Positions 1 through 64,000 of a DNA stretch of 64,000 bases are shown in pieces (the stretch's first letter is position 1; each line of letters opens with the position of its first letter). Below the pieces are notes generated by a model. It was not told where the DNA came from, searched no databases, and saw nothing but the letters and a program-made list of their open reading frames with translations. The DNA is taken from positions 1 to 64,000 of the forward strand of contig QKED01000005.1 in NCBI GenBank assembly GCA_003252455.1, written 5' to 3'. The position numbers and the translations under genes are program-made. The DNA comes from Gammaproteobacteria bacterium. Its GTDB lineage: Bacteria; Pseudomonadota; Gammaproteobacteria; Thiohalomonadales; Thiohalomonadaceae.

Positions 1-114
1 CAGCGTGGCCAGGGTGATCCCTGTTTCTTCCGAAAGATCCTTCACCGAGCGGCTCTGCGGCGGCATCATCTGCCGAAGCACCCACTCGCGACGCTCTGTT
101 GAGTAGCGACCCAT
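1..114 (-). CDS. Transposase OrfA-like, N-terminal fragment (runs off the window)
   Basis: The minus-strand start ATG at 112-114 begins MGRYSTERREWVLRQM, followed by residues reading RSVKDLSEETGITLATL. This is the N-terminal helix-turn-helix of OrfA proteins of the IS3/IS911 group, which bind the IS ends and are extended by frameshifting into the DDE transposase. A good Shine-Dalgarno (GGAG...AAGGA) precedes the ATG. Only 38 codons are inside the window, so the catalytic part cannot be judged. The family call rests on the typical [RY]S-E-R...V-x-E-[GE]-I-[ST]-x-[AT]-[TL] pattern. Confidence 0.6.
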   Translation of the reverse strand, partial: MGRYSTERREWVLRQMMPPQSRSVKDLSEETGITLATL

Positions 115-185
115 TCCTTTCTCTCCACCGCCCCCTGCCTGCGGGTTTTTCAAATCAAGGGGAGGCGACAACTATCCTGACACAG
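1..185 (-). mobile_element. Left end of an IS3-like insertion sequence (partial)
   Basis: The first 114 bases encode, on the minus strand, the N-terminus of an IS3-type OrfA. About 60 bases upstream of its start the sequence changes from GC-rich to the AT-rich neighbouring gene, and a run of C residues followed by TGTGTCAGGATAG (minus strand) marks a likely terminus near 172-185. The other end lies outside the window, so the exact boundary and any target duplication cannot be fixed here. Confidence 0.5.
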
Positions 186-558
186 GGGGGTCTCGTACAT
201 ATGAAAACATTCCTGGATATCCTGGTTCTTCATATGCGTATGGGAGAACGAACAGATCACCATCAGCAAGTGCACCTAGACTATCAGTTCCCATTGCTGT
301 TGTGATTGCTGCAAAAGCAGCGTCAGGGTTAATTAAACCCATCCATGACATACTTGCATGGAAAATATTATCAGAAAAATCACCATCTTTATTCGGATCA
401 AAAACCTGATTGTACGTTGCGGTGGTGCTGCCATCATTAGTTATGAAGAGCACATCATAGATGGTTCCGTCAATATCAACGCCTGTCAAAGTATATGCGC
501 TTACGTTAGTAATTGATAAATAACTTAGCGCCAAAGCGAAAAATGTACGCATAATCAT
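172..558 (-). CDS. Secreted hypothetical protein, probably truncated by the IS
   Basis: This encodes 128 residues with an N-terminal signal peptide (MIMRTFFALALSYLSITNVSA, cleavage near residue 21). The mature part is acidic and Asn/Asp/Gly-rich (DPNKDGDFSDNIFHASM), which suggests an exported, perhaps Ca-binding or PEP-CTERM-like protein, but no family is recognised. Base composition is clearly more AT-rich than most of the window. The last few codons (VRDPPVSG) appear to lie in, or at the edge of, the adjacent IS terminus, so the natural C-terminus is probably lost. Start chosen at 558; the downstream Met2/Met3 codons are equally possible. Confidence 0.5.
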   Translation of the reverse strand: MIMRTFFALALSYLSITNVSAYTLTGVDIDGTIYDVLFITNDGSTTATYNQVFDPNKDGDFSDNIFHASMSWMGLINPDAAFAAITTAMGTDSLGALADGDLFVLPYAYEEPGYPGMFSYVRDPPVSG

Positions 559-916
559 TATTCAAGCCTCCTGTATGGAAATATTGTGAATGCCGTATAA
601 TTGGTGTGCTTGTATGTTAATTCGTGTTTGTCGGTTATATATATAGCCAGTTGTTAATATTTTTTTATGTAAATCGCTTGCGTATACTGTCAGGTTTTCG
701 TTTAATAGGATAATTGCGAAAAATGGGTTGGGTCTTACGGTGCTTATCAAAGTACCTGTCGCCTAATTCGATCTAATTCACTGAGCAAACTCCTTGGACA
801 GCCATTCATTAACTCCCCAACTAGTAAGAAATGATCACTTCTTCGGCTAACCCCGGATTTGGTCCGTATGGCAGCCCAATTCCGACACAACGAGTTATAA
901 GGGTCAGGTCTTGAAA
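559..916. other. AT-rich intergenic stretch, no supported gene
   Basis: The short minus-strand frame at 562-750 has no recognisable domain or ribosome binding site. The segment GGGTCAGGTCTTGAAAAG (901-917) has a near repeat, GTCTTGAAAAGCC, at about 997-1009. It resembles the GGGTCAGGTCTTG strings often seen near REP-associated (RAYT) elements, but no RAYT gene is present here. Confidence 0.4.
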
Positions 917-947
917 AGCCGTAAGCGAAAGCTTACGGCTGTTTTTT
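917..947. terminator. Rho-independent terminator, probably bidirectional
   Basis: A perfect 10-bp stem AGCCGTAAGC / GCTTACGGCT (917-926 and 931-940) has a GAAA loop and a T-run at 942-947 on the plus strand. On the minus strand the stem is followed by TTTTC. It sits about 80 bases past the stop of the minus-strand toxin gene, so it plausibly ends the phd-relE transcript. Confidence 0.75.
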
Positions 948-1027
948 GTCTGTGAGCTTGGAGCAGCGCGCACGGGCAGGAGCGCGATGGTGTCGCGTCT
1001 TGAAAAGCCACATTTCACTGATACACC

Positions 1028-1312
1028 TCAGGTCCGCCCACCGGCGTGCTCGTAGACCTCGCCCCGCTCCCGCTTACCTACGGCGATGACGTAGATGAGG
1101 ATCTCCTCATCGCTGACCTCGTAGACCAGCCTGTAGCCTGCCGTGCGGAGTATGATCTTGTAGGTATTGTGGAAGCCGCGTAGCTGGCCGGCGGGGTTGT
1201 GGGGGTGCTCGGCGCGCTCCTTGAGCTTCTTCTTGAACTGGAGCTGGATGCTACGATCAAGCTTGTTCCACTCCTTGAGGGCGGAGGGGAGGAACTTGAC
1301 CCTATAGGTCAT
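1028..1312 (-). CDS. RelE/ParE-family toxin
   Basis: This is a 94-residue type II toxin of the RelE/ParE superfamily (likely a ribosome-dependent mRNA interferase). Family features visible are the N-terminal strand MTYRVKFLPSALKEWNKL, the basic helix FKKKLKERAEHP, the central GFHNTYKIILRTAGYRLVYEV core, and the C-terminal IYVIAVGKRERGEVYE. RelE toxins use a basic/Tyr set in this GYRLVY...VGKRE region. It overlaps the upstream antitoxin by 11 bp, as is usual for translationally coupled antitoxin-toxin operons. Length matches the family and no lesion is seen, so the pair is probably functional. Confidence 0.88.
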   Translation of the reverse strand: MTYRVKFLPSALKEWNKLDRSIQLQFKKKLKERAEHPHNPAGQLRGFHNTYKIILRTAGYRLVYEVSDEEILIYVIAVGKRERGEVYEHAGGRT

Positions 1313-1553
1313 CCAGGTTCACCTCGATGGAGTCGGGCTTTTCGTGGGCGCGCTGCTTGACCAACTCGCCCAGCTCGGCATCATCCAGCCGCTCCAGGAG
1401 GCGCTCGTAGGTGTCGGCGGGGATGAGGTAGGCGGCGGGGACGTTGTGGTTGAGGATGGCCACCGGCGCGCCCTCGGCCTGATTGATTAGGGCGGTGGGG
1501 TTGCGCTTGAGCTCTGAGATGCTGGCGGTGAGGGAAGAGAGGATGTGTTTCAT
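1302..1553 (-). CDS. Phd/YefM-family antitoxin
   Basis: This 83-residue antitoxin is the upstream partner of the RelE-like toxin. The N-terminal Phd/YefM fold is recognisable from ASISELKRNPTALINQAEGAPVAILNHNVPAAYLIPADTYERLLE, which binds operator DNA. The acidic C-terminal tail (DSIEVNLDDL) would wrap the toxin. The ATG at 1551-1553 is preceded on the minus strand by a purine-rich stretch. The operon is expected to be autorepressed by the antitoxin-toxin complex; a clear operator palindrome was not found in the AT-rich DNA upstream. Confidence 0.88.
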   Translation of the reverse strand: MKHILSSLTASISELKRNPTALINQAEGAPVAILNHNVPAAYLIPADTYERLLERLDDAELGELVKQRAHEKPDSIEVNLDDL

Positions 1554-2333
1554 GGGGCTGGCTCTATGTGACCACTATTTGGGCCTAAATATAGCTCTTT
1601 GCGCGGTGTGGAACCAGTTGCACAGGAATGGGGCCATGTACGGACTGGTTCAGGCCTAGATTCGGAGCTACTGGGGTCACGGAGCTACTGGGGTCAGATC
1701 TGATATCTCTCCCTAACCGCTCTGCTTCATCGGGCTGCTCTAGACCTCCGACTCCTTCAATACCACATGTCGTGGACACTAATATTTGCTCTAATGTATT
1801 TCATGGATACTGTGAGATTTCTGCAATCATCTTACGCATTGCGCTGTAATGTTCGTGCTTAATGCTTGTTCCATAGTAAACCATGCATTTGACCTAAATA
1901 TGTTGCCCTTCATGACGATAAGGTCAGATATTCGCTCTGAAACCATTCCGCTTCAAACATCACATCTGTCATATCTCGAATTGGCGTCCGTAGATCTGCG
2001 TAGTGCAGCCCTTTCGGTTGCGTGCTAGGCTGCGCACGGCATGAGATCCATCTTTATCCTGTCACGGTTTCTCGGGGTAGTTGATGGACCACCACCTGGT
2101 TCAGCATTTAGTCCCGCACAGGTATGAAGCCGACCGACACTCAAAGTGGGTACTACGGGCACTACGCTACAGGGCGTGGATTTCGTTTTGCAACGGGAGG
2201 GGGCGGAGACGCAATTAGCCGTGCGTTGGTCGATGACCTCGACCTCGCCTAGAGCAACGCCTATTTCGATCAGGTCTACTGGCAGTGTGCCCTGGCGGTA
2301 GCGGGCCTGCCGCTCCGTCTGCGCCGTTGACTG
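1554..2333. other. Non-coding or decayed DNA with a short tandem repeat
   Basis: No open frame here has a convincing domain or ribosome binding site. The stretch contains a perfect 17-bp tandem duplication at 1663-1679 and 1680-1696. The following pseudogene remnants suggest that this is decayed accessory DNA. Confidence 0.4.
1663..1696. repeat. Perfect 17-bp direct repeat, two copies
   Basis: CGGAGCTACTGGGGTCA occurs twice back to back (1663-1679, 1680-1696). The GGGGTCAG motif recurs near 1690 and resembles strings associated with REP/RAYT elements. Confidence 0.8.
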
Positions 2334-2604
2334 TTGGAGATGAAGGCCCTGCACACTGCGCAGGAGGGGTATCTCGTGGTGCGTGGTCTGCTGCTTCCCG
2401 CTGAACTACCACCGACCCCACGTGGTACGCCCGAGCACGAGAATCAGTCGGTGGACTGGTGCCGCCCGCTGCTGGTCATCCTGCTCAACCAGATCGGCGT
2501 CGTCTACTCGTTCAAGGGGAAGGAAGAGGAGAACTACGTCGACTCGATCTTCCCCATCGAGGCGGATGGCCAGCTCCAGGCAGGTTCCAACAAGACCAGC
2601 CCCC
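2334..2604 (+). pseudogene. Remnant of a TauD/clavaminate-synthase-like dioxygenase
   Basis: The frame starting at 2334 reads HTAQEGYLVVRGLLLPAELPPTP and, further on, VYSFKGKEEENYVDSIFPIEADGQ then QAGSNKTS. This matches the N-terminal third of TauD-type Fe(II)/2-oxoglutarate oxygenases (RGLP...LPPTP, then V-x-D-I-x-P, then the GS-N/K segment before the HxE iron motif). The iron-binding HTE motif that should follow is absent, because the frame runs straight into a toxin-like sequence. It is called a remnant from family memory; a search would be needed to name the closest subfamily. Confidence 0.45.
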
Positions 2605-2607
2605 GTT

Positions 2608-2844
2608 TGCTCGCGGCTCACCCTGATACGGGTGACGTGATCCCTGGTCGCGGTGGCTGTCGTAAGATGGGCTGGTCGCGCGGGCATGGGTCACCGGGGT
2701 GTGTGCGTGTCTCTTCTTCACCCAGCTACCCAACGGCCATGTCGGGCTCCTGGTCATCTACGCGAAGAGCGTACAAGGGAACATTCGGCCCACACCCCGC
2801 AGGCATTCAGAGAGGCAATCGAACAGGGGCGCCGCCAGCCTTGA
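2608..2844 (+). pseudogene. Frameshifted RelE/HigB-like toxin remnant
   Basis: Pieces of one toxin are spread over all three forward frames: LLAAHPDTGDVIPGRGGCRKM, then RWAGRAGMGHRG, then TQLPNGHVGLLVIYAKSVQGNI, then AHTPQAFREAIEQG. Read together they follow the RelE/HigB-type pattern GDVIPG-x-GG-x-RK-x-RW...G-x-RV-x-Y...LL-x-IYAKS...NIP-x-H...IRE-x-IE. At least three frameshifts are needed to join them, so the gene is dead. It follows directly on the dioxygenase remnant without an intergenic gap, which implies a deletion or recombination joint near 2605. Confidence 0.65.
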
Positions 2845-3052
2845 GGCCCTGCTTATGCCTTAATCGATACAGCCATGCATCCCCCTGAAGTCATTACCGA
2901 AAGGCTTGGCTGAGTATTGGGGCCGCGAGTCTAGCCACGAGTCCACTACGTTGCGTACATACTGTTTAAGCTCACCGATTTATTGTGTTGAGGTCGCCAC
3001 TTATGCGCCTCGAAGGGTTGATTCTGATCACCATCTCGACGGGAGCTAGGCG

Positions 3053-3136
3053 ACAGAGGCCGCAGCGAGGCTCAAAACTTATCGTGCAGGTGAACTCGAT
3101 GGTGTTCCGATGGAGGCGCTCATAAAGGAGGATTGA
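3053..3136 (+). pseudogene. C-terminal remnant of an addiction-module antitoxin
   Basis: The frame ending at the TGA 3134-3136 reads TEAAARLKTYRAGELDGV then PMEALIKED. This is the C-terminal consensus of the small addiction-module component family (E-A-x-x-R-x-x-x-Y-x-x-G-E-[LI]-x-x-V-[PS]-x-E-x-[LV]). A stop codon lies just upstream, so only the C-terminus survives. ATGCGTGTAATATTCACATAG overlaps the stop as if a ParE-type toxin had followed; that reading stops after six codons. Confidence 0.4.
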
Positions 3137-3572
3137 TGCGTGTAATATTCACATAGCTTGCCAAATTGGCGTTGCAGGGTGGGGTTCTTTGGATGGAGCG
3201 AAAGAGATGGGAAAAGGTTGCACTGGCATGGCGGTCGGTCGTCTCTTGATGTGTATGAAGATTTAATCGCCATTCATCTAGAGTTGGTTTTTCACGTTGC
3301 GCCCTTTTCCATTTCTCCCATTCTCGGTACAGCGCAGGCCGGTGTTCTGCGCGAGTCTGGACTGATACAGATTGACGACCGCATATTCTTGGCGGTAGAT
3401 GGATGCCGGGCGTGGGCACGCATCATTCAAGCTACGCAGAGATCGCGGGCTGGCAGCAGCGTCTCCAGCAGATTGGCCGCAGCCGCTCTATGAAAGACGG
3501 CAGGTAATCGCTCCTGATTCAGAAAATATTGGCATTCATCAACTTAACTCTTCGCAACCATGAGGATATCTC
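3137..3572. other. Decayed DNA and leader of the methyltransferase operon
   Basis: The 3158-3493 frame has no recognisable domain. Just after the antitoxin remnant, MRVIFT-stop-LAKLALQ would fit a ParE N-terminus with a nonsense codon, but the rest cannot be followed. The last ~80 bases before 3573 should hold the promoter of the downstream operon; AGAAAATATTGGCATTCA is AT-rich, but no -35/-10 pair is convincing. Confidence 0.3.
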
Positions 3573-4589
3573 GTGTCAACGCTGGAAGCCTGCACCTGTA
3601 TAGACCTGACTCAAGCACTGCCCCCAGAACAATTTGCCGAGGATGTGCGTGCCGGGCTGATCGCGCCGCAGAAATATCTGCCGGTTAAATACCTTTACAA
3701 CCATACAGGTTCGCCATTGTTTGAGGAGATTACGCAAAATCCTCACTATTACCTGACCCGTGCTGAAGAAGAGATTTTAAGAACCTATGCCTCAGACATC
3801 CTGACGGAATTGCCTGTCGATACGGCACTGGTGGAACTGGGCAGCGGCAGCGCGGCGAAAACCCGCCAGTTAATCGAGGCATTGCTCAACCGGCAGTCCC
3901 GTCCTTTGTTTGTACCCATTGATATTTCACGGGATTTTCTGTTTACTCAGGTTCAGCAACTCAGTGCGGATTATCCGGCGCTGCGCGTGCTGGGGATTGC
4001 GGCGGACTACCATGCCGGACTGGAGATTCTGGCGGAGAAGGTGCCGCAATCGCGTCTGATTCTCTGGCTGGGTTCGGACATCGGACATACCGGCTATGCG
4101 ACTGCAGCGGAACACTTAAAGCAGGAGCTGGTGCCCTTGCTGAATCCTGAAGACCGCATTCTGCTGGGCATTGACCTGAAAAAACCGGTGGATAAGCTGC
4201 ACGCCGCCTATGGCTGCACCCGGCAACCCTGTATCCATACGGCAAGCCAGGATTTTGCCCTGAATCTGCTGCAAAGAATCAATTATGAACTGGACGGCGA
4301 TTTTGACATACCGGCCTTTCAATACCAGTGCCATTACGACGAAGAGGCCGGCTGCATCAATATCTATCTGGTGTCCATGCGCGAGCAGACGGTCACCGTG
4401 AAAGCGCTGGGCTTGACCGTCGGGTTTGGTGACGGCGATCACATCCACATCCATAGCAGCTACAAATACGACGACGCAGACATTCAGTGCCTGGCGGAAA
4501 AGGCGGGTTTACGCCTGCAACGCCAGTGGTTCGACGCTGAACACCTGTTCAGTGTCAATCTGCTCGCGCCAGTCGCCGCAGGCGAATAA
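3573..4589 (+). CDS. EgtD-like SAM-dependent amino-acid N-methyltransferase
   Basis: This 338-residue protein is of the EgtD/Methyltransf_33 family, whose known member trimethylates L-histidine to hercynine. Visible features are the family N-terminus KYLYNHTGSPLFEEIT (39-54) and YYLTRAEEEIL (59-69), the SAM-binding ELGSGSA (88-94), LGSDIGH (166-172), and the C-terminal LNLLQRINYEL (230-240). The substrate pocket deviates: where EgtD has F-N-x-N, this has FALN (228-231); where EgtD has TEVS-x-K, this has IHSSYK (293-298); GSxIGN is GSDIGH. In EgtD the corresponding Asn and Glu hold the histidine amino/carboxyl groups and imidazole, so the substrate is probably not histidine. It is first in an operon with a P-type ATPase 4 bp downstream and a DddP-like enzyme. 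No EgtB or OvoA is nearby. Confidence 0.8.
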   Translation: MSTLEACTCIDLTQALPPEQFAEDVRAGLIAPQKYLPVKYLYNHTGSPLFEEITQNPHYYLTRAEEEILRTYASDILTELPVDTALVELGSGSAAKTRQLIEALLNRQSRPLFVPIDISRDFLFTQVQQLSADYPALRVLGIAADYHAGLEILAEKVPQSRLILWLGSDIGHTGYATAAEHLKQELVPLLNPEDRILLGIDLKKPVDKLHAAYGCTRQPCIHTASQDFALNLLQRINYELDGDFDIPAFQYQCHYDEEAGCINIYLVSMREQTVTVKALGLTVGFGDGDHIHIHSSYKYDDADIQCLAEKAGLRLQRQWFDAEHLFSVNLLAPVAAGE

Positions 4590-4593
4590 AGCC

Positions 4594-6678
4594 ATGCTTC
4601 CTCTCATTCCAATCGCAACACACCTGCTGTTTACCGGCGCATTGGGCGGTGCAGCGTATGGCGGCTTGCGGGCTGGCGAAAAGCACCAGTTAGGCAAGAA
4701 AACCAGTCAGGCGCTGCGCAAGGCAGAAAAGGGCTATCAGGCGCTGGTGCGCCGGCACGTGGATCCCTGGTTCGGCACGCGCCTGCGCGCGCAACAACTC
4801 GAAGAATTTTCCGGCGAAACCAGCGCGCAGGAAGCCGAGGTGAATCGGAAACTGGGGCTGTCGCTGCTCAATGTGGGTGTTGGCGCGCTTGGCGCCTACG
4901 TGTATCCGCCGCTGTTGCTGCTCAATGCGGCTGGCCTGCTGTATCTGGCCGGGCCGGTGATCTACGGCAGCCTGCGCACGCTGGTTTACGAAAAGCGCCT
5001 GCAATACCGGCTGTTTGCCTTTATCAGCGTGCTGGCCAATTTTCTCGGCGGTTTTTATGTGATTGGCAGCCTCATGCTGACTGTGGTGTTTATAGCCTTC
5101 AAGGTATCGGCGCGCAGTGAAGCCTATTCGCGCAAAGCCCTGATGGGCGCATTTGCCCTGCACACACCGGACACCGTGTGGCTGCGGGTGGATGGGGTGG
5201 AGGTGGAAACGCCGTTCAGCCAGTTGCGCATTGGCGATGTGCTGGTACTCAACGCAGGCCAGACGGTGCCGGTGGACGGGCGCGTTGTCTCTGGCATGGC
5301 CACTCTGGACCAGCACCGCCTGACCGGTGAATCGCAGCCGGTGGAAAAGAGCGCGGGCGATACCGTGCTGGCTTCGACGCTGGTGTTGTCCGGCAAGCTG
5401 CATGTGCGCGTGGAGCAGACCGGGGACGCTACCGCCGCTGCGCAGATGGCAGAAATTCTTAATAACACATCCACTCACCACCTTTCCTGCGCGGCACGTA
5501 GCGAGCAGTTGGCGGATAGACTGACGCTGCCGGTGCTGGCTGCCAGCGGTCTGGCGCTGGTCAGCGTCGGTGTGGGGGGGGCGGTGGCGATCCTGAACAG
5601 CGGCTTTGGCTCCACCATGTTTTTCGCCGGCCCGCTGAGTATGCTCAGTTACCTCAATCTCGCCTCGCACCAGGGCATTCTGGTCAAAGACGGGCGTGCG
5701 CTGGAAACCCTGCACGCGGTAGACACAGTGATCTTCGACAAAACCGGTACTCTGACCTTGGAGCTGCCGGAACTGGCCATGATTCATTGCGCCCAAGGCT
5801 GGCAGGAGGATGAGGTGCTGGCGCTGGCGGCCTGTGCCGAACACCGCCAGACCCATCCCATCGCCCGTGCGATTCAGGCGGCAGCCCGCCAGCGTGAAGT
5901 CGCATACGAAGTGCCTGAAGAGGCGGATTATGCGCTGGGTTTTGGTCTGCGTGTGACACACCCGCTGGGCTTGGTGCGCGTGGGTAGCGCGCGCTTCATG
6001 GCTGAAGAGAGCATTGTTATTCCGGCTGAAATTGAGCGCGAGCAGGCGCGTTGTGCGGAGCAGGGGTGTTCGCTGGTGATGGTCGCACTAGACGGCACGC
6101 TGGTAGGCGCTTTGGAGCTGCAAGCGCAGCTGCGACCGGAGACGCCAGCGCTGATTGAACAGCTTCACGCACGCGGCCTGAAGCTGGCGATCTTGTCCGG
6201 CGACCATGTCGGGCCTACGCGCTACCTGGCAGAGCGCCTTGGTATCGATGACTATTTCGCTGAAGTGCTGCCAGAAGGCAAAGCGGCGCAAATCCAGGCG
6301 CTACAACAAGCTGGGCGGGTGGTCTGTTTCGTGGGTGACGGCATCAACGATGCCATCGCCTTGCAGCAGGCCGATGTCTCCGTCTCCATGCGCGGTGCTA
6401 CCACCCTCGCCACCGACAGCGCGCAGGTGGTGCTGACCAGCGGTTCGTTGCACCAACTGGAGCAATTATTCGAGTTGGCGCAGGAGTTCAAACACAACCT
6501 CGACAATACCCTGATGTTCTCCTACGTGCCGGGCAGCCTTCTGATCGGCGGCGTGTTTCTGCTGCATTTCGGCATGGGTGCCGCGCTAGTGCTCTACAGC
6601 GCCGGGCTGACCGGGGCTATCGGCAATGCGCTCTATCCCCTGCGCCGACTGCAAACCGATCATCCAGCCGCCCATTGA
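4594..6678 (+). CDS. P1B-like (HAD-type) P-type ATPase lacking the CPx motif
   Basis: This 694-residue protein starts at ATG 4594, 4 bases after the methyltransferase stop; an upstream in-frame extension would overlap that gene. All catalytic motifs are intact: LTGES (243-247), DKTGT with the phosphorylated Asp (382-386), HP (421-422) and GDGIND (581-586). The N-terminus has no heavy-metal-associated domain but carries a basic, Gln/Lys-rich segment (about 28-85) between hydrophobic stretches. In the transport helix before the P domain, the usual CPC/SPC is FAGPLSM (344-350), so the metal-binding Cys is missing. ATP hydrolysis looks possible, but the ligand is unclear. Co-operonic position suggests that it moves a compound or ion tied to the flanking methyltransferase and lyase. 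The stop is followed 11 bases later by the next start. Confidence 0.85.
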   Translation: MLPLIPIATHLLFTGALGGAAYGGLRAGEKHQLGKKTSQALRKAEKGYQALVRRHVDPWFGTRLRAQQLEEFSGETSAQEAEVNRKLGLSLLNVGVGALGAYVYPPLLLLNAAGLLYLAGPVIYGSLRTLVYEKRLQYRLFAFISVLANFLGGFYVIGSLMLTVVFIAFKVSARSEAYSRKALMGAFALHTPDTVWLRVDGVEVETPFSQLRIGDVLVLNAGQTVPVDGRVVSGMATLDQHRLTGESQPVEKSAGDTVLASTLVLSGKLHVRVEQTGDATAAAQMAEILNNTSTHHLSCAARSEQLADRLTLPVLAASGLALVSVGVGGAVAILNSGFGSTMFFAGPLSMLSYLNLASHQGILVKDGRALETLHAVDTVIFDKTGTLTLELPELAMIHCAQGWQEDEVLALAACAEHRQTHPIARAIQAAARQREVAYEVPEEADYALGFGLRVTHPLGLVRVGSARFMAEESIVIPAEIEREQARCAEQGCSLVMVALDGTLVGALELQAQLRPETPALIEQLHARGLKLAILSGDHVGPTRYLAERLGIDDYFAEVLPEGKAAQIQALQQAGRVVCFVGDGINDAIALQQADVSVSMRGATTLATDSAQVVLTSGSLHQLEQLFELAQEFKHNLDNTLMFSYVPGSLLIGGVFLLHFGMGAALVLYSAGLTGAIGNALYPLRRLQTDHPAAH

Positions 6679-6689
6679 GGTGCAACGTC

Positions 6690-8045
6690 ATGAATCGTAA
6701 GCACAACATGGCCTCTTCCATGTTTCGCCGTTACCAGCCGAAAATCAATCCACACCAGCCACCATCACCGGAAACCCTGCGCCACCTGGAAACATCCAGC
6801 GGCCTGACGCTGGAACCCAGCGATCTGGCGCAGCAGGAGTGGCAGACGCTGGGGCTGGAACTGCCGGACTGGCCCGTGATTCGCGGCTATCGTCTGGAAC
6901 GGGTGCGCCAGATGCTGCGGCGCATGGATTACGCCGGCATCCTACTGTTCGATCCCATCAACATCCGCTATGCCACCGATACCGCCAACATGCAGGTGTG
7001 GTGTATGCATAACGCCGTGCGCTACTGCTTTATCGCCACCGAAGGGCCGGTGGTGTTATTCGAGTTTTACAACTGCGATCACATCAGCAGTCACCTCGAC
7101 TTAGTGGACGAAATCCGCCCCATTACCATGTGGTTTTATGTCGGCGCCGGGCCGCGTCTGCATGAACACGCCGTCAGGTGGGCCGATGAAATTGCCGACC
7201 TAGTACGCACGCACGGCGGCGGCAATAACCGTCTGGCGCTGGATCACTGCAACCCCGAAGGCGTTGCCGCTTTGCAGAAGCAGGGAATGGAGATCGTCAA
7301 CGGCGAAGAGATCATGGAATTGGCGCGCATGATTAAGCACGACGAAGAGATCAAGGCCATGCGCTGCTCGATGGCCTCCACCGAAAAGGCCATTGCCCTC
7401 ATGCGCGAGAAGCTGGAGCCCGGCGTTTCCGAGATGCGGCTGTGGTCGTATCTGCACGCGGAAAACATCGCACGCGGCGGCGAATGGATCGAAACCCGCC
7501 TGCTCTCTTCCGGCCCGCGCACCAATCCCTGGTATCAGGAGTGCAGCAAACGCATCATCCAGGCCGGAGACCTGGTCGCCTTCGACACGGATCTCATCGG
7601 TCCTTACGGCCTGTGTTCAGACATCTCCCGCACCTGGCGATGTGGCGGCGGCAAAGGCACCTCCGCACAGCGTGAAATTTACGGCATGGCCTACGAACAG
7701 ATTCAATACAACCAGAGCCAGATCAAAGCCGGCCTCTCTTTCCGCGAATTGGCAGAAAACGCTAAACGCTACCCCTGGGATGAGTTCAATGCCTATACCC
7801 TGCTCTATCACAGCGTAGGTCTGTGCGACGAATACCCCGCGATCTTCTTCCCGGAGCACTGGGAACTCTATGGCAACGATGGCGTGTTGGAAGAAAACAT
7901 GGTCCTGTGCGTGGAGAGCTACGTCAGCCGCGTGGAAGGCGGCGAAGGGGTGAAACTGGAAGAGCAGGTACTCGTCACCCGCAATGGCGTTGAACCCCTG
8001 TCATCATATCCTTACGAAGCCGATTTATTGTCCGGCGAAATTTAA
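6690..8045 (+). CDS. DddP-like M24-family enzyme (possible DMSP lyase)
   Basis: This 451-residue protein starts at ATG 6690 with GAGG nine bases upstream. It has the pita-bread M24 fold and is close to DMSP lyase DddP rather than to Xaa-Pro aminopeptidases: ILLFDPINIRYATDTANMQVW (84-104), AENIARGGEWIETRL, SSGPRTNPWYQEC, FDTDLIGPYGLCSDISRTW (298-316), HSVGLCDEYP (374-383), CVESYVS, and KLEEQVLVT. The six metal ligands of DddP are matched by D299, D301, D311, H374, E409 and E424. The catalytic base Asp of DddP (six residues after the His) is D380, and its partner Tyr is Y369. DddP releases dimethylsulfide and acrylate from DMSP. In an operon with an EgtD-like methyltransferase, another beta-onium substrate such as a betaine is conceivable; that part is inference. 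Confidence 0.75.
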   Translation: MNRKHNMASSMFRRYQPKINPHQPPSPETLRHLETSSGLTLEPSDLAQQEWQTLGLELPDWPVIRGYRLERVRQMLRRMDYAGILLFDPINIRYATDTANMQVWCMHNAVRYCFIATEGPVVLFEFYNCDHISSHLDLVDEIRPITMWFYVGAGPRLHEHAVRWADEIADLVRTHGGGNNRLALDHCNPEGVAALQKQGMEIVNGEEIMELARMIKHDEEIKAMRCSMASTEKAIALMREKLEPGVSEMRLWSYLHAENIARGGEWIETRLLSSGPRTNPWYQECSKRIIQAGDLVAFDTDLIGPYGLCSDISRTWRCGGGKGTSAQREIYGMAYEQIQYNQSQIKAGLSFRELAENAKRYPWDEFNAYTLLYHSVGLCDEYPAIFFPEHWELYGNDGVLEENMVLCVESYVSRVEGGEGVKLEEQVLVTRNGVEPLSSYPYEADLLSGEI

Positions 8046-8156
8046 GGAGTCTTGGGGATGATCGGATGGCGCCATGCCTTAAAAATGCCGGTCACTGCTG
8101 GATAATGCCGATCAGTTAAGCACTTGCCTGTTTGACTCTCCCCATAAAGGGATCAA

Positions 8157-8189
8157 AATCCGGTGTTCATGGCGAACACCGGATTTTTT
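8157..8189 (+). terminator. Rho-independent terminator of the methyltransferase operon
   Basis: A perfect 11-bp stem ATCCGGTGTTC / GAACACCGGAT (8158-8168 and 8174-8184) has loop ATGGC and is followed by TTTTTT. It lies about 110 bases after the DddP-like stop codon. Confidence 0.9.
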
Positions 8190-8530
8190 ATGTTTTTCAG
8201 TCAGGCACTCGACCAACGCCACCGATTTTCCCCAAACTGGTTCAGCGCCTTGTGTGACCTACTCGGCCTAGAACTCCTAGAGCACCAATCAGGTAAATCT
8301 AAGCAGCTAGCGAGGCACCGCCAGACGAGAGGGGCGGGAACAGATAGGCTGTGGCTACGGTGGAGGGAGGCTGTTCCCTACTCTACCCGTTGCCCTGGAC
8401 CTCGGCGTGATCCGCTCGATTATGCTCTCCTAGGTGACCACCCTGCCCACTGGGGCTCTGTTCGCGGTCGGTTTCTACCAGTTGTTACGGGCACTGCTCG
8501 GATGAGCAGGCCGCAGTTTGTGAGGGCAGT
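8190..8530. other. Intergenic DNA, possible gene remnant
   Basis: No intact gene is supported. One forward frame reads LDLGVIRSIMLS-stop-VTTLPTGALFAVGFYQLLRALLG-stop (about 8398-8508), a hydrophobic membrane-like string broken by a nonsense codon, so it may be a decayed membrane-protein fragment. The promoter of the MerR gene should lie in the last ~100 bases. Confidence 0.3.
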
Positions 8531-8935
8531 GTGATCTACATCGGTACCTTGGCAAAGCTCACCGGCGCCTCACGCAAGGCGATCTACCTCTACGAGTCGC
8601 TGGGGCTCATCTCGACCCCGGCGCGCAAGGGCAACTACCGCGTCTATACCCAGGCGACGGTGGAGCAGGTGCGGCTGATTCGCTGTGCGCAGTCATTGGG
8701 CTTTCGTCTCAAGGAGCTGGCTGCGGCGCTGAGTACGCTACCCACGGGCGAGCCGCAGTCGCTGGCGCTCATCAGCCAACAGATTGCGCACAAGCGCGAT
8801 GCCCTGCAGCAGCAGATCGATGCGGCCCAGGCGCAGATCGACCTGCTCGACGGCCTCCAGCAGCAGCTACGCGACGCCCCCGAGGGGTGGTGGTGTGAGG
8901 AGGGGGTTGACTCGCCCCCTAAGGGCAAGGTTTAG
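8531..8935 (+). CDS. MerR-family transcriptional regulator
   Basis: This 134-residue regulator starts at GTG 8531, which gives the typical MerR N-terminus (IYIGTLAKLTGASRKAIYLYESLGLI). The winged helix continues through ARKGNYRVYTQATVEQVRLIRCAQSLGF. A long coiled-coil dimerisation helix (ISQQIAHKRDALQQQIDAAQAQIDLLDGLQQQL) follows, with a short tail EGWWCEEGVD. The metal-binding Cys pattern of MerR/CueR/ZntR is absent, so a redox or small-molecule signal is more likely. It is followed 30 bases later by an NAD(P)H quinone reductase gene that carries a MerR-type elongated-spacer promoter overlapping the end of this gene. Confidence 0.9.
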   Translation: MIYIGTLAKLTGASRKAIYLYESLGLISTPARKGNYRVYTQATVEQVRLIRCAQSLGFRLKELAAALSTLPTGEPQSLALISQQIAHKRDALQQQIDAAQAQIDLLDGLQQQLRDAPEGWWCEEGVDSPPKGKV

Positions 8936-8938
8936 GCT
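8907..8938 (+). promoter_or_regulatory. MerR-type promoter/operator with a 20-bp spacer
   Basis: The -35 TTGACT (8907-8912) and -10 TAGGCT (8933-8938) are separated by 20 bases. The spacer is filled by the dyad CTcGCCC-CCTAA-GGGCaAG (8911-8929). An overlong spacer with a central dyad is the hallmark of promoters twisted open by MerR-family activators. The element lies inside the 3' end of the merR gene and faces the quinone reductase. A further hairpin, GACTCC/GGAGTC (8942-8947, 8957-8962), overlaps the ribosome binding site. Confidence 0.7.
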
Positions 8939-8965
8939 GCGGACTCCTACCTATCGGGAGTCGAC

Positions 8966-9544
8966 ATGAACAAACGCATATTGGTGATCCTCGGCCACCC
9001 CTCGGCGGCCTCTCTGTGTGGCGCACTGGCCGAGGCCTACGTCAACGGCGCCGAGTCGGCGGGCCACGAGGTCCGGCGGCTCGACCTCGGGCGCCTCGAC
9101 TTCGACCCCTTGCTGCACGATGGCTACCACACTGTGCAGCCCCTGGAGCCCGATCTGCTCGCGGCACAGGCGGCGATCCGCTGGGCGCAGCACCTGGTGT
9201 TCATCTACCCCACCTGGTGGGGGGCGATGCCGGCCCTGCTCAAGGGCTTCTTCGACCGCGCCTTTCTCCCCGGCTTCGCCTTTCAGACGCGCAAGGGATC
9301 ACTCTTCGTCGACGGTCTCCTCGCGGGGCGCACGGCGCAACTGCTGGTCACCATGGATACGCCCCCCTGGTACTACCGCTGGCTCTTCCGCATGCCAGGG
9401 CATCAGCAGATGCGGCGTACCATCCTCGGGTTCTGTGGGATTCGCAAGGTCAAGGTGGCCAGCATCGGTCCGGTGAAAGGGGCCTCGGAGAAGGCGCGTC
9501 AAAGGTGGCTCGCGCAGGCCTTCCGCGCAGGGGCGCGTGCCTGA
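8966..9544 (+). CDS. NAD(P)H:quinone oxidoreductase, flavodoxin-2 fold
   Basis: This 192-residue cytoplasmic flavoprotein is of the NQO1/MdaB/KefF superfamily. The FMN/FAD-binding N-terminus ILVILGHPSAASLCGALAEAY, the HLVFIYPTWWGAMPALLKGFFDRAF signature (96-120), and the LVTMDTPPWYYRWL segment are all typical. Such enzymes reduce quinones by two electrons and so avoid semiquinone stress. It is the only gene directly downstream of the MerR regulator and its MerR-type promoter, which suggests induction by electrophiles or quinones. The Shine-Dalgarno GGGAG lies at 8956-8960. Confidence 0.9.
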   Translation: MNKRILVILGHPSAASLCGALAEAYVNGAESAGHEVRRLDLGRLDFDPLLHDGYHTVQPLEPDLLAAQAAIRWAQHLVFIYPTWWGAMPALLKGFFDRAFLPGFAFQTRKGSLFVDGLLAGRTAQLLVTMDTPPWYYRWLFRMPGHQQMRRTILGFCGIRKVKVASIGPVKGASEKARQRWLAQAFRAGARA

Positions 9545-9569
9545 GCGGGAGCTGCCCCCTGCACTCGCA

Positions 9570-10829
9570 CTAGGGGGCCTCGGGGCCCACCGCCTCCGGG
9601 TGCTCGCTCGGCTCCATGCGCGGGTCCAGCTCCAGCACCACCGGCGAGGTACGCACCACGGCGACGTACTCGGCCTGCGCCGCGCTAGGCAGTGGACTGC
9701 GTGCAACCATGCGGTAGAAGCCGAACAGCGCCAGTAGCAGCAGAGTAGAGAGTATAAACAGCAACAGGCTCCCCGGCCCCAATTGGGCCATCACCTGGCC
9801 AGCGACAATCGGCCCGATGACCGCCCCGGCACCGTAGACCAGCAGCAGATTGCGTGCCCCCTCCAATAGATCGTTCGGCGCCAGGTGGTCGTTGGTGTGC
9901 GCCACACTGAGCCCGTAGAGGGCGAAGGCGAAGCCGCCGTAGCCGACACCAAACAGCAGGTGCCAGGGGGTGAGTCGCCCCAGCGCGTGCCACGCCAACC
10001 CGGTGATGGCGGCGGTCAAAAGGCTGACGGCGATGAGCACACGGCGCCGATCATAGTGATCCGAGAGCTGGCCGATGGGCCACTGCAACAGTGCCCCACC
10101 GAGAATGGTCAGGCTCATGAACAGGGCGATGCCCCCCTCGCTGAGGCCGATCCGCTGGGCGAAGAGCGCCCCGAGCCCCCAGAAGGCACCGTTGTTGAGA
10201 CCACTGATGAGCGCCCCAGCGAAACCCAATGGGCTGACCGCGACCAGCTTAAGCAGGCCGACGCGCGGCGCCTCGACCATGGCCGGCTGGCTGATGCGCG
10301 TGAGCACGATGGGCACCGCCGCCAACGCCACCAGGATGGCGGTGAGACTGAACAGCCGATAGCCATCGACCGGGTAGAGCAGCAGCAGAAACTGCCCCAG
10401 GGCCATGGCGCAGAGGGTGGTGGTGGTATAGACCGCGAAGTAGCGCCCGCGCGTGGCGTTGGGCGCGAGCAGGTTGAGCCAGCTCTCCACCACCATGTAG
10501 AGCCCGACCATGCCGGTGCCGGTGACCACCCGTAGCAGGGTCCAGGTGACCGGCTCTATGAGCATACCGTGGGCGATGGCGGCGGCGGCGGTGGTCGCGG
10601 TGAACGCGGCGAAGGCACGGATATGGCCCACCCGGCGGATCAGCCTCGGGCAGAGGAAGGTACCGAGGATGAAGCCCATGAAGTAGGCCGACATCATCAC
10701 GCCGGTCACCGCTACCGAGAAACCCTCCTGGGCCGCGCGCAGGGGCAGCAGCGTGCCCTGTAAGCCGATGCCGAGCAGCAGCAGGCCGATGCCGAGGAGC
10801 AGGGGGAAGATGGAGAGGACGATGGGCAT
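9570..10829 (-). CDS. MFS transporter, YcaD-like
   Basis: This 419-residue polytopic protein has about 12 hydrophobic segments in two halves, typical of the major facilitator superfamily. The inter-helix signatures are RLIRRVGHIRAF (loop 2-3) and GQLSDHYDRRRVLI in the second half. It belongs with the YcaD/YfcJ-type exporters (MSAYFMGFILGTFLCP, ESWLNLLAPNATRGRYFAVY). Substrate is unknown. The C-terminal ~35 residues are a charged cytoplasmic tail. It converges on the quinone reductase gene with about 25 bases between stops. Start ATG at 10829; no operon partner. Confidence 0.88.
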   Translation of the reverse strand: MPIVLSIFPLLLGIGLLLLGIGLQGTLLPLRAAQEGFSVAVTGVMMSAYFMGFILGTFLCPRLIRRVGHIRAFAAFTATTAAAAIAHGMLIEPVTWTLLRVVTGTGMVGLYMVVESWLNLLAPNATRGRYFAVYTTTTLCAMALGQFLLLLYPVDGYRLFSLTAILVALAAVPIVLTRISQPAMVEAPRVGLLKLVAVSPLGFAGALISGLNNGAFWGLGALFAQRIGLSEGGIALFMSLTILGGALLQWPIGQLSDHYDRRRVLIAVSLLTAAITGLAWHALGRLTPWHLLFGVGYGGFAFALYGLSVAHTNDHLAPNDLLEGARNLLLVYGAGAVIGPIVAGQVMAQLGPGSLLLFILSTLLLLALFGFYRMVARSPLPSAAQAEYVAVVRTSPVVLELDPRMEPSEHPEAVGPEAP

Positions 10830-11158
10830 GGGTGTTCAGGGGGTGGGGTGAGGGGTTATTGAACGTGATTCGGTGGGATAAAACCAGTTTGCGGCTCAAT
10901 GCTGTGCGATAGGGATGTCGGTGTAGGACGATGGGGGCTGGTCAGGACGGGTACCATGTAACCAGGGCTCGGCGACAGGCGTGGAGTGGGTGTCTAGCGA
11001 CTGCAACTGCTGAGTGGTGGCATGTCGAAGCTGACCGCGTCACGCCAGGGGCGGGATGGCCTAGCCCTGACACTCACGCCTTAGAGGAAGATGCACGATG
11101 CCGCGAATCTGCACCTCACCTTGGGTTCGTAAAAGAGTTGATCTCGGTACCGAGCGGT
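10830..11158. other. Intergenic region, no gene seen
   Basis: The frame at 10931-11170 lacks a ribosome binding site and any recognisable domain. The transporter promoter should lie here on the minus strand. Confidence 0.4.
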
Positions 11159-11479
11159 TCACTCCTGTGATGCCCGCTCCAGCACCTCGGCGGCCCACTG
11201 GTTGATGCTCTTCCCGTGCCCCTGAGTCGCCGCCACCGCCGCGTGCAGCTCCGCTGCTATGCGCAGTATCAGCCGCCCCGAGTGCGGTTTCTGCGCCGGG
11301 CGTCCGGTGTGCTCGCTCACCTCGATGTAGTGGTCCACCGCCTCGTGAGAGGCCGTCTCCAGCTCATCCACCGAGGTGCCGTGAATCACCACGATATCCT
11401 CGGTCCCCGCCAACAGACCGACAAAGATCTTCTCCTCTGCGTCGTACTCCACGCGGGCCACATAGCCTCGGTAGTTCAT
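11159..11479 (-). CDS. Orphan HicB-family antitoxin-like protein
   Basis: This 106-residue protein begins MNYRGYVARVEYDAEEKIFVG if started at 11479; upstream in-frame codons lack family similarity. The N-terminal half is the HicB partial RNase-H fold (YDAEEKIFVGLLAGTEDIVVIHGTSVDELETASHEAVDHYI). The C-terminal half, SGRLILRIAAELHAAVAATQGHGKSINQWAAEVLERA, is the ribbon-helix-helix DNA-binding module. HicB normally neutralises the small HicA mRNA interferase, but no HicA gene is seen on either side. It may be a solitary regulator or the survivor of a lost module. An alternative start is ATG 11488. Confidence 0.85.
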   Translation of the reverse strand: MNYRGYVARVEYDAEEKIFVGLLAGTEDIVVIHGTSVDELETASHEAVDHYIEVSEHTGRPAQKPHSGRLILRIAAELHAAVAATQGHGKSINQWAAEVLERASQE

Positions 11480-11811
11480 CGCGCCCATGGCCTTAACCCC
11501 GTTCACCGGGACGGAAAATAGCGCTGCGGGGGCTAGCGGCGCCTGCTGTTCGCATGGATATGAGCGACAAGTAATAGCACAGGCCATCAATATCAGCAGA
11601 GGTGGATGTCTAAGCAGGCCAGGAAGAGGCGCCGATTGAGTGTTTATTGAAAAGAGTAATCAACGGACGAAGCTTCTGCTAGATACTTATCTTCAGCGCA
11701 ATGTTACTCTTTGATTTATGAGCAGGCACGACTCGCGCAGACAATCTTCCTTTGTAAGAAACTTATTGCCTCTCTCAACAACAGCATATCATTTAATGAC
11801 CAGGAGTCAGT
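11480..11811. other. Intergenic region, no gene seen
   Basis: The AT-rich 3' half (about 11640-11800) carries the leader of the next gene, ending in a good Shine-Dalgarno CAGGAG just before ATG 11812. No hicA-like frame was found. Confidence 0.4.
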
Positions 11812-12234
11812 ATGGAGTGGTATCTTGCCGATTTGGTAGTCTCAATTGATGTCGAAAGAGACGAACGAACCGTAGTCCATGTCAACACTGTATTGATTCA
11901 GGCCGATTCGCCAGAATCTGCTTATCAAGCCGCACTAGAGCTGGGTGAAAATGAGAACTGCGCTTACTCTAATCCAATGGGAGATAAGGTAACTTTCAAG
12001 TTCCGGGGGCTTAGAGATCTTTTTATGATCGGTGATGTGCTAGAGCATGGCACCGAAATAATATATGAAGAGAAAATAGATGTCTCCGAGTCAAGAATTG
12101 AGCAGATGTTATCCGACAAGGAGATGCTGGCAGTGTTCAGTAAGTCTGTAAAGATAGATAAACCCAATTATATGCCTAAATCCATCTATGACGACATAAT
12201 CGCTGCGAGCTTTACGAAGGAGGAGCTAGAGTGA
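11812..12234 (+). CDS. DUF4288-domain protein
   Basis: This 140-residue cytoplasmic protein starts at ATG 11812 (AGGAG six bases upstream). The pattern MEWYLADLVVSIDVE...VNTVLIQADSPESAYQAALELGENEN and KVTFKFRGLRDLFMIGD followed by HGTEIIYEE matches the DUF4288 family (W-Y-x-A-x-L-V...I-x-A-x-S-x-E-x-A-Y-x-x-A...F-x-G-L-x-D-L...DGTEI). Function is unknown; members are often found near contact-toxin immunity genes, but no toxin is present here. AT-rich composition relative to the GC-rich core suggests acquisition. Confidence 0.75.
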   Translation: MEWYLADLVVSIDVERDERTVVHVNTVLIQADSPESAYQAALELGENENCAYSNPMGDKVTFKFRGLRDLFMIGDVLEHGTEIIYEEKIDVSESRIEQMLSDKEMLAVFSKSVKIDKPNYMPKSIYDDIIAASFTKEELE

Positions 12235-12569
12235 ACTTTGGTAAATAAAATGCGTGAAGCCTATTACGGCATACTGTTCCATTTTTACTGATATGACTAT
12301 AAAAATCTATTTCGTTACTATGCTATCTTACTGTCGCTCAAGCGTTATGCAGTCGAGGTAGGCTCGATCAAGGTGAGCCTGCTTTATACTATGAGCAGAT
12401 CTTTTCAGACCATATCTGGTTCTTTCGCAGATCGAGGTTGAAAGACACAACACTTGTTACTCCATGAAAACGCAAGAGTTGGCGCAAAGGGTGATATTTT
12501 GGGGATTGCAAAACAAACGTGCTACGGGGTCTGGACACGTAGCCCCTGGCCTTGAAATCACGTGTGTCG
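12235..12569. other. AT-rich intergenic stretch
   Basis: No gene is supported. GCTACGGGG and CACGTAGCCCC around 12518-12546 can pair, but there is no T-run, so a terminator for the DUF4288 gene is uncertain. Confidence 0.35.
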
Positions 12570-12881
12570 CTAGGGATTCACGTCGTCACTACTCTGGATC
12601 AGGCTCTCCAGGGGGATATGCAGCCCCTTCCAGAGCTTGCGGATCATCTCCAGCGTGAGCGGACGCTTGGGGTTGAGCACCTCGGAGACGCGCCCGCTGT
12701 GCCCGATGTAGGGCTCCAGAGCCTTGCGCTCCAGTCCTGCCTGCTGCAAGTGGTAGAGGATGGCCTCGATGGGGTCGGGTGGGGCAATGGGATGGTGCTT
12801 GGCCTCATACGTCTCGACCAGGGTGATCAGGAGATCCAGCTTGTCACCTGCCGGTGTATCGGGTTCGGCCCCCGACAGCGC
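12570..12881 (-). pseudogene. N-terminally truncated HigA-like antitoxin
   Basis: The minus-strand frame that ends at TAG 12570-12572 encodes EPDTPAGDKLDLLITLVETYEA, then HHPIAPPDPIEAILYHLQ, then RKALEPYIGHSGRVSEVLNPKRPLTLEMIRKL and LHIPLESLIQ. This is the HTH part of HigA/XRE antitoxins (Y-P-I-x-x-P-x-P-I-E-A-x, LEPYIG, RVSEVLN-x-[KR]-RPL-[ST]-x-x-M-I). The frame is closed upstream by a stop at 12882-12884 and no start codon is available, so the first ~30 residues are gone. No HigB toxin is adjacent. It abuts the ParD operator, which suggests that one module replaced another at this site. Confidence 0.8.
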
Positions 12882-12897
12882 CTACACCGCAGCTGCG

Positions 12898-12919
12898 CAG
12901 TAGCACGACTGTGCTACTG
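12898..12919. promoter_or_regulatory. Palindromic operator upstream of the ParD/CopG antitoxin
   Basis: A perfect 9-bp inverted repeat CAGTAGCAC / GTGCTACTG (12898-12906 and 12911-12919) with a 4-bp centre (GACT) lies 33 bases before the antitoxin start. Ribbon-helix-helix antitoxins bind such palindromes to autorepress their operon. Confidence 0.75.
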
Positions 12920-12951
12920 TGAACGCAACCCACTGATACTTGGAGTTGGCC

Positions 12952-13236
12952 ATGTCCAAGACCACCATACGCCTGCCAGAAGAGTTGAAAGCCCGCGTTG
13001 CCGCAGCAGCAAAACGCTCAGGTACGACGACGCACGGTTTCATTCTCGAAGCCATTGCGGAGAAGACTCGACAGGCGGAGCTGCGTGCAGATTTCGATGC
13101 CGTGGCCGAGGAGCGCTACGCCCGTATCGTCTCGTCTGGAGAGACGATCCCGTGGCAGGAGATGCGCGAATATCTGGAGAAGCGCTCTGCTGGTGAGTCA
13201 GCCAAGCGCCCGCTCCCCCGCAAACTGGCGCGTTGA
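12952..13236 (+). CDS. ParD/CopG-family ribbon-helix-helix antitoxin
   Basis: This 94-residue antitoxin starts at ATG 12952 (GGAG ten bases upstream; an upstream TTG is less likely). The N-terminal ribbon-helix-helix is clear: KTTIRLPEELKARVAAAAKRSGTTTHGFILEAIAEKTRQAE. The C-terminal part (ARIVSSGETIPWQEMREYLEKRSAGE) is the toxin-binding region typical of ParD-like proteins. The stop overlaps the toxin start in TTGA, which couples translation. A perfect palindrome lies just upstream, consistent with autoregulation. Confidence 0.9.
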   Translation: MSKTTIRLPEELKARVAAAAKRSGTTTHGFILEAIAEKTRQAELRADFDAVAEERYARIVSSGETIPWQEMREYLEKRSAGESAKRPLPRKLAR

Positions 13237-13535
13237 CGTTGACGCGGATTGAACTGGCACCGGAGGTCGGGGATGACCTTGAGCGCATCCTCGATCACCT
13301 TGCCCGGTATCAGGTTGAAGATCCCACGTCGCGCATTCGCGAGATCATCGAGGCGCTCAACGTCCTGGGGCACAATCCGCTGCTCGGTCATCCAGCACTG
13401 AATGACAAACGGGAGCTGGTGATCGGGCGCCGCAGCCACGGCTATGTGGCTCTGTGCCGTTACGTGATGGCAGTCGATACCGTTTTTGTCCTCGCGCTAC
13501 GCAGCCAGCAGGAGGCTGGTTACTGCGAGCCTTGA
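13233..13535 (+). CDS. ParE/RelE-family toxin
   Basis: This 100-residue toxin starts at TTG 13233, overlapping the antitoxin stop by 4 bases. The family pattern is visible in IELAPEVGDDLERILDHL, RIREIIEALNVLGHNPLLGHPA, ELVIGRRSHGYVALCRYV and DTVFVLALRSQQEAGY. ParE-type toxins poison DNA gyrase, while RelE relatives cut mRNA; the sequence alone does not decide, though GHP...GYVALYR...V-x-x-LA-[LI]-R-x-Q is ParE-like. The gene is intact and paired, so the module is probably active. Confidence 0.88.
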   Translation: MTLTRIELAPEVGDDLERILDHLARYQVEDPTSRIREIIEALNVLGHNPLLGHPALNDKRELVIGRRSHGYVALCRYVMAVDTVFVLALRSQQEAGYCEP

Positions 13536-13566
13536 ACAATCTGTCGGCACAGACGCCATATAGCCC

Positions 13567-15168
13567 TCACACTGCCTGGCTGGCCAGATACTCCTCATAG
13601 GTCCCCATAAAGGTCACCACCCCGTTCGGCGTCAGCTCGATGATGCGCGTGGCTAGGGAGGAGACGAACTCGCGGTCGTGGCTGACGAAGATGAGCGTGC
13701 CGGGGTAGTTCTCCAGCGCCAGGTTGAGCGACTCGATGGACTCCATGTCGAGGTGGTTGGTGGGCTCGTCCATCACCAGGATGTTGGGCTTCTGGATCAT
13801 CATGCGCGAGAAGAGCATGCGCCCCTGCTCGCCACCGGAGAGCACCTTCACCGACTTGGTGATCTCCTTCTGCGAGAAGAGCATACGCCCGAGGTAGCCA
13901 CGCACCACCTGCTCGTCGTCGCCCTCCTGCTTGTACTGGTTGAGCCACTCGATGAGGTTGAGGTCTTCGGCAAAATCGTGCGCGTGGTCCTGGGCGTAGT
14001 AGCCGAGGGTGACGTTCTCGGACCACTTGACCATGCCTGCGTCGGGCTCCAGGCCGTGGTGCTCGGCGCCGACCAGGGTGCGCAGCAGGGTGGTCTTACC
14101 GATACCGTTGGGGCCGATGATGGCGATCTTCTCGCCCACCTCGACCATCAGGTCGAGGCCGCTGAACAGCGGGGTGCCGTCGTAGCCCTTGGCCAGACCC
14201 TCGACCTCCAGCGCCAGACGGTAGAGCTTCTTCTCCTGCTCGAAGCGGATGAAGGGGTTCTGGCGGCTGGAGGGTTTGATCTCTTCGAGCTGGATCTTGT
14301 CGATCTGCTTGGCGCGCGAGGTGGCCTGCTTGGCCTTGGAGGCGTTGGCCGAGAAGCGGCTGACGAACTGTTGCAGCTCAGCGATCTGCGCCTTCTTCTT
14401 GGCGTTGTCGGCCAGTTGGCGCTCGCGTGCCTGGGTGGCGGCGGTCATGTACTCGTCGTAGTTGCCGGGGTAGACGCGCAGCTCACCGTAGTCGAGGTCG
14501 GCCATGTGGGTGCAGACGCTGTTCAGGAAGTGGCGGTCGTGGGAGATGATCACCATGGTGGAGTTGCGCGAGTTGAGCACCCCCTCCAGCCAGCGGATGG
14601 TGTTGATGTCGAGGTTGTTGGTCGGCTCGTCGAGCAGCAGGATCTCCGGGGCGGCAAACAGCGCCTGGGCCAGCAGCACGCGCAGCTTCCAGCCGGGGGC
14701 CACGGCGCTCATCGGGCCATAGTGCTGCTCCAGTGGGATCTCCAGGCCGAGCAGCAGCTCACCGGCGCGCGACTCGGCGGTGTAGCCGTCCAGCTCGGCG
14801 AACTGCTCTTCGAGGTCGGCCACCTTCATGCCGTCCTCCTCGCTCATCTCTGGCAGGGAGTAGATGCGGTCGCGTTCCGCCTTCACCTTCCACAGCTCGG
14901 CGTGGCCCATGATCACCGTGTCGATGACGCTGTACTCCTCGTAGGCGAACTGGTCCTGGCGCAGCTTGCCGAGGCGCTCGTTGGGGTCGAGGCTGACGTT
15001 GCCGCTGCTCGGCTCCAGGTCGCCGCCGAGGATCTTCATCAGGGTGGACTTGCCGCAGCCGTTGGCGCCGATGAGGCCGTAGCGGTTGCCGTTGCCGAAT
15101 TTGACCGAGATGTTTTCGAACAGCGGCTTGGCGCCGAACTGCATGGTGATGTTGGCGGTGGTGAGCAT
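13567..15168 (-). CDS. ABC-F family ATPase, YbiT-like
   Basis: This 533-residue cytoplasmic protein has two ABC ATPase domains and no membrane domain. It starts at ATG 15168 ([21 protein letters not shown]); longer in-frame starts lack similarity. Domain 1 has Walker [10 protein letters not shown] and Walker [12 protein letters not shown]; domain 2 has GPNGIGKTT, signature [10 protein letters not shown], and [10 protein letters not shown]. The linker (about 240-315) is the charged P-site tRNA interaction motif ([20 protein letters not shown]). ABC-F proteins bind the ribosomal E site and modulate stalled translation; length and sequence fit YbiT. It is transcribed divergently from the VF530-family gene. 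Confidence 0.9.
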
Positions 15169-15338
15169 GGTGGGGCTCCAAGGTGCGTTGGGGTGGGCCG
15201 TATAGGTATATAGGGCCGCACCCGTGGTGACGGGGCCGGAACACGCGGCGCTAAACCGCCCATTGTACCCGATCCACCCACGGCGGTCGCGGCACGTTAT
15301 GCTGTGCGACATCTTTGATGGCACGGCGAGGTGAGGAG

Positions 15339-15614
15339 ATGGACGAGGCAGAGCAGTTGGCGGCGCAGATGCGCCGGGAGCAGGCGAGCGACCCGCTACA
15401 CGGGGTGACCCTGGAGCAGCTGGTGACGCGCCTGGTGGAGCACTACGGTTGGGAGGGGCTGGCGGAGCGCATCAACATCCGCTGTTTCAGCAACGACCCC
15501 TCGGTGAAGTCCTGCCTCAAATTTCTGCGCAAGACCCCCTGGGCACGGGAGAAAGTGGAGGGGCTCTATGTGGCGTGGCAGCGGGGGGCTGCGCAGCGGG
15601 CTAAGGGGGGGTAA
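15339..15614 (+). CDS. VF530/DUF2132-family DNA-binding protein
   Basis: This 91-residue protein has the highly conserved core [58 protein letters not shown]. Proteins of this family (VF530 of Vibrio fischeri) adopt a small alpha-helical fold and bind DNA; the biological role is unknown. Start ATG 15339 is favoured by CGAGG about eight bases upstream; ATG 15318 is an in-frame alternative. The C-terminal tail is basic ([12 protein letters not shown]). It is divergent from the ABC-F gene with about 170 bases between starts. Confidence 0.88.
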
Positions 15615-15956
15615 GCATCGGCAGCCATACCCTGAGTTACGGCAAGTACCGGTCAAGGGGTGTGCCAAGACCTCTACGGAGGCCGGTAGGGGGGCTATTG
15701 AGTGACGGCCCGCGTCAGGGTTGGTGGTGGGTTGTCGGGTTACGGCGCGCGTCCAGGTTGGTGCCGGTTTTTGGATCGGACGACTGCGCGCCTAACCCAA
15801 CACGCTTTCCTGGTAGCGAGGCTCTGCCTCGGTACCTCTCTTTTGCGGCTCTGCCGCGCGTGGGCATGGTGGGCCGCAGCGGGCTTGGCTGACGGCGGAG
15901 CCGTGAAGGGCCCGGTATCCGGCAGAGCCTGGCTGCCAATCAATCGCCGTTGCGAC
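15615..15956. repeat. Intergenic region built from short inverted repeats
   Basis: GTTG-TC-GGGTTACGGCGCGC (from about 15731) pairs imperfectly with GCGCGCCTAACCCAAC (about 15788-15803), flanking GTCC/GGAC. Further small palindromes follow: GAGGCTCTGCCTC (about 15820), GCGGCTCTGCCGC (about 15846), and CGGCGGAGCCG (about 15892). These GGGTTA...TAACCC and GAGGC-x-x-GCCTC strings are typical of dispersed intergenic repeats. No gene is present. Confidence 0.5.
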
Positions 15957-17921
15957 CTAGAAGATCCCCAGAAACTTCCCTTTCTTGTACTGCGACTCGG
16001 CCTCGGCGAGCTGCGCTGCCAGCTCGCTGTGGCCCGCCTCACGCGCCTGTAGCTGCGCACTTTGACGGCGCTGGTTGAGACGTAGCGGGTTGGCGCCGCG
16101 CTTGAGTAGCTCTGCCACGGACTGGGTCTGACCGGCGGCGGCGGCGCGCATCAGGGCGGTGTCACCGGCTTGGTCTTTGTGCTCCAGGTCGGCCCCAGCG
16201 TCGAGCAGCAGGTCGACGTCGCGCACATGGCCTGCGCCCGCCGCGCGCTGTAGCGGGGTGACGGCGTGGTCGTCGGCCTGATCGACCTTGGCCCCGGCGT
16301 TGAGCAGTTGGGCGACGATGGCGCTGTGGCCGCCGAGGGCGGCGCGGGCGAGGGCGCTGCTGCCGCTTCGGTCGCTGGAGTCGGCCTTGGCGCCTTGGCT
16401 GAGCAGGTCGCGCAGCAGGTCGCTGTAGCCGAGGTCTGCGGCCCGCCACAGCGGGGTGCGCCCGAGGTGATCGGCCCCTTCGGCGGGGGCCCCGGCGGCG
16501 AGCAGGGCGCGGGCCAGGGCGGCGTCGTGCAGGTCGAGGGCGGTGAGCAGCGGTGCCTGACCACTCCCGGAGACGGGGCGTGCCCCCGCCGCCAACAGGT
16601 GGCGCGCCAGGCCTGCCTCGCCCGCCAGCAGGGCGGCGTGGAGCGGGGTGTCACCCTGGTGGTCGGCGTGGTTGGGGTCGGCCCCGGCCCTCAGTAGTGC
16701 ATCGACGACCGGGGTGTGGCCGTGGCGTGCCGCGTGCCAGAGCGCACTGCGCCCGTCGCCATCGCTCTGTGCTACCGAGGCCCCGGCGGCAAGTAGCAGG
16801 GTGACCACCTCGACGTGGCCGCCCCAGGCGGCACGCACTAGTAGAGGGTGGCCCTCGGGGTCGCCGCTGGTCACCTCGGCCCCGGCGGCGAGCTGCTGGC
16901 GGAGTGTCTCGACCTGGCCGCGCCAGGCGGCGATGGCGGCGGCGGACCAGCCGGGGTAGGCACCGCCGCTTTGCGGCGCACTCGACTGTGGGAGGTTGGG
17001 GGCGCTGGCCTGACGGCAGGGAACAGCCCCAGCGGCGGTGAGCTGCTCGGCCAGGGTCACATGCTCGGCCTGACGGGCGAGGGTGGCGGCGTCGCGCCCG
17101 GCACGGTCGCAGGTAGCGAGGTTCGCCCCGGCGCGGCGTAGGCTCGCGACCAGCTCGGCGTGGCCCGCGCCCGCGGCGAGTAGCAGGGGGGTGTTGCCCA
17201 GGGCGTCGCGCTGTTCCAGTCCGGCGCCGTGACGCAGTAGGAGCGCGACCAGCGCCCCCTCGCCATCACGCACCGCCAGGTGCAGGGGGGCATCGCCGAA
17301 GCGATCCGGGTGGTTGGGGTCGGCGCCGGCGTCGAGTAGGCGCTCGGCGCTGTCCCGGTGGTGCGCCGCCACCGCCTCGAACAGTGCGGTGCGCCCCCCC
17401 GGGTCTGCATGGTCGACCGGGGCCCCGGCCTGCAAGAGTGCGTCCACCTGGGCCACCTCGCCCTTGGCCGCCGCGTGACGCAGGCGGGCATCTTGGTCGT
17501 CGCTGGGGGTGGACGGTCCAGTGGGGAGGGCGGCGAGGCGCTCCCCGGCCTGGCGGTGGCCTTGGGCGGCGGCCTGCTGTAGCCAGTGGCGCCCCTGCGC
17601 CGGGTCGAGCGGGACGCCGGTGCCACTCAGGTAGAGCAGGCCGAGGGTGTACTGCGCCTTGGCGTGGCCCTGCTCGGCGGCGGCGGCGAACCAGCGTGCC
17701 GCCACCTGCGGGTCGCGCGCCGTGCCGCGTCCGTTGCGATAGAGCCCGCCGAGTTGGTACTGCGCCTCGGCGTCACCGCCCTGGGCCGCCGCGCCGTAGA
17801 GCTGCGCCGCGCTGGCGTAGTCGCGCAGGCGCACGGCGCGCTCGGCGGCCTCCAGGTCGGCGGCGTGGACTGGTGTGGTCAGTGCCAGCAGCAGTAGCGG
17901 AGTGGCGATTCGGCTGAGCAT
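15957..17921 (-). CDS. Secreted Sel1-repeat and ankyrin-repeat protein
   Basis: This 654-residue exported protein has signal peptide MLSRIATPLLLLALTTPVHA. Residues 30-135 hold about three Sel1/TPR-like repeats (AEAQYQLGGLYRNGRGTARDPQVAARWFAAAAEQGHAKAQYTLGLLY). From about 145 to 645 roughly 15 ankyrin repeats follow, with the usual pattern G-x-TPL-x-x-A-x-x-G-x-x-x-[LV]-x-x-LL-x-x-GA-x-[PV]-x-x-x-D; repeat 5 is degenerate and is followed by a Pro/Ser linker (ASAPNLPQSSAPQSGG). Periplasmic ankyrin proteins are usually binding scaffolds; the partner is unknown. No other gene shares its transcription unit. It lies next to the electron-transfer locus but need not belong to it. Confidence 0.9.
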   Translation of the reverse strand: MLSRIATPLLLLALTTPVHAADLEAAERAVRLRDYASAAQLYGAAAQGGDAEAQYQLGGLYRNGRGTARDPQVAARWFAAAAEQGHAKAQYTLGLLYLSGTGVPLDPAQGRHWLQQAAAQGHRQAGERLAALPTGPSTPSDDQDARLRHAAAKGEVAQVDALLQAGAPVDHADPGGRTALFEAVAAHHRDSAERLLDAGADPNHPDRFGDAPLHLAVRDGEGALVALLLRHGAGLEQRDALGNTPLLLAAGAGHAELVASLRRAGANLATCDRAGRDAATLARQAEHVTLAEQLTAAGAVPCRQASAPNLPQSSAPQSGGAYPGWSAAAIAAWRGQVETLRQQLAAGAEVTSGDPEGHPLLVRAAWGGHVEVVTLLLAAGASVAQSDGDGRSALWHAARHGHTPVVDALLRAGADPNHADHQGDTPLHAALLAGEAGLARHLLAAGARPVSGSGQAPLLTALDLHDAALARALLAAGAPAEGADHLGRTPLWRAADLGYSDLLRDLLSQGAKADSSDRSGSSALARAALGGHSAIVAQLLNAGAKVDQADDHAVTPLQRAAGAGHVRDVDLLLDAGADLEHKDQAGDTALMRAAAAGQTQSVAELLKRGANPLRLNQRRQSAQLQAREAGHSELAAQLAEAESQYKKGKFLGIF

Positions 17922-18257
17922 GGGGCTCTCCTCTCGGGGCCTGGATTAATGCGGATTCACCACGAAGGGCACGAAGGTGGCTAAGTTCCCATCGTTCCCA
18001 CGCTGTGCGTGGGAATGCAGACTGGACTCGAACAGAGTACGTGTGCTCGTTGAGCACGGCACACGCTCCCACGCGGAGCGTGGGAGCGAGAAATTCACCA
18101 CGAAGGGCACGAAGAGCACGAAGGTGGCTAAGCCCTCCGTGGCGAGGTTCTGATTGGTACTGAGGGCGCGTAGCAGATGGTTGCTTCCCACGAACCTTGG
18201 CTTATCCACCGATCCCCCCCTCTTTCACTTCGTGTCCTTCGTGGTTAGTCCTCTTCT
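17922..18257. repeat. REP/REPIN-like element and CACGAAG repeats
   Basis: CGTTCCCACGC (17993-18003) and GCGTGGGAGCG (18078-18088) are the ends of a palindromic element with inner hairpins (CCCACGC-TGT-GCGTGGG; CTCCCACGCGGAGCGTGGGAG). It is flanked by direct copies of ATTCACCACGAAGGGCACGA at about 17955 and 18093, exactly 138 bases apart. A related inverted copy, CTTCGTGTCCTTCGTGG, lies at about 18232-18248. No gene is present. Confidence 0.7.
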
Positions 18258-19568
<1,311 letters not shown>

Positions 19569-19758
19569 GGGGCGCTCCGCGCGGGTTCGTCGTGGCCCTA
19601 CTCTACGCGATGGGGGCTGAACCCACTCTTAACGCGGCGAAGGAAAAATGTCTTGAAATTCAATGGTGAGAAAACGCACCAGGGGATTTAAGTCGGAGTT
19701 AACTTAGCGGGCATAGGCTAACGCCGTAGAGATTACTCAGATTTGGGGGGAGCTGCCC
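19569..19758. other. Divergent promoter region of the electron-transfer locus
   Basis: This 190-base region separates the FAD oxidoreductase (minus) from the cytochrome run (plus). AT-rich islands TGTCTTGAAATTCAATG (about 19650) and GGATTTAAG...GTTAACTTAG (19681-19705) may hold promoters, but no consensus -35/-10 pair stands out. A strong ribosome binding site GGGGGGAG (19745-19752) precedes the plus-strand gene. Confidence 0.45.
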
Positions 19759-20613
19759 ATGGCAGAGGTGAAACGCGGTGGCATGGGCGGCATCCCCTGG
19801 GGGGGCTGGCTGCTGTTCATCCTGACCAGCGCCGCGCTCTGGTTCGGCTGGTCGATCCGCGACGAGCGCTACATCACCGCCGAGTATGGCCTTGGCTACG
19901 CGCTTGGCATCGTCGGCGGCTCGCTGATGCTGCTCCTGCTGCTCTACCCGCTGCGCAAGCACTGGCGCCGCCTGCACCGCGCGGGGCCGATCCACTGGTG
20001 GTTTCGCATCCACATGCTCTTTGGTCTGCTCGGGCCGCTCGCGGTGCTCTACCACGCCAACTTCCACCAGGGCTCGCTCAACAGCACGGTGGCGCTCTGG
20101 GCGATGCTCATCGTCTCTGCCAGCGGGGTGGTCGGGCGCCTCATCTACACCCGCATCCACTACGGCCTCTACGGCAGCCGCATGACGCTGCAAGGGCTGC
20201 GCTCCGACTCCGCCGAGGGGCGTGCCGAGTTCGTGCGCCTCTGCGGCGAGCTGCCCGAGGTGGAGCAGGCGCTCGCCGCGCTCGAAGGGGAGGCGCTGAA
20301 ACCGAGTCGTGGCGTGCTCCAGGGGCTGTGGCGGCGGCTGCGGGTCGGCTTTGTCCTGCGACGTACCCGGCGCCGCGTCACGCCGCGGCTGCTGGTGGCG
20401 TTGGCCGCACAGGGCGGCGAGCCCAAGGCGCAGCGCTCGGCACGCAAGGCGCTCAAGCGGGCCCTGCGCGGCTACTTTGCCAGCGTCTACCGGGTGGCGC
20501 GCCTGGCGCTGTTCGAGCGCCTCTTCGCCTGGTGGCACGTGCTGCACCTGCCGCTCTTTCTGCTGCTGGTGGTGAGTGGGATTACCCACGTCGTCGCCGT
20601 GCACCGCTACTGA
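19759..20613 (+). CDS. Polytopic membrane protein, putative b-type cytochrome
   Basis: This 284-residue inner-membrane protein has about five hydrophobic helices (14-32, 45-63, 83-100, 112-130, 258-282) and a basic cytoplasmic loop (about 135-250). Histidines sit at helix positions suited to haem b: H85, H99 and H103 in the third helix region, and H260, H263, H277 and H282 in the last (WWHVLHLPLFLLLVVSGITH). The pattern resembles cytochrome b561/ferric-reductase-like quinol-oxidising subunits, but no family is firmly recognised. It is the first gene of the run that continues, 18 bases later, with multihaem cytochromes, so it is the likely quinone-pool entry or exit point. Confidence 0.7.
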   Translation: MAEVKRGGMGGIPWGGWLLFILTSAALWFGWSIRDERYITAEYGLGYALGIVGGSLMLLLLLYPLRKHWRRLHRAGPIHWWFRIHMLFGLLGPLAVLYHANFHQGSLNSTVALWAMLIVSASGVVGRLIYTRIHYGLYGSRMTLQGLRSDSAEGRAEFVRLCGELPEVEQALAALEGEALKPSRGVLQGLWRRLRVGFVLRRTRRRVTPRLLVALAAQGGEPKAQRSARKALKRALRGYFASVYRVARLALFERLFAWWHVLHLPLFLLLVVSGITHVVAVHRY

Positions 20614-20631
20614 CGCCCGAGGGAGAGTGCC

Positions 20632-22278
20632 ATGCGTCTCGTTCTGCTCATCGTCGCCCTGCTTAGCTCGTTGTCGCTGCATGCCGCTGGTTTCGAGCGG
20701 CTGCTGATGCCCGGCGAGGTGATCCAGGGGCACGCCAAGTACGAGGCGCAGTGCGAGCGCTGCCACCTCGATTTCGACAAGGGTAAGCAGCGCCGCCTCT
20801 GTCTCGACTGCCATGAGCGGGTGGCGGCAGACGTCGCCGACGGCAAGGGCTTCCATGGGCGCGACCGCGCCGCCTCGCAGCAGGAGTGCCGCACCTGCCA
20901 CACCGACCATAAAGGGCGCGACGCCGACGTGGTGCTGCTCGACCCGGAGCGCTTCGACCACAACCAGACCGACTTCAAGCTGGAAGGGGCGCACCAGGGG
21001 CGCGCCTGCGCCCTCTGCCATCAGGACAAACCCTTCCATGAGGCCCCCAGCGACTGCATCGCCTGCCATAAACAGGACGACCGCCACGCCGGGGCACTGG
21101 GCAAGCAGTGCGCCGACTGCCACAACGTCGAGCGCTGGAAGAAGCAAGAGTTCGACCACGACGCCACCCGTTTCCCGCTGCGCCAGGCGCACACCAAGGT
21201 GGCTTGCGCCGCCTGCCACCCCGGTGAGCGCTATCGCCTCTTCGAGGCCGGTGAGGTGGCGGTGCAGCAGGAGCAGGTCGGGGAGAAAAAGGTGGAGCGC
21301 GTCGAGGCGTGCAGCAGTTGCCACGCCACCGACGACCCCCACGCGGGGCGCTTTGGCCGCGAGTGTCAGCAGTGCCACGCCACAGAGAAGTGGGACAAGA
21401 CGCGTTTCGACCACGACAAACAGACCGCCTGGCGCCTCACCGGTGCCCACCGCATCGAACCACGCGAAAAGGCGCGTGCCTGCAACGCCTGTCACGCCAG
21501 CGACTATCTCGATGCGAGCAGCCGCTGGCCTGACCAGCAGCGCAAGGGGCGTGAGTGCCTCGCCTGCCACCGCAACGACGACACCCATCGCGGGCGCAAC
21601 GGGCAGAACTGCGCCGCCTGCCACACCACTGCACGCTGGGGCGAGAGCGGCTTCAACCACGACCGTGATACGAAATTCCGCCTCACCGGCAAACACGCCG
21701 ACGCCGCCTGCCGCAGCTGTCACCGCGTCGCTCCCAAAGAGGAGAAGCTGGGCCGCGAGTGCGTCGCCTGTCATGCCCTGGAGGACCCGCACCAGGGCAA
21801 CCTGGGCCGCGACTGCGCCAGCTGCCACACCACCGAAGGGTGGGGTGGCAAGGTGCGCTTCGACCACGACTTGACCGCCTTCCCGCTCATGGGCATGCAC
21901 TCGGTGAGCCCCTGCGAGGCGTGTCACGTCGACCCCGACTACAGCCACACCCCCAAGGCGTGCAACGACTGCCACGCCGGTGACGACAGCCACAAGGGTG
22001 TGCTGGGCGAGGCGTGCGCCACCTGCCACAACCCCAACGCCTGGCGCCTGTGGCGCTTCGACCACCAGCGCCAGACCGAGTGGCCGCTGGAGGGGAAGCA
22101 CGCCGGGCTGGTCTGCGCCGCCTGCCACCAAACGCCCGTCGCCGAGCGCCACGGTCAGCCGCCACGCCCGTGCATCGACTGCCATCTGGCCGATGACCGC
22201 CATCAGGGCGAGTTCGGCAGCGACTGTGGTCGCTGCCATGGGGTGGAAGATTTTCGTAAGGTCCGTTTGGACCGCTAG
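20632..22278 (+). CDS. Periplasmic 21-haem c-type cytochrome
   Basis: This 548-residue protein has signal peptide MRLVLLIVALLSSLSLHA and 21 CxxCH motifs, counted by eye. The motifs occur in pairs with intervening histidines (RFDHD, H-x-x-x-C-x-x-CH) that can serve as distal ligands. The pattern FDHD...F-x-L-x-G-x-H-x-x-x-x-C-x-x-CH repeats through the protein, a type known from doubled c7-like or NrfB/DmsE-like chains. It has more charged residues (Lys, Glu, Asp) than the two larger cytochromes downstream, consistent with a soluble periplasmic shuttle between the membrane b-type protein and the outer-membrane module. A GAGGGAGAG ribosome binding site precedes the ATG, and the next gene starts 15 bases after the stop. 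Confidence 0.92.
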   Translation: MRLVLLIVALLSSLSLHAAGFERLLMPGEVIQGHAKYEAQCERCHLDFDKGKQRRLCLDCHERVAADVADGKGFHGRDRAASQQECRTCHTDHKGRDADVVLLDPERFDHNQTDFKLEGAHQGRACALCHQDKPFHEAPSDCIACHKQDDRHAGALGKQCADCHNVERWKKQEFDHDATRFPLRQAHTKVACAACHPGERYRLFEAGEVAVQQEQVGEKKVERVEACSSCHATDDPHAGRFGRECQQCHATEKWDKTRFDHDKQTAWRLTGAHRIEPREKARACNACHASDYLDASSRWPDQQRKGRECLACHRNDDTHRGRNGQNCAACHTTARWGESGFNHDRDTKFRLTGKHADAACRSCHRVAPKEEKLGRECVACHALEDPHQGNLGRDCASCHTTEGWGGKVRFDHDLTAFPLMGMHSVSPCEACHVDPDYSHTPKACNDCHAGDDSHKGVLGEACATCHNPNAWRLWRFDHQRQTEWPLEGKHAGLVCAACHQTPVAERHGQPPRPCIDCHLADDRHQGEFGSDCGRCHGVEDFRKVRLDR

Positions 22279-22293
22279 AGGGAGAGAGCCGTC

Positions 22294-24129
22294 ATGCCGA
22301 GGAGTGTCCGTTCCGCCACGCGCTTTAGCGCGCGTGCGGCCATCCATCCAGCCCTGCTCGGGCTGCTGTTGTTGGCACTGCTGTGGGCCATCGTCACGCC
22401 CCCGGCCAGTGCTGCCGACGCTAGCTTCGACCACCTGAGCGTCGGCTTCGTGCTCGATGGCGCGCACCGCAGCGCCGCCTGTGAGGGGTGCCATGCGGGC
22501 GGACGCTTCAAGGGCACGCCGCGCCGCTGCGACAGTTGTCATGGGGTGGCGCAGATGCCGCGCGACCACATCCCCGCCGGGCGCGACTGCCAGAGCTGCC
22601 ACACCACCGCCGCCTGGGCGCCGGTGGCGCGCTTCGACCACGGCAGCGTGGCCGGTCGCTGCGCCGCCTGCCACGACGGGCGCCGCGCCCAAGGCAAGGG
22701 GGCGCGCCACTTCGCCACCGGCGACGACTGCACCCAGTGTCACACCACTAGCAACTGGAACCTGGGCCGTTTCGACCACAGCAATGTGCAGGGCAACTGC
22801 GCCAACTGCCACAACGGTGTGCAGGCGAGCGGCAAGGGGGCCAACCACTTCACCACCAGTCGGGGCTGCGACGACTGCCACTCCACCCGAGGCTGGAGCC
22901 CGGCGCGCTTCGACCACGCCGGGGTGGTCGGCAACTGCACCAGCTGCCACAACGGCGTGCAGGCCTCGGCCAAGCCCGCCACCCACTTCCCCACCAGCGC
23001 CCCGTGCGAGGAGTGCCACTCTACCAATAGCTGGTTGCCTGCACGCTTCGACCACGCCGGTGTGGTCGGCAACTGCACCCAGTGCCACAACAACTTCAAC
23101 GTCGCCGGTAAGTCCGCCAGCCACTCGCTCACCAGCAACCTGTGCGAGGCGTGCCACACCACCAGCCTCTGGAGCCCGGTGACCCGCGTCGACCACAACG
23201 AGGTGTTCGGCTCCTGCTCAAGCTGCCACAATGGCGTCACCGCCACGGGCAAAAACAGCGGGCATATCACCACCAGCAACCTCTGCGAGGATTGCCACAG
23301 CGCGACCACGTGGACCCCGGCCAAGGTCGACCACGCCCAGGTGAGCGGCAGTTGCGCCAGCTGCCACAACGGCACCACCGCCACGGGCAAGAACAGCGGC
23401 CATATCGCCAGCACCAGCCTGTGTGGGGATTGCCACACCAGCGATGTGTGGGCCCCGGCGCGGGTCGACCACGCCCAGGTGGTCGGCAGCTGTAGCAGCT
23501 GTCACAACGGCGCCACCGCCGAGGGCAAGCCGAGCGACCACGTCGCCACCAACGCCGAGTGCGACCTCTGCCACCGCACCCTCGCCTGGCTGCCCGCGAG
23601 CTTCGACCACAGCAGCGTGGGCAGCAACTGCTCCAGCTGCCACAACGGCGTCACCGCCACCGGCAAGGACGCCACCCACATCGCCACCAGCACGGAGTGC
23701 GGCAGCTGCCATGGCACCAGCGTCTGGCTCCCGGCGCGCTTCGATCACGCCGGGGTCACCGGCAACTGCGCCAGTTGCCACAACGGCACCACTGCCACCG
23801 GCAAGACCAGCGGCCACTTCGTCACCAGCCTGGAGTGCAACAGCTGCCACAGCACCAGCGCCTGGAGCCCGATCAGCTTCCGCCACACCACCGCCAACTA
23901 CCCTGGCGACCACCGCGCGGCCCTGAGTTGCAACAGTTGCCACCGTAGCAACGCGCAGAGCGTGCCCTGGCCCTATGCCGCCTATGCGCCCGATTGTGCC
24001 GCCTGCCACGCGGGCGACTATCGCCCCGGTGAGCATCGCAACGCCTCGGTGAGCAGCCTGCGCAACTGCTCCGGCAGCTGCCACCGCCCAGGGCCTGAAC
24101 ACCGCGTTAGCGACCGCAGTTGGGATTGA
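22294..24129 (+). CDS. 24-haem c-type cytochrome built of di-haem modules
   Basis: This 611-residue protein has an extended signal region (hydrophobic ALLGLLLLALLWAIV, cleavage near ASA 40), 23 CxxCH motifs and one CSGSCH (CxxxCH) motif near the C-terminus. The body is a string of about 46-residue di-haem modules: CxxCHNG-x(10)-H-[FI]-x(5)-CxxCH-x(5)-W-x-P-[AV]-x-[FV]-DH. Each module supplies two extra histidines, enough for bis-His ligation of both haems. The C-terminal domain (NYPGDHR...CNSCH...YAPDCAACHAGDYRPGEHRNASVSSLRNCSGSCHRPGPEH) is shared with the 48-haem paralogue at 26501. Very Ser/Thr/Asn-rich, it probably acts at the cell surface with the barrel encoded 3 bases downstream. Confidence 0.92.
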   Translation: MPRSVRSATRFSARAAIHPALLGLLLLALLWAIVTPPASAADASFDHLSVGFVLDGAHRSAACEGCHAGGRFKGTPRRCDSCHGVAQMPRDHIPAGRDCQSCHTTAAWAPVARFDHGSVAGRCAACHDGRRAQGKGARHFATGDDCTQCHTTSNWNLGRFDHSNVQGNCANCHNGVQASGKGANHFTTSRGCDDCHSTRGWSPARFDHAGVVGNCTSCHNGVQASAKPATHFPTSAPCEECHSTNSWLPARFDHAGVVGNCTQCHNNFNVAGKSASHSLTSNLCEACHTTSLWSPVTRVDHNEVFGSCSSCHNGVTATGKNSGHITTSNLCEDCHSATTWTPAKVDHAQVSGSCASCHNGTTATGKNSGHIASTSLCGDCHTSDVWAPARVDHAQVVGSCSSCHNGATAEGKPSDHVATNAECDLCHRTLAWLPASFDHSSVGSNCSSCHNGVTATGKDATHIATSTECGSCHGTSVWLPARFDHAGVTGNCASCHNGTTATGKTSGHFVTSLECNSCHSTSAWSPISFRHTTANYPGDHRAALSCNSCHRSNAQSVPWPYAAYAPDCAACHAGDYRPGEHRNASVSSLRNCSGSCHRPGPEHRVSDRSWD

Positions 24130-24132
24130 GCC

Positions 24133-26472
24133 ATGCGACAACTACTCCTCCTCATCACCCTCGCGGCGGTGCTACTGCCGGTGCGCCTGTGGGCCGAGAC
24201 GGCCGTACTCGATACCCTAGAGACGCTGGAGAGCGACGCCGGGCCCCTGCTACGCATCCGCTTTACTCGGCCGATGCAGTACCTCAGCCACACCCCGCCG
24301 GACCGTGGCAGCCAACTGCGCATCGAGCTGCGCCCGGTGGGCATGAGCGACGATGAGCCGACCCAGGCCGAGCCGCCCGAGCGTGAGACCCTCGCGCGCC
24401 ATGCCGACGCCCGCGTGCCGGTGCAGCGGGTGAGCTACGAGGAGGTGCTGCACGAGCACAACCTGATCGTCCAGCTGGCCAGCGAGGTGAACTTCGTGGT
24501 GCGTGCAGCGGCGGACTTTCGCGCCATCGATCTGATCTTTCCCGAGAGCGTCGCCGCCCCCGCGCCGGTGGCGCTGTGGGCGGTCAACCTGCGTGATGCC
24601 ACAGGCCCCATCGATACCCGCTACCTGCCCAAGGTGGCGGCGCTGGCCGACGTGAGCCTCTATGTCGCCAGCTTCCGTCAGGCGGGGGGGATGGTCTATC
24701 GCCTGCGTGGCGGACCATTCGCCAGTCAGGCGGAGGCCGAGCGTCGTGCAGCGCGTCTGCGGCGTGACTTCCCTGCCGCGAGTGCGGTGGCCATTGCCCC
24801 CGGCGAGGCGGCGCAGATCCCTCGGTCTAGCGCCACGCCGAGCCCGCTCAGCGAGGCGGACCAGGCGCGTGTGCAGCGTGCCATGCAGCAGGCCAAGAGC
24901 GCCCTGTTGGTGGGCAATCCCGAGCAGGCGGTGCCGCTCTACACCCAGGTGTTGGCGCTGCCCGAGCACGCCGCCAGCGCCGAGGCGCTGGAGCTGTTGG
25001 GGCTGGCGCGCGAGCGCAGCGGGCAGAGCGCCCACGCCAAGGCGGAGTACGAGCGCTATCTGGCGCGCTACCCGCAAGGGGAGGGGGCCGAGCGGGTGCG
25101 CCAGCGCCTCGATGCGCTGGTCACCGCCGCGTTGACGCCCAAGAGCCTGCGCGAGGCCAAACCGCGCGCCGAGGAGCAGCCGGGCTGGGAGCTGTTCGGC
25201 TCGCTGAGCCAGTACTATCGGCGCGATGCGCTCACCCTGGATGGTTTGCCGAACGAGACTACGCGCAGCGAGCTGGCCAGCGACCTCAACCTGGTGGCAC
25301 GCAAGCGCGGCGAGACGACGCTGGAGGAGTTTCGCCTGAGCGGCGGCTATCGCCACGACCTGCTCAGCGATGGCCCCGGCAGCCTCGGCAGTGTCTCCGC
25401 CCTCTATTACGACGTGCGCGCCCTCGACCGCCGTTACCAGCTGCGCCTCGGGCGCCAGAGCAACACCCACCCTGGGGTGATGGGGCGCTTCGATGGCCTC
25501 TTCGGTGCTTATAAAGTGGGCGAGAAGGGGCGCGTCACCGGCGTCGTCGGCGCCCCGGTGGAGCGCAGCGGCGACAACCCGGACGGCAGCCGCCTGCTCT
25601 ACGGCGTCGGCTACGCCATGGATCGGTTGGCCGAGCGCTGGGAGCTGGAGCTCTACCTCATCGACCAGCGCAACCAGGGCATTGAGGAGCGCCGCGCCGT
25701 CGGCAGCGAGCTGCGCTACCTCGACGAGTCGACCACCCTCTTCGCCCTGGTCGACTACGACACCCTGTTCAGCGAACTCAACACCCTGATGCTGCTGGCC
25801 AACCAGCGCGTGGGGGCCGGGAGCCTCAACCTCACCCTGGACCGCCGCCGCAGCCCGACCCTGACCCTGAGCAACGCCCTCATCGGCCAGAGCGTCACCG
25901 ACCGGCTCGACCGCCTCGCCGACCTCTATACCGAGGAGGCGCTGCGCCAACTGGCCCTCGACCGCAGCGCCGAGAGCGAGAGCTACACCGCCGGGGTCAC
26001 CTACCCCTTGAGCGAGCGCTGGCAGTTCAACCTCGACCTCGGCCTCAGCCGTCTCGGCGCCATGCCCGCCTCGGGCGGCGTGGCGGCGGTCGACGCCAGC
26101 GAGCAGCGCGACACCCAGATCCAGCTGGTCGGCAACGGCCTGCTGCTCGACGGCGACATCGGCATCCTCTCGCTGCGCCACTCCGACGCCGATACCAGCC
26201 GCAGCGACAGCCTCACCCTCCAGGGGCGTTACCGCTTCGCCAGCTGGCGCGTCACCCCGCGCCTGCGCTTCGAGCAGCGCCACTACGACGCCTCGCTCAC
26301 CCAGCGCCAGCAGACCTTCTCGCCCTCACTTCAGGCGGAGTACCGCTACGGGCGCAGCCTGTTTATCGACCTGGAGCTGGGCTACGAGAGCACCCGCCGC
26401 GAGCTGACCGACGGCACGCGCCAAGACGAGAGCAGCGACTACCTCTCGCTCGGCTACCGCTGGGAGTTCTAG
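24133..26472 (+). CDS. Outer-membrane beta-barrel with SPOR-like and TPR segments
   Basis: This 779-residue protein has signal peptide MRQLLLLITLAAVLLPVRLWA. Residues 25-150 form a beta-rich periplasmic region. A SPOR-like segment ([38 protein letters not shown], about 177-213) follows, then a TPR pair (about 245-320: GNPEQAVPLYTQVLALPE...LLGLARERSGQSAHAKAEYERYL). From about 350 to 779 amphipathic alternating strands (LSGGYRHDLL, YQLRLGRQSNTH, WELELYLIDQRNQG) end in SLGYRWEF, the terminal aromatic expected for BamA-folded barrels. Placed between two giant cytochrome genes, it is the candidate porin of a porin-cytochrome conduit, functionally like MtrB/PioB. Its periplasmic SPOR/TPR part is not seen in those proteins. 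Confidence 0.8.
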   Translation: MRQLLLLITLAAVLLPVRLWAETAVLDTLETLESDAGPLLRIRFTRPMQYLSHTPPDRGSQLRIELRPVGMSDDEPTQAEPPERETLARHADARVPVQRVSYEEVLHEHNLIVQLASEVNFVVRAAADFRAIDLIFPESVAAPAPVALWAVNLRDATGPIDTRYLPKVAALADVSLYVASFRQAGGMVYRLRGGPFASQAEAERRAARLRRDFPAASAVAIAPGEAAQIPRSSATPSPLSEADQARVQRAMQQAKSALLVGNPEQAVPLYTQVLALPEHAASAEALELLGLARERSGQSAHAKAEYERYLARYPQGEGAERVRQRLDALVTAALTPKSLREAKPRAEEQPGWELFGSLSQYYRRDALTLDGLPNETTRSELASDLNLVARKRGETTLEEFRLSGGYRHDLLSDGPGSLGSVSALYYDVRALDRRYQLRLGRQSNTHPGVMGRFDGLFGAYKVGEKGRVTGVVGAPVERSGDNPDGSRLLYGVGYAMDRLAERWELELYLIDQRNQGIEERRAVGSELRYLDESTTLFALVDYDTLFSELNTLMLLANQRVGAGSLNLTLDRRRSPTLTLSNALIGQSVTDRLDRLADLYTEEALRQLALDRSAESESYTAGVTYPLSERWQFNLDLGLSRLGAMPASGGVAAVDASEQRDTQIQLVGNGLLLDGDIGILSLRHSDADTSRSDSLTLQGRYRFASWRVTPRLRFEQRHYDASLTQRQQTFSPSLQAEYRYGRSLFIDLELGYESTRRELTDGTRQDESSDYLSLGYRWEF

Positions 26473-26500
26473 CACTGCGGCGGGAGCGCCGCTTGGAGTC

Positions 26501-29500
26501 ATGCCGATGCGACACTGGATGCCCCTCGTCCTGCTCATCCTCGCTCTCATGAGCCGAGAATCCGTTGCGCTGCCTGCCGCGTTCGAGGCGCAGCGCTTCG
26601 ACCACATGACCACCGGCTTCACCCTGGAAGGCGCGCATCGCGCGCTCGACTGCGCCAGCTGCCACATGGCGGGACGCTTTCAGGGCACGCCGCGTGCCTG
26701 TGCCACCTGCCATCGCGCCTCGGGCAATGGCCGCATGCCCGCAGACCACGTCGCCACCAGCGGCGACTGCTCCGCCTGCCACAATAGCCAGAGTTGGGCC
26801 GTGGTGGCGCAGGTGGATCACGCGCAGCTCAGCGGCGCATGCAGCAGCTGTCACAACGGACAACGCACCAGCGGCCTCCCGCCACAACACATCCCGGTGC
26901 AGCAGGAGTGCAGCAGTTGCCACCGGACCCGGAGCTGGCGCAGCGCGCGCTTCGTGCACCTGAGCGGGGGCGAGTGCCGGGTCTGCCACAACGGCGTCGC
27001 CGCCACCGGCAAAGGGGCTGCCCACCTGCCCACCGGCGAGGTGTGCGACGACTGCCACCGCACCCGCGCCTGGCATCCGGCACGCGTCGACCACGCGGCG
27101 GTGAGCGCCGCCTGCGCCAGTTGCCACGATGGCCAGCGCGCGAGCGGTCGCCACGCCACCCACATCCCGACCCAGGCTGCGTGTGATGAGTGCCATACCA
27201 GCAGTGGCTGGAGCCCGGCGCGCTTTACTCATGCCAGCGTGACCGAGGGCTGTAGCCGCTGCCACAACGGTGTGCAGGCGAGCGGTAAGGGCGCAACCCA
27301 TATCACTACCGATGCCGCCTGCGACACCTGCCATACGCCCCGTGGCTGGAGCCCGGCGCAGTTCGACCACGCCAATACCACCGCAGCCTGCGCTAGCTGC
27401 CACAACGGTACGCAGGCGAGCGGCAAGGGCGCGACCCATATCCCCACCGAGACCGCCTGCGACGCCTGCCACACGACCCGTGGCTGGAGTCCGGCGCGCT
27501 TCGACCACAGCGGCGTCACCACCGCCTGCGCCACCTGCCACAACGGCATACAGGCGACCGGCAAGGCGGCGGACCATCTCGCCACCGCCGAGCCGTGCGA
27601 TCTCTGCCACACCTCGACGGCCTGGAGTCCCGCACGGGTCGACCACACCCGTGTCAGCGGCGCCTGTGCCAGCTGCCACAACGGCACGCAGGCCAGCGGT
27701 AAGGGCGCGCAGCACATCCCCACCTCAGCGGCGTGCGACGACTGTCACCAAACCAGCGGTTGGAGCCCGGCGCAGTTCGACCATGCCGGGGTCAGCGCAC
27801 CCTGCGCCAGCTGCCATAACGGTGTGCAGGCCACGGGCCGGGCGGCCACGCACCTCCCCACCAGCACCACCTGCGACGACTGCCACACCCCCCAGGCCTG
27901 GAGCCCGGCACGCTTCGACCACGCCAGTGTCAGTGGCGCGTGTGTCGAGTGCCACAACGGTGTGCAGGCGAGTGGTAAGCCCACCACCCACGTCCCCACC
28001 AGCGCCACCTGCGACAGTTGCCACGGCACCCGCGGCTGGACCCCCGCACGCTTCGACCACGGCGGGGTCAGCGCGGGCTGCGCCACCTGCCACAATGGGG
28101 TTCAGGCGAGCGGGCGCAGCCGTACGCACCTCGCCTCGCTCGGGGTGTGCGAGCTGTGCCATACCAGCACGGCATGGTCTCCGGCAGGCTTCGACCACAC
28201 CGCCGCCATCGGTAGCTGTGCCAGCTGCCACAACGGCACCCAGGCGACGGGTAAGACCACCACCCACCTGCCGACGAGTGCGGCCTGCGACGACTGCCAC
28301 ACGATCAGTGGCTGGACTCCAGCGCACTTCGACCACAGCGGCGTCACCACCGCCTGCGCCACCTGCCACAACGGCACCCAAGCGACGGGTAAGACCACCA
28401 CCCACCTGCCCACCAGCGCCGCCTGCGACGACTGCCACACGATCAGTGGCTGGACCCCGGCGCGCTTCGACCACAGCGGCGTCACTACCGCCTGCGCCAG
28501 CTGCCACAACGGCACCCAGGCGACGGGTAAGGGCGCCGCCCACCTGCCGACGAGCACCGCCTGCGACGACTGCCACACGATCAGCGGCTGGACCCCGGCG
28601 CGTTTCGACCACCGCGGCGTCACTACCGCCTGCGCCAGCTGCCACAACGGCACCCAAGCGACGGGTAAGACCACCACCCACCTACCGACCAGTGCCGCCT
28701 GCGACGACTGCCACGTGATAAGTGGATGGACCCCGGCGCGCTTCGACCACAGCGGCGTCACTACCGCCTGCGCCAGCTGCCACAACGGCACCCAAGCGAC
28801 GGGTAAGACCACTACCCACCTGCCCACCAGCGCCGCCTGCGACGACTGCCACACGATCAGTGGCTGGACTCCAGCGCACTTCGACCACAGCGGCGTCACC
28901 ACCGCCTGCGCCAGCTGCCACAACGGTATCCAGGCGCGTGGCAAGAGCGCCCTACACATCCCCACCAGCGCGGCCTGCGACGACTGCCATACCACTATTA
29001 GTAGTAGCTGGACCCCCGCCCGCTTTGACCACACGGCGGTCAGCACCAGCTGCGCCAGTTGCCACAACAACGCGATTGTGGTCGGCAAGGGGAGCGGACA
29101 CATCGCCACCAGCGGTGCGTGTGACGCCTGCCATGGCACCTCTGGCTGGGTCCCGGCCCAGGTCGACCACGCCTGGGTCAGCGGTAGCTGCGCCAGTTGC
29201 CACAACGGCACCACGGCCCAGGGGCGGCCAGCGGCCCACATCGCCACGTCGCTGCTCTGTGAGGCGTGCCACAGCCGTCAAAGCTGGACGCCTGCCAGTG
29301 TGGATCACGCCGAGGTGAGCGGCAGCTGCGCCAACTGCCACAACGGCTCCACGGCACAGGGGCGTGCCTCGAACCACATCAACAGCTCGGCCCTGTGCGA
29401 CGACTGCCACCTGACCAGTGACTGGTTGCCCGCCAGGGTGGATCACGCCCAGGTGATCGGTAACTGTCTCACCTGTCATAACGGGGCGGTGGCCACCGGA

Positions 29501-29965
29501 ATGGGGACGGGCCACATCACCACCACCGCGAGCTGCGACAACTGCCATACCACCCTCGCCTGGCTCCCCGCGCGCTTTGACCACGCCCTGGTGAGTGGTC
29601 GCTGCGACGGTTGCCACAACGGCGTGGGCGCCACCGGCAAGGGCGCATCGCACATGCTCACCGCCATCGACTGTGCCGAGTGCCACCGGGTGGGGGCCTG
29701 GAGTCCGTCGAGCTTCCGCCATCAGGGTGCCAACTACCCAGGCGATCACGCAGGTAGCCCGGCCTGCCGCGCCTGCCACACCGGCAATAGCGACAGTATC
29801 CCCTGGCGCTTCCCCGCCTACGCACCGGACTGCGCCGCCTGCCACGCGGCCGACTACAAGCCCGGCGAGCATCGCAACGCCTCGGTGAGTAGCCTGCGCG
29901 ACTGCTCGGGCAGTTGTCACCGCCCCGGCCCAGAGCACCGCGCGGGTGATCGGGATTGGGACTGA
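26501..29965 (+). CDS. Giant 48-haem c-type cytochrome of tandem di-haem modules
   Basis: This 1154-residue exported protein has signal peptide MPMRHWMPLVLLILALMSRESVA. By-eye count gives 47 CxxCH plus one CxxxCH (CSGSCH at the C-terminus), that is 48 haem sites, about one per 24 residues. The chain is some 22-24 modules of 46 residues (138 bp): C-A-[ST]-CHNG-T-Q-A-[TS]-GK-x(4)-H-[IL]-PTSAAC-DDCH-x(3)-GW-[ST]-PA-[RQ]-FDH-x-G-V. Two non-haem histidines per module allow bis-His ligation throughout. Six modules near the middle are almost identical in DNA. N- and C-terminal domains match the 24-haem paralogue. It likely forms an extracellular or outer-surface haem wire fed through the barrel. ATG 26507 is an alternative start. 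Confidence 0.93.
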   Translation: MPMRHWMPLVLLILALMSRESVALPAAFEAQRFDHMTTGFTLEGAHRALDCASCHMAGRFQGTPRACATCHRASGNGRMPADHVATSGDCSACHNSQSWAVVAQVDHAQLSGACSSCHNGQRTSGLPPQHIPVQQECSSCHRTRSWRSARFVHLSGGECRVCHNGVAATGKGAAHLPTGEVCDDCHRTRAWHPARVDHAAVSAACASCHDGQRASGRHATHIPTQAACDECHTSSGWSPARFTHASVTEGCSRCHNGVQASGKGATHITTDAACDTCHTPRGWSPAQFDHANTTAACASCHNGTQASGKGATHIPTETACDACHTTRGWSPARFDHSGVTTACATCHNGIQATGKAADHLATAEPCDLCHTSTAWSPARVDHTRVSGACASCHNGTQASGKGAQHIPTSAACDDCHQTSGWSPAQFDHAGVSAPCASCHNGVQATGRAATHLPTSTTCDDCHTPQAWSPARFDHASVSGACVECHNGVQASGKPTTHVPTSATCDSCHGTRGWTPARFDHGGVSAGCATCHNGVQASGRSRTHLASLGVCELCHTSTAWSPAGFDHTAAIGSCASCHNGTQATGKTTTHLPTSAACDDCHTISGWTPAHFDHSGVTTACATCHNGTQATGKTTTHLPTSAACDDCHTISGWTPARFDHSGVTTACASCHNGTQATGKGAAHLPTSTACDDCHTISGWTPARFDHRGVTTACASCHNGTQATGKTTTHLPTSAACDDCHVISGWTPARFDHSGVTTACASCHNGTQATGKTTTHLPTSAACDDCHTISGWTPAHFDHSGVTTACASCHNGIQARGKSALHIPTSAACDDCHTTISSSWTPARFDHTAVSTSCASCHNNAIVVGKGSGHIATSGACDACHGTSGWVPAQVDHAWVSGSCASCHNGTTAQGRPAAHIATSLLCEACHSRQSWTPASVDHAEVSGSCANCHNGSTAQGRASNHINSSALCDDCHLTSDWLPARVDHAQVIGNCLTCHNGAVATGMGTGHITTTASCDNCHTTLAWLPARFDHALVSGRCDGCHNGVGATGKGASHMLTAIDCAECHRVGAWSPSSFRHQGANYPGDHAGSPACRACHTGNSDSIPWRFPAYAPDCAACHAADYKPGEHRNASVSSLRDCSGSCHRPGPEHRAGDRDWD
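28231..28960 (+). repeat. Six 138-bp tandem repeats inside the giant cytochrome gene
   Basis: The string CAACGGCACCCA (last copy CAACGGTATCCA) starts at 28231, 28369, 28507, 28645, 28783 and 28921, exactly 138 bases apart, and intervening DNA is nearly identical. Each unit encodes one di-haem module, so the array keeps frame when units are gained or lost. This is the signature of recent slippage or unequal recombination. Confidence 0.92.
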
Positions 29966-30045
29966 TGGCCGACTTGACAGGCCCAGGGGCAGTGACCAGC
30001 ATGGGCGCCTCAACCGCGTCGACGATCGCCACCGAAGGATGAACC

Positions 30046-30537
30046 ATGAAGACCCCACTACTCGCGCTCGCCTCGTTACTGCTTTGGTCGGGCCTGACCC
30101 AGGCCGCCCCGACCCACGGGGAGACCTTCAAAGACTGGACCACCTACTGTGAGAAGAACGAGGCGCAGGGCACCGAGCAGTGCTTCAGCGTGCAGAACAT
30201 CACCCTCACCGAGACCCAGCAGCGCCTGCTCAACGTCGCCGTGGGCCACCAGCCGCAGAGCGGCCAGCCCATCGTCATCCTGACCCTGCCGCTGGGCATC
30301 TCCCTGCCGCCGGGGGTAAAGGTGCAAGTGGATAAAGGGGAGGCGTTCACCTTCCCGGTCGAGCGTTGCGATTCCAGCGGCTGCATCGCTGTCTTCCCCC
30401 TGCAGGCGGGGCTGCTCACCGCGCTCAAGCGCGGCAGCCAGGCGGTGGTGACCTTCTTCGACGCCACCCGCAAGGGTATCGGCGTACCGGTCTCGCTCTC
30501 CGGCTTTACCGCCGGTTACAAGGCCCTCGATGAGTGA
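30046..30537 (+). CDS. IalB-family (invasion-associated locus B) exported protein
   Basis: This 163-residue protein has signal peptide MKTPLLALASLLLWSGLTQA. The mature part has the IalB layout: FKDWTTYCEK...EQCFSVQNI, VILTLPLGISLPPGVKVQVDKGEAFTFPVERCDSSGCIAVFPL, LLTALKRGSQAVVTFFDATRKGIGVPVSLSGFTAGYKAL. Four cysteines (in TYCEK, QCFS, ERCDSSGC) are placed for two disulfides, as in the family. Role in non-pathogens is unknown; it is probably a periplasmic stress or envelope protein. It follows the giant cytochrome by 80 bases and has its own ribosome binding site AAGGATG. A GGCCCCT/AGGGGCC stem (30544-30572) without a T-run lies after the stop. Confidence 0.85.
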   Translation: MKTPLLALASLLLWSGLTQAAPTHGETFKDWTTYCEKNEAQGTEQCFSVQNITLTETQQRLLNVAVGHQPQSGQPIVILTLPLGISLPPGVKVQVDKGEAFTFPVERCDSSGCIAVFPLQAGLLTALKRGSQAVVTFFDATRKGIGVPVSLSGFTAGYKALDE

Positions 30538-30655
30538 GCCACTGGCCCCTCGCCGCGGCAGCGGCAGGGGCCGGGCGCCGCCCCGCCGCATGCCGTGAAT
30601 GGCCCTGCAATCAACCTGTTATCCACCACTACAGGGCCCGATTTGGGGGCGCTCG

Positions 30656-30685
30656 TTGCCACTAAGGGGCCTCTTTTGGTAGACT
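30656..30685 (+). promoter_or_regulatory. Putative sigma-70 promoter of gltB
   Basis: TTGCCA (30656-30661), an 18-base spacer, and TAGACT (30680-30685) lie about 130 bases before the gltB start. It is the best -35/-10 pair in this leader; there is no experimental support. Confidence 0.4.
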
Positions 30686-30812
30686 CTCGTTCCTTTTTCT
30701 CGGCCCGCGCCGAGCCCTGGCTCCGACCCCACCCGCAAAGGGTGATTGGGTGCGGGGCCTTGCGCTGTCTGTGCAGGCTGCTGGTAAACCTAGACCGATG
30801 TGTAGAGACACC

Positions 30813-33800
30813 GTGAGCAGAACCACACTACAACCGTCCGGGGTCTATAACCCGTCCTTCGAGAAAGACAACTGCGGCTTCGGCCTCATTGCGCATATGG
30901 ACGGTGGCCCCAGTCACTGGCTGGTGAGCACCTCCATTGAGGCGCTCTGCCGCATGACCCACCGTGGCGCCATCGCGGCGGACGGTAAGACCGGTGACGG
31001 CTGTGGCCTCTTGCTGAAGAAGCCCGACGGCTTCCTGCGCGCGGTGGCCGCCGAGGCGGGTATCGAGCTTACCGACGGTTACGGTGTCGGTGTGGTCTTC
31101 CTCGACCGTGCGGACGAGATGAGCGCCAGCGGTGCCAAGGCGATCTTGGAGCAGGAGCTGGAGGCCGAGGGGCTCAGCGTCGCCGGTTGGCGTGAGGTGC
31201 CCGTCGACCCCGAGGCGTGCGGTGAGTCGGCCAAGCTGACCCGCCCGCGCATCGAACAGGTGTTCGTCAACCCGCCCGCCGGCATGAGCGCCGACGACTT
31301 CGAGTTGCACCTCTTCATCGCCCGTCGTCGCGCCGAGAAGAACATCACCGAGGGGGGCGACGAGGTCTTCTACGTCCCCACCCTGTCGAGCAAGGTGTTG
31401 AGCTACAAGGGCATGGTGATGCCCGAGTTCCTGCCGCAGTTCTACCCGGACCTGGCCGACGCGCGCATGGAGTCCGCCATCTGCGTCTTCCACCAGCGCT
31501 TTGCCACCAATACCCTGCCGCAGTGGCGTCTGGCCCAGCCGTTCCGTTACCTCGCCCACAACGGCGAGATCAACACCGTGCAGGGCAACCGCAACTGGGC
31601 CAACGCCCGTTCGTTCAAGTTCCAGACCCCGCGCATCCCCAACATGGACGACGTGCGCCCCTGGGTCTCCATGACCGGCTCCGACTCCAACAGCCTGGAC
31701 AACATGCTGGAGGCCCTGCTCTCCGGCGGTGTGGACATCTTCCGCGCCATGCGTCTGCTGATCCCGCCGGCCTGGCAGAACGTCTCCGAGATGGACGCCG
31801 ACCTGCGCGCCTTCTACGAATACAACTCCATGCACATGGAGCCGTGGGACGGCCCCGCCGGTATCGTGCTCACCGACGGCGACTACGCCGCCTGCACCCT
31901 CGACCGCAACGGCCTGCGCCCGGCGCGCTATGTCATCACCCGCCCCGGCGGTGGTGAGATCGCCGACGGCGACTACCGCGGTTGCGTCATCACCCTCGCC
32001 TCCGAGATCGGCGTGTGGGATTACGCGCCGGAAGATGTGGTGCGCAAGGGGCGTCTCAAGCCCGGTCAGATGCTCGCGGCGGATACCCGTAACGCCACGC
32101 TGATGCTGCCCGAGGATGTGGACAACCACCTCAAGAAGGCCAAGCCCTACAAGCAGTGGATGCAGGAGAATGCCCGCCACTTGAGCAACAAGCTCGCCCC
32201 CGAGGCGCCGGTGGCGCTGATGGGTAGCGAGGAGCTGGCGGTCTACCAGAAGCTCTTCCTGCTCTCCTTCGAGGAGCGCGACCAGGTGTTGCGCGTGCTC
32301 GCCGAGGCGGGCCAGGAGGCGGTCGGCTCCATGGGTGACGATGCCCCCTACCCGGTCATGTCCAAGCTGGTGCGCTCGGTCTACGACAACTTCCGCCAGC
32401 AGTTCGCCCAGGTGACCAACCCGCCGATCGACCCGATCCGCGAGTCCATCGTGATGTCCCTGGAGACCCTGTTGGGTGCCGAGCGCAACCTCTTCGCCGA
32501 GGGGCCCGAGCACGCCGCACGTCTCATCGTCGACTCCCCGGTGCTCACCGAGGGCAAGTTCCAGGAGCTGATGAGCATCACCAATGCGGCCTATGCGCAC
32601 GCGGTGATCGACCTCAATGTCGCCCTGGGCACCCCACTCAAGGCCGCCGTGGAGGCGATCTGCGACCAGGCCGTGGCCGCCGTGCGCGCGGGCAAGGTGG
32701 TCTTGGTGCTCTCCGATCGCGCCATCGCCGAAGATAAGCTGCCGGTGCACGCCGCCCTGGCCACCGGCGCGGTGCACCACCGCCTGAGCCGCGAGGGGCT
32801 GCGCTGCGACGCCAACATCGTGGTGGAGACCGCCACCGCCCGCGACCCGCACCACTTCGCCGTGCTGCTCGGTTACGGCGCCACCGTGGTCCACCCCTAT
32901 CTCGCCTATCAGGCCATCGCCGACATGCAGCGCAGCGGTGAGCTGACCGGCAAGGATGGGGCCAAGCTGGCGGAGAACTACCGCAAGGGCATCAATAAGG
33001 GGCTCTACAAGGTGATGTCCAAGATGGGCATCTCCGCCGTCTCCTCCTACCGTGGCGCGCAGTTGTTCGAGATCGTCGGTCTGGCCGACGAGGTGGTGGA
33101 GCTCTGCTTCACCGGCACGACCTCACGCGTGGCCGGCGCCGACTTCAGCGACCTCGAAGAGGATGTGCAGAAGTCGATGAAAAAGGCGTGGAACAATCGC
33201 AAGCCCATCGACCAGGGTGGCCTGCTCAAGTTCGTACACGGCGGCGAGCAGCACGCCTACAACCCCGACGTGGTCAAGGCGATCCACACCGCCGTCCACT
33301 CCGGCAAGTGGGAGGACTACCAGGCCTTTGCAGCGCTGGTGAACGACCGTCCGCCCATGGTGCTGCGCGACCTGCTGCGCCTGAAGCCGGTGGAGACCCC
33401 CGTCGCCATCGACGAGGTCGAGCCGGAAGAGGCCCTGTTCAAGCGCTTCGACACCGCCGCCATGTCCCTTGGTGCCCTCTCCCCCGAGGCGCACGAGGCC
33501 CTGGCCGTGGCCATGAACCGCCTCGGCGGTCGCTCCAACTCCGGTGAGGGTGGCGAGGACCCGGCGCGCTACGTCGACCGCAGCAAGTACTCCAAGATCA
33601 AGCAGGTCGCCTCCGGGCGCTTCGGTGTCACCCCCGGCTACCTGGTCAACGCCGAGGTGCTGCAGATCAAGGTGGCCCAGGGCGCCAAGCCCGGTGAGGG
33701 CGGCCAGCTGCCCGGCCATAAGGTGAACGACACCATCGCCCGTCTGCGCTACACGCTGCCGGGTGTGCCGCTCATCTCGCCGCCGCCGCACCACGACATC

Positions 33801-35321
33801 TACTCCATCGAGGACCTGGCCCAGCTCATCTTCGACCTCAAGGAGGTCAACCCCGAGGCGCTGGTCTCGGTGAAGCTGGTCTCCGAGCCCGGCGTGGGTA
33901 CCATCGCCGCCGGTGTGGCCAAGGCCTACGCCGACCTGATCACCATCTCTGGCTATGACGGTGGTACCGCCGCGAGCCCCATCGCCTCGGTGAAGTATGC
34001 CGGTAGCCCCTGGGAGCTGGGCCTCTCCGAGGCGCACCAGGTGCTGAAGATGAACGACCTGCGCGGCAAGGTGCGGGTGCAGACCGACGGCGGTCTGAAG
34101 ACCGGCCTCGACGTGATCAAGGCGGCCATCCTCGGTGCCGAGAGCTTCGGCTTCGGCACCATGCCGATGGTGGTGCTGGGCTGCAAGTACCTGCGTATCT
34201 GCCACCTGAACAACTGCGCCACCGGCGTCGCCACCCAGCATGACGAGCTGCGCGCCAAGCACTATAAGGGTGCCCCCGAGCTGGTCGAGACCTACTTCCG
34301 CTTCATCGCCCGCGAGGTGCGCGAGTGGATGGCCGCCCTCGGCGTGCGCAAGCTCGACGAGCTGATCGGCCGCACCGACCTGATGGAGGTGATCGAGGGC
34401 GAGACCGCCAAGCAGCGCAAGCTCGACCTCAAGCCGCTGCTGGAGTTCGACCTCGGCTCGAAGGAAGGCCCCAACTGCTGTATCGAGCCGCGCAACGTGC
34501 CGTTCGACGAGGCCGAGCTGGCCAAGCAGATGGTCGCCGACGCGCTGCCCGCGATCACCGCCAAGAGCGGTGGTGAGTTCCGCTACGTGCTGAAGAACAC
34601 CAACCGCTCCGTGGGCGGTCGTGTCTCCGGTGAGATCGCCCGCCACCACGACACCCTCGGCATGGAAGACGCCCCCATCACCCTGCGCCTCACCGGTACC
34701 GCCGGTCAGTCGTTCGGTGTGTGGAACGCCGGCGGCCTGCACATGGTGCTCGAAGGCGACGCCAACGACTACGTGGGCAAGGGCATGGCCGGCGGCAAAC
34801 TGGTCATCTTCCCGCCCAAGGGGAGCCGCTTCAAGAGCCAGGAAAACGCCATCATCGGCAACACCTGCCTCTACGGTGCCACCGGTGGCAAGCTCTATGC
34901 CGCCGGTGTGGCCGGTGAGCGCTTCGGCGTGCGCAACTCCGGTGCCCATGCGGTCATCGAGGGTACCGGTGACCACTGCTGCGAGTACATGACCGGTGGT
35001 GTGGTGACCGTGCTCGGTAGTACCGGCGTCAACTTCGGCGCCGGCATGACCGGTGGCCTGGCCTTCGTGCTCGACGTCGAGGGTAAGTTCCCCGACCGGC
35101 GCAACGAGGATGTGGAGGAGGTGCGCATCAACACCGAGTCCACCGAGGCGCACCGCAACTTCCTCAAGGAGCAGCTTGAGGCCTTCGTGGCCGAGACCGG
35201 TAGCGCCCATGGTCAGTCGATCCTCGACAACTTCGATGACCTCATCGGCCAGTTCTGGCTGGTGAAGCCGAAGGCCGCCGAGCTGGAGACCCTGCTGCAG
35301 GTAATGTTGCGCGGCGCCTGA
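30813..35321 (+). CDS. gltB: Glutamate synthase (NADPH) large subunit
   Basis: This 1502-residue subunit makes glutamate from 2-oxoglutarate and glutamine-derived ammonia. The N-terminal Ntn-type glutaminase has nucleophile C21 after a short propeptide ([13 protein letters not shown]), with [18 protein letters not shown] downstream. The central and FMN-binding synthase domains include [22 protein letters not shown] and the [3Fe-4S] ligands [19 protein letters not shown]. The C-terminal GXGXG beta-helix reads [25 protein letters not shown] 30813 mirrors the GTG start of gltD (both in a GAC(AC)CGTGAGCA context); ATG 30798 in frame is also possible. It is followed 66 bases later by gltD, making the usual GOGAT operon. 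Confidence 0.97.
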
Positions 35322-35384
35322 GGCCGCGTGGCGACAGGGCCGACGAACTAACGGGTGGCCACACCCCAACAAGATAGTGTGTAG

Positions 35385-36800
<1,416 letters not shown>

Positions 36801-36811
36801 ATATAAAGAGC

Positions 36812-36944
36812 GCCACGGAGGCACAGAGGACACGGAGAGTTACGTTTACAGCGAAGGGTCGGCTTGAGGTCGACCCTTCGCGTATCAGGGATATAGAGTC
36901 GCGCCAGCGCCTTGCAATCTCTGTGACCTCCGTGCCTCTGTGGC
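36812..36944. repeat. 133-bp dispersed inverted-repeat element, copy A
   Basis: The left arm GCCACGGAGGCACAGAGG (from 36812) pairs with the right arm CCTCCGTGCCTCTGTGGC (ending 36944); arms extend about 27 bases with a few mismatches. A central hairpin GAAGGGTCGg...CGACCCTTC lies at about 36852-36879. The second copy follows at once and a third is at 59916-60052; half-copies lie near 51905 and 53461. It is REPIN/MITE-like. Confidence 0.85.
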
Positions 36945-36970
36945 TAATCTTCAATATCCCGTTCATGGAC

Positions 36971-37101
36971 GAAGAGCGACGCCAAGGCTCGGAGCGATAC
37001 GTCTGATGTGAAGGTCCGGCTTGAAGCCGACCCTTCGTGGTTCAGGGATATACAGTGGCGCCGTGGCCTTGTACTCTCTGTGTCCTCCGTGCCTCCGTGG
37101 C
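36971..37101. repeat. Dispersed inverted-repeat element, copy B (left arm decayed)
   Basis: This is homologous to the element just upstream: GGTCCGGCTTGAAGCCGACC hairpin, TTCAGGGATATACAGT, and the intact right arm TGTGTCCTCCGTGCCTCCG...GGC. The left arm is degraded (GCGACGCCAAGGCTCGGAG). The right arm ends 29 bases before the hemE start, so it forms the hemE leader. Confidence 0.75.
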
Positions 37102-37129
37102 AATCCTCACCCGACCTGGAGCGAGTACC

Positions 37130-38194
37130 GTGGCAGAACTGAAGAACGACCGTTTCCTGCGCGCCCTGCTGCGCGAGCCCGTGGACATCACCCCGGTGTG
37201 GATGATGCGCCAGGCCGGTCGCTACCTGCCCGAGTATCGCGCCACCCGCGAGCGCGCCGGGAGCTTCATGGACCTCTGCATGAACCCCGACCTGGCCTGC
37301 GAGGTGACCCTGCAGCCGCTGGAGCGCTATCCGCTCGACGCCGCGATCCTCTTCTCCGACATCCTCACCGTGCCCGACGCCATGGGGCTGAAGCTGCGTT
37401 TCGCCACCGGCGAGGGGCCGATCTTCGACAAGCCGGTGCGCACTGCCGCCGACGTCGAGGCGCTGCCCATCCCCGACCCCGAGCACGAGCTGAAGTACGT
37501 GATGGACGCCGTGCGCACCATCCGTAAGGCGCTCGACGGTAGTGTGCCGCTGATCGGTTTCTCCGGCTCGCCCTGGACCCTCGCCACCTACATGGTCGAG
37601 GGGGGCTCCTCCAAGGAGTACGGCAAGGTCAAGGGGATGATGTTCGACCGCCCCGACCTGATGCACCGCCTGCTCGACACCACCGCCCGCGCGGTGACCG
37701 AGTACCTCAACGCGCAGATCGCCGCCGGGGCGCAAGCGGTGCAGATCTTCGACACCTGGGGCGGCATGCTCACCCCGCGCGACTACCGTGAGTTCTCGCT
37801 GCGCTACATGCAGCAGATCGTCGACGGCCTGACCCGCGAGTCCGAGGGGCGCAAGGTGCCGGTGATCCTCTTCACCAAGGGCGGTGGGCAGTGGCTGGAG
37901 GCGATGGCCGACACCGGCGTCGACGCGCTGGGCCTCGACTGGACCACCGACCTCTCCGAGGCGCGCCGCCGCGTGGGTAATCGCGTCGCCCTGCAGGGCA
38001 ACATGGACCCCACCGTGCTCTACGCCTCGCCGCAGCGTATCCGCGCCGAGGTGGCGGCCGTGCTGGCCAGTTATGGCAAGGGTGAGGGGCATGTGTTCAA
38101 CCTCGGCCACGGCATCCATCAGCACATCGACCCTGCCAATGCCGGGGCCTTTATCGACGCCGTGCACGAACTCTCTCTTGCCTACCACGGCTAG
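37130..38194 (+). CDS. hemE: Uroporphyrinogen decarboxylase
   Basis: This 354-residue cytoplasmic enzyme decarboxylates the four acetate side chains of uroporphyrinogen III to give coproporphyrinogen III for haem synthesis. GTG 37130 gives the family length and N-terminus ([37 protein letters not shown]). The active-site stretch [16 protein letters not shown], the catalytic Asp in [14 protein letters not shown] in [10 protein letters not shown] and the C-terminal [12 protein letters not shown] are present. High haem demand from the cytochrome locus fits this gene nearby, though gltD-hemE adjacency may be chance. The leader is a dispersed inverted-repeat copy. Confidence 0.96.
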
Positions 38195-38224
38195 AGAAAA
38201 TATTTACTCACCAGGGCTCGATTT

Positions 38225-38253
38225 TTGTTGCTTTCGCCTTGGGATGGTTTAAT
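38225..38253 (+). promoter_or_regulatory. Putative sigma-70 promoter upstream of the RRM gene
   Basis: TTGTTG (38225-38230), a 17-base spacer and TTTAAT (38248-38253) lie about 300 bases before the RRM-protein start. That would leave a ~290-base leader with a GTCGA-x-GTCGAC palindromic patch and no supported gene. Long leaders are common for cold-shock-type RNA-binding protein genes; this is inference. Confidence 0.4.
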
Positions 38254-38548
38254 CTGTCTCTATTGATTGTCGAAAGTCGACTCTGTCGACCCTGCAGGTG
38301 AGAGAGGGCATCCGGTAGCGCCGTTTGACGGCAACGAGATCTGGACGAAACACCGGTTGCCGAGTGCCATGGCATGTGTGCCGAAGGCCGCCTCCTCGCC
38401 CGATCGCGATACCACTCCCCCCGCACGACACTCCCCAATACACGTACCCTCACTTTGTGGGACGTGTGGCCTGGTGACGTTCGATTTGGCCGTTGGTCGT
38501 GACGTCACTCATATCAAGCAATGGCACGTTCCCTAAGTGAGAAGTGGT

Positions 38549-38821
38549 ATGTCGATTAATATCTATGTTGGAAACCTTCCCTACCGCATGACCGACGATG
38601 AGCTGCGTGATGCGTTCACCCCCTACGGTGACGTCATCTCCGCCAAGATCATCATCGATCGTGAGACCGACCGGTCCAAGGGCTTCGGTTTCGTCGAAAT
38701 GAGCGATCGCGCTGAAGGCGAACGCGCCATCGAGGAGCTCAATGACAAGGACCTGAACGGGCGTCCCCTGCGCGTCAACGAGGCTCGTCCGCGCGAGCAG
38801 CGTCCGCGTCGCCGCTTCTAA
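38549..38821 (+). CDS. RRM-domain RNA-binding protein
   Basis: This 90-residue protein is a single RNA recognition motif: RNP2 is IYVGNL (4-9) and RNP1 is KGFGFVEM (about 44-51), with the expected aromatic residues. The C-terminal tail is short and Arg-rich (EARPREQRPRRRF). Bacterial RRM proteins of this length bind RNA and are often cold- or stress-linked. ATG 38549 gives the classical MSINIYVGNL start. A strong terminator follows 34 bases after the stop, so the gene is monocistronic. Confidence 0.93.
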   Translation: MSINIYVGNLPYRMTDDELRDAFTPYGDVISAKIIIDRETDRSKGFGFVEMSDRAEGERAIEELNDKDLNGRPLRVNEARPREQRPRRRF

Positions 38822-38854
38822 TCACTTGCCCCTTCGGGGGCGGGAACCGGCAAG

Positions 38855-38880
38855 AAAAACGGGGCTTCGGCCCCGTTTTT
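38855..38880. terminator. Bidirectional rho-independent terminator
   Basis: An 11-bp perfect stem AAAAACGGGGC / GCCCCGTTTTT (38855-38865, 38870-38880) with a TTCG tetraloop has T-runs in both directions. It ends the RRM transcript and could also serve the minus-strand LuxR operon, although about 280 bases without a gene intervene. Confidence 0.93.
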
Positions 38881-39162
38881 CATTTATACGCAAAATTCCT
38901 CGTGCCTCACCGATCGGATGGTCTGCACCCCACGTGGCGGTAAGGGTCTCGCCCCTGTGTGAGTAGATGTGTGTGGCTAGTGCCCTCGCGTCAACGTGGA
39001 GGGTACTCGGGTAGTGTCGGGTAGGTCTGACGGCCAGGGGCACCGGCTTCGACGCATGCCTGAAGCGCCCCGCCGTAGGGCCGGGGTCTAGGGCGCGAGT
39101 GCGGCCGTCGTCGGCCGCGGCGGCGAAATACACGTTGGCTGCATGTCGTGGGTCGACCCGCT
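38881..39162. other. Intergenic region, no gene seen
   Basis: The stretch between the RRM terminator and the 3' end of the LuxR-hydrolase gene has only short GC-rich frames without recognisable domains. Confidence 0.4.
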
Positions 39163-40911
39163 CTAGGGGCCCCAGTAGGCTGGCGGGCAGCGCATGGGGG
39201 CGGGGCAGGGCGGTTCACGCCGGGTATAGCGCTCCGCGCTCTCCGGGGGTGAGGCCTGCGCCACAGCGCGGCAGCGCTCCAGCACCTGCGGCCAGTGGGT
39301 GAAAAAGAGCAGGTGACTCGCCTCGTCGACCCAGCGCAGTTCGCTCTGACCGAGGCGTTCGGCCAGGCGCTGTACCATGTCGCCGGGGATGTACTGGTCG
39401 CGCCCGCCGTGCCAGAGGGTGCTGGCGCAGCGCACCGCCTCGGGTTGCACCTCCCAGGGGCGGGCCATGCGGAGCAGCTCTTCGGCATAGTGCTCGTAGC
39501 CTTGGCGGGAGGATTCGTCCATCACCCGCACCAGTGCCCGGCGCACACTCGGGCGTGCGAGATAGTCGCGTTCGCTGTGGGTCATGCGGTGACCGCGCAG
39601 GGTGAGAAATTCGGCAGGCGCGGCCTGCGCACTCTGTGCCAGTGTACTGGCTAGGGGTATCAGCAGCGGTGGTGGTACGCGCAGGAGTGCCCGCATCATG
39701 TGGTAGTAGGAGCGGTGGCGTAGACTGCGTGGCTTGAAGTCGTACGGCGAGGTGGGGCTGACGAGCAGTAGATGGCGCACCCACTCGGGGTGGCGCCCGG
39801 CGAAGGTGATGGCATGGCGGGCCCCGGTAGTGAAGCCGGAGAGGATCACCGGTGTGCCGATCACCTGTTGGATGAAGTGCAGTAGGTCGTCACCCCAGGA
39901 GAGCATGTCGTGGCCCGGATGGGGGCTGGAGAGGCCGTAGCCGGGTCGCTCCGGTAGATAGAGCGTGATCCCTTGGAGCTGCGTCTGATCCATCTCTGGG
40001 GGGAGCTGCAACCGGCAACCTGAGATGCCGTGCAGGTGTACCAGGGGGATGCCGCCGGGTTGCCCATAGCGGGCGTAGCCGATCTCGCGCCCGTCAGGGA
40101 GGAGGTGGCGCGCATCGCGCTCGCTGCAGGTGATGCGGACCGCGTCTTGGTTCTGGGGCCCGAGGAGCAGGGGGTCGCGTAGCAGCAGATGGATCAATTC
40201 GCCCTGGTTGGAGCAGCCGGTCTTGGCCAGGAGGGCGTTGAGCTGCGTGCGCAGGGTGGTGAGGGCTCGTTCAAACTGCGTCGCACACTCCTCTAGGTTG
40301 TAGCCGCTGGCCAGCCCTTGGGCCAGACGCAGCTCAGCTGGGGTGAGCGCGTAACGCTCGGCGAAGCCCTGCCGATCGAGGTCGAGTCTCTGGTGTGAGA
40401 GGAGGAGGGTGACAAGCAGGGCAATGGTCTCCGCCTGCTCGTTGAGTAGGGGTGTGATCACCAGTTGGCCGTCCGGGGCCAGGGGAAGGTGGGTCAACAC
40501 CTGCTGGCTTGTCGCGGTGGCGAAGTGGTCGCGTAAGGAGGCCTCAAGCTCACGCTCCGGGCTCTGCAGGCGCCCCTGATGCAGGTCGAGATTGCCGTCG
40601 TGGCGGGCGAGTTGGCGGTGAAAGGGGGCGTTGGCGGCGAGCAGGCGCAAGTCGGGGCCGAGTAGGGCGAGGGGCTGGGGCAGCATCTCCAATACCCGCT
40701 GGCCGTCACGCAGGGCACGTCGGCCGACCGCTAGGCGACCCTGCAGCCTCGCGACCCCCTCCAGGTGGGGGGCGAGTCGTTGCAGCAGTTCGCTCGGGTC
40801 CTCCTCTTCACAAAGCGTCTCTAGTTGGTCGATCAGCTCGGGCCAACGCTCGGGCTGGCGTGCCAAGCGGTAGAGGTGTTCGAGCAGTGCAGTGTAATGG
40901 CTCGGTTGCAT
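39163..40911 (-). CDS. LuxR-type regulator fused to an alpha/beta-hydrolase-like domain
   Basis: This 582-residue protein has, after an N-terminal PAS-like sensor region (1-180), a LuxR-type HTH at 185-243 (ALTPAELRLAQGLASGYNLEECATQFERALTTLRTQLNALLAKTG). Residues 260-545 form an alpha/beta-hydrolase fold: oxyanion HLHGISGCRL (292-301), LPERPGYGLSS, nucleophile elbow LSGFTTGARHA (357-367), acid D505 (HGGRDQYIP) and His533 (EASHLLFF). The elbow is G-F-T-T-G, so the usual Ser nucleophile is Thr361. The domain may be a ligand sensor rather than an enzyme. HTH placement in the middle is unusual, since LuxR HTHs are normally C-terminal. It is second gene of a two-gene operon, 10 bases after another LuxR gene. 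Confidence 0.85.
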   Translation of the reverse strand: MQPSHYTALLEHLYRLARQPERWPELIDQLETLCEEEDPSELLQRLAPHLEGVARLQGRLAVGRRALRDGQRVLEMLPQPLALLGPDLRLLAANAPFHRQLARHDGNLDLHQGRLQSPERELEASLRDHFATATSQQVLTHLPLAPDGQLVITPLLNEQAETIALLVTLLLSHQRLDLDRQGFAERYALTPAELRLAQGLASGYNLEECATQFERALTTLRTQLNALLAKTGCSNQGELIHLLLRDPLLLGPQNQDAVRITCSERDARHLLPDGREIGYARYGQPGGIPLVHLHGISGCRLQLPPEMDQTQLQGITLYLPERPGYGLSSPHPGHDMLSWGDDLLHFIQQVIGTPVILSGFTTGARHAITFAGRHPEWVRHLLLVSPTSPYDFKPRSLRHRSYYHMMRALLRVPPPLLIPLASTLAQSAQAAPAEFLTLRGHRMTHSERDYLARPSVRRALVRVMDESSRQGYEHYAEELLRMARPWEVQPEAVRCASTLWHGGRDQYIPGDMVQRLAERLGQSELRWVDEASHLLFFTHWPQVLERCRAVAQASPPESAERYTRREPPCPAPMRCPPAYWGP

Positions 40912-40921
40912 GCGCTTACCC

Positions 40922-41881
40922 TCACAGCCGCAGTGGGCTCACCTCGGCGGGGAGGGTGAGCATGAGACGGGCCATCAACTGTCCTTGACGGCGAGTGGCG
41001 GTCTTGGCGTAGACGCGCCGTAGCTGGCTGCGTACGGTGTTGAGCGAGATGTTGTGGTTGCGTGCGTGGGTCTCCAGGTCGAGTCCGCCGATGAGGCTGT
41101 GTACCAGCTCGCCTTCTCGTTTGGTGAAGCTGAAGATGGAGAGACCGCGCAGACGCTGCTCTGGGGTGAGTGGCAGGGACATGGCGAGGAGGGCGCGGCG
41201 GGCCGGTGCACCCCGGCGCCCAAGGGGGTGGATGAGCAGGCTTATGGGCTGGGTGTGGCCGATGAGTGCAAGGGTGAGGTGGCGCCGCTCGCCGTGCGCC
41301 AGGGCCTCGCGCAGGCCCTGTGTGAGACGGCGCTGGGCGTCGCCCTGGGACAGATGCAGTCGCCCTTGGCGAAGAGACAGGGCGAGCCCGAGCGGGAGTG
41401 TGGGGCCCTCGGTGGTCCCGAGCTGATCCAGTAACCGACCTGAGCCATCCACCAGGAGTACCGCAAAGCCAAAGCGCCGGGGCAGCTCGCGCAGGGTGAG
41501 CCGTGCCAGTTGCGCGTTGCGGCAGAGCTCCTCATGGCAACTCAGCGCCTCGATGAGGTGCTGCTGTAACGGCTGCAGCCAGGGGAGAGCGTGGACACGG
41601 AACAGCGCCTGTGGGTCGATATACAGGGTCAGGGAGCCATACTCGGCGAGCGGTAGCTGCAGAGATGGTGACCGTGGGGGGCACACACCGCTGTGCAGCG
41701 AGCGCAGGCTGGACCAGGGGCTGTCGAGGTGCAGGAGTACGCCCTCGACACCCGCGAGTCGACGCAGGGTGTCGAGCAGCACGCCCCAGGCTTGTGCGTC
41801 ACCCGGGGTGCTATAGAGTAGGGGGAGGAGTACCTCTAGGGTGGTCTCCTCCCCTGCGGATGGGCGTTCTCTGTCGTACAT
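40922..41881 (-). CDS. LuxR-family transcriptional regulator
   Basis: This 319-residue protein has a C-terminal LuxR HTH (about 255-312: FSFTKREGELVHSLIGGLDLETHARNHNISLNTVRSQLRRVYAKTATRRQGQLMARL). The N-terminal 250 residues form an unrecognised sensor similar in outline to the N-terminus of the downstream LuxR-hydrolase fusion (LL...LRRLAG...GFAVLLVDGSGRLLDQLGT...L-x-LRQGRL). The two genes look like duplicates of one sensor-HTH architecture, one of which has gained a hydrolase-like domain. Start ATG 41881. The gene is divergent from the small membrane protein at 42080. Confidence 0.85.
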   Translation of the reverse strand: MYDRERPSAGEETTLEVLLPLLYSTPGDAQAWGVLLDTLRRLAGVEGVLLHLDSPWSSLRSLHSGVCPPRSPSLQLPLAEYGSLTLYIDPQALFRVHALPWLQPLQQHLIEALSCHEELCRNAQLARLTLRELPRRFGFAVLLVDGSGRLLDQLGTTEGPTLPLGLALSLRQGRLHLSQGDAQRRLTQGLREALAHGERRHLTLALIGHTQPISLLIHPLGRRGAPARRALLAMSLPLTPEQRLRGLSIFSFTKREGELVHSLIGGLDLETHARNHNISLNTVRSQLRRVYAKTATRRQGQLMARLMLTLPAEVSPLRL

Positions 41882-42079
41882 CGTATGACCCCAGGCTCAG
41901 GCGCCCTCGACGCCCTGGTGCTGTGTCAGAGGTCGCGGATGCCCATAGTTTCGATATGGGTATGTACCATAAGAGTACGCTTACGTAAGGGCAAGACATG
42001 ACGCCTAGGTTAGGTGTCATAGTCGAGATGTTCTTACATACAAAGGCTAAAATGGCCTACAAAACTCAGGAGTGTACCG

Positions 42080-42433
42080 GTGAGTGAGTGTCACGAGGGT
42101 TGGATTGGCGGGCTCTACACGGGGCTGGTGGTGGTGATCAATCTGGTGCTGTTTGGGGTGATCCTGCTTGTCCTCCCCATTACCCAGGCGATTTTCAGCC
42201 AGACCAGTCATCAGTTGCCGGGACTGGCACAGCTGTTTGTGGAGATGCCGCTGTTACTGGCGATCGGGGTGTCGATGCCCTCCCTGGCGAGTGTGTTGGC
42301 CATCGCGGCCGGTCGGCGCCTGCTGTTCCATAGTGCGATGGCGCTGTCGATCGTCGTCACCCTCTTCCTGCTACTGGGACTCATGAGTGTGACGGTCCTG
42401 CCACTGCTGCAGGCACTGAGTGTGGTGCGCTGA
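42080..42433 (+). CDS. Small integral membrane protein
   Basis: This 117-residue protein starts at GTG 42080 with AGGAG seven bases upstream. Three hydrophobic helices are visible: about 13-38 (YTGLVVVINLVLFGVILLVLPITQAIF), 55-78 and 84-112. A short Asn/Gln/Ser loop lies between helices 1 and 2. It resembles the membrane-integrated regions of type II secretion GspF-like proteins only in being short and hydrophobic; no family is recognised. It is transcribed away from the two LuxR genes and converges on arsM with 2 bases between stops. Confidence 0.65.
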   Translation: MSECHEGWIGGLYTGLVVVINLVLFGVILLVLPITQAIFSQTSHQLPGLAQLFVEMPLLLAIGVSMPSLASVLAIAAGRRLLFHSAMALSIVVTLFLLLGLMSVTVLPLLQALSVVR

Positions 42434-42435
42434 AC

Positions 42436-43293
42436 TCAGGCCGCGGGTTTCAACGCCTCGATGGTGGCGCTCACCACATAATCCTCCACCCCACGCCCGG
42501 GGGCCCAGTCGCTGATGAAGTGACGCGACTCGTCTTTCGGCGCGATGCGCACCTGGGTGAAGCCCGCCGCCGCTAGCCACCCCTCCAGCTCGTGGATCAG
42601 CGCCGCGTTGCCCATGCAGCCGGCGATCAGTGCCGGGTCGTTGCGCATCTCCTCGGGTAGTTCGATGGTCGCCACCACATCGGCGATGGCCAAGCGCCCA
42701 CCCGGCTTGAGCACACGATAGGCATCGCGAAACACCTGCGCCTTGTCCGGCGAGAGGTTGATGACGCAGTTGGAGATGATTACATCCACCATGCCATCCG
42801 CCACCGGTAGGTGCTCGATCTCGCCGAGGCGGAACTCCACATTGGCAAAGTGCCCGCGCTCGGCGTTGGAGCGTGCCTTGGAGACCATCTCCGGGGTCAT
42901 ATCCACGCCGATGACGTGCCCCTCGGGCCCCACCTCATGGGCCGCCAGGAAACAGTCGAAACCGCCCCCGGAGCCGAGATCGAGCACCGTTTCGCCTGAC
43001 CGGAGCGCGGCGATCGCCTTCGGATTGCCACACCCCAGGCCCATGTCCGCGCCACTCGGCACCTGGGTCAGCTCATCCTCGCTATAGCCCAGGCGGGTCG
43101 AGATGAGGGTGTTGATCGCACCATCGTCACTCACCCCGCAGCAGCTCGACTCCACCCCGCAACAGCCCCCGGCGTCGCTCGCCTTAGCCACCTGCGCATA
43201 GGCCACGCTCACCGCACGGCGATGGGCATCGTGTCCCGAGGTGACCATGGCCAAAGGGATCCCGACCTGCAAATCGCGCTTCTCAACACTCAT
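42436..43293 (-). CDS. arsM: Arsenite S-adenosylmethionine methyltransferase
   Basis: This 285-residue cytoplasmic enzyme methylates As(III) to volatile or less thiol-bound forms. SAM motif VLDLGSGGGFDCFLAA lies at 103-118. The three conserved As-binding cysteines of ArsM are matched by C88 (GLGCGNP), C176 (SNCVINL) and C226 (AGCMGNA). An additional Cys-pair patch, GGCCGVESSCCGV (42-54), may help hand over As(III). ATG 43293 gives MSVEKRD and overlaps the end of arsR by 11 bases, so the two are translationally coupled. Regulation by the upstream ArsR protein is expected. Confidence 0.93.
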   Translation of the reverse strand: MSVEKRDLQVGIPLAMVTSGHDAHRRAVSVAYAQVAKASDAGGCCGVESSCCGVSDDGAINTLISTRLGYSEDELTQVPSGADMGLGCGNPKAIAALRSGETVLDLGSGGGFDCFLAAHEVGPEGHVIGVDMTPEMVSKARSNAERGHFANVEFRLGEIEHLPVADGMVDVIISNCVINLSPDKAQVFRDAYRVLKPGGRLAIADVVATIELPEEMRNDPALIAGCMGNAALIHELEGWLAAAGFTQVRIAPKDESRHFISDWAPGRGVEDYVVSATIEALKPAA

Positions 43294-43633
43294 GGTTTTC
43301 ACAACTCCCGTGATTGGTCGTCTGCTCGGGTTCGAGCAACGCGGCCAGTTGGCGTGTCAGTTCGGCATCCACCCAGCACTCCACCCGCTTGCCGTTGCGT
43401 CGGGTGCGAACCAGTCCCGCTTGTTGCAGCTCTTTGAGATGGTGCGAGAGGGTGGAAGGTGCAATGTCGAGGCCGTCGCCCAGCTCACCCACGCTCAGGT
43501 GGATGGCCGTCTCCAACTCGCACACAGTGCCCGGTGCACAGCAGCGGAGCAGGCGCAGGAAGATGGCGAGGCGGTGGGGGTGACCCAGGGCCTTGAACAT
43601 CGTGGCAAATAGTGAGTAGTCATGATTCGACAT
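43283..43633 (-). CDS. arsR: ArsR-family metalloregulator
   Basis: This 116-residue winged-helix repressor has the core MFKALGHPHRLAIFLRLL...ELGDGLDIAPSTLSHHLKELQQAGLVRTRRNGKRVECWVD. Cysteines C31, C32 and C38 (RCCAPGTVC) lie before the DNA-recognition helix, suitable for As(III)/Sb(III) sensing in one of the ArsR variants that differ from the E. coli ELCVCDL type. It sits directly upstream of arsM with overlapping reading frames. A palindrome at its start codon is a candidate operator, which implies autorepression. Confidence 0.92.
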   Translation of the reverse strand: MSNHDYSLFATMFKALGHPHRLAIFLRLLRCCAPGTVCELETAIHLSVGELGDGLDIAPSTLSHHLKELQQAGLVRTRRNGKRVECWVDAELTRQLAALLEPEQTTNHGSCENHEC

Positions 43634-43642
43634 GTTTCGAAT
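43625..43642. promoter_or_regulatory. Putative ArsR operator
   Basis: A perfect inverted repeat ATTCGA-N6-TCGAAT (43625-43630, 43637-43642) spans the arsR start codon. Symmetric 6-6-6 sites of this kind are bound by ArsR/SmtB dimers. Binding would block initiation of the arsR-arsM transcript. Confidence 0.6.
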
Positions 43643-43933
43643 TATGAGGGCTTAGTGTATGAGATGCAATGGGATGCTTTTGTTAACAGGGCTGTATTAG
43701 TGATGGAGTTGTGTAGGAATAGGCTTACATAATTTTAATGAGCCGAGGTGTCTTCGAGTGTCATTTGTATAAATGAAGACGCTTAATCTGACTTGCGTTA
43801 GTGTTGTCTTTGTGCGGTTCAGTCGTAGTGCGTTTACTTTTACTGTTGCAATGATCTTTAAAAGGCACTGTAAAAATTAACTGTACATACATGACGTTAA
43901 GTCACTTTATTCACGCAATGATTTGGGGGGGAT
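43643..43933. other. AT-rich intergenic region
   Basis: No gene. GTCTTC...GAAGAC (about 43752-43792) is a short inverted repeat with TTTGTATAAAT between its arms. A GGGGGGGA ribosome binding site precedes the gene at 43934. The AT-richness contrasts with the GC-rich core. Confidence 0.4.
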
Positions 43934-44653
43934 ATGAAGATTTCTTGTCTTGCGCTTGGTGTAAACATCATGCTCGCATCTATGGCTAGCGTTGCTAATG
44001 AGTTGACTGCAGATCAAAAAGCCGCAGAAGAGGCGTCAAATGCAGCTGTCGAAGCGGCAGTTGCCGCAGCGGCGGCTGACGCAAAGGCAAACGCGCTTGC
44101 AGGGGATGTGAAAGTAAAGGATGTCGAGGAAGGTACGAATCTGGATCAGTTTGGTTTCGGGCCAGCGTTGTTTGTGATTGCATACAGCGAAGAGGTCTTG
44201 ATGGATTCTAAGGATGTTAGGCTCAGGGGGGATGGTTCGATTAGTTCTTCAGGGTCGAGCTATTCAACAGCGTTGGGCTTTGAAGTGCACTATGGGTTTT
44301 CATTTGCGAATAAGGTGAAATGTAGAACGTATAGGTGTGAAAATACTTCGGATTATGTGGAAAGTTCAGGACATACAGTTTCACCATTTTTAGGTCTTTA
44401 TGATGTTGAAAATGGAATCAATGGTGTGGTTGTTGGTGTTGTCTACGGCTATTGGCGGGGCGATGGCAACTATCAGAACAGAACTTCACTTAATGTGGGT
44501 GTCGGCTATACAGTTCACAAGGACAGATTAGTGCTTGGGCGTGGTGTGAAGGAGGGAGTGGCTCCTCCCGCTGGCTTGGTGTCAGAGGATTACACAGAAA
44601 GAAAGGATGTCGATGGGATAACCCTAATGATATCGGCATCATTAGGGTTCTGA
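43934..44653 (+). CDS. Exported beta-barrel-like hypothetical protein
   Basis: This 239-residue protein has signal peptide MKISCLALGVNIMLASMASVANE, followed by an Ala-rich, probably helical stretch (AAEEASNAAVEAAVAAAAADAKANA, about 31-55). The remainder alternates polar and non-polar residues and Gly-rich turns (VVGVVYGYWRGDGNYQNRTSLNVGVGYTVHKDRL) and ends ISASLGF, a C-terminal Phe as in outer-membrane barrels. A Cys pair, VKCRTYRCEN, lies mid-protein. No family is recognised. Composition is more AT-rich than its neighbours, which suggests horizontal acquisition. Confidence 0.65.
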   Translation: MKISCLALGVNIMLASMASVANELTADQKAAEEASNAAVEAAVAAAAADAKANALAGDVKVKDVEEGTNLDQFGFGPALFVIAYSEEVLMDSKDVRLRGDGSISSSGSSYSTALGFEVHYGFSFANKVKCRTYRCENTSDYVESSGHTVSPFLGLYDVENGINGVVVGVVYGYWRGDGNYQNRTSLNVGVGYTVHKDRLVLGRGVKEGVAPPAGLVSEDYTERKDVDGITLMISASLGF

Positions 44654-44811
44654 GTCCGTGTCCAGTTGCTCGAATTTAGCGGGCAGGATAGTAGAAATAG
44701 GGTAGACTGGTCACAATATCCCTGCCGGTAGTTGCTGGTGGGGCTGTTGTGCATGATGGCTCATTATCGTATATACGTAAGGAGCATCACCCTATAGAGA
44801 CCATTATTGCA

Positions 44812-45558
44812 ATGTACTCGCGATTTCTATGCTTGTGCATCATTCTTTCCCTCACCGCCTGCTCCAGCGTCAGCTCCGAAGATGTCCGTACCAGTGGCCT
44901 CTACCTTGATGTCACCCTTATTGCACCCAGCAGCAGCGAGCTGCGCGCGACCGCCAGGCTCAAGGTGGGGACGGAGGACTCCAATACCCTGGTCACCCTG
45001 GGTCAGGGTGAGTACTTCTTGCTGGAGGAGGGGGCCCAGGGTGTGCAGCTCGGTGCCGTCGACTCCCTCTTTGGTGGTACCTACTATCGTGGCACCCTTG
45101 CTGTGGCCGACACCTCCGGCCTCGCGCTACGCTTGACCCTGGTGCGCAATGGCGAACAGCCCATCGTGACACGCTTTGCTATGCCCCAGGCCTTTATCAT
45201 CACCGCCCCCGATGCCGATACTGCCTATTCCATCGCCGCCGATGCGCAAGTCGCGCTGAGCTGGACACCGACGCAGGGGACGGTCTCGGTCCTGATCGAG
45301 TCGCACACGGACTGTGGCGAGGGGCACAAGGAGTACTACTCCACCCTGCTCAACAGCGACCTGGGTTACCACACCCTACGTGTACGCGAGCTGGTCGAGG
45401 CCCTGCTCACCGACCCCCTCATCGATGTGGCTCAGCTGCACTGCACCACCACGCTCAGTCTCACCCGACGGTGGAGTCAACCAGCAGCCATCACCTACTC
45501 AGGGGGCGAGGTGAGCGCTAGTCAAGTGCGTGAGTTGGCGCTGCAGCTGAGACCCTGA
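44812..45558 (+). CDS. Putative lipoprotein of unknown function
   Basis: This 248-residue protein starts at ATG 44812, which places a lipobox LTAC at residues 15-18 (FLCLCIILSLTACSSVSSED); the longer GTG-started frame would bury the signal peptide. Ser after the lipidated Cys predicts sorting to the outer membrane. The mature part is beta-rich with two further Cys (TDCGEG, LHCTTT). No family is recognised. It ends 22 bases before a perfect palindrome and about 115 bases before fbpA, so it may be a separate unit. Confidence 0.65.
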   Translation: MYSRFLCLCIILSLTACSSVSSEDVRTSGLYLDVTLIAPSSSELRATARLKVGTEDSNTLVTLGQGEYFLLEEGAQGVQLGAVDSLFGGTYYRGTLAVADTSGLALRLTLVRNGEQPIVTRFAMPQAFIITAPDADTAYSIAADAQVALSWTPTQGTVSVLIESHTDCGEGHKEYYSTLLNSDLGYHTLRVRELVEALLTDPLIDVAQLHCTTTLSLTRRWSQPAAITYSGGEVSASQVRELALQLRP

Positions 45559-45579
45559 GCGACGGGGCGATACCTGCCG

Positions 45580-45618
45580 ATGGGAATTGTTCGCAAACAT
45601 ATTGCGAACAATTCCCAT
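45580..45618. promoter_or_regulatory. Perfect 17-bp palindrome (terminator or operator) before fbpA
   Basis: ATGGGAATTGTTCGCAA (45580-45596) is perfectly repeated in inverse at 45602-45618 with loop ACATA. It could end the lipoprotein transcript, though the T-run is weak, or act as an operator. A candidate promoter, TTGCGA (45602-45607) N16 TACAAT (45624-45629), overlaps its right arm and would drive fbpA. Confidence 0.6.
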
Positions 45619-45632
45619 TTGTGTACAATCAA

Positions 45633-45660
45633 CTGAAATCGATTCTCATTAAGATTTCAG
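45633..45660 (+). promoter_or_regulatory. Fur-type iron box upstream of fbpA
   Basis: CTGAAATC and GATTTCAG (45633-45640 and 45653-45660) form a perfect inverted repeat around GATTCTCATTAA. The minus strand reads AATGAGAATCGATT, which is close to Fur boxes of gammaproteobacteria. It lies just after the candidate -10 element, so Fur-Fe would block transcription in iron-replete cells. Confidence 0.65.
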
Positions 45661-45672
45661 TCGGAGCTGTAC

Positions 45673-46698
45673 ATGTCCCCTGTGCGCCACACCCTCACCG
45701 TCTTAGTCGCCACCCTGTTGCTGCTCCCTGCCGTGCCGCAGGCCGCTGAGCAGGTCAACATCTACTCGGCGCGCAAGGAGGCGCTGATCAAGCCCCTGCT
45801 GGAGCGCTTCACGGAGAAGACCGGCATCCCCGTGCGCCTGGTCACCGGCAAGGCGGATGCCCTACTTACGCGCCTGCAGCGCGAGGGGCGCAATTCGCCC
45901 GCCGACCTGCTCATCACCACCGACGCCGGACGCCTCTGGCGGGCCCAGCAGGCGGGGGTGCTCCAGCGGGTGCAGAGCGCGGTACTCGACGCCGCCGTGC
46001 CCGCCGCATACCGTGAGCCGGGCGGTTACTGGTTCGGCCTCTCGCTGCGCGCCCGCCCCATCCTCTACAGCACCGAGCGGGTCGACCCGAGCCAGCTCGC
46101 CCACTATAGCGACCTCGCCGATCCCAAGTGGCGTGGCAAGGTCTGCGTGCGCTCCTCCGACAACATCTACAACCAGTCGCTGCTGGCGGCGATGGTCGCC
46201 CACCAGGGCGAGGCCAAGACCCAGGCGTGGGCCGAGGGGCTGGTGGCCAACCTCGCCCGTCCACCGCAGGGCGGTGACCGCGACCAGATCAAGGCGGTGG
46301 CCGCCGGGCAGTGCGACCTCGCCCTGGTCAACAGCTACTACTTCGGCATGATGCAGGTGGACCAGGACGAAGAGCAGCGCGCCGCCGCGGCCAAGACCGC
46401 GCTCTTCTGGCCCGATCAGGATGGCAACGGCGTCCACGTCAACATCAGCGGCGCCGGGCTCACCGCCGCTGCCGAGCACAAGGCCGCCGCCATCCAGCTG
46501 CTGGAGTTCCTCGTCTCCGACGAGGCGCAGGCGTGGTACGCCGAGGTCAACCACGAGTACCCGGTCAAGCCCGGCGTCGAGATCCCCGCACAGCTCGCCG
46601 CCTGGGGGGCGTTCAAGGCCGACGAGCTGGGGCTCGACCAGCTCGGCACGCACAACCCCGAGGCGGTGCGCATCGCCGACCGCGCGGGCTGGAAGTAA
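45673..46698 (+). CDS. fbpA: Periplasmic Fe(III)-binding protein of an FbpABC importer
   Basis: This 341-residue protein has signal peptide MSPVRHTLTVLVATLLLLPAVPQA. The mature N-terminus EQVNIYSARKEALIKPLLERFTEKTGIPVRLVTGKADALL is that of FbpA/FutA proteins. The Fe(III)-binding tyrosines are Y222 and Y223 in VNSYYFGMM, and Y31 (NIYSAR) corresponds to a third ligand in some members. It is first gene of an operon with the permease 3 bases downstream and is preceded by a Fur-type box. It supplies iron, which fits the heavy haem and Fe-S load of this genome. Confidence 0.94.
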   Translation: MSPVRHTLTVLVATLLLLPAVPQAAEQVNIYSARKEALIKPLLERFTEKTGIPVRLVTGKADALLTRLQREGRNSPADLLITTDAGRLWRAQQAGVLQRVQSAVLDAAVPAAYREPGGYWFGLSLRARPILYSTERVDPSQLAHYSDLADPKWRGKVCVRSSDNIYNQSLLAAMVAHQGEAKTQAWAEGLVANLARPPQGGDRDQIKAVAAGQCDLALVNSYYFGMMQVDQDEEQRAAAAKTALFWPDQDGNGVHVNISGAGLTAAAEHKAAAIQLLEFLVSDEAQAWYAEVNHEYPVKPGVEIPAQLAAWGAFKADELGLDQLGTHNPEAVRIADRAGWK

Positions 46699-46701
46699 CC
46701 C

Positions 46702-48441
46702 ATGCGGGGGCGGCTGAACCCCTGGGCCCTCGGTGCGGTGGTGGTGGGCGGTATGCTCGCCCTGCCTGCGCTGGTGGTGTTCGGCGCGCTGCTGACGCCA
46801 GATGCTGGCGTCTGGGCCCACCTGGCCGAGACCGTACTCGCCGACTACCTACTCAACACCCTCTGGCTCGCCCTCGGCGTCGGCCTCGGCACGCTCATTA
46901 TTGGGGTGGCCAGCGCCTGGCTGGTGACCCTCTGCCGCTTCCCTGGGCGGCGCTGGTTCGAGTGGGCGCTGCTGCTGCCGTTGGCGATGCCCGCCTACAT
47001 CATCGCCTACACCTACACGGGGCTGTTGGACTTCGCCGGGCCGGTGCAGACGCTCCTGCGCGACCTCACCGGCTGGGGCTACGGCGACTACGCCTTCCCC
47101 GAGGTGCGCTCCCTCGGCGGTGCCGCGCTGATGCTCACCCTGGTGCTCTACCCCTACGTCTACCTGCTCGCCCGCGCCGCCTTCCTGGAGCAGTCCGTGG
47201 CCGTGCTGGAGGTGAGCCGCAGCCTCGGCTGCGGTGCCTGGTGCGGCTTCTGGCGCGTGGCCCTGCCGCTGGCGCGCCCGAGCCTCGTCGCCGGGATGTC
47301 GCTGGCACTGATGGAGACCCTGGCCGACTACGGCACGGTGCACTACTTCGGCGTGCCCACCTTCACCACCGGCATCTTCCGCACCTGGTTCGGCATGGGT
47401 GACGAGCTGGCCGCCGCGCAGCTCGCCGCCATGCTGCTCGGTCTGGTGCTGCTGCTCATCGCCCTGGAGCGGGCGAGTCGGCGCAAGGCGCGCTTTCACC
47501 ACAACGCCAACAGCGCGGCACGCCCACTACCCGGCTACCAGTTGCGTGGTGCGCGTGCCGTCGGCGCCTTCCTCGTCTGCCTGCTGCCGCTGCTGTTCGG
47601 CTTTCTGGTGCCCGCCGCGCAGCTCGGTGTCTGGGCCTGGCAGACTGCGCCGGCGATGGTCGACGTCGCCTTCTGGCGGCTCATCGGCCACAGCCTCGGG
47701 CTGGCCGGTGGCACCGCGCTCATCGCCCTCGCCGTGTCGCTCTTCCTCGGCTACGGTCACCGCCTCACCCCGCACTGGCTGGTGCGCAGCGCGGTGCGTC
47801 TGGCGGCCATGGGCTACGCCATCCCCGGTACGGTGATCGCCATCGGTATCCTGATTCCGTTTGCTTGGTTCGATAACGTAGTGGATGGCTTCCTGCGCGA
47901 GCACTTCGATGTGTCGAGCGGCCTGCTCCTCAGCGGCACCTTGGTGGCGCTGGTCTCCGGCTACCTGGTGCGCTTCCTCGCCGTCTCCTTGCAGACGGTG
48001 GAGGCGGGCCTCGGGCGCATCCGCCCGACCATGGACGACGCCGCCCGCTCCCTCGGCCTGCGCCCAGGCCAAGTGCTGCTCCAGGTGCACGTGCCGATCC
48101 TGCGCGGCTCGCTGCTCACCGCCGTGCTGCTGGTCTTCGTCGACATCATGAAGGAGCTGCCCGCCACCCTGGTGTTGCGCCCGTTCGATTTCAACACCCT
48201 GGCGGTGCGCGCCTTCGAGCTGGCCGCCGACGAGCGCCTCGCCGACTCCTCCACCGCCGCGCTGGCCATCGTCGCCGCCGGGCTGCTGCCGGTGATCCTG
48301 CTCTCACGCACCATCACCGCCGGGCGTGGCGAGGGGGTGAGTGAAGAGGGCCGGGCGGTGGCCGATACCCCGCGCGCCGATGAGGCGCCGTGCGATAGCT
48401 GCGCGCGCTGTGAGGCACCGGTGAGTTATCGCCCGGCTTAG
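46702..48441 (+). CDS. fbpB: Fe(III) ABC transporter permease, two-domain
   Basis: This 579-residue inner-membrane permease has two homologous halves of about six helices each. The EAA-type coupling loops to the ATPase are SRSLGCGAWCGFWRVALPLARPSL in the first half and ARSLGLRPGQVLLQVHVPILRGSL in the second. Start ATG 46702 lies 3 bases after the fbpA stop. The C-terminal tail is odd: a hydrophilic extension ends in PCDSCARCEAPVSYRP with three cysteines in a CxxCxxC pattern, which could bind iron or act as a redox switch on the cytoplasmic side. A 390-base repeat array separates it from fbpC. Confidence 0.93.
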   Translation: MRGRLNPWALGAVVVGGMLALPALVVFGALLTPDAGVWAHLAETVLADYLLNTLWLALGVGLGTLIIGVASAWLVTLCRFPGRRWFEWALLLPLAMPAYIIAYTYTGLLDFAGPVQTLLRDLTGWGYGDYAFPEVRSLGGAALMLTLVLYPYVYLLARAAFLEQSVAVLEVSRSLGCGAWCGFWRVALPLARPSLVAGMSLALMETLADYGTVHYFGVPTFTTGIFRTWFGMGDELAAAQLAAMLLGLVLLLIALERASRRKARFHHNANSAARPLPGYQLRGARAVGAFLVCLLPLLFGFLVPAAQLGVWAWQTAPAMVDVAFWRLIGHSLGLAGGTALIALAVSLFLGYGHRLTPHWLVRSAVRLAAMGYAIPGTVIAIGILIPFAWFDNVVDGFLREHFDVSSGLLLSGTLVALVSGYLVRFLAVSLQTVEAGLGRIRPTMDDAARSLGLRPGQVLLQVHVPILRGSLLTAVLLVFVDIMKELPATLVLRPFDFNTLAVRAFELAADERLADSSTAALAIVAAGLLPVILLSRTITAGRGEGVSEEGRAVADTPRADEAPCDSCARCEAPVSYRPA

Positions 48442-48458
48442 AGTGCGTCGCCATTGCG

Positions 48459-48850
48459 CCCGGAGCTTCAAGCCAACGGCCTGAACGAGGCCCCGCCTGG
48501 AGCTTCAAGCCAACGGCTTGAACGGGGCGGGTGGAGATGCCCGATGCCGCACGCACAAGCCGTTGGCTTGTGGCTCCAGCGCCCGGCCAGCTCGGAGCTT
48601 CAAGCCAGCGGCCTGAACGAGGCCCTGCCTGGAGCTTCAAGCCAACGGCTTGAACGGGGCGGGTGGAGATGCCCGAGGCCGCACGCACAAGCCGTTGGCT
48701 TGTGGCTCCAGCGCCCGGCCAGCCCGGAGCTTCAAGCCAACGGCTTGAACGAGGCGAGGCCTGGAGCTTCAAGCCAACGGCTTGAACGGGAGCGAGGTCA
48801 AAGGCCGCTCACACAAGCCGTTGGCTTGTGGCTCCAGCGGCTCTAGCCAC
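48459..48850. repeat. Three 132-bp tandem repeats, each with palindromes, inside the fbp operon
   Basis: CGGAGCTTCAAGCCA starts at 48461, 48593 and 48725 (period 132). Each unit has two AGCTTCAAGCCAACGGCTTGAA palindromes and a reverse-oriented CACAAGCCGTTGGCTTGTGG. AAGCCAACGGCTT is thus present many times in both orientations and can fold into strong hairpins. A frame can be read through it, but the translation is simply the repeat and has no domain. Confidence 0.9.
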
Positions 48851-48891
48851 ATCAGACAAAGACTGATTAACCAACCGATCGAGACACTGCC

Positions 48892-49959
48892 ATGAGCAAC
48901 CCAGACAACCCTTTGTTAAAGGTCGCCCAACTCGCCGTCCACTACCCCGGCAAGGCGGTGGTGCACGACCTCAACTTCGCCCTCGCCGAGGGTGAGATCG
49001 GCTGCCTGCTCGGCCCCAGCGGTTGCGGCAAGACCACCGCCCTGCGCACCATCGCCGGGTTCGAGCGCCCCGCAGGCGGCATGGTGCAGATCGGCGGTGA
49101 CGAGGTGGCGGGCCCGTCTAAATTCATCCAACCCGAGAAGCGCAAGGTCGGCATGGTCTTCCAAGACTTCGCCCTCTTCCCGCACCTGAGCGTGGCGGCC
49201 AACGTCGCCTTCGGTCTGCGCGGCCTCAGCCGCAGTGAACAGAAACAGCGCGTCGCCGAACTCCTCGACCTGGTCGGCCTCGCCGATCGCGCCGCCTGCT
49301 ACCCGCACCAGCTCTCCGGCGGTCAGCAGCAGCGCATCGCCCTGGCCCGCGCCCTCGCCCCGCGCCCGCGCCTCTTGCTGCTCGACGAGCCTTTCTCCAG
49401 CCTCGACAGCGACCTGCGCGCCCAGTTGGCCGCCGAGGTGCGCGCCATCCTGACGCGCGAGGGGATCACCGCCCTGCTGGTGACCCACGACCAGCACGAG
49501 GCGTTCGCCATGGCCGACCGCATCGGCGTCATGCACCAGGGGCGTCTCGACCAGTGGGCCGACGGCTACACCCTCTACCACCGGCCCGCCACCCGTTTCG
49601 TCGCCGACTTCATCGGTGAGGGCGTCCTGCTCCCGGGCGAGGCGGATGGTAACGGCATGGCAGCGACCGAGCTGGGCCGGGTCCACCTCGCCCCCGGCAT
49701 CGCCACCCAGCGCGGCCCGGTGGAGGTGCTGCTGCGCCCCGACGACCTCACCCTACACAGCGACGGCCCACTGCACGCCGAGGTGACCGCGCGCGCCTTT
49801 CGCGGCGCCGAGTACCTCTACACCCTACGCCTGCCGAGCGGCGCGCGCGCCTTGGCGCTGATGCCGAGCCACCACCACCAGGCGGTGGGCAGCCGCACCG
49901 CCCTGCGGCTGACCCACGAAGCGCTGCCAGGCTTCATCGCCCACGGACAAATACCCTAG
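48892..49959 (+). CDS. fbpC: Fe(III) ABC transporter ATP-binding protein
   Basis: This 355-residue ATPase has Walker A GPSGCGKTT (41-49), Q-loop FQDFALFPHLSVAANVAFGL, signature LSGGQQQRIALARAL, Walker B LLLLDEPFSSLD and switch His in LLVTHDQHEA. The C-terminal ~110 residues carry a TOBE-like regulatory domain (VEVLLRPDDLTLHSDGPLHAEVTARAFRGAEYLYTLRLPSG). It completes FbpABC. It is separated from fbpB by the hairpin-rich repeat array, so it may be partly uncoupled in expression. No terminator with a T-run is seen in that gap. Confidence 0.93.
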   Translation: MSNPDNPLLKVAQLAVHYPGKAVVHDLNFALAEGEIGCLLGPSGCGKTTALRTIAGFERPAGGMVQIGGDEVAGPSKFIQPEKRKVGMVFQDFALFPHLSVAANVAFGLRGLSRSEQKQRVAELLDLVGLADRAACYPHQLSGGQQQRIALARALAPRPRLLLLDEPFSSLDSDLRAQLAAEVRAILTREGITALLVTHDQHEAFAMADRIGVMHQGRLDQWADGYTLYHRPATRFVADFIGEGVLLPGEADGNGMAATELGRVHLAPGIATQRGPVEVLLRPDDLTLHSDGPLHAEVTARAFRGAEYLYTLRLPSGARALALMPSHHHQAVGSRTALRLTHEALPGFIAHGQIP

Positions 49960-50075
49960 ACTCTTCAGGTAATTACCGCTCGTCGCCTGTCATTTCCCGG
50001 TTATACGCCTGCGCTAACCTCACGCTACCTTTGGCCCCGGTGCTGCACCGGGGGTGTGCGAGCGAGGCGTGTGTC

Positions 50076-51893
50076 ATGCAAGGCAAGATGAACTGGCCCA
50101 GTGGTGGTGAGCACCTAGGCAATCCCCTCTGGCCGCTGCGCGGTGCGCTGCGCAGCGACATAGGGCAGGGCCGAGGCCCGCACGTCGAGCGCGAAGATCA
50201 GGTGCAGATGGTCACCCGCTACGTCGAGCCCATCTCCCCCGACCTCGGCTGCCTCGATGCGCTGGAGCTGTTCCTACGCAGCGACCGCCTCACCGCCCTG
50301 CCGGTGGTGGAGCGCAACGGCTACCCCTTGGGCCTGATTAACCGCCAGCGCATGATCGAGCAGTTCAGCCGCCCCTTCGCCCGCGAGCTGAACCAGCGCA
50401 AGCGTGCCGCCGACTTCGTCTCGCGCCAGACCCTCTGCGCCGAGCGCGACAGCCACCTCGACGAGCTGGTGGAGCGCATCGGCAGCATCGAGCGCCCCGA
50501 CCTGCTCACCGGCTTCGTGGTCACCGACCAGGGGCGCTACCACGGCCTCGGCACCCTGCACGAGCTGCTGCACCACATCACCCGGCGCAAGCAGGCGCAC
50601 CTCTACCAGCTGGCCCACTTCGACGCCCTCACCCGCCTGCCCAACCGCCTGCTCTTCAGTGAGCGGCTGGAGCAGGTGGTGGCCGACGCGGCGCAGCGCG
50701 AGCAGCGCCTGGCGGTGATGTTCCTCGACCTCGACGGCTTCAAGTTCATCAACGACACCCTCGGCCACGCGGCGGGCGACCACCTGCTGTGCGAGGTGAG
50801 CGAACGCCTCGCCGAGGCGCTGCGCCCGAGCGACACCCTGGCGCGTCTCGGTGGCGACGAGTTCACCCTGATCCTCTCCGATGTGTGCGACCGTGCCGAG
50901 GTGCAGCGCATCGCCAGCGGCCTCTTAGGCGTCATCGCCCAGCCGGTCGCCTGGAAGGGGCAGAGCATGCAGGTGACCGGCAGCCTCGGCGTCGCCCTCT
51001 ACCCGGACGACGACAGCACGCCGAGCCAGCTGGTGCGCAAGGCCGACCTCGCCATGTACCAAGCCAAGGGCCACGGCAAGGACAACTGCCAGTTCTTCTC
51101 CAATGAACTCAACCGCCGCTACGAGCTGCGCCGCTCCCTGGAGCAGGACCTGGGTCGCGCCCTCGGCGGCGACGAGCTCTTCCTCCACTACCAGCCGGTG
51201 GTCGGCGTGCAGGATGGGCGCATCCACGCCGCCGAGGCGCTGCTGCGCTGGAACCACCCCGAACACGGCCTGCTGCTGCCCGACAGCTTCATCGCCGTGG
51301 CCGAAGAGGGGCATCAGATCGAACCTGTGAGTCGCTGGACCCTGGAGCGCGCCTGCCGCCAGCTCGCCACCTGGGCAAGCCAGGGGGTGCGCGCCACCCT
51401 CACCGTCAACCTCTCCATGCAGCAGTTCCACAGCCCGCGCCTCTGTCACCAGATCGGCGCCCTGCTGGAGGCCTACCACCTCGCCCCCGACCAGCTGATG
51501 CTGGAGATCACCGAGCGCGTGGTGATGCACTCCAGCGAGCGCGTCATCCGCACCCTGCAAGAGCTCAAGCGCCTCGGCGTACAGGTGGCGCTCGACGACT
51601 TCGGTACCGGCCACTCCTCCCTCGCCCTGCTGCACAAACTGCCCATCGACTTCATCAAGATCGACCGCACCTTCATCCAGCAGATCGGCCTCTCGCACAG
51701 CAGTGAAAAGGTCACCCACGCCATCCTCGCCCTGGCCGACAGCCTGGGCCTGCGCACCGTCGCCGAAGGGGTCGAACACGAGAGCCAGCTCGACCTGCTG
51801 CGCAGCGAAGGGTGCCACTGCTACCAGGGCCACCTCTTCAGCCCCGCCATCGACGCCGACACCCTGCTGCCACTGCTGCGCGGGAGTGCCTGA
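50076..51893 (+). CDS. CBS-GGDEF-EAL cyclic-di-GMP protein
   Basis: This 605-residue cytoplasmic protein (ATG 50076, GAGG eight bases upstream) has an N-terminal CBS-pair-like region (about 50-165: ALELFLRSDRLTALPVVERNGYPLGLINR...GFVVTDQGRYHGLGTLHELL). A GGDEF domain follows (DALTRLPNRLLF, LDLDGFKFINDTLGH, RLGGDEF intact) and then an EAL domain (AEALLRW, NLSMQQF, LEITE, DDFGTGHSSL, KIDRTF, EGVEHESQLDLL, QGHLFSPA). Both catalytic signatures are complete, so it could make or degrade c-di-GMP, with the CBS domains sensing nucleotides. It has no membrane segment. It is probably monocistronic; the next 380 bases are repeat-rich. Confidence 0.92.
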   Translation: MQGKMNWPSGGEHLGNPLWPLRGALRSDIGQGRGPHVEREDQVQMVTRYVEPISPDLGCLDALELFLRSDRLTALPVVERNGYPLGLINRQRMIEQFSRPFARELNQRKRAADFVSRQTLCAERDSHLDELVERIGSIERPDLLTGFVVTDQGRYHGLGTLHELLHHITRRKQAHLYQLAHFDALTRLPNRLLFSERLEQVVADAAQREQRLAVMFLDLDGFKFINDTLGHAAGDHLLCEVSERLAEALRPSDTLARLGGDEFTLILSDVCDRAEVQRIASGLLGVIAQPVAWKGQSMQVTGSLGVALYPDDDSTPSQLVRKADLAMYQAKGHGKDNCQFFSNELNRRYELRRSLEQDLGRALGGDELFLHYQPVVGVQDGRIHAAEALLRWNHPEHGLLLPDSFIAVAEEGHQIEPVSRWTLERACRQLATWASQGVRATLTVNLSMQQFHSPRLCHQIGALLEAYHLAPDQLMLEITERVVMHSSERVIRTLQELKRLGVQVALDDFGTGHSSLALLHKLPIDFIKIDRTFIQQIGLSHSSEKVTHAILALADSLGLRTVAEGVEHESQLDLLRSEGCHCYQGHLFSPAIDADTLLPLLRGSA

Positions 51894-51904
51894 GCGGGGA
51901 GAAG

Positions 51905-51935
51905 GTTAGCCACGCAGGCACAGAGGGCACGGAGG
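51905..51935. repeat. Half-copy of the GCCACGGAGGCACAGAGG repeat
   Basis: GCCACGCAGGCACAGAGGGC and following bases match the left arm of the element seen at 36812 and 59916; no right arm is nearby. Confidence 0.6.
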
Positions 51936-51967
51936 ATCCAGGCGTAAATGAAAGGGAACTCCGGTAG

Positions 51968-51992
51968 GGTGGATAAGCGCAGCGCATCCACC
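51968..51992. repeat. Short palindromic repeat (GTGGAT...ATCCAC)
   Basis: GGTGGATAAGCGC and GCGCATCCACC form a compact inverted repeat around a single base. The string GTAGGGTGGATAAGCGCAGC resembles a widely dispersed intergenic repeat in gammaproteobacteria. Confidence 0.55.
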
Positions 51993-52030
51993 ACAACTAC
52001 TAGCTGGAATCCGGTGGCGCGCAGACCGCT

Positions 52031-52170
52031 ACCCGCTAAAGCGTCGACCTCCCGTACCTAGAGAGACCGAGAGTGGCGGCGTAGCCCGCGCGCCCACGGG
52101 GACGCTCCTACGACGTCCACGATGGTAAAGAGTCTCCTCGTAGACCGGGGAGGCCGACGCTTTAGCGGGT
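52031..52170. repeat. 140-bp element with 23-bp terminal inverted repeats
   Basis: The left end (52031-52053, starting ACCCGCTAAAGCGTCG) and the right end (52148-52170, ending CGACGCTTTAGCGGGT) are inverse copies with 22 of 23 matches. Between them lies GGGACGCTCCTACGACGTCC and no reading frame. The structure is that of a MITE or REPIN-type non-autonomous element. No duplicated target is evident. Confidence 0.8.
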
Positions 52171-52295
52171 ATCAGGCGGGAAGAAGAGCGCCGCCCTTCG
52201 CGATCGCCATGCCTTGGTGAACTATTCTGCTTGCGCTTGACCCTCCCCCCGCGCGTCCCCACCTGAAACCGATGAACCACAGCGGGAGGTGGCCG

Positions 52296-52475
52296 ATGCA
52301 ACCCTATCAATACCTTCAGAGCGTGGCGCAGCAGTTCGATCAGCTCGACCAGGCGACCCTCGACCGCGTCCTCGACGAGCTGGAGTACCTCTTCGACGCG
52401 CTGGACCCCGAACTCCAGCCCCTCTGTAGCGAGCTGATCAGCAAGGTGCGCATGCGCCTCGGCCTCGACGGTTGA
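52296..52475 (+). CDS. Small acidic hypothetical protein
   Basis: This 59-residue protein is started at ATG 52296 because GGAGG lies seven bases before it; ATG 52272 in frame has no such site. Sequence MQPYQYLQSVAQQFDQLDQ, then TLDRVLDELEYLFDALDPELQPLCSELISKVRMRLGL is helical and acidic, with no recognised family. It is followed 6 bases later by an unrecognised gene, so the two are probably co-transcribed and may form a pair. Confidence 0.55.
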   Translation: MQPYQYLQSVAQQFDQLDQATLDRVLDELEYLFDALDPELQPLCSELISKVRMRLGLDG

Positions 52476-52481
52476 ACCCAC

Positions 52482-53348
52482 GTGGCCCTCGACCTCTACA
52501 GCCGCCTCGACCTCCAGCCCTTCCACGGCCTCATCCAGTGGGCGGTCGGCGACGGCCTGCGCGCCCTCTCCCTCGACGGTGAGCACTGGCGCCTGCAACT
52601 GCGCGCCCCGGCCCAGCCGCGCCCCTGGGGCGCCCTCGACCAGACACCATCCGAACCCCGCTGGCACGACCTCGGCGACTGGAGTCCGACCCAAGGGCTG
52701 CAACTGCGCGGCCTCGCCCCGGAGCTGGCCAAACTCCAGCGCCAAGGTCAGGCCGAGGCGCTGGTGGCCGAGCTGGCCGCGCGCCTCGACCAGCTCCCCT
52801 TCCCGCGCCGTGACCTGCATGAACTCTGGCTCTGCGACGACCAAGGCGAGCCACTCGCCCTGCTCGCGAGTGGCGACAGTGCCGAGCAATTGCCCACCCG
52901 TCCGCTCTTCTGGCGCCCGCTCTACGAGGCTCCGGGCGAGGGTGAAGAGCGCGCGGGTCTCTTGAGCCCCGAGGCGGTCGCCGGGCTCACCGACGCCGTG
53001 CGTAGTCGGGCGCGAAGGCGTCTATGCCGCGCCTTGCAACGGGCAGGCGCCGCGCTCGTCGATGCCGAGGGGGGCGTGGTGAGCGCCCCCGAGTTACCCC
53101 TGTGCGAGTCCTGGCCCACCGAGCCCATCGCCCGACAGGTCGCCCACTACCACGCCTGGCACGCCCCCTGGCTGCTGCAACTGCACCACCTCAGTGCCAC
53201 CACCCGCGCCCGCCTGGAGCAGGCCGCCTGCCAGCGCCCTTGGCTGGTGGCGGCGTTGCACCGCACCTGGCCGGTAATCATCGACGCCGAGCGCATCACC
53301 GCTGCGCGGGTCGAGGCGCGGCTGCGCGAGGGGGTGGAGAGCCTGTGA
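52482..53348 (+). CDS. Hypothetical protein, no recognised domain
   Basis: This 288-residue protein starts at GTG 52482, 6 bases after the small upstream gene. It is Leu/Ala/Arg-rich and cytoplasmic, with no membrane segment or signal peptide. Visible landmarks are GDGLRALSLDGEHWRLQLR, RRDLHELWLCDDQGEPLALLASG, and the C-terminal TWPVIIDAERITAARVEARLREGVESL. Several Trp-containing motifs (HDLGDW, LFWRPLYEA, YHAWHAPWLL) could mark a conserved fold. No function can be assigned. Codon usage matches the GC-rich core of the genome. Confidence 0.6.
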   Translation: MALDLYSRLDLQPFHGLIQWAVGDGLRALSLDGEHWRLQLRAPAQPRPWGALDQTPSEPRWHDLGDWSPTQGLQLRGLAPELAKLQRQGQAEALVAELAARLDQLPFPRRDLHELWLCDDQGEPLALLASGDSAEQLPTRPLFWRPLYEAPGEGEERAGLLSPEAVAGLTDAVRSRARRRLCRALQRAGAALVDAEGGVVSAPELPLCESWPTEPIARQVAHYHAWHAPWLLQLHHLSATTRARLEQAACQRPWLVAALHRTWPVIIDAERITAARVEARLREGVESL

Positions 53349-53578
53349 GGGGAGAGGTGGCTGCGCTAGGTGGATGTTATCTCAACATCCCCCCGCTCTT
53401 CGCTCACAGTGGGTAACGGTACTGACAGGGCGCAAGCCCCATCCTGCCAATCTCTCCCTGTTACGCTCTGTGCCCTTTGTGCCTCTGTGGCAAATCCCCC
53501 ACCGGACAGGGTGCCGAGGCCTGAAACGACTGTTATCCTGCCCCGATTTGTCGGCACTAGCCAGGACGCCCCACGACG
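53349..53578. other. Intergenic region with a half-repeat
   Basis: CTCTGTGCCCTTTGTGCCTCTGTGGC (about 53466-53491) is a lone right arm of the dispersed element at 36812/59916. The remaining sequence has no gene. The promoter for the SWIM gene would be expected in the last ~90 bases. Confidence 0.45.
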
Positions 53579-54952
53579 ATGAACGGACTCGACCACACCT
53601 ACCGCTACCCCGCACCCTCACTCGTCTCTACCCACGCCGGTGAGCATGGCATCTACCTCGCCACCGACACGCCCCCAGAGGCGCAATCTACTACGCAAGA
53701 GGCCTTCTTCGAGGGGCTCCTGCTCCACCCCTTTCTCACCGCGCAGCTGCTCGGCGCCCTCGCCCGCGTGGTCGGCAGCCGCTTCCACATCCCCCCGGCG
53801 ATGCTCACGCGCATCCTCGCCCAGAGCGACCCGGTGGTCACCAGTGGCGGCGGGCTGCTGCGCTTCGAGGGGCTGTCGGGCTGCTGTAGCGCCTACGCGC
53901 GGGTGGACATGGCGCCCGAGAGCTATCGGGGCGAGGTGGTGCGCCACGGCACCACCAATGTCGACTTCAACCCCGAGATGCGCGCCGCCCTGGCGCAGCT
54001 GCGTGACGGGCAGCGGGTCGGCCTCGCGGTCGGTGGCGAGCAGTTGGTGCTGCGCAGTGAGGGGCGGGAGGTGGTCGAGCGCAAGGTGAAGCTGCCGCTG
54101 CGCTGGCTCAAGGCGTTCGTCGAACTCCAGCACTATCAGCAGCGCCTGGAGCCGAGGCTGCGCCTTGGGCGGGTGGAGCTGATGCGCCTCCTGCGCGCCC
54201 TGCCGCGCGCCACGACACGCGGCCACTTCTGGCTCGTGCCGCTGCGCGGGGGCGGGGTGCGCCTCTCGCCCCGTGCGGCGGCAGAGGGGGTCAAGCTGGC
54301 CGGGTTGGAGCGACTGCGCATCCTGGAGACATTGGCGCCGCTCGCCGATGGGCTCACCGTCTTCGCCGACCCGGCGGGGGAGGCGAGCGAGTGGCGCCTC
54401 GACTGCGGCCCGCTCAGCTTCTCCCTGACCCTGAGCGCCGATGTGTGGCGCGGCTTCTCTGGCGAGGGGCAGGCGCTGAGCGCGCTCACCCAAGGGGCGA
54501 GCGAGGCCGATGTGGCGGCGCTGCGTGCCCAGCTCCACTGGCAGGCGCTGCTCACGCCCGCGCAGCTGCGCACGGCCAGCGGCCTGGACTCGGCGCGCCT
54601 CACGCCCGCCCTGGCCCGCCTCGGTGCCCTCGGTCTGCTTGGCTTCGATACGGCCCACGCCGCTTGGTTTCACCGCCGTCTGCCGTTCGACCTGGCGCAG
54701 GTCGAGGCGCTCCACCCGCGCCTCGATGCGGCGCAGCGCCTGCTGCGCGAGGGTGGGGTGACGCTGCGTCAGGCGTCAGCTGAGTGGATCGAGGGCGATG
54801 TGCGCGGCAGTGGGGTGCTGCACCGTGTGCGCATCGGCGCGGAGCAGGCCGAGTGCGACTGCCTCTGGTACGCCCAACATCAGCTACGGCGCGGCCCGTG
54901 CAAACACATCCTGGCGTTACAGCTCTTTATGGAAGAGGGGGAGGGAAGATGA
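53579..54952 (+). CDS. SWIM zinc-finger protein
   Basis: This 457-residue cytoplasmic protein has a C-terminal SWIM zinc finger: C-D-C-LWYAQHQLRRGP-C-K-H (CxCx(n)CxH, about residues 426-444) within HRVRIGAEQAECDCLW and ILALQLFMEE. SWIM domains bind nucleic acid or protein. The N-terminal 400 residues have no recognised enzyme domain; motifs include FFEGLLLHPFLTAQLLGALARVVGSRFHIPPAML and VGLAVGGEQLVLRSEGREVVERKVKLP. It overlaps the next gene by ATGA, which means translational coupling with the DUF6493-like protein. SWIM-DUF6493 pairs often occur with MoxR-type ATPase and VWA genes, which are absent here. Confidence 0.85.
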   Translation: MNGLDHTYRYPAPSLVSTHAGEHGIYLATDTPPEAQSTTQEAFFEGLLLHPFLTAQLLGALARVVGSRFHIPPAMLTRILAQSDPVVTSGGGLLRFEGLSGCCSAYARVDMAPESYRGEVVRHGTTNVDFNPEMRAALAQLRDGQRVGLAVGGEQLVLRSEGREVVERKVKLPLRWLKAFVELQHYQQRLEPRLRLGRVELMRLLRALPRATTRGHFWLVPLRGGGVRLSPRAAAEGVKLAGLERLRILETLAPLADGLTVFADPAGEASEWRLDCGPLSFSLTLSADVWRGFSGEGQALSALTQGASEADVAALRAQLHWQALLTPAQLRTASGLDSARLTPALARLGALGLLGFDTAHAAWFHRRLPFDLAQVEALHPRLDAAQRLLREGGVTLRQASAEWIEGDVRGSGVLHRVRIGAEQAECDCLWYAQHQLRRGPCKHILALQLFMEEGEGR

Positions 54953-57771
54953 GCAAGGTCGAACTCGACGAGGCGCAGGTGGCGACCCTGCGGGCGCTAT
55001 TGAGGCAGCCCGATTGCGAGGCGGTGGCCGACTTTTTTGCGTCGATGGATGAGGGACAGCGGGCGGCCTTTGCCGGGGTCACCGTGCCTTGGTACGAGTC
55101 GAACCAGAGTGGTGGTGAAGAGTACCGTCGACAACAGCAGGCAAATCTTGATGCAGGGAGGCAGGCTGCCCGTGATTGGAAGTTGTTCTCCGTCGCGGTG
55201 ACGGCACTCATGGCCACAGGTTCGCAGGCAGAGGTTCAGCGCATAAACTGGCTATCGCTGTTCCGCTCTGCTTGGGTGCGCGTACTTGGTGAGCGCAGGC
55301 CGCCATGGTTGGCGGTATACAGTGAATATGCGCTCGATCATCTCCCTTTGACCTGGATCGGGATACAAGCGCTGGTGAGTTCAGGTCTATGCCCGCCACC
55401 TAAGAGTAAGAACTACACCCTCTCTGGGCTCTATCTCCGTGACGACATACGCCACTATCGGATGGTGGAGGGTGTTCGTGAGGAATGGGGGACGGCTGAG
55501 GCGCTCTGTGACCGGCTACTAGCCGAGCCAGCCTGGCTTGAGGGCCCCTTCTGGCGCCTCTTCGAGCTGGAGGGCGATAGCGACAAGAGCCTAGCCAATT
55601 TCGATATATACAGTAGTGAGGGCATCTGGAGCAGAGCGATGATCCTGCTCGGCGAGCGCGGCGCACTCGACCGCCAGCGTCTGCTCGACGCCAGCCTGGC
55701 CGCGCTCGGGCGTGACTTCATTCAGTACCGCGCCGGGTGGTTCTCGCGCTTTCACGAGGCGCTCAAGCCGACCCTCGCCGAGCGCACGGTGCGCATTGAG
55801 GCCTACCTGTCGCTCCTCGCCAGCCCCATCCCGCCCACCGTCTCCTTCGCCCTGAAGGCGGTGGCCAAGGTCGACAAGGCCAAGCCGATCGCCGCCGAGG
55901 CGCTCCTCGCTGCCCTGCCGCCGGTGCTCACGGCGCGTGCCAAGGGCACGGTGAACGGTGGGCTCAAACTCCTGCACGCGTTGGCACTGCGCGAGCCGGA
56001 GGCGCAAGGTGCCATCTGCCTAGTCGCCTGTCAGGCGCTGCTGCACGAGTCGGCCGATGTGCAGGGGGCGGTCTGCGACCTGCTTGAACGCTTCGCCGAG
56101 CCTGGGGATGCCGCACTGAGCGCCGAGTTGAGTCGCCTGCAAGAGGCCGTGGCGGCCACACTCAAGGGGCGTCTTGCGCCTTGGTTGGCGTTGCCGACGC
56201 CTGAAGAGGAAGAGGTGCTATCTGAACCTGCGAGCGTCGGCTACGCGCGCCTCGCCCCCGAACGGGCGTTGCTACCGGTGCAGGACCTCAACGAGCTGCT
56301 GCTGCTCGCCGGGCAGCTGTTCGAGGATCAGCGCAGCCCGGAGCAGGTCGAGCGACTCTTCGACGGTATCAGTCGGCTCTGCGCCGAGCGCCCCGCCGAC
56401 CTCGTCGAGCGCGGGGCCGCCCTCTGCCAGCGCATGCGCAAGCGCTTTGCCCGTCCGCACTACGAGGAGCGGCGCATCGAGCGCATGGTGGCCGGGGTGA
56501 TCTTCGCCTGGCTGGAGGGGCGGCAGGGGCTGGCGGAGCTGCCCGAGGTGTGGGGCGGCGCCGAGGGGACGAGTGAGTTCGCCCTGCTGCGCTGCCAGCT
56601 GCTCGCCCAGCGTGTGGCCATGCCCCTGGCGCTGCCGCTGCTCTCGGCGCCCACCCACCAGTCGGGCTGGATCGCACCCTCGGCGCTGGTGGCGAGAATG
56701 GTGGAGTGGCAGCAGGCGGGCGTGCAGCCGGACCCCGCCGATCTGGTGGTGGCGCTGCTGCGCCTGGCACCAGAGCAGCGTGAGGCCGCCCTGGAGTGGG
56801 CCGCCGATCTCACGGGTGAGGCGGGGCGGGCCGTGCGCCTGGCGCTGGGTGGTGACGAGCCACTGGGCGAGGATAGCCCGCTCTGGATCGCGGCCTGGCG
56901 CAGTCGGCAACCCACTGGGCCGATCCCCGCGCTACCTGCGTTGGGACCGGGCGCGCGCGCGGATGCATGCTACCGCTGGGAGGCGAAGGTGCGTCGCTAT
57001 GAGTATGCGGAGAGTGTGAGCCGTTCGCTCGATATAGATATCGACTGTGCTCCACCTTACCAACGCGGCAGCGATCCCTTGGCCTGGCCACTGTTAGAAC
57101 ACGCCTGGTTGCGTCGGCTAGAGGAGGATGGGTGGTATACCCTCTCGCAGGCCTACGCTCACGACCTCGACTACTCGCTCGTCGCCTGGACCGCGAGCTA
57201 CTGGCCCGCCAATCGCGAGGCGTTCTTTGCCCGTGGCGCGCTGCCTCTCGATCACAGCTTTACCAGTGCCGAGGCGCAGGACCGCGAAACCCTGGCCTAC
57301 CTGGAGCCGCTCATCGAACCCCACACCGCGCTCGGCGAGATGGCGCGCCTCGCCCTCGCCCTGGGGCTGGCGGTGGGCGACGCCGCGCTGCGCGGCGTGG
57401 CGGAGGAGGCGCTCATCGCCAGTATCGACGATGGGCGTTTCGACGCGGCCCAGCTGGGGGAGAGCTGTGCGCGCCTGCTCGCCACCTCGCTGCCGCCGAT
57501 CAAACGCTGGTCGCTGAGTCTGCGTGAGGTGAGCCGTGTCTCGCCGCGGCATGCCAGGGCGGTGTTGGCGCTGTTGCAGGCGATGCTGCAAGGCGACCCG
57601 GCATCTGCCCCGCGCGAGCTGTTGGCGCTGCTGGAGCTGATGCACGAACTGCTGGCGCAGTGCGATGAGGTGCTGCGGCTGCCACAGGCGATCGCCTATC
57701 TACAGGGCATCCAGATTGGCGGGAAGACCGGAAAGCTGGTCAAGCGCCTGTTGGCCGAGGCGCAGAAGTAG
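54949..57771 (+). CDS. Large helical-repeat protein, DUF6493-like
   Basis: This 940-residue protein starts at ATG 54949, overlapping the SWIM gene stop. It is rich in Leu/Ala helical hairpins suggestive of HEAT-like repeats: VRIEAYLSLLASPIPPTVSFALKAVAKVDK, GGLKLLHALALREPEAQGAICLVACQALLHESADVQGAVCDLLERFA. The block YARLAPERALLPVQDLNELLLLAGQLFEDQRSPEQVERLFDGISRL fits the DUF6493 family as remembered. The C-terminal part repeats the same layout (LSLREVSRVSPRHARAVLALLQAMLQ). No catalytic motif is seen. Its job is probably a scaffold for the SWIM protein, to which it is translationally coupled. Confidence 0.7.
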   Translation: MSKVELDEAQVATLRALLRQPDCEAVADFFASMDEGQRAAFAGVTVPWYESNQSGGEEYRRQQQANLDAGRQAARDWKLFSVAVTALMATGSQAEVQRINWLSLFRSAWVRVLGERRPPWLAVYSEYALDHLPLTWIGIQALVSSGLCPPPKSKNYTLSGLYLRDDIRHYRMVEGVREEWGTAEALCDRLLAEPAWLEGPFWRLFELEGDSDKSLANFDIYSSEGIWSRAMILLGERGALDRQRLLDASLAALGRDFIQYRAGWFSRFHEALKPTLAERTVRIEAYLSLLASPIPPTVSFALKAVAKVDKAKPIAAEALLAALPPVLTARAKGTVNGGLKLLHALALREPEAQGAICLVACQALLHESADVQGAVCDLLERFAEPGDAALSAELSRLQEAVAATLKGRLAPWLALPTPEEEEVLSEPASVGYARLAPERALLPVQDLNELLLLAGQLFEDQRSPEQVERLFDGISRLCAERPADLVERGAALCQRMRKRFARPHYEERRIERMVAGVIFAWLEGRQGLAELPEVWGGAEGTSEFALLRCQLLAQRVAMPLALPLLSAPTHQSGWIAPSALVARMVEWQQAGVQPDPADLVVALLRLAPEQREAALEWAADLTGEAGRAVRLALGGDEPLGEDSPLWIAAWRSRQPTGPIPALPALGPGARADACYRWEAKVRRYEYAESVSRSLDIDIDCAPPYQRGSDPLAWPLLEHAWLRRLEEDGWYTLSQAYAHDLDYSLVAWTASYWPANREAFFARGALPLDHSFTSAEAQDRETLAYLEPLIEPHTALGEMARLALALGLAVGDAALRGVAEEALIASIDDGRFDAAQLGESCARLLATSLPPIKRWSLSLREVSRVSPRHARAVLALLQAMLQGDPASAPRELLALLELMHELLAQCDEVLRLPQAIAYLQGIQIGGKTGKLVKRLLAEAQK

Positions 57772-57784
57772 GGGGCTTTGCGCG

Positions 57785-58474
57785 TCAACTCCCACCGCAG
57801 CCGCCACCACAACTGCTGCCGCCACAGCCGGAGTCCCCGGCGCAATCCGCACCGACACTGCCCCCGCCCTTGCCCCAGCGCGGGCTGCGCTTGAGCTTGG
57901 GGGCGATGTTGGCCAGCGCGGCGGCGCAGAACTGCGGTTTGCCCTCGGCATCTTCGCGTTGGCCGGTGCAGTCGAGTAGGTAGTAGTAGCCGTCGGGGAT
58001 GGCCAGCTCGCGGTCGATGGCGAAGAGGGCAGGGAGGCGCTCGGCCTGGGTCGGGTTGATCCCCTCCTGTTTGCACGCCAGGTGCCAGGTGTGGCGCAGC
58101 ACCTCCAGCCCGGAGAGCGAGGCGGGGTAGGCCTCCGCCGGGGTGTGGTGCAAAAAGCGCCCGAAGGCGCGTCGGCAGAACTGCTCGTAGGCGCGGGTGT
58201 AGAGGATGAAGGCGTGCCAGGCGTCGTCCACCGCCAGCGAAGGCATCGCCACCATCGGCTTGGAGCGTAGGCAGAGCAGGAAGTAGCCGCGTAGCGCCTC
58301 CAGCACCTGACGCCTTTGGTCTACATCGAGGTGTGGTTGGGTCTTGGCCAGGCTCTTCTCCACGGCGCTGTGAAACTGGTAGTCGCGGATGAAGCGTTCG
58401 CGGCGGGTGCGCCGCCAGCGCTTGAAGAGGGGAAGTGCCAGAAAGGCCAAGGGGATGAGTAGCAGCCACTCCAT
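57785..58474 (-). CDS. GRDP-like protein with a Gly/Cys-rich tail
   Basis: This 229-residue protein begins with a membrane anchor (MEWLLLIPLAFLALPLFKRW). The cytoplasmic core contains PSLAVDDAWHAFILYTRAYEQFCRRAFGRFLHHTP, matching the glycine-rich-domain-containing protein family (D-x-x-WH-x-[FH]-I-L-x-T-x-x-Y-x-x-F-C...HH-x-P). A YYYLLDCTGQ segment is followed by a tail SPRWGKGGGSVGADCAGDSGCGGSSCGGGCGGS with four Cys in Gly/Ser. Such tails can bind metals or be crosslinked or modified. It faces the DUF6493-like gene tail to tail, 13 bases apart. Function unknown. Confidence 0.75.
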   Translation of the reverse strand: MEWLLLIPLAFLALPLFKRWRRTRRERFIRDYQFHSAVEKSLAKTQPHLDVDQRRQVLEALRGYFLLCLRSKPMVAMPSLAVDDAWHAFILYTRAYEQFCRRAFGRFLHHTPAEAYPASLSGLEVLRHTWHLACKQEGINPTQAERLPALFAIDRELAIPDGYYYLLDCTGQREDAEGKPQFCAAALANIAPKLKRSPRWGKGGGSVGADCAGDSGCGGSSCGGGCGGS

Positions 58475-58691
58475 GGGGACGTTCTCGGCTGTGGTCGAAG
58501 GTCTAAACTACCCCAGGTAGATTCAGATGCACAGGGCACGGGTTCGGGGTGGCTCTTCTACTATCGGACCAATCAGCGGAAAATTTCACTGACTATTCAA
58601 CAGGTAGGCTGTGCCGGTGACGCCGCTTCCAGGTTGTGACGTATGATTCGGAAGCTCACTAGGCGTACACCACACAGCTGAGGAGATCGCT

Positions 58692-58916
58692 ATGCAAGCC
58701 ATTGAGATAGAGACCACTATCGATGCCGACGGCACGATCCAGCTGCCTGAGGCGTATCGTGATCGCTTTGGGCGGGCAGCGCGTCTGGTCGTGCTCTTTT
58801 CCGAACCGGCTGAACCTGCGGCCCTGCGTCCAGCACCTGGTAGCGCAAAAGGTAGATTGGTACCGGCGCAAGACGATGACGAGCACCTGGCTGACTTCAC
58901 GGACTACATGAAGTGA
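58692..58916 (+). CDS. VapB-like antitoxin (DUF2281-type C-terminus)
   Basis: This 74-residue protein has an AbrB-like N-terminus (TIDADGTIQLPEAYRDRFGRAARLVVLF) and the toxin-binding tail PGSAKGRLVPAQDDDEHLADFTDYMK, typical of DUF2281/VapB antitoxins (P-G-[SC]-AKG...DD-F/D-[ED]-x-L-x-[DE]-F-x-DYM). GAGG lies before ATG 58692. Its stop overlaps the start of the PIN-domain gene by 3 bases. The toxin is broken (next entry), so the antitoxin is an orphan in this genome unless it serves another VapC. Confidence 0.8.
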   Translation: MQAIEIETTIDADGTIQLPEAYRDRFGRAARLVVLFSEPAEPAALRPAPGSAKGRLVPAQDDDEHLADFTDYMK

Positions 58917-59178
58917 GCCTGCTGCTCGATACCCATACGCTCCTTTGGTACCTACTCGATGACCCCAGGCTCTCCTCTCGCGCCAGAGCCACGATACAGC
59001 AGGAGCCCGGTATATGCTGCATATCAGCGTCACCCACACAGCAGCGCTCTCGCAGCTCCCGTTTCACCACCGAGACCCATTTGATCGCCTGATCATTGCT
59101 CAGGCATTGGTCGAATGCCTGCCACTGGTGAGCGTGGATGGCCCGTTCAGCGCCTACGCTGTCGACCTGCTCTGGTAA
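58913..59178 (+). pseudogene. Broken VapC-type PIN-domain toxin
   Basis: The frame from GTG 58913 reads MSLLLDTHTLLWYLLDDPRLSSRARATIQQEPG, the PIN N-terminus with the first catalytic Asp. In another frame from about 59010 the C-terminal half appears: LHISVTHTAALSQLPFHHRDPFDRLIIAQALVE, then LPLVSVDGPFSAYAVDLLW and stop at 59178. About 55 middle residues, including the conserved acidic segment of the WEIAIK region, are missing, so an internal deletion and frameshift have inactivated the toxin. Confidence 0.85.
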
Positions 59179-59213
59179 TCTGGTAAGGAGCGAGGCAAGC
59201 ACGCCCCATTGCC

Positions 59214-59816
59214 TCAGCGCGCCTCCGGCCCGCGATGAAATACCAGCCTGTCTCCCTCCGCATGGCGCCGGATGCGCGTCAGGCAGGCGTAGGGTACCTC
59301 GATGTGGAAGAGTGACTCTTTGGGTGTATTCAGCACCTGGCGGTAGATCACCCGCATCACCGCGCCGTGGCAGATCACTAGAATGTGTTTGCCCGCATGA
59401 CGCTGTTTGATCGCCTCCCACACTCCCTCAATGCGCACACAAAAGTCGGCCAGCGGTTCGCCGCCTGGAGGAGTGTGGCGGAACGGATCGGAGAAAAAGG
59501 CGCTGAGAAACTCGGGGTCCTGTTCGTGCAGCTCCAGGTAGCACTTGCCCTCCCACTCACCGAAGCGCAGCTCGGCCAGGTCGGGTTCGACCTCCAGCGG
59601 GATGGCGTGCTGTTGTGCCAGCTCGGCGGCGAACTCGGCGCAGCGTTTCAGCGGTGAGGTGACGATCGCCTCCCAGCCGTTCATGCCCGCCACGCTGTCG
59701 CGCATCTGTTGCCAGCCCAGTTCGTTGAGCGGGTCGTCCTGCGTGCCGCGAAAGCGATCGCCACCTTGGGGTTGGCCGTGGCGGATGAGGTCGATGAAGT
59801 AGGGCTCGAAGGGCAT
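59214..59816 (-). CDS. Histidine phosphatase family protein (CobC-like)
   Basis: This 200-residue protein has the RHG signature LIRHGQPQGGDRFRG with the phosphoacceptor His, second His in VICHGAVMRVIYRQ, and supporting E in AELRFGEWEG. It belongs to the phosphoglycerate-mutase-like acid phosphatase branch, where CobC (alpha-ribazole phosphatase) and related broad phosphatases occur; no cobalamin gene is nearby to support CobC. It is cytoplasmic, without signal peptide. Start ATG 59816; monocistronic. Confidence 0.88.
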   Translation of the reverse strand: MPFEPYFIDLIRHGQPQGGDRFRGTQDDPLNELGWQQMRDSVAGMNGWEAIVTSPLKRCAEFAAELAQQHAIPLEVEPDLAELRFGEWEGKCYLELHEQDPEFLSAFFSDPFRHTPPGGEPLADFCVRIEGVWEAIKQRHAGKHILVICHGAVMRVIYRQVLNTPKESLFHIEVPYACLTRIRRHAEGDRLVFHRGPEAR

Positions 59817-59894
59817 GCTCGGCTCCGGAGGCGATGGCTGAGGTGGCTATGCTACCCGAACTCGGTCTCTCTTCCTGCCTGACCTATGTCTGTG

Positions 59895-60094
59895 TCAGGG
59901 CAACCGCATACTTTTGCCACAGAGGCACGGAGGACACGGAGAGGTGCTATTCGGGCGTGATCGGAGGTCGAAGCGACCCTCTCCACCTATGTAGACAGCC
60001 TTGCTAATCCGCAAATACCGGTCATTCTCCGTCTCCTCTGTGACTCCGTGGCGGGTCTTTTGCGGTTTTGGGTAAAGTGTGCGGTTGCCCTGAT
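59895..60094. repeat. 200-bp nested inverted-repeat element, copy C
   Basis: The outer pair TCAGGGCAACCGCATACTTT (59895-59914) and AAAGTGTGCGGTTGCCCTGA (60075-60094) differ at one position. The inner pair starts GCCACAGAGGCACGGAGGAC (59916) and ends CTCTGTGACTCCGTGGC (60052), homologous to copies A and B near 36812-37101. A central hairpin GGAGGTCGAAGCGACCCTC lies at about 59962-59981. Confidence 0.85.
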
Positions 60095-60251
60095 GTCTGT
60101 GTCGCAGACCGAATGCGCCTCTTCGGTCGTGTTCTGCCAGTATCTTTGGCAACATCTCGTTCTGGATGGATGTTGAATTCTGCGGACCATGGCCTAGTGA
60201 TGGCACTGCTGATTCGATTATGTTTGCGGCTCATCTTCAGTCAAACATAGG

Positions 60252-61013
60252 ATGTTACCCATGACTTATCAGATGACCTGCACTCAGAGTACGATTCCGA
60301 TCACTCGTCGGCGCTCGCTCGCCACCTTGCCCCTCGTTTTACTCCTGACCGCCTTTCACCCCTGTGCCCATGCTATCAATAAGTGCAAGGGGCCGGATGG
60401 TGGGATCACCTTTTCCGATATGCCTTGCCCCACCACAAGTCAGTCGGAGACGGTGGATCTCCAAGTGAACTCGGGTGGAAGTGAGAGCCGCGAAAGTGGT
60501 GAGGGCGTTCGGCCAGCGCTTTGCCAAGCGCAGTTTTCTCGCGGCATGCAGATAAAGGATCTGTTCGGAGATCTGCAGGTCGAGATCCGTGGCGGCACCC
60601 GCTACCCCATCTCCTCGACCGGTGAGGTGTTCGGCACCCATATCCTCTATCCCGTGAGCGGCGGTGTCGTCGACTACAAGGTCAAGCATGAGGGCGGCAA
60701 TCCGACGATCACTCCAGGATGCGATAAGAAGGAGTACGAAGGGTCGTTTATGGCGTTTGCCGATACCACCTTCTACCGTGATAAAGGGCTCAGGCGGGTC
60801 GAGTGTCGTTTAGCCAAGGGGCAGATGTTCGATCCTGGTAGCTTCGCCAGCAAGGGCTACTCCTTCGGCCGGGATACGGATGCCATGGAGTACACGTTTG
60901 GTAAGCCGCCGCCTGGTTGCAGCAGTGAAACGCTCTATGTGCGTCTCAAACAGATGGAGGTTGCGGGTGTAAAGCAAGTTGTTATGCCCTTGGCCAAGGT
61001 GCTGGTCCGTTGA
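60252..61013 (+). CDS. Exported DUF4124-domain protein
   Basis: This 253-residue protein has a long signal region ending SLATLPLVLLLTAFHPCAHA. The mature N-terminus INKCKGPDGGITFSDMPCPTT is a DUF4124 motif ([VI]-[YN]-[KR]-C-x-x-x-x-G-x-x-x-[FY]-[ST]-D-x-P-C), a small Cys-containing domain found in many exported proteins of unknown role. The remaining ~190 residues hold several further Cys (ALCQAQ, PGCDKK, VECRLA, PGCSSE) and are shared with the downstream paralogue. ATG 60261 is an alternative start. The pair is probably a tandem duplication; the paralogue starts 14 bases after the stop. Confidence 0.75.
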   Translation: MLPMTYQMTCTQSTIPITRRRSLATLPLVLLLTAFHPCAHAINKCKGPDGGITFSDMPCPTTSQSETVDLQVNSGGSESRESGEGVRPALCQAQFSRGMQIKDLFGDLQVEIRGGTRYPISSTGEVFGTHILYPVSGGVVDYKVKHEGGNPTITPGCDKKEYEGSFMAFADTTFYRDKGLRRVECRLAKGQMFDPGSFASKGYSFGRDTDAMEYTFGKPPPGCSSETLYVRLKQMEVAGVKQVVMPLAKVLVR

Positions 61014-61027
61014 GCAGGGGGAGTGGC

Positions 61028-61762
61028 ATGTTCAGCGCAGGGTCGATCCGTGCACCGTACAGAGCGTTGAAGTCGCTGCTGCTGGCGCTGCTCTGTTGCG
61101 CCGTGATACCGAGCGCTCAGGCCATCAATAAATGTACCGATGAGCAGGGGCGCGTCGCCTTCTCCGATAAGCCCTGCCCGAGCGAGAGTCACACTCAACG
61201 GATAGAGGTCGAGGTGCAGGGTGCTAAGGGCGGTAGTCAGGCGACTGCGTTTGACGAGGTCTGTCATGCCGTCTTCGCGCGCGACACCACCTTGGATGAT
61301 GGTACGGGTGGCTATACGCAGAGAGCGCGTATGGCCACCCCGTATCCGATCGGTGGTCTCTCCAGCCACGGTTTCAGCACGCTGCTCTATCCGACCGAGG
61401 GAGGGGTCTATAGCCTGATCGTCAGGACCGACGGCATGCCACTACCCTTCACTACGACGTGTCGTGAGCATCGCACCCAGCGGTGGCTTGCGGTCTTCGA
61501 GGATGTGACCCTCTTCAGCGATGCCGCGTATACCCTGCCGGTGTGCCACCTGCGTAAGGGGAGCTTGATCCCGCAGGAGATGATAGGCTCGGAATACACC
61601 GTTGGGCCTGGTCGAACAGGGCAGGGTAAGTTGAAGTTCCGCGCCCCCATGGCCCAGTGTGGTGGGCGCACGGAGCTCTATCTGCCGATGAAACTGGAGA
61701 TGATGGGACGGCTACCGGTGTTTACCGAGAAGTTGACCTCGGTGGTGGTGCCGAAGCGGTAA
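61028..61762 (+). CDS. Exported DUF4124-domain protein, tandem paralogue
   Basis: This 244-residue protein starts at ATG 61028 (GGGGGAG five bases upstream), with signal peptide ending LLLALLCCAVIPSAQA. The mature part opens INKCTDEQGRVAFSDKPCPSE, as in the upstream gene. Shared downstream landmarks are YPI...FSTLLYPTEGGVYSLIV and a late CHLRKGSLI matching CRLAKGQMF. Cys positions are mostly conserved between the two, which suggests the same disulfide pattern. It ends about 100 bases before leuS. Role unknown. Confidence 0.75.
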   Translation: MFSAGSIRAPYRALKSLLLALLCCAVIPSAQAINKCTDEQGRVAFSDKPCPSESHTQRIEVEVQGAKGGSQATAFDEVCHAVFARDTTLDDGTGGYTQRARMATPYPIGGLSSHGFSTLLYPTEGGVYSLIVRTDGMPLPFTTTCREHRTQRWLAVFEDVTLFSDAAYTLPVCHLRKGSLIPQEMIGSEYTVGPGRTGQGKLKFRAPMAQCGGRTELYLPMKLEMMGRLPVFTEKLTSVVVPKR

Positions 61763-61777
61763 GGGTGGCCTAGGTGA

Positions 61778-64000
<2,223 letters not shown>

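Follow-up and report, generated by a model that had tools for sequence, protein, structure and literature searches.

Porin-cytochrome clusters of the PCC3 type are the described systems closest to the locus studied here. In the original description (He et al. 2017, PMC5566968), PCC3 is defined by an inner-membrane protein of about 300 aa with five transmembrane helices, which bears SGXXG on the fourth helix and WX3HX13H on the third and fifth. The published periplasmic cytochromes of such clusters have a median of 21 haems. Their outer cytochromes cover a wide range of haem numbers and are predicted to be long and mostly linear, according to the Gallionellaceae survey (PMC10734462). PCC3 is regarded as a candidate electron conduit (PMC12442390). 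On the other hand, both PCC3 clusters of Sideroxydans ES-1 are down-regulated on Fe(II) (PMC8788666), which counts against the conduit model.

In the window (the whole stretch of 64,000 nucleotides that was analysed), positions 19759-29965 hold a PCC3 porin-cytochrome cluster, to judge from its sequence, and hence a putative extracellular electron conduit of known kind. The genes encode, in order, the inner-membrane protein, a 21-haem periplasmic cytochrome, a 24-haem outer cytochrome, a predicted porin and a 48-haem outer cytochrome (Table 1). The first product has the hydrophobic regions and motifs of the PCC3 inner-membrane protein and is probably a quinone-side protein with two b haems. 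The periplasmic protein has the many haem motifs typical of its class, and both outer cytochromes combine very many motifs with internal repeats, their extracellular location being putative. The porin matches OMP_b-brl weakly, its 28.5 bits falling short of the cut-off of 28.7, and its homologues stand at the same position beside such cytochromes in many members of the class.

Table 1. Features of the PCC3 cluster and of the repeat array in its second outer cytochrome gene.
Feature	Position	Strand	Description
PCC3 conserved inner-membrane protein	19759..20613	+	284 aa; five TM-like (hydrophobic) regions; SGVVG at 122; WX3HX13H at 81 and 259
Periplasmic multi-haem cytochrome	20632..22278	+	548 aa; 21 CXXCH; ~204-bp three-haem modules
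First extracellular-type cytochrome	22294..24129	+	611 aa; 23 CXXCH + 1 CX3CH = 24 haem motifs
PCC3 outer-membrane porin (porin-like)	24133..26472	+	779 aa; SPOR and TPR segments precede barrel
Second extracellular-type cytochrome	26501..29965	+	1154 aa; 47 CXXCH + 1 CX3CH = 48 haem motifs; N-terminal signal-like sequence
N-terminal cap	26501..26839	+	Signal-like sequence plus irregularly spaced first haems; resembles start of related outer cytochromes
Five-unit array	28217..28906	+	Near-identical in-frame 138-bp units; pairwise DNA identity 88-96%; mid-gene
Array unit 1	28217..28354	+	Last 72 bases same as in unit 5
Array unit 2	28355..28492	+	
Array unit 3	28493..28630	+	
Array unit 4	28631..28768	+	
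Array unit 5	28769..28906	+	Last 72 bases same as in unit 1
Diverged sixth unit	28907..29050	+	144 bp (48 aa); array end, not a near-identical copy
C-terminal cap	29672..29965	+	Irregular haem spacing (31, 22), terminal CX3CH; resembles end of related outer cytochromes

Ahead of the barrel, the porin has a SPOR segment at aa 176-218 and a TPR segment at about aa 252-326. Among eight aligned PCC3 porins, six match SPOR and five match TPR, which suggests a peptidoglycan-facing anchor. Directly downstream of the cluster, we notice an IalB-family protein (30046-30537), followed by a large ORF resembling glutamate synthase.

The middle of the second outer cytochrome is a chain of one repeated element. 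All 96 cysteines of the product are assigned to its 48 haem motifs, and between haems 4 and 44 successive motifs lie an almost constant 23 residues apart, giving di-haem units of 46 residues and 138 bases. The periodicity of the gene is far above chance expectation. TRF reported a period-138 array at 28216-29134 with a score of 750, as well as weaker, longer arrays spanning the whole gene, while the top-scoring segment at offset 138 covered 28220-28926, that is 5.1 copies, or five units and about 20 bases. The original prediction had placed six phased, nearly identical units at 28231-28960. Their phase is borne out, and so is the preservation of the frame, since every unit lies in frame within the ORF and has no stop. 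However, only five units are near-identical, and the span given begins 14 bp into unit 1 and runs on into the diverged sixth. Elsewhere in the window, a 132-bp tandem repeat of 2.9 copies occupies 48458-48839, with REP-like palindromes around CAAGCCAACGGCTTG.

Within the array, 25 of 138 positions are variable, with a pairwise dS of 0.14-0.40 and a dN of 0-0.08, and the longest exact repeat in the gene is 79 bp. The 138-bp units outside the array share 51-80% of their bases with one another, and their pairwise dS ranges from 0.36 to above 2, with most values at 0.4-2. Read from these nucleotide sequences, the five-unit array is the most recent addition to a longer module chain.

Each 46-aa array unit contains two CXXCH motifs and two invariant spare histidines, H17 and H40, in agreement with the claim that one unit encodes one di-haem module. 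When 13 two-unit windows taken from the two outer cytochromes are aligned, the CXXCH pairs and one tryptophan per unit are invariant, and H17 and H40 are invariant or nearly so. A spare histidine is likewise present in 928 of the 960 inter-haem segments of the relatives. Most likely, the two motifs and the two spare histidines of a unit complete the bis-histidine ligation of two haems. AlphaFold2 gave low-confidence models, with a mean pLDDT of 39 for six units and 52.5 for two. Because these models are poor, the predicted linear shape of the outer cytochrome rests on published predictions (PMC10734462). In a sequence search of solved structures, no PDB chain matched the outer cytochrome at E 0.001.

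For comparison with relatives, a class-wide search with the porin gave matches in 44 of 369 genomes, and the flanking DNA was read in one genome per species. Searches at the order and genus levels added no close relative for the window's genus, which comprises one genome. The complete periplasmic genes encode 21 haems at 28 of 31 loci; the other three encode 18, 24 and 24, which corresponds to one three-haem module of about 204 bp less or more. This near-constancy stands in contrast to the sequences themselves, the protein of the window sharing only 39-49% identity with its counterparts at the other loci.

The complete outer genes carry between 11 and 70 haem motifs, the lowest counts including genes that look frameshifted or cut. 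We defined as canonical those outer genes in which all motifs are CXXCH except for one terminal CX3CH or CX4CH (n=26). The haem total is even in 24 of these 26 (p ~1e-5, with related genomes treated as independent). At 29 of 33 loci, the outer gene exceeds its periplasmic partner in internal DNA self-similarity (p ~1e-5, an indicative value, the relatives not being phylogenetically independent), and internal copies of at least 85% identity occur in 12 outer genes and in no periplasmic gene. Within the outer gene, the best-matching copies tend to be central (median relative position 0.55), and the commonest distance between them is 276-279 bp, equal to two units or four haems. At L050 (11260-18286), in the single-contig genome G053, two adjacent outer cytochromes with 24 and 70 haem motifs stand beside the porin. 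The outer cytochrome at L108 (888-2822) of G389 is without the usual C-terminal cap and is perhaps a frameshifted or truncated gene.

One change of length could be followed between sister species. G041 and G188 are congeners whose porins are 95% identical; their periplasmic cytochromes are 97.9% identical, align gap-free across the haem region and have 21 haems each. The outer cytochromes differ by exactly 279 bp, which is one in-frame block of 93 aa and four haems (20 vs 24 haems). The junction falls within a short stretch common to both repeats. We considered a fresh duplication and rejected it, because the block is merely 71-75% like its neighbours; for the same reason, the loss of an old block in the G041 lineage is the better reading. 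Meanwhile, the outer cytochrome gene at L066 (5162-7816) of G016, a genome of the window's family, contains an in-frame duplication of 108 bp, of which the copies are 97-98% identical. This duplication is out of register and causes an odd count of 35 haems. The outer gene of G328, a single-contig genome, contains an exact run of 172 bp at offset 129. In the congeners G075 and G211, with porins 94% identical, both outer cytochromes have 18 haems, and length change is therefore not constant. The idea that gain or loss of units changes the chain by two haems without a frameshift is supported by the 279-bp difference and by counts that mostly step by two. Our findings support, from gene comparison, a length that is adjustable on evolutionary time, with gains and losses between species.

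The original prediction went further and suggested phase variation. As a contingency locus, the array would expand and contract often within a population, and cells would differ in the length of their wire. Direct repeats with exact tracts of up to 79 bp can recombine, the identical ends of units 1 and 5 point to fairly recent exchange, and fresh duplications exist in the relatives. Even so, we consider such switching improbable. A rapidly switching locus should consist of near-perfect repeats, and the divergence among the array units is too high for that; the equal counts of G075 and G211 and the probable age of the block lost in G041 also speak against fast change. Neither would the array switch expression on and off, since the length of each unit is divisible by three and all steps stay in frame.

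An assembly artefact, in which the array was collapsed or wrongly joined from short reads and the true number of units is different, has a slightly smaller probability still. The draft genome that contains the window comprises 118 contigs, and in draft assemblies of the relatives a contig end truncates 11 of 49 outer genes, compared with 1 of 33 periplasmic genes (Fisher p 0.02), so haem counts from draft genomes deserve care. However, every unit of the array is distinct, and k-mers of at least 81 resolve all units present; the contig extends far on both sides, on to 73,951 bp, and near-identical units also occur in genomes assembled as one contig, G328 and G053 among them. The warning that short-read assembly may have miscounted the units thus keeps a small part of its force: the risk for the units seen is low, and a perfectly identical extra copy could have been collapsed. 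That the units are alike through protein-level constraint and codon bias, without recent duplication, is very improbable: the Cys, His and Trp positions are indeed fixed in all units and the G+C content is 65%, but the non-array units are far less alike under the same constraint (dS mostly 0.6-2, several-fold above that of the array), and the array units have synonymous variants in common.

Taking all parts jointly, we regard it as quite probable that the gene encodes a second PCC3 outer cytochrome with a chain of di-haem modules, that its array arose by in-frame duplication, and that its length varies slowly between species. In this model of slow variation, a single module would have been tandemly duplicated in frame to give the five units, which point substitution then separated, probably with exchange between units in addition. 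A four-gamete test with the array cut in the CXXCH register put 18 of 28 site pairs in conflict; the conflict vanishes once the cut points are moved downstream by half a unit, where few informative sites remain. We rejected this test as proof of gene conversion, as the conflict may merely reflect that the duplicated register is shifted. Unequal exchange between repeats would lengthen or shorten the outer chain and leave it unbroken. Since one module carries a full set of ligands and its length in bases is divisible by three, whole modules can be gained or lost in frame, in steps of two haems (often four in the relatives). The haem stacking of OmcS and OmcE recurs in pairs (PMC9473688), and a similar paired stacking would account for the two-haem steps. 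If secreted and loaded with haem, the proteins may pass electrons along a path from the quinone pool through the inner-membrane protein, the 21-haem periplasmic cytochrome and the porin to the outer cytochromes, in either direction. We speculate that the periplasmic chain bridges a fixed gap, which would keep its haem number constant.

A wider reading is that PCC3 consists of two wires with opposite length rules, a periplasmic one of three-haem modules locked at 21 haems and an outer one of two-haem modules whose length in-frame recombination is free to change. We offer it tentatively and give it somewhat less than even weight. If true, the periplasmic wire would be fitted, as it were, to the periplasm's width, and the outer wire would be an evolvable reach outside the cell. 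Variation of haem number in PCC3 has already been published (PMC5566968, PMC10734462). Our literature search, in the portions of the sources available, returned no account of the contrast between a locked inside and a variable outside, or of gain and loss of units at the DNA level in PCC3; on unit-number variation in multi-haem cytochromes, it returned nothing specific. The steps that now become visible in DNA are fresh in-frame duplications, one probable sister-species loss and a quantum of two haems. The contrast with the 21-haem partner leads to a testable idea, namely that only the inner of the two wires has a length matched to the periplasm. Meanwhile, outer cytochromes of varied length form a natural series for measuring conduction against haem number.

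Several known systems share single traits with this locus. MtrCAB, MtoAB and PioAB also combine a porin with multi-haem cytochromes across the outer membrane; however, theirs are decahaem proteins of fixed size, unlike the outer cytochrome here. Against TIGR03508 (MtrA/MtoA/DmsE decahaem), the outer cytochrome scored 189.0 bits over ten repeated stretches, a partial match that stays below the curated cut-off of 192.2. The nanowires OmcS, OmcE and OmcZ are likewise dense chains of c haems; they are polymers of small subunits, whereas here one polypeptide would bear the whole chain. Borg elements contain frame-preserving tandem repeats within genes, some of them in multi-haem cytochromes, but Borg repeats are mostly disordered and without cysteine (PMC9879509), whereas at this locus the haem module is what repeats. 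PCC3 is the closest match: as described (He et al. 2017, PMC5566968; PMC10734462), it shares the gene content, the 21-haem periplasmic cytochrome, a very low residue-to-haem ratio, repeats within the outer cytochrome and a variable haem number. Compared with the PCC3 clusters described there, the present locus differs in that two outer cytochromes, of 24 and 48 haems, flank the porin, and in the young, homogeneous array of five units.
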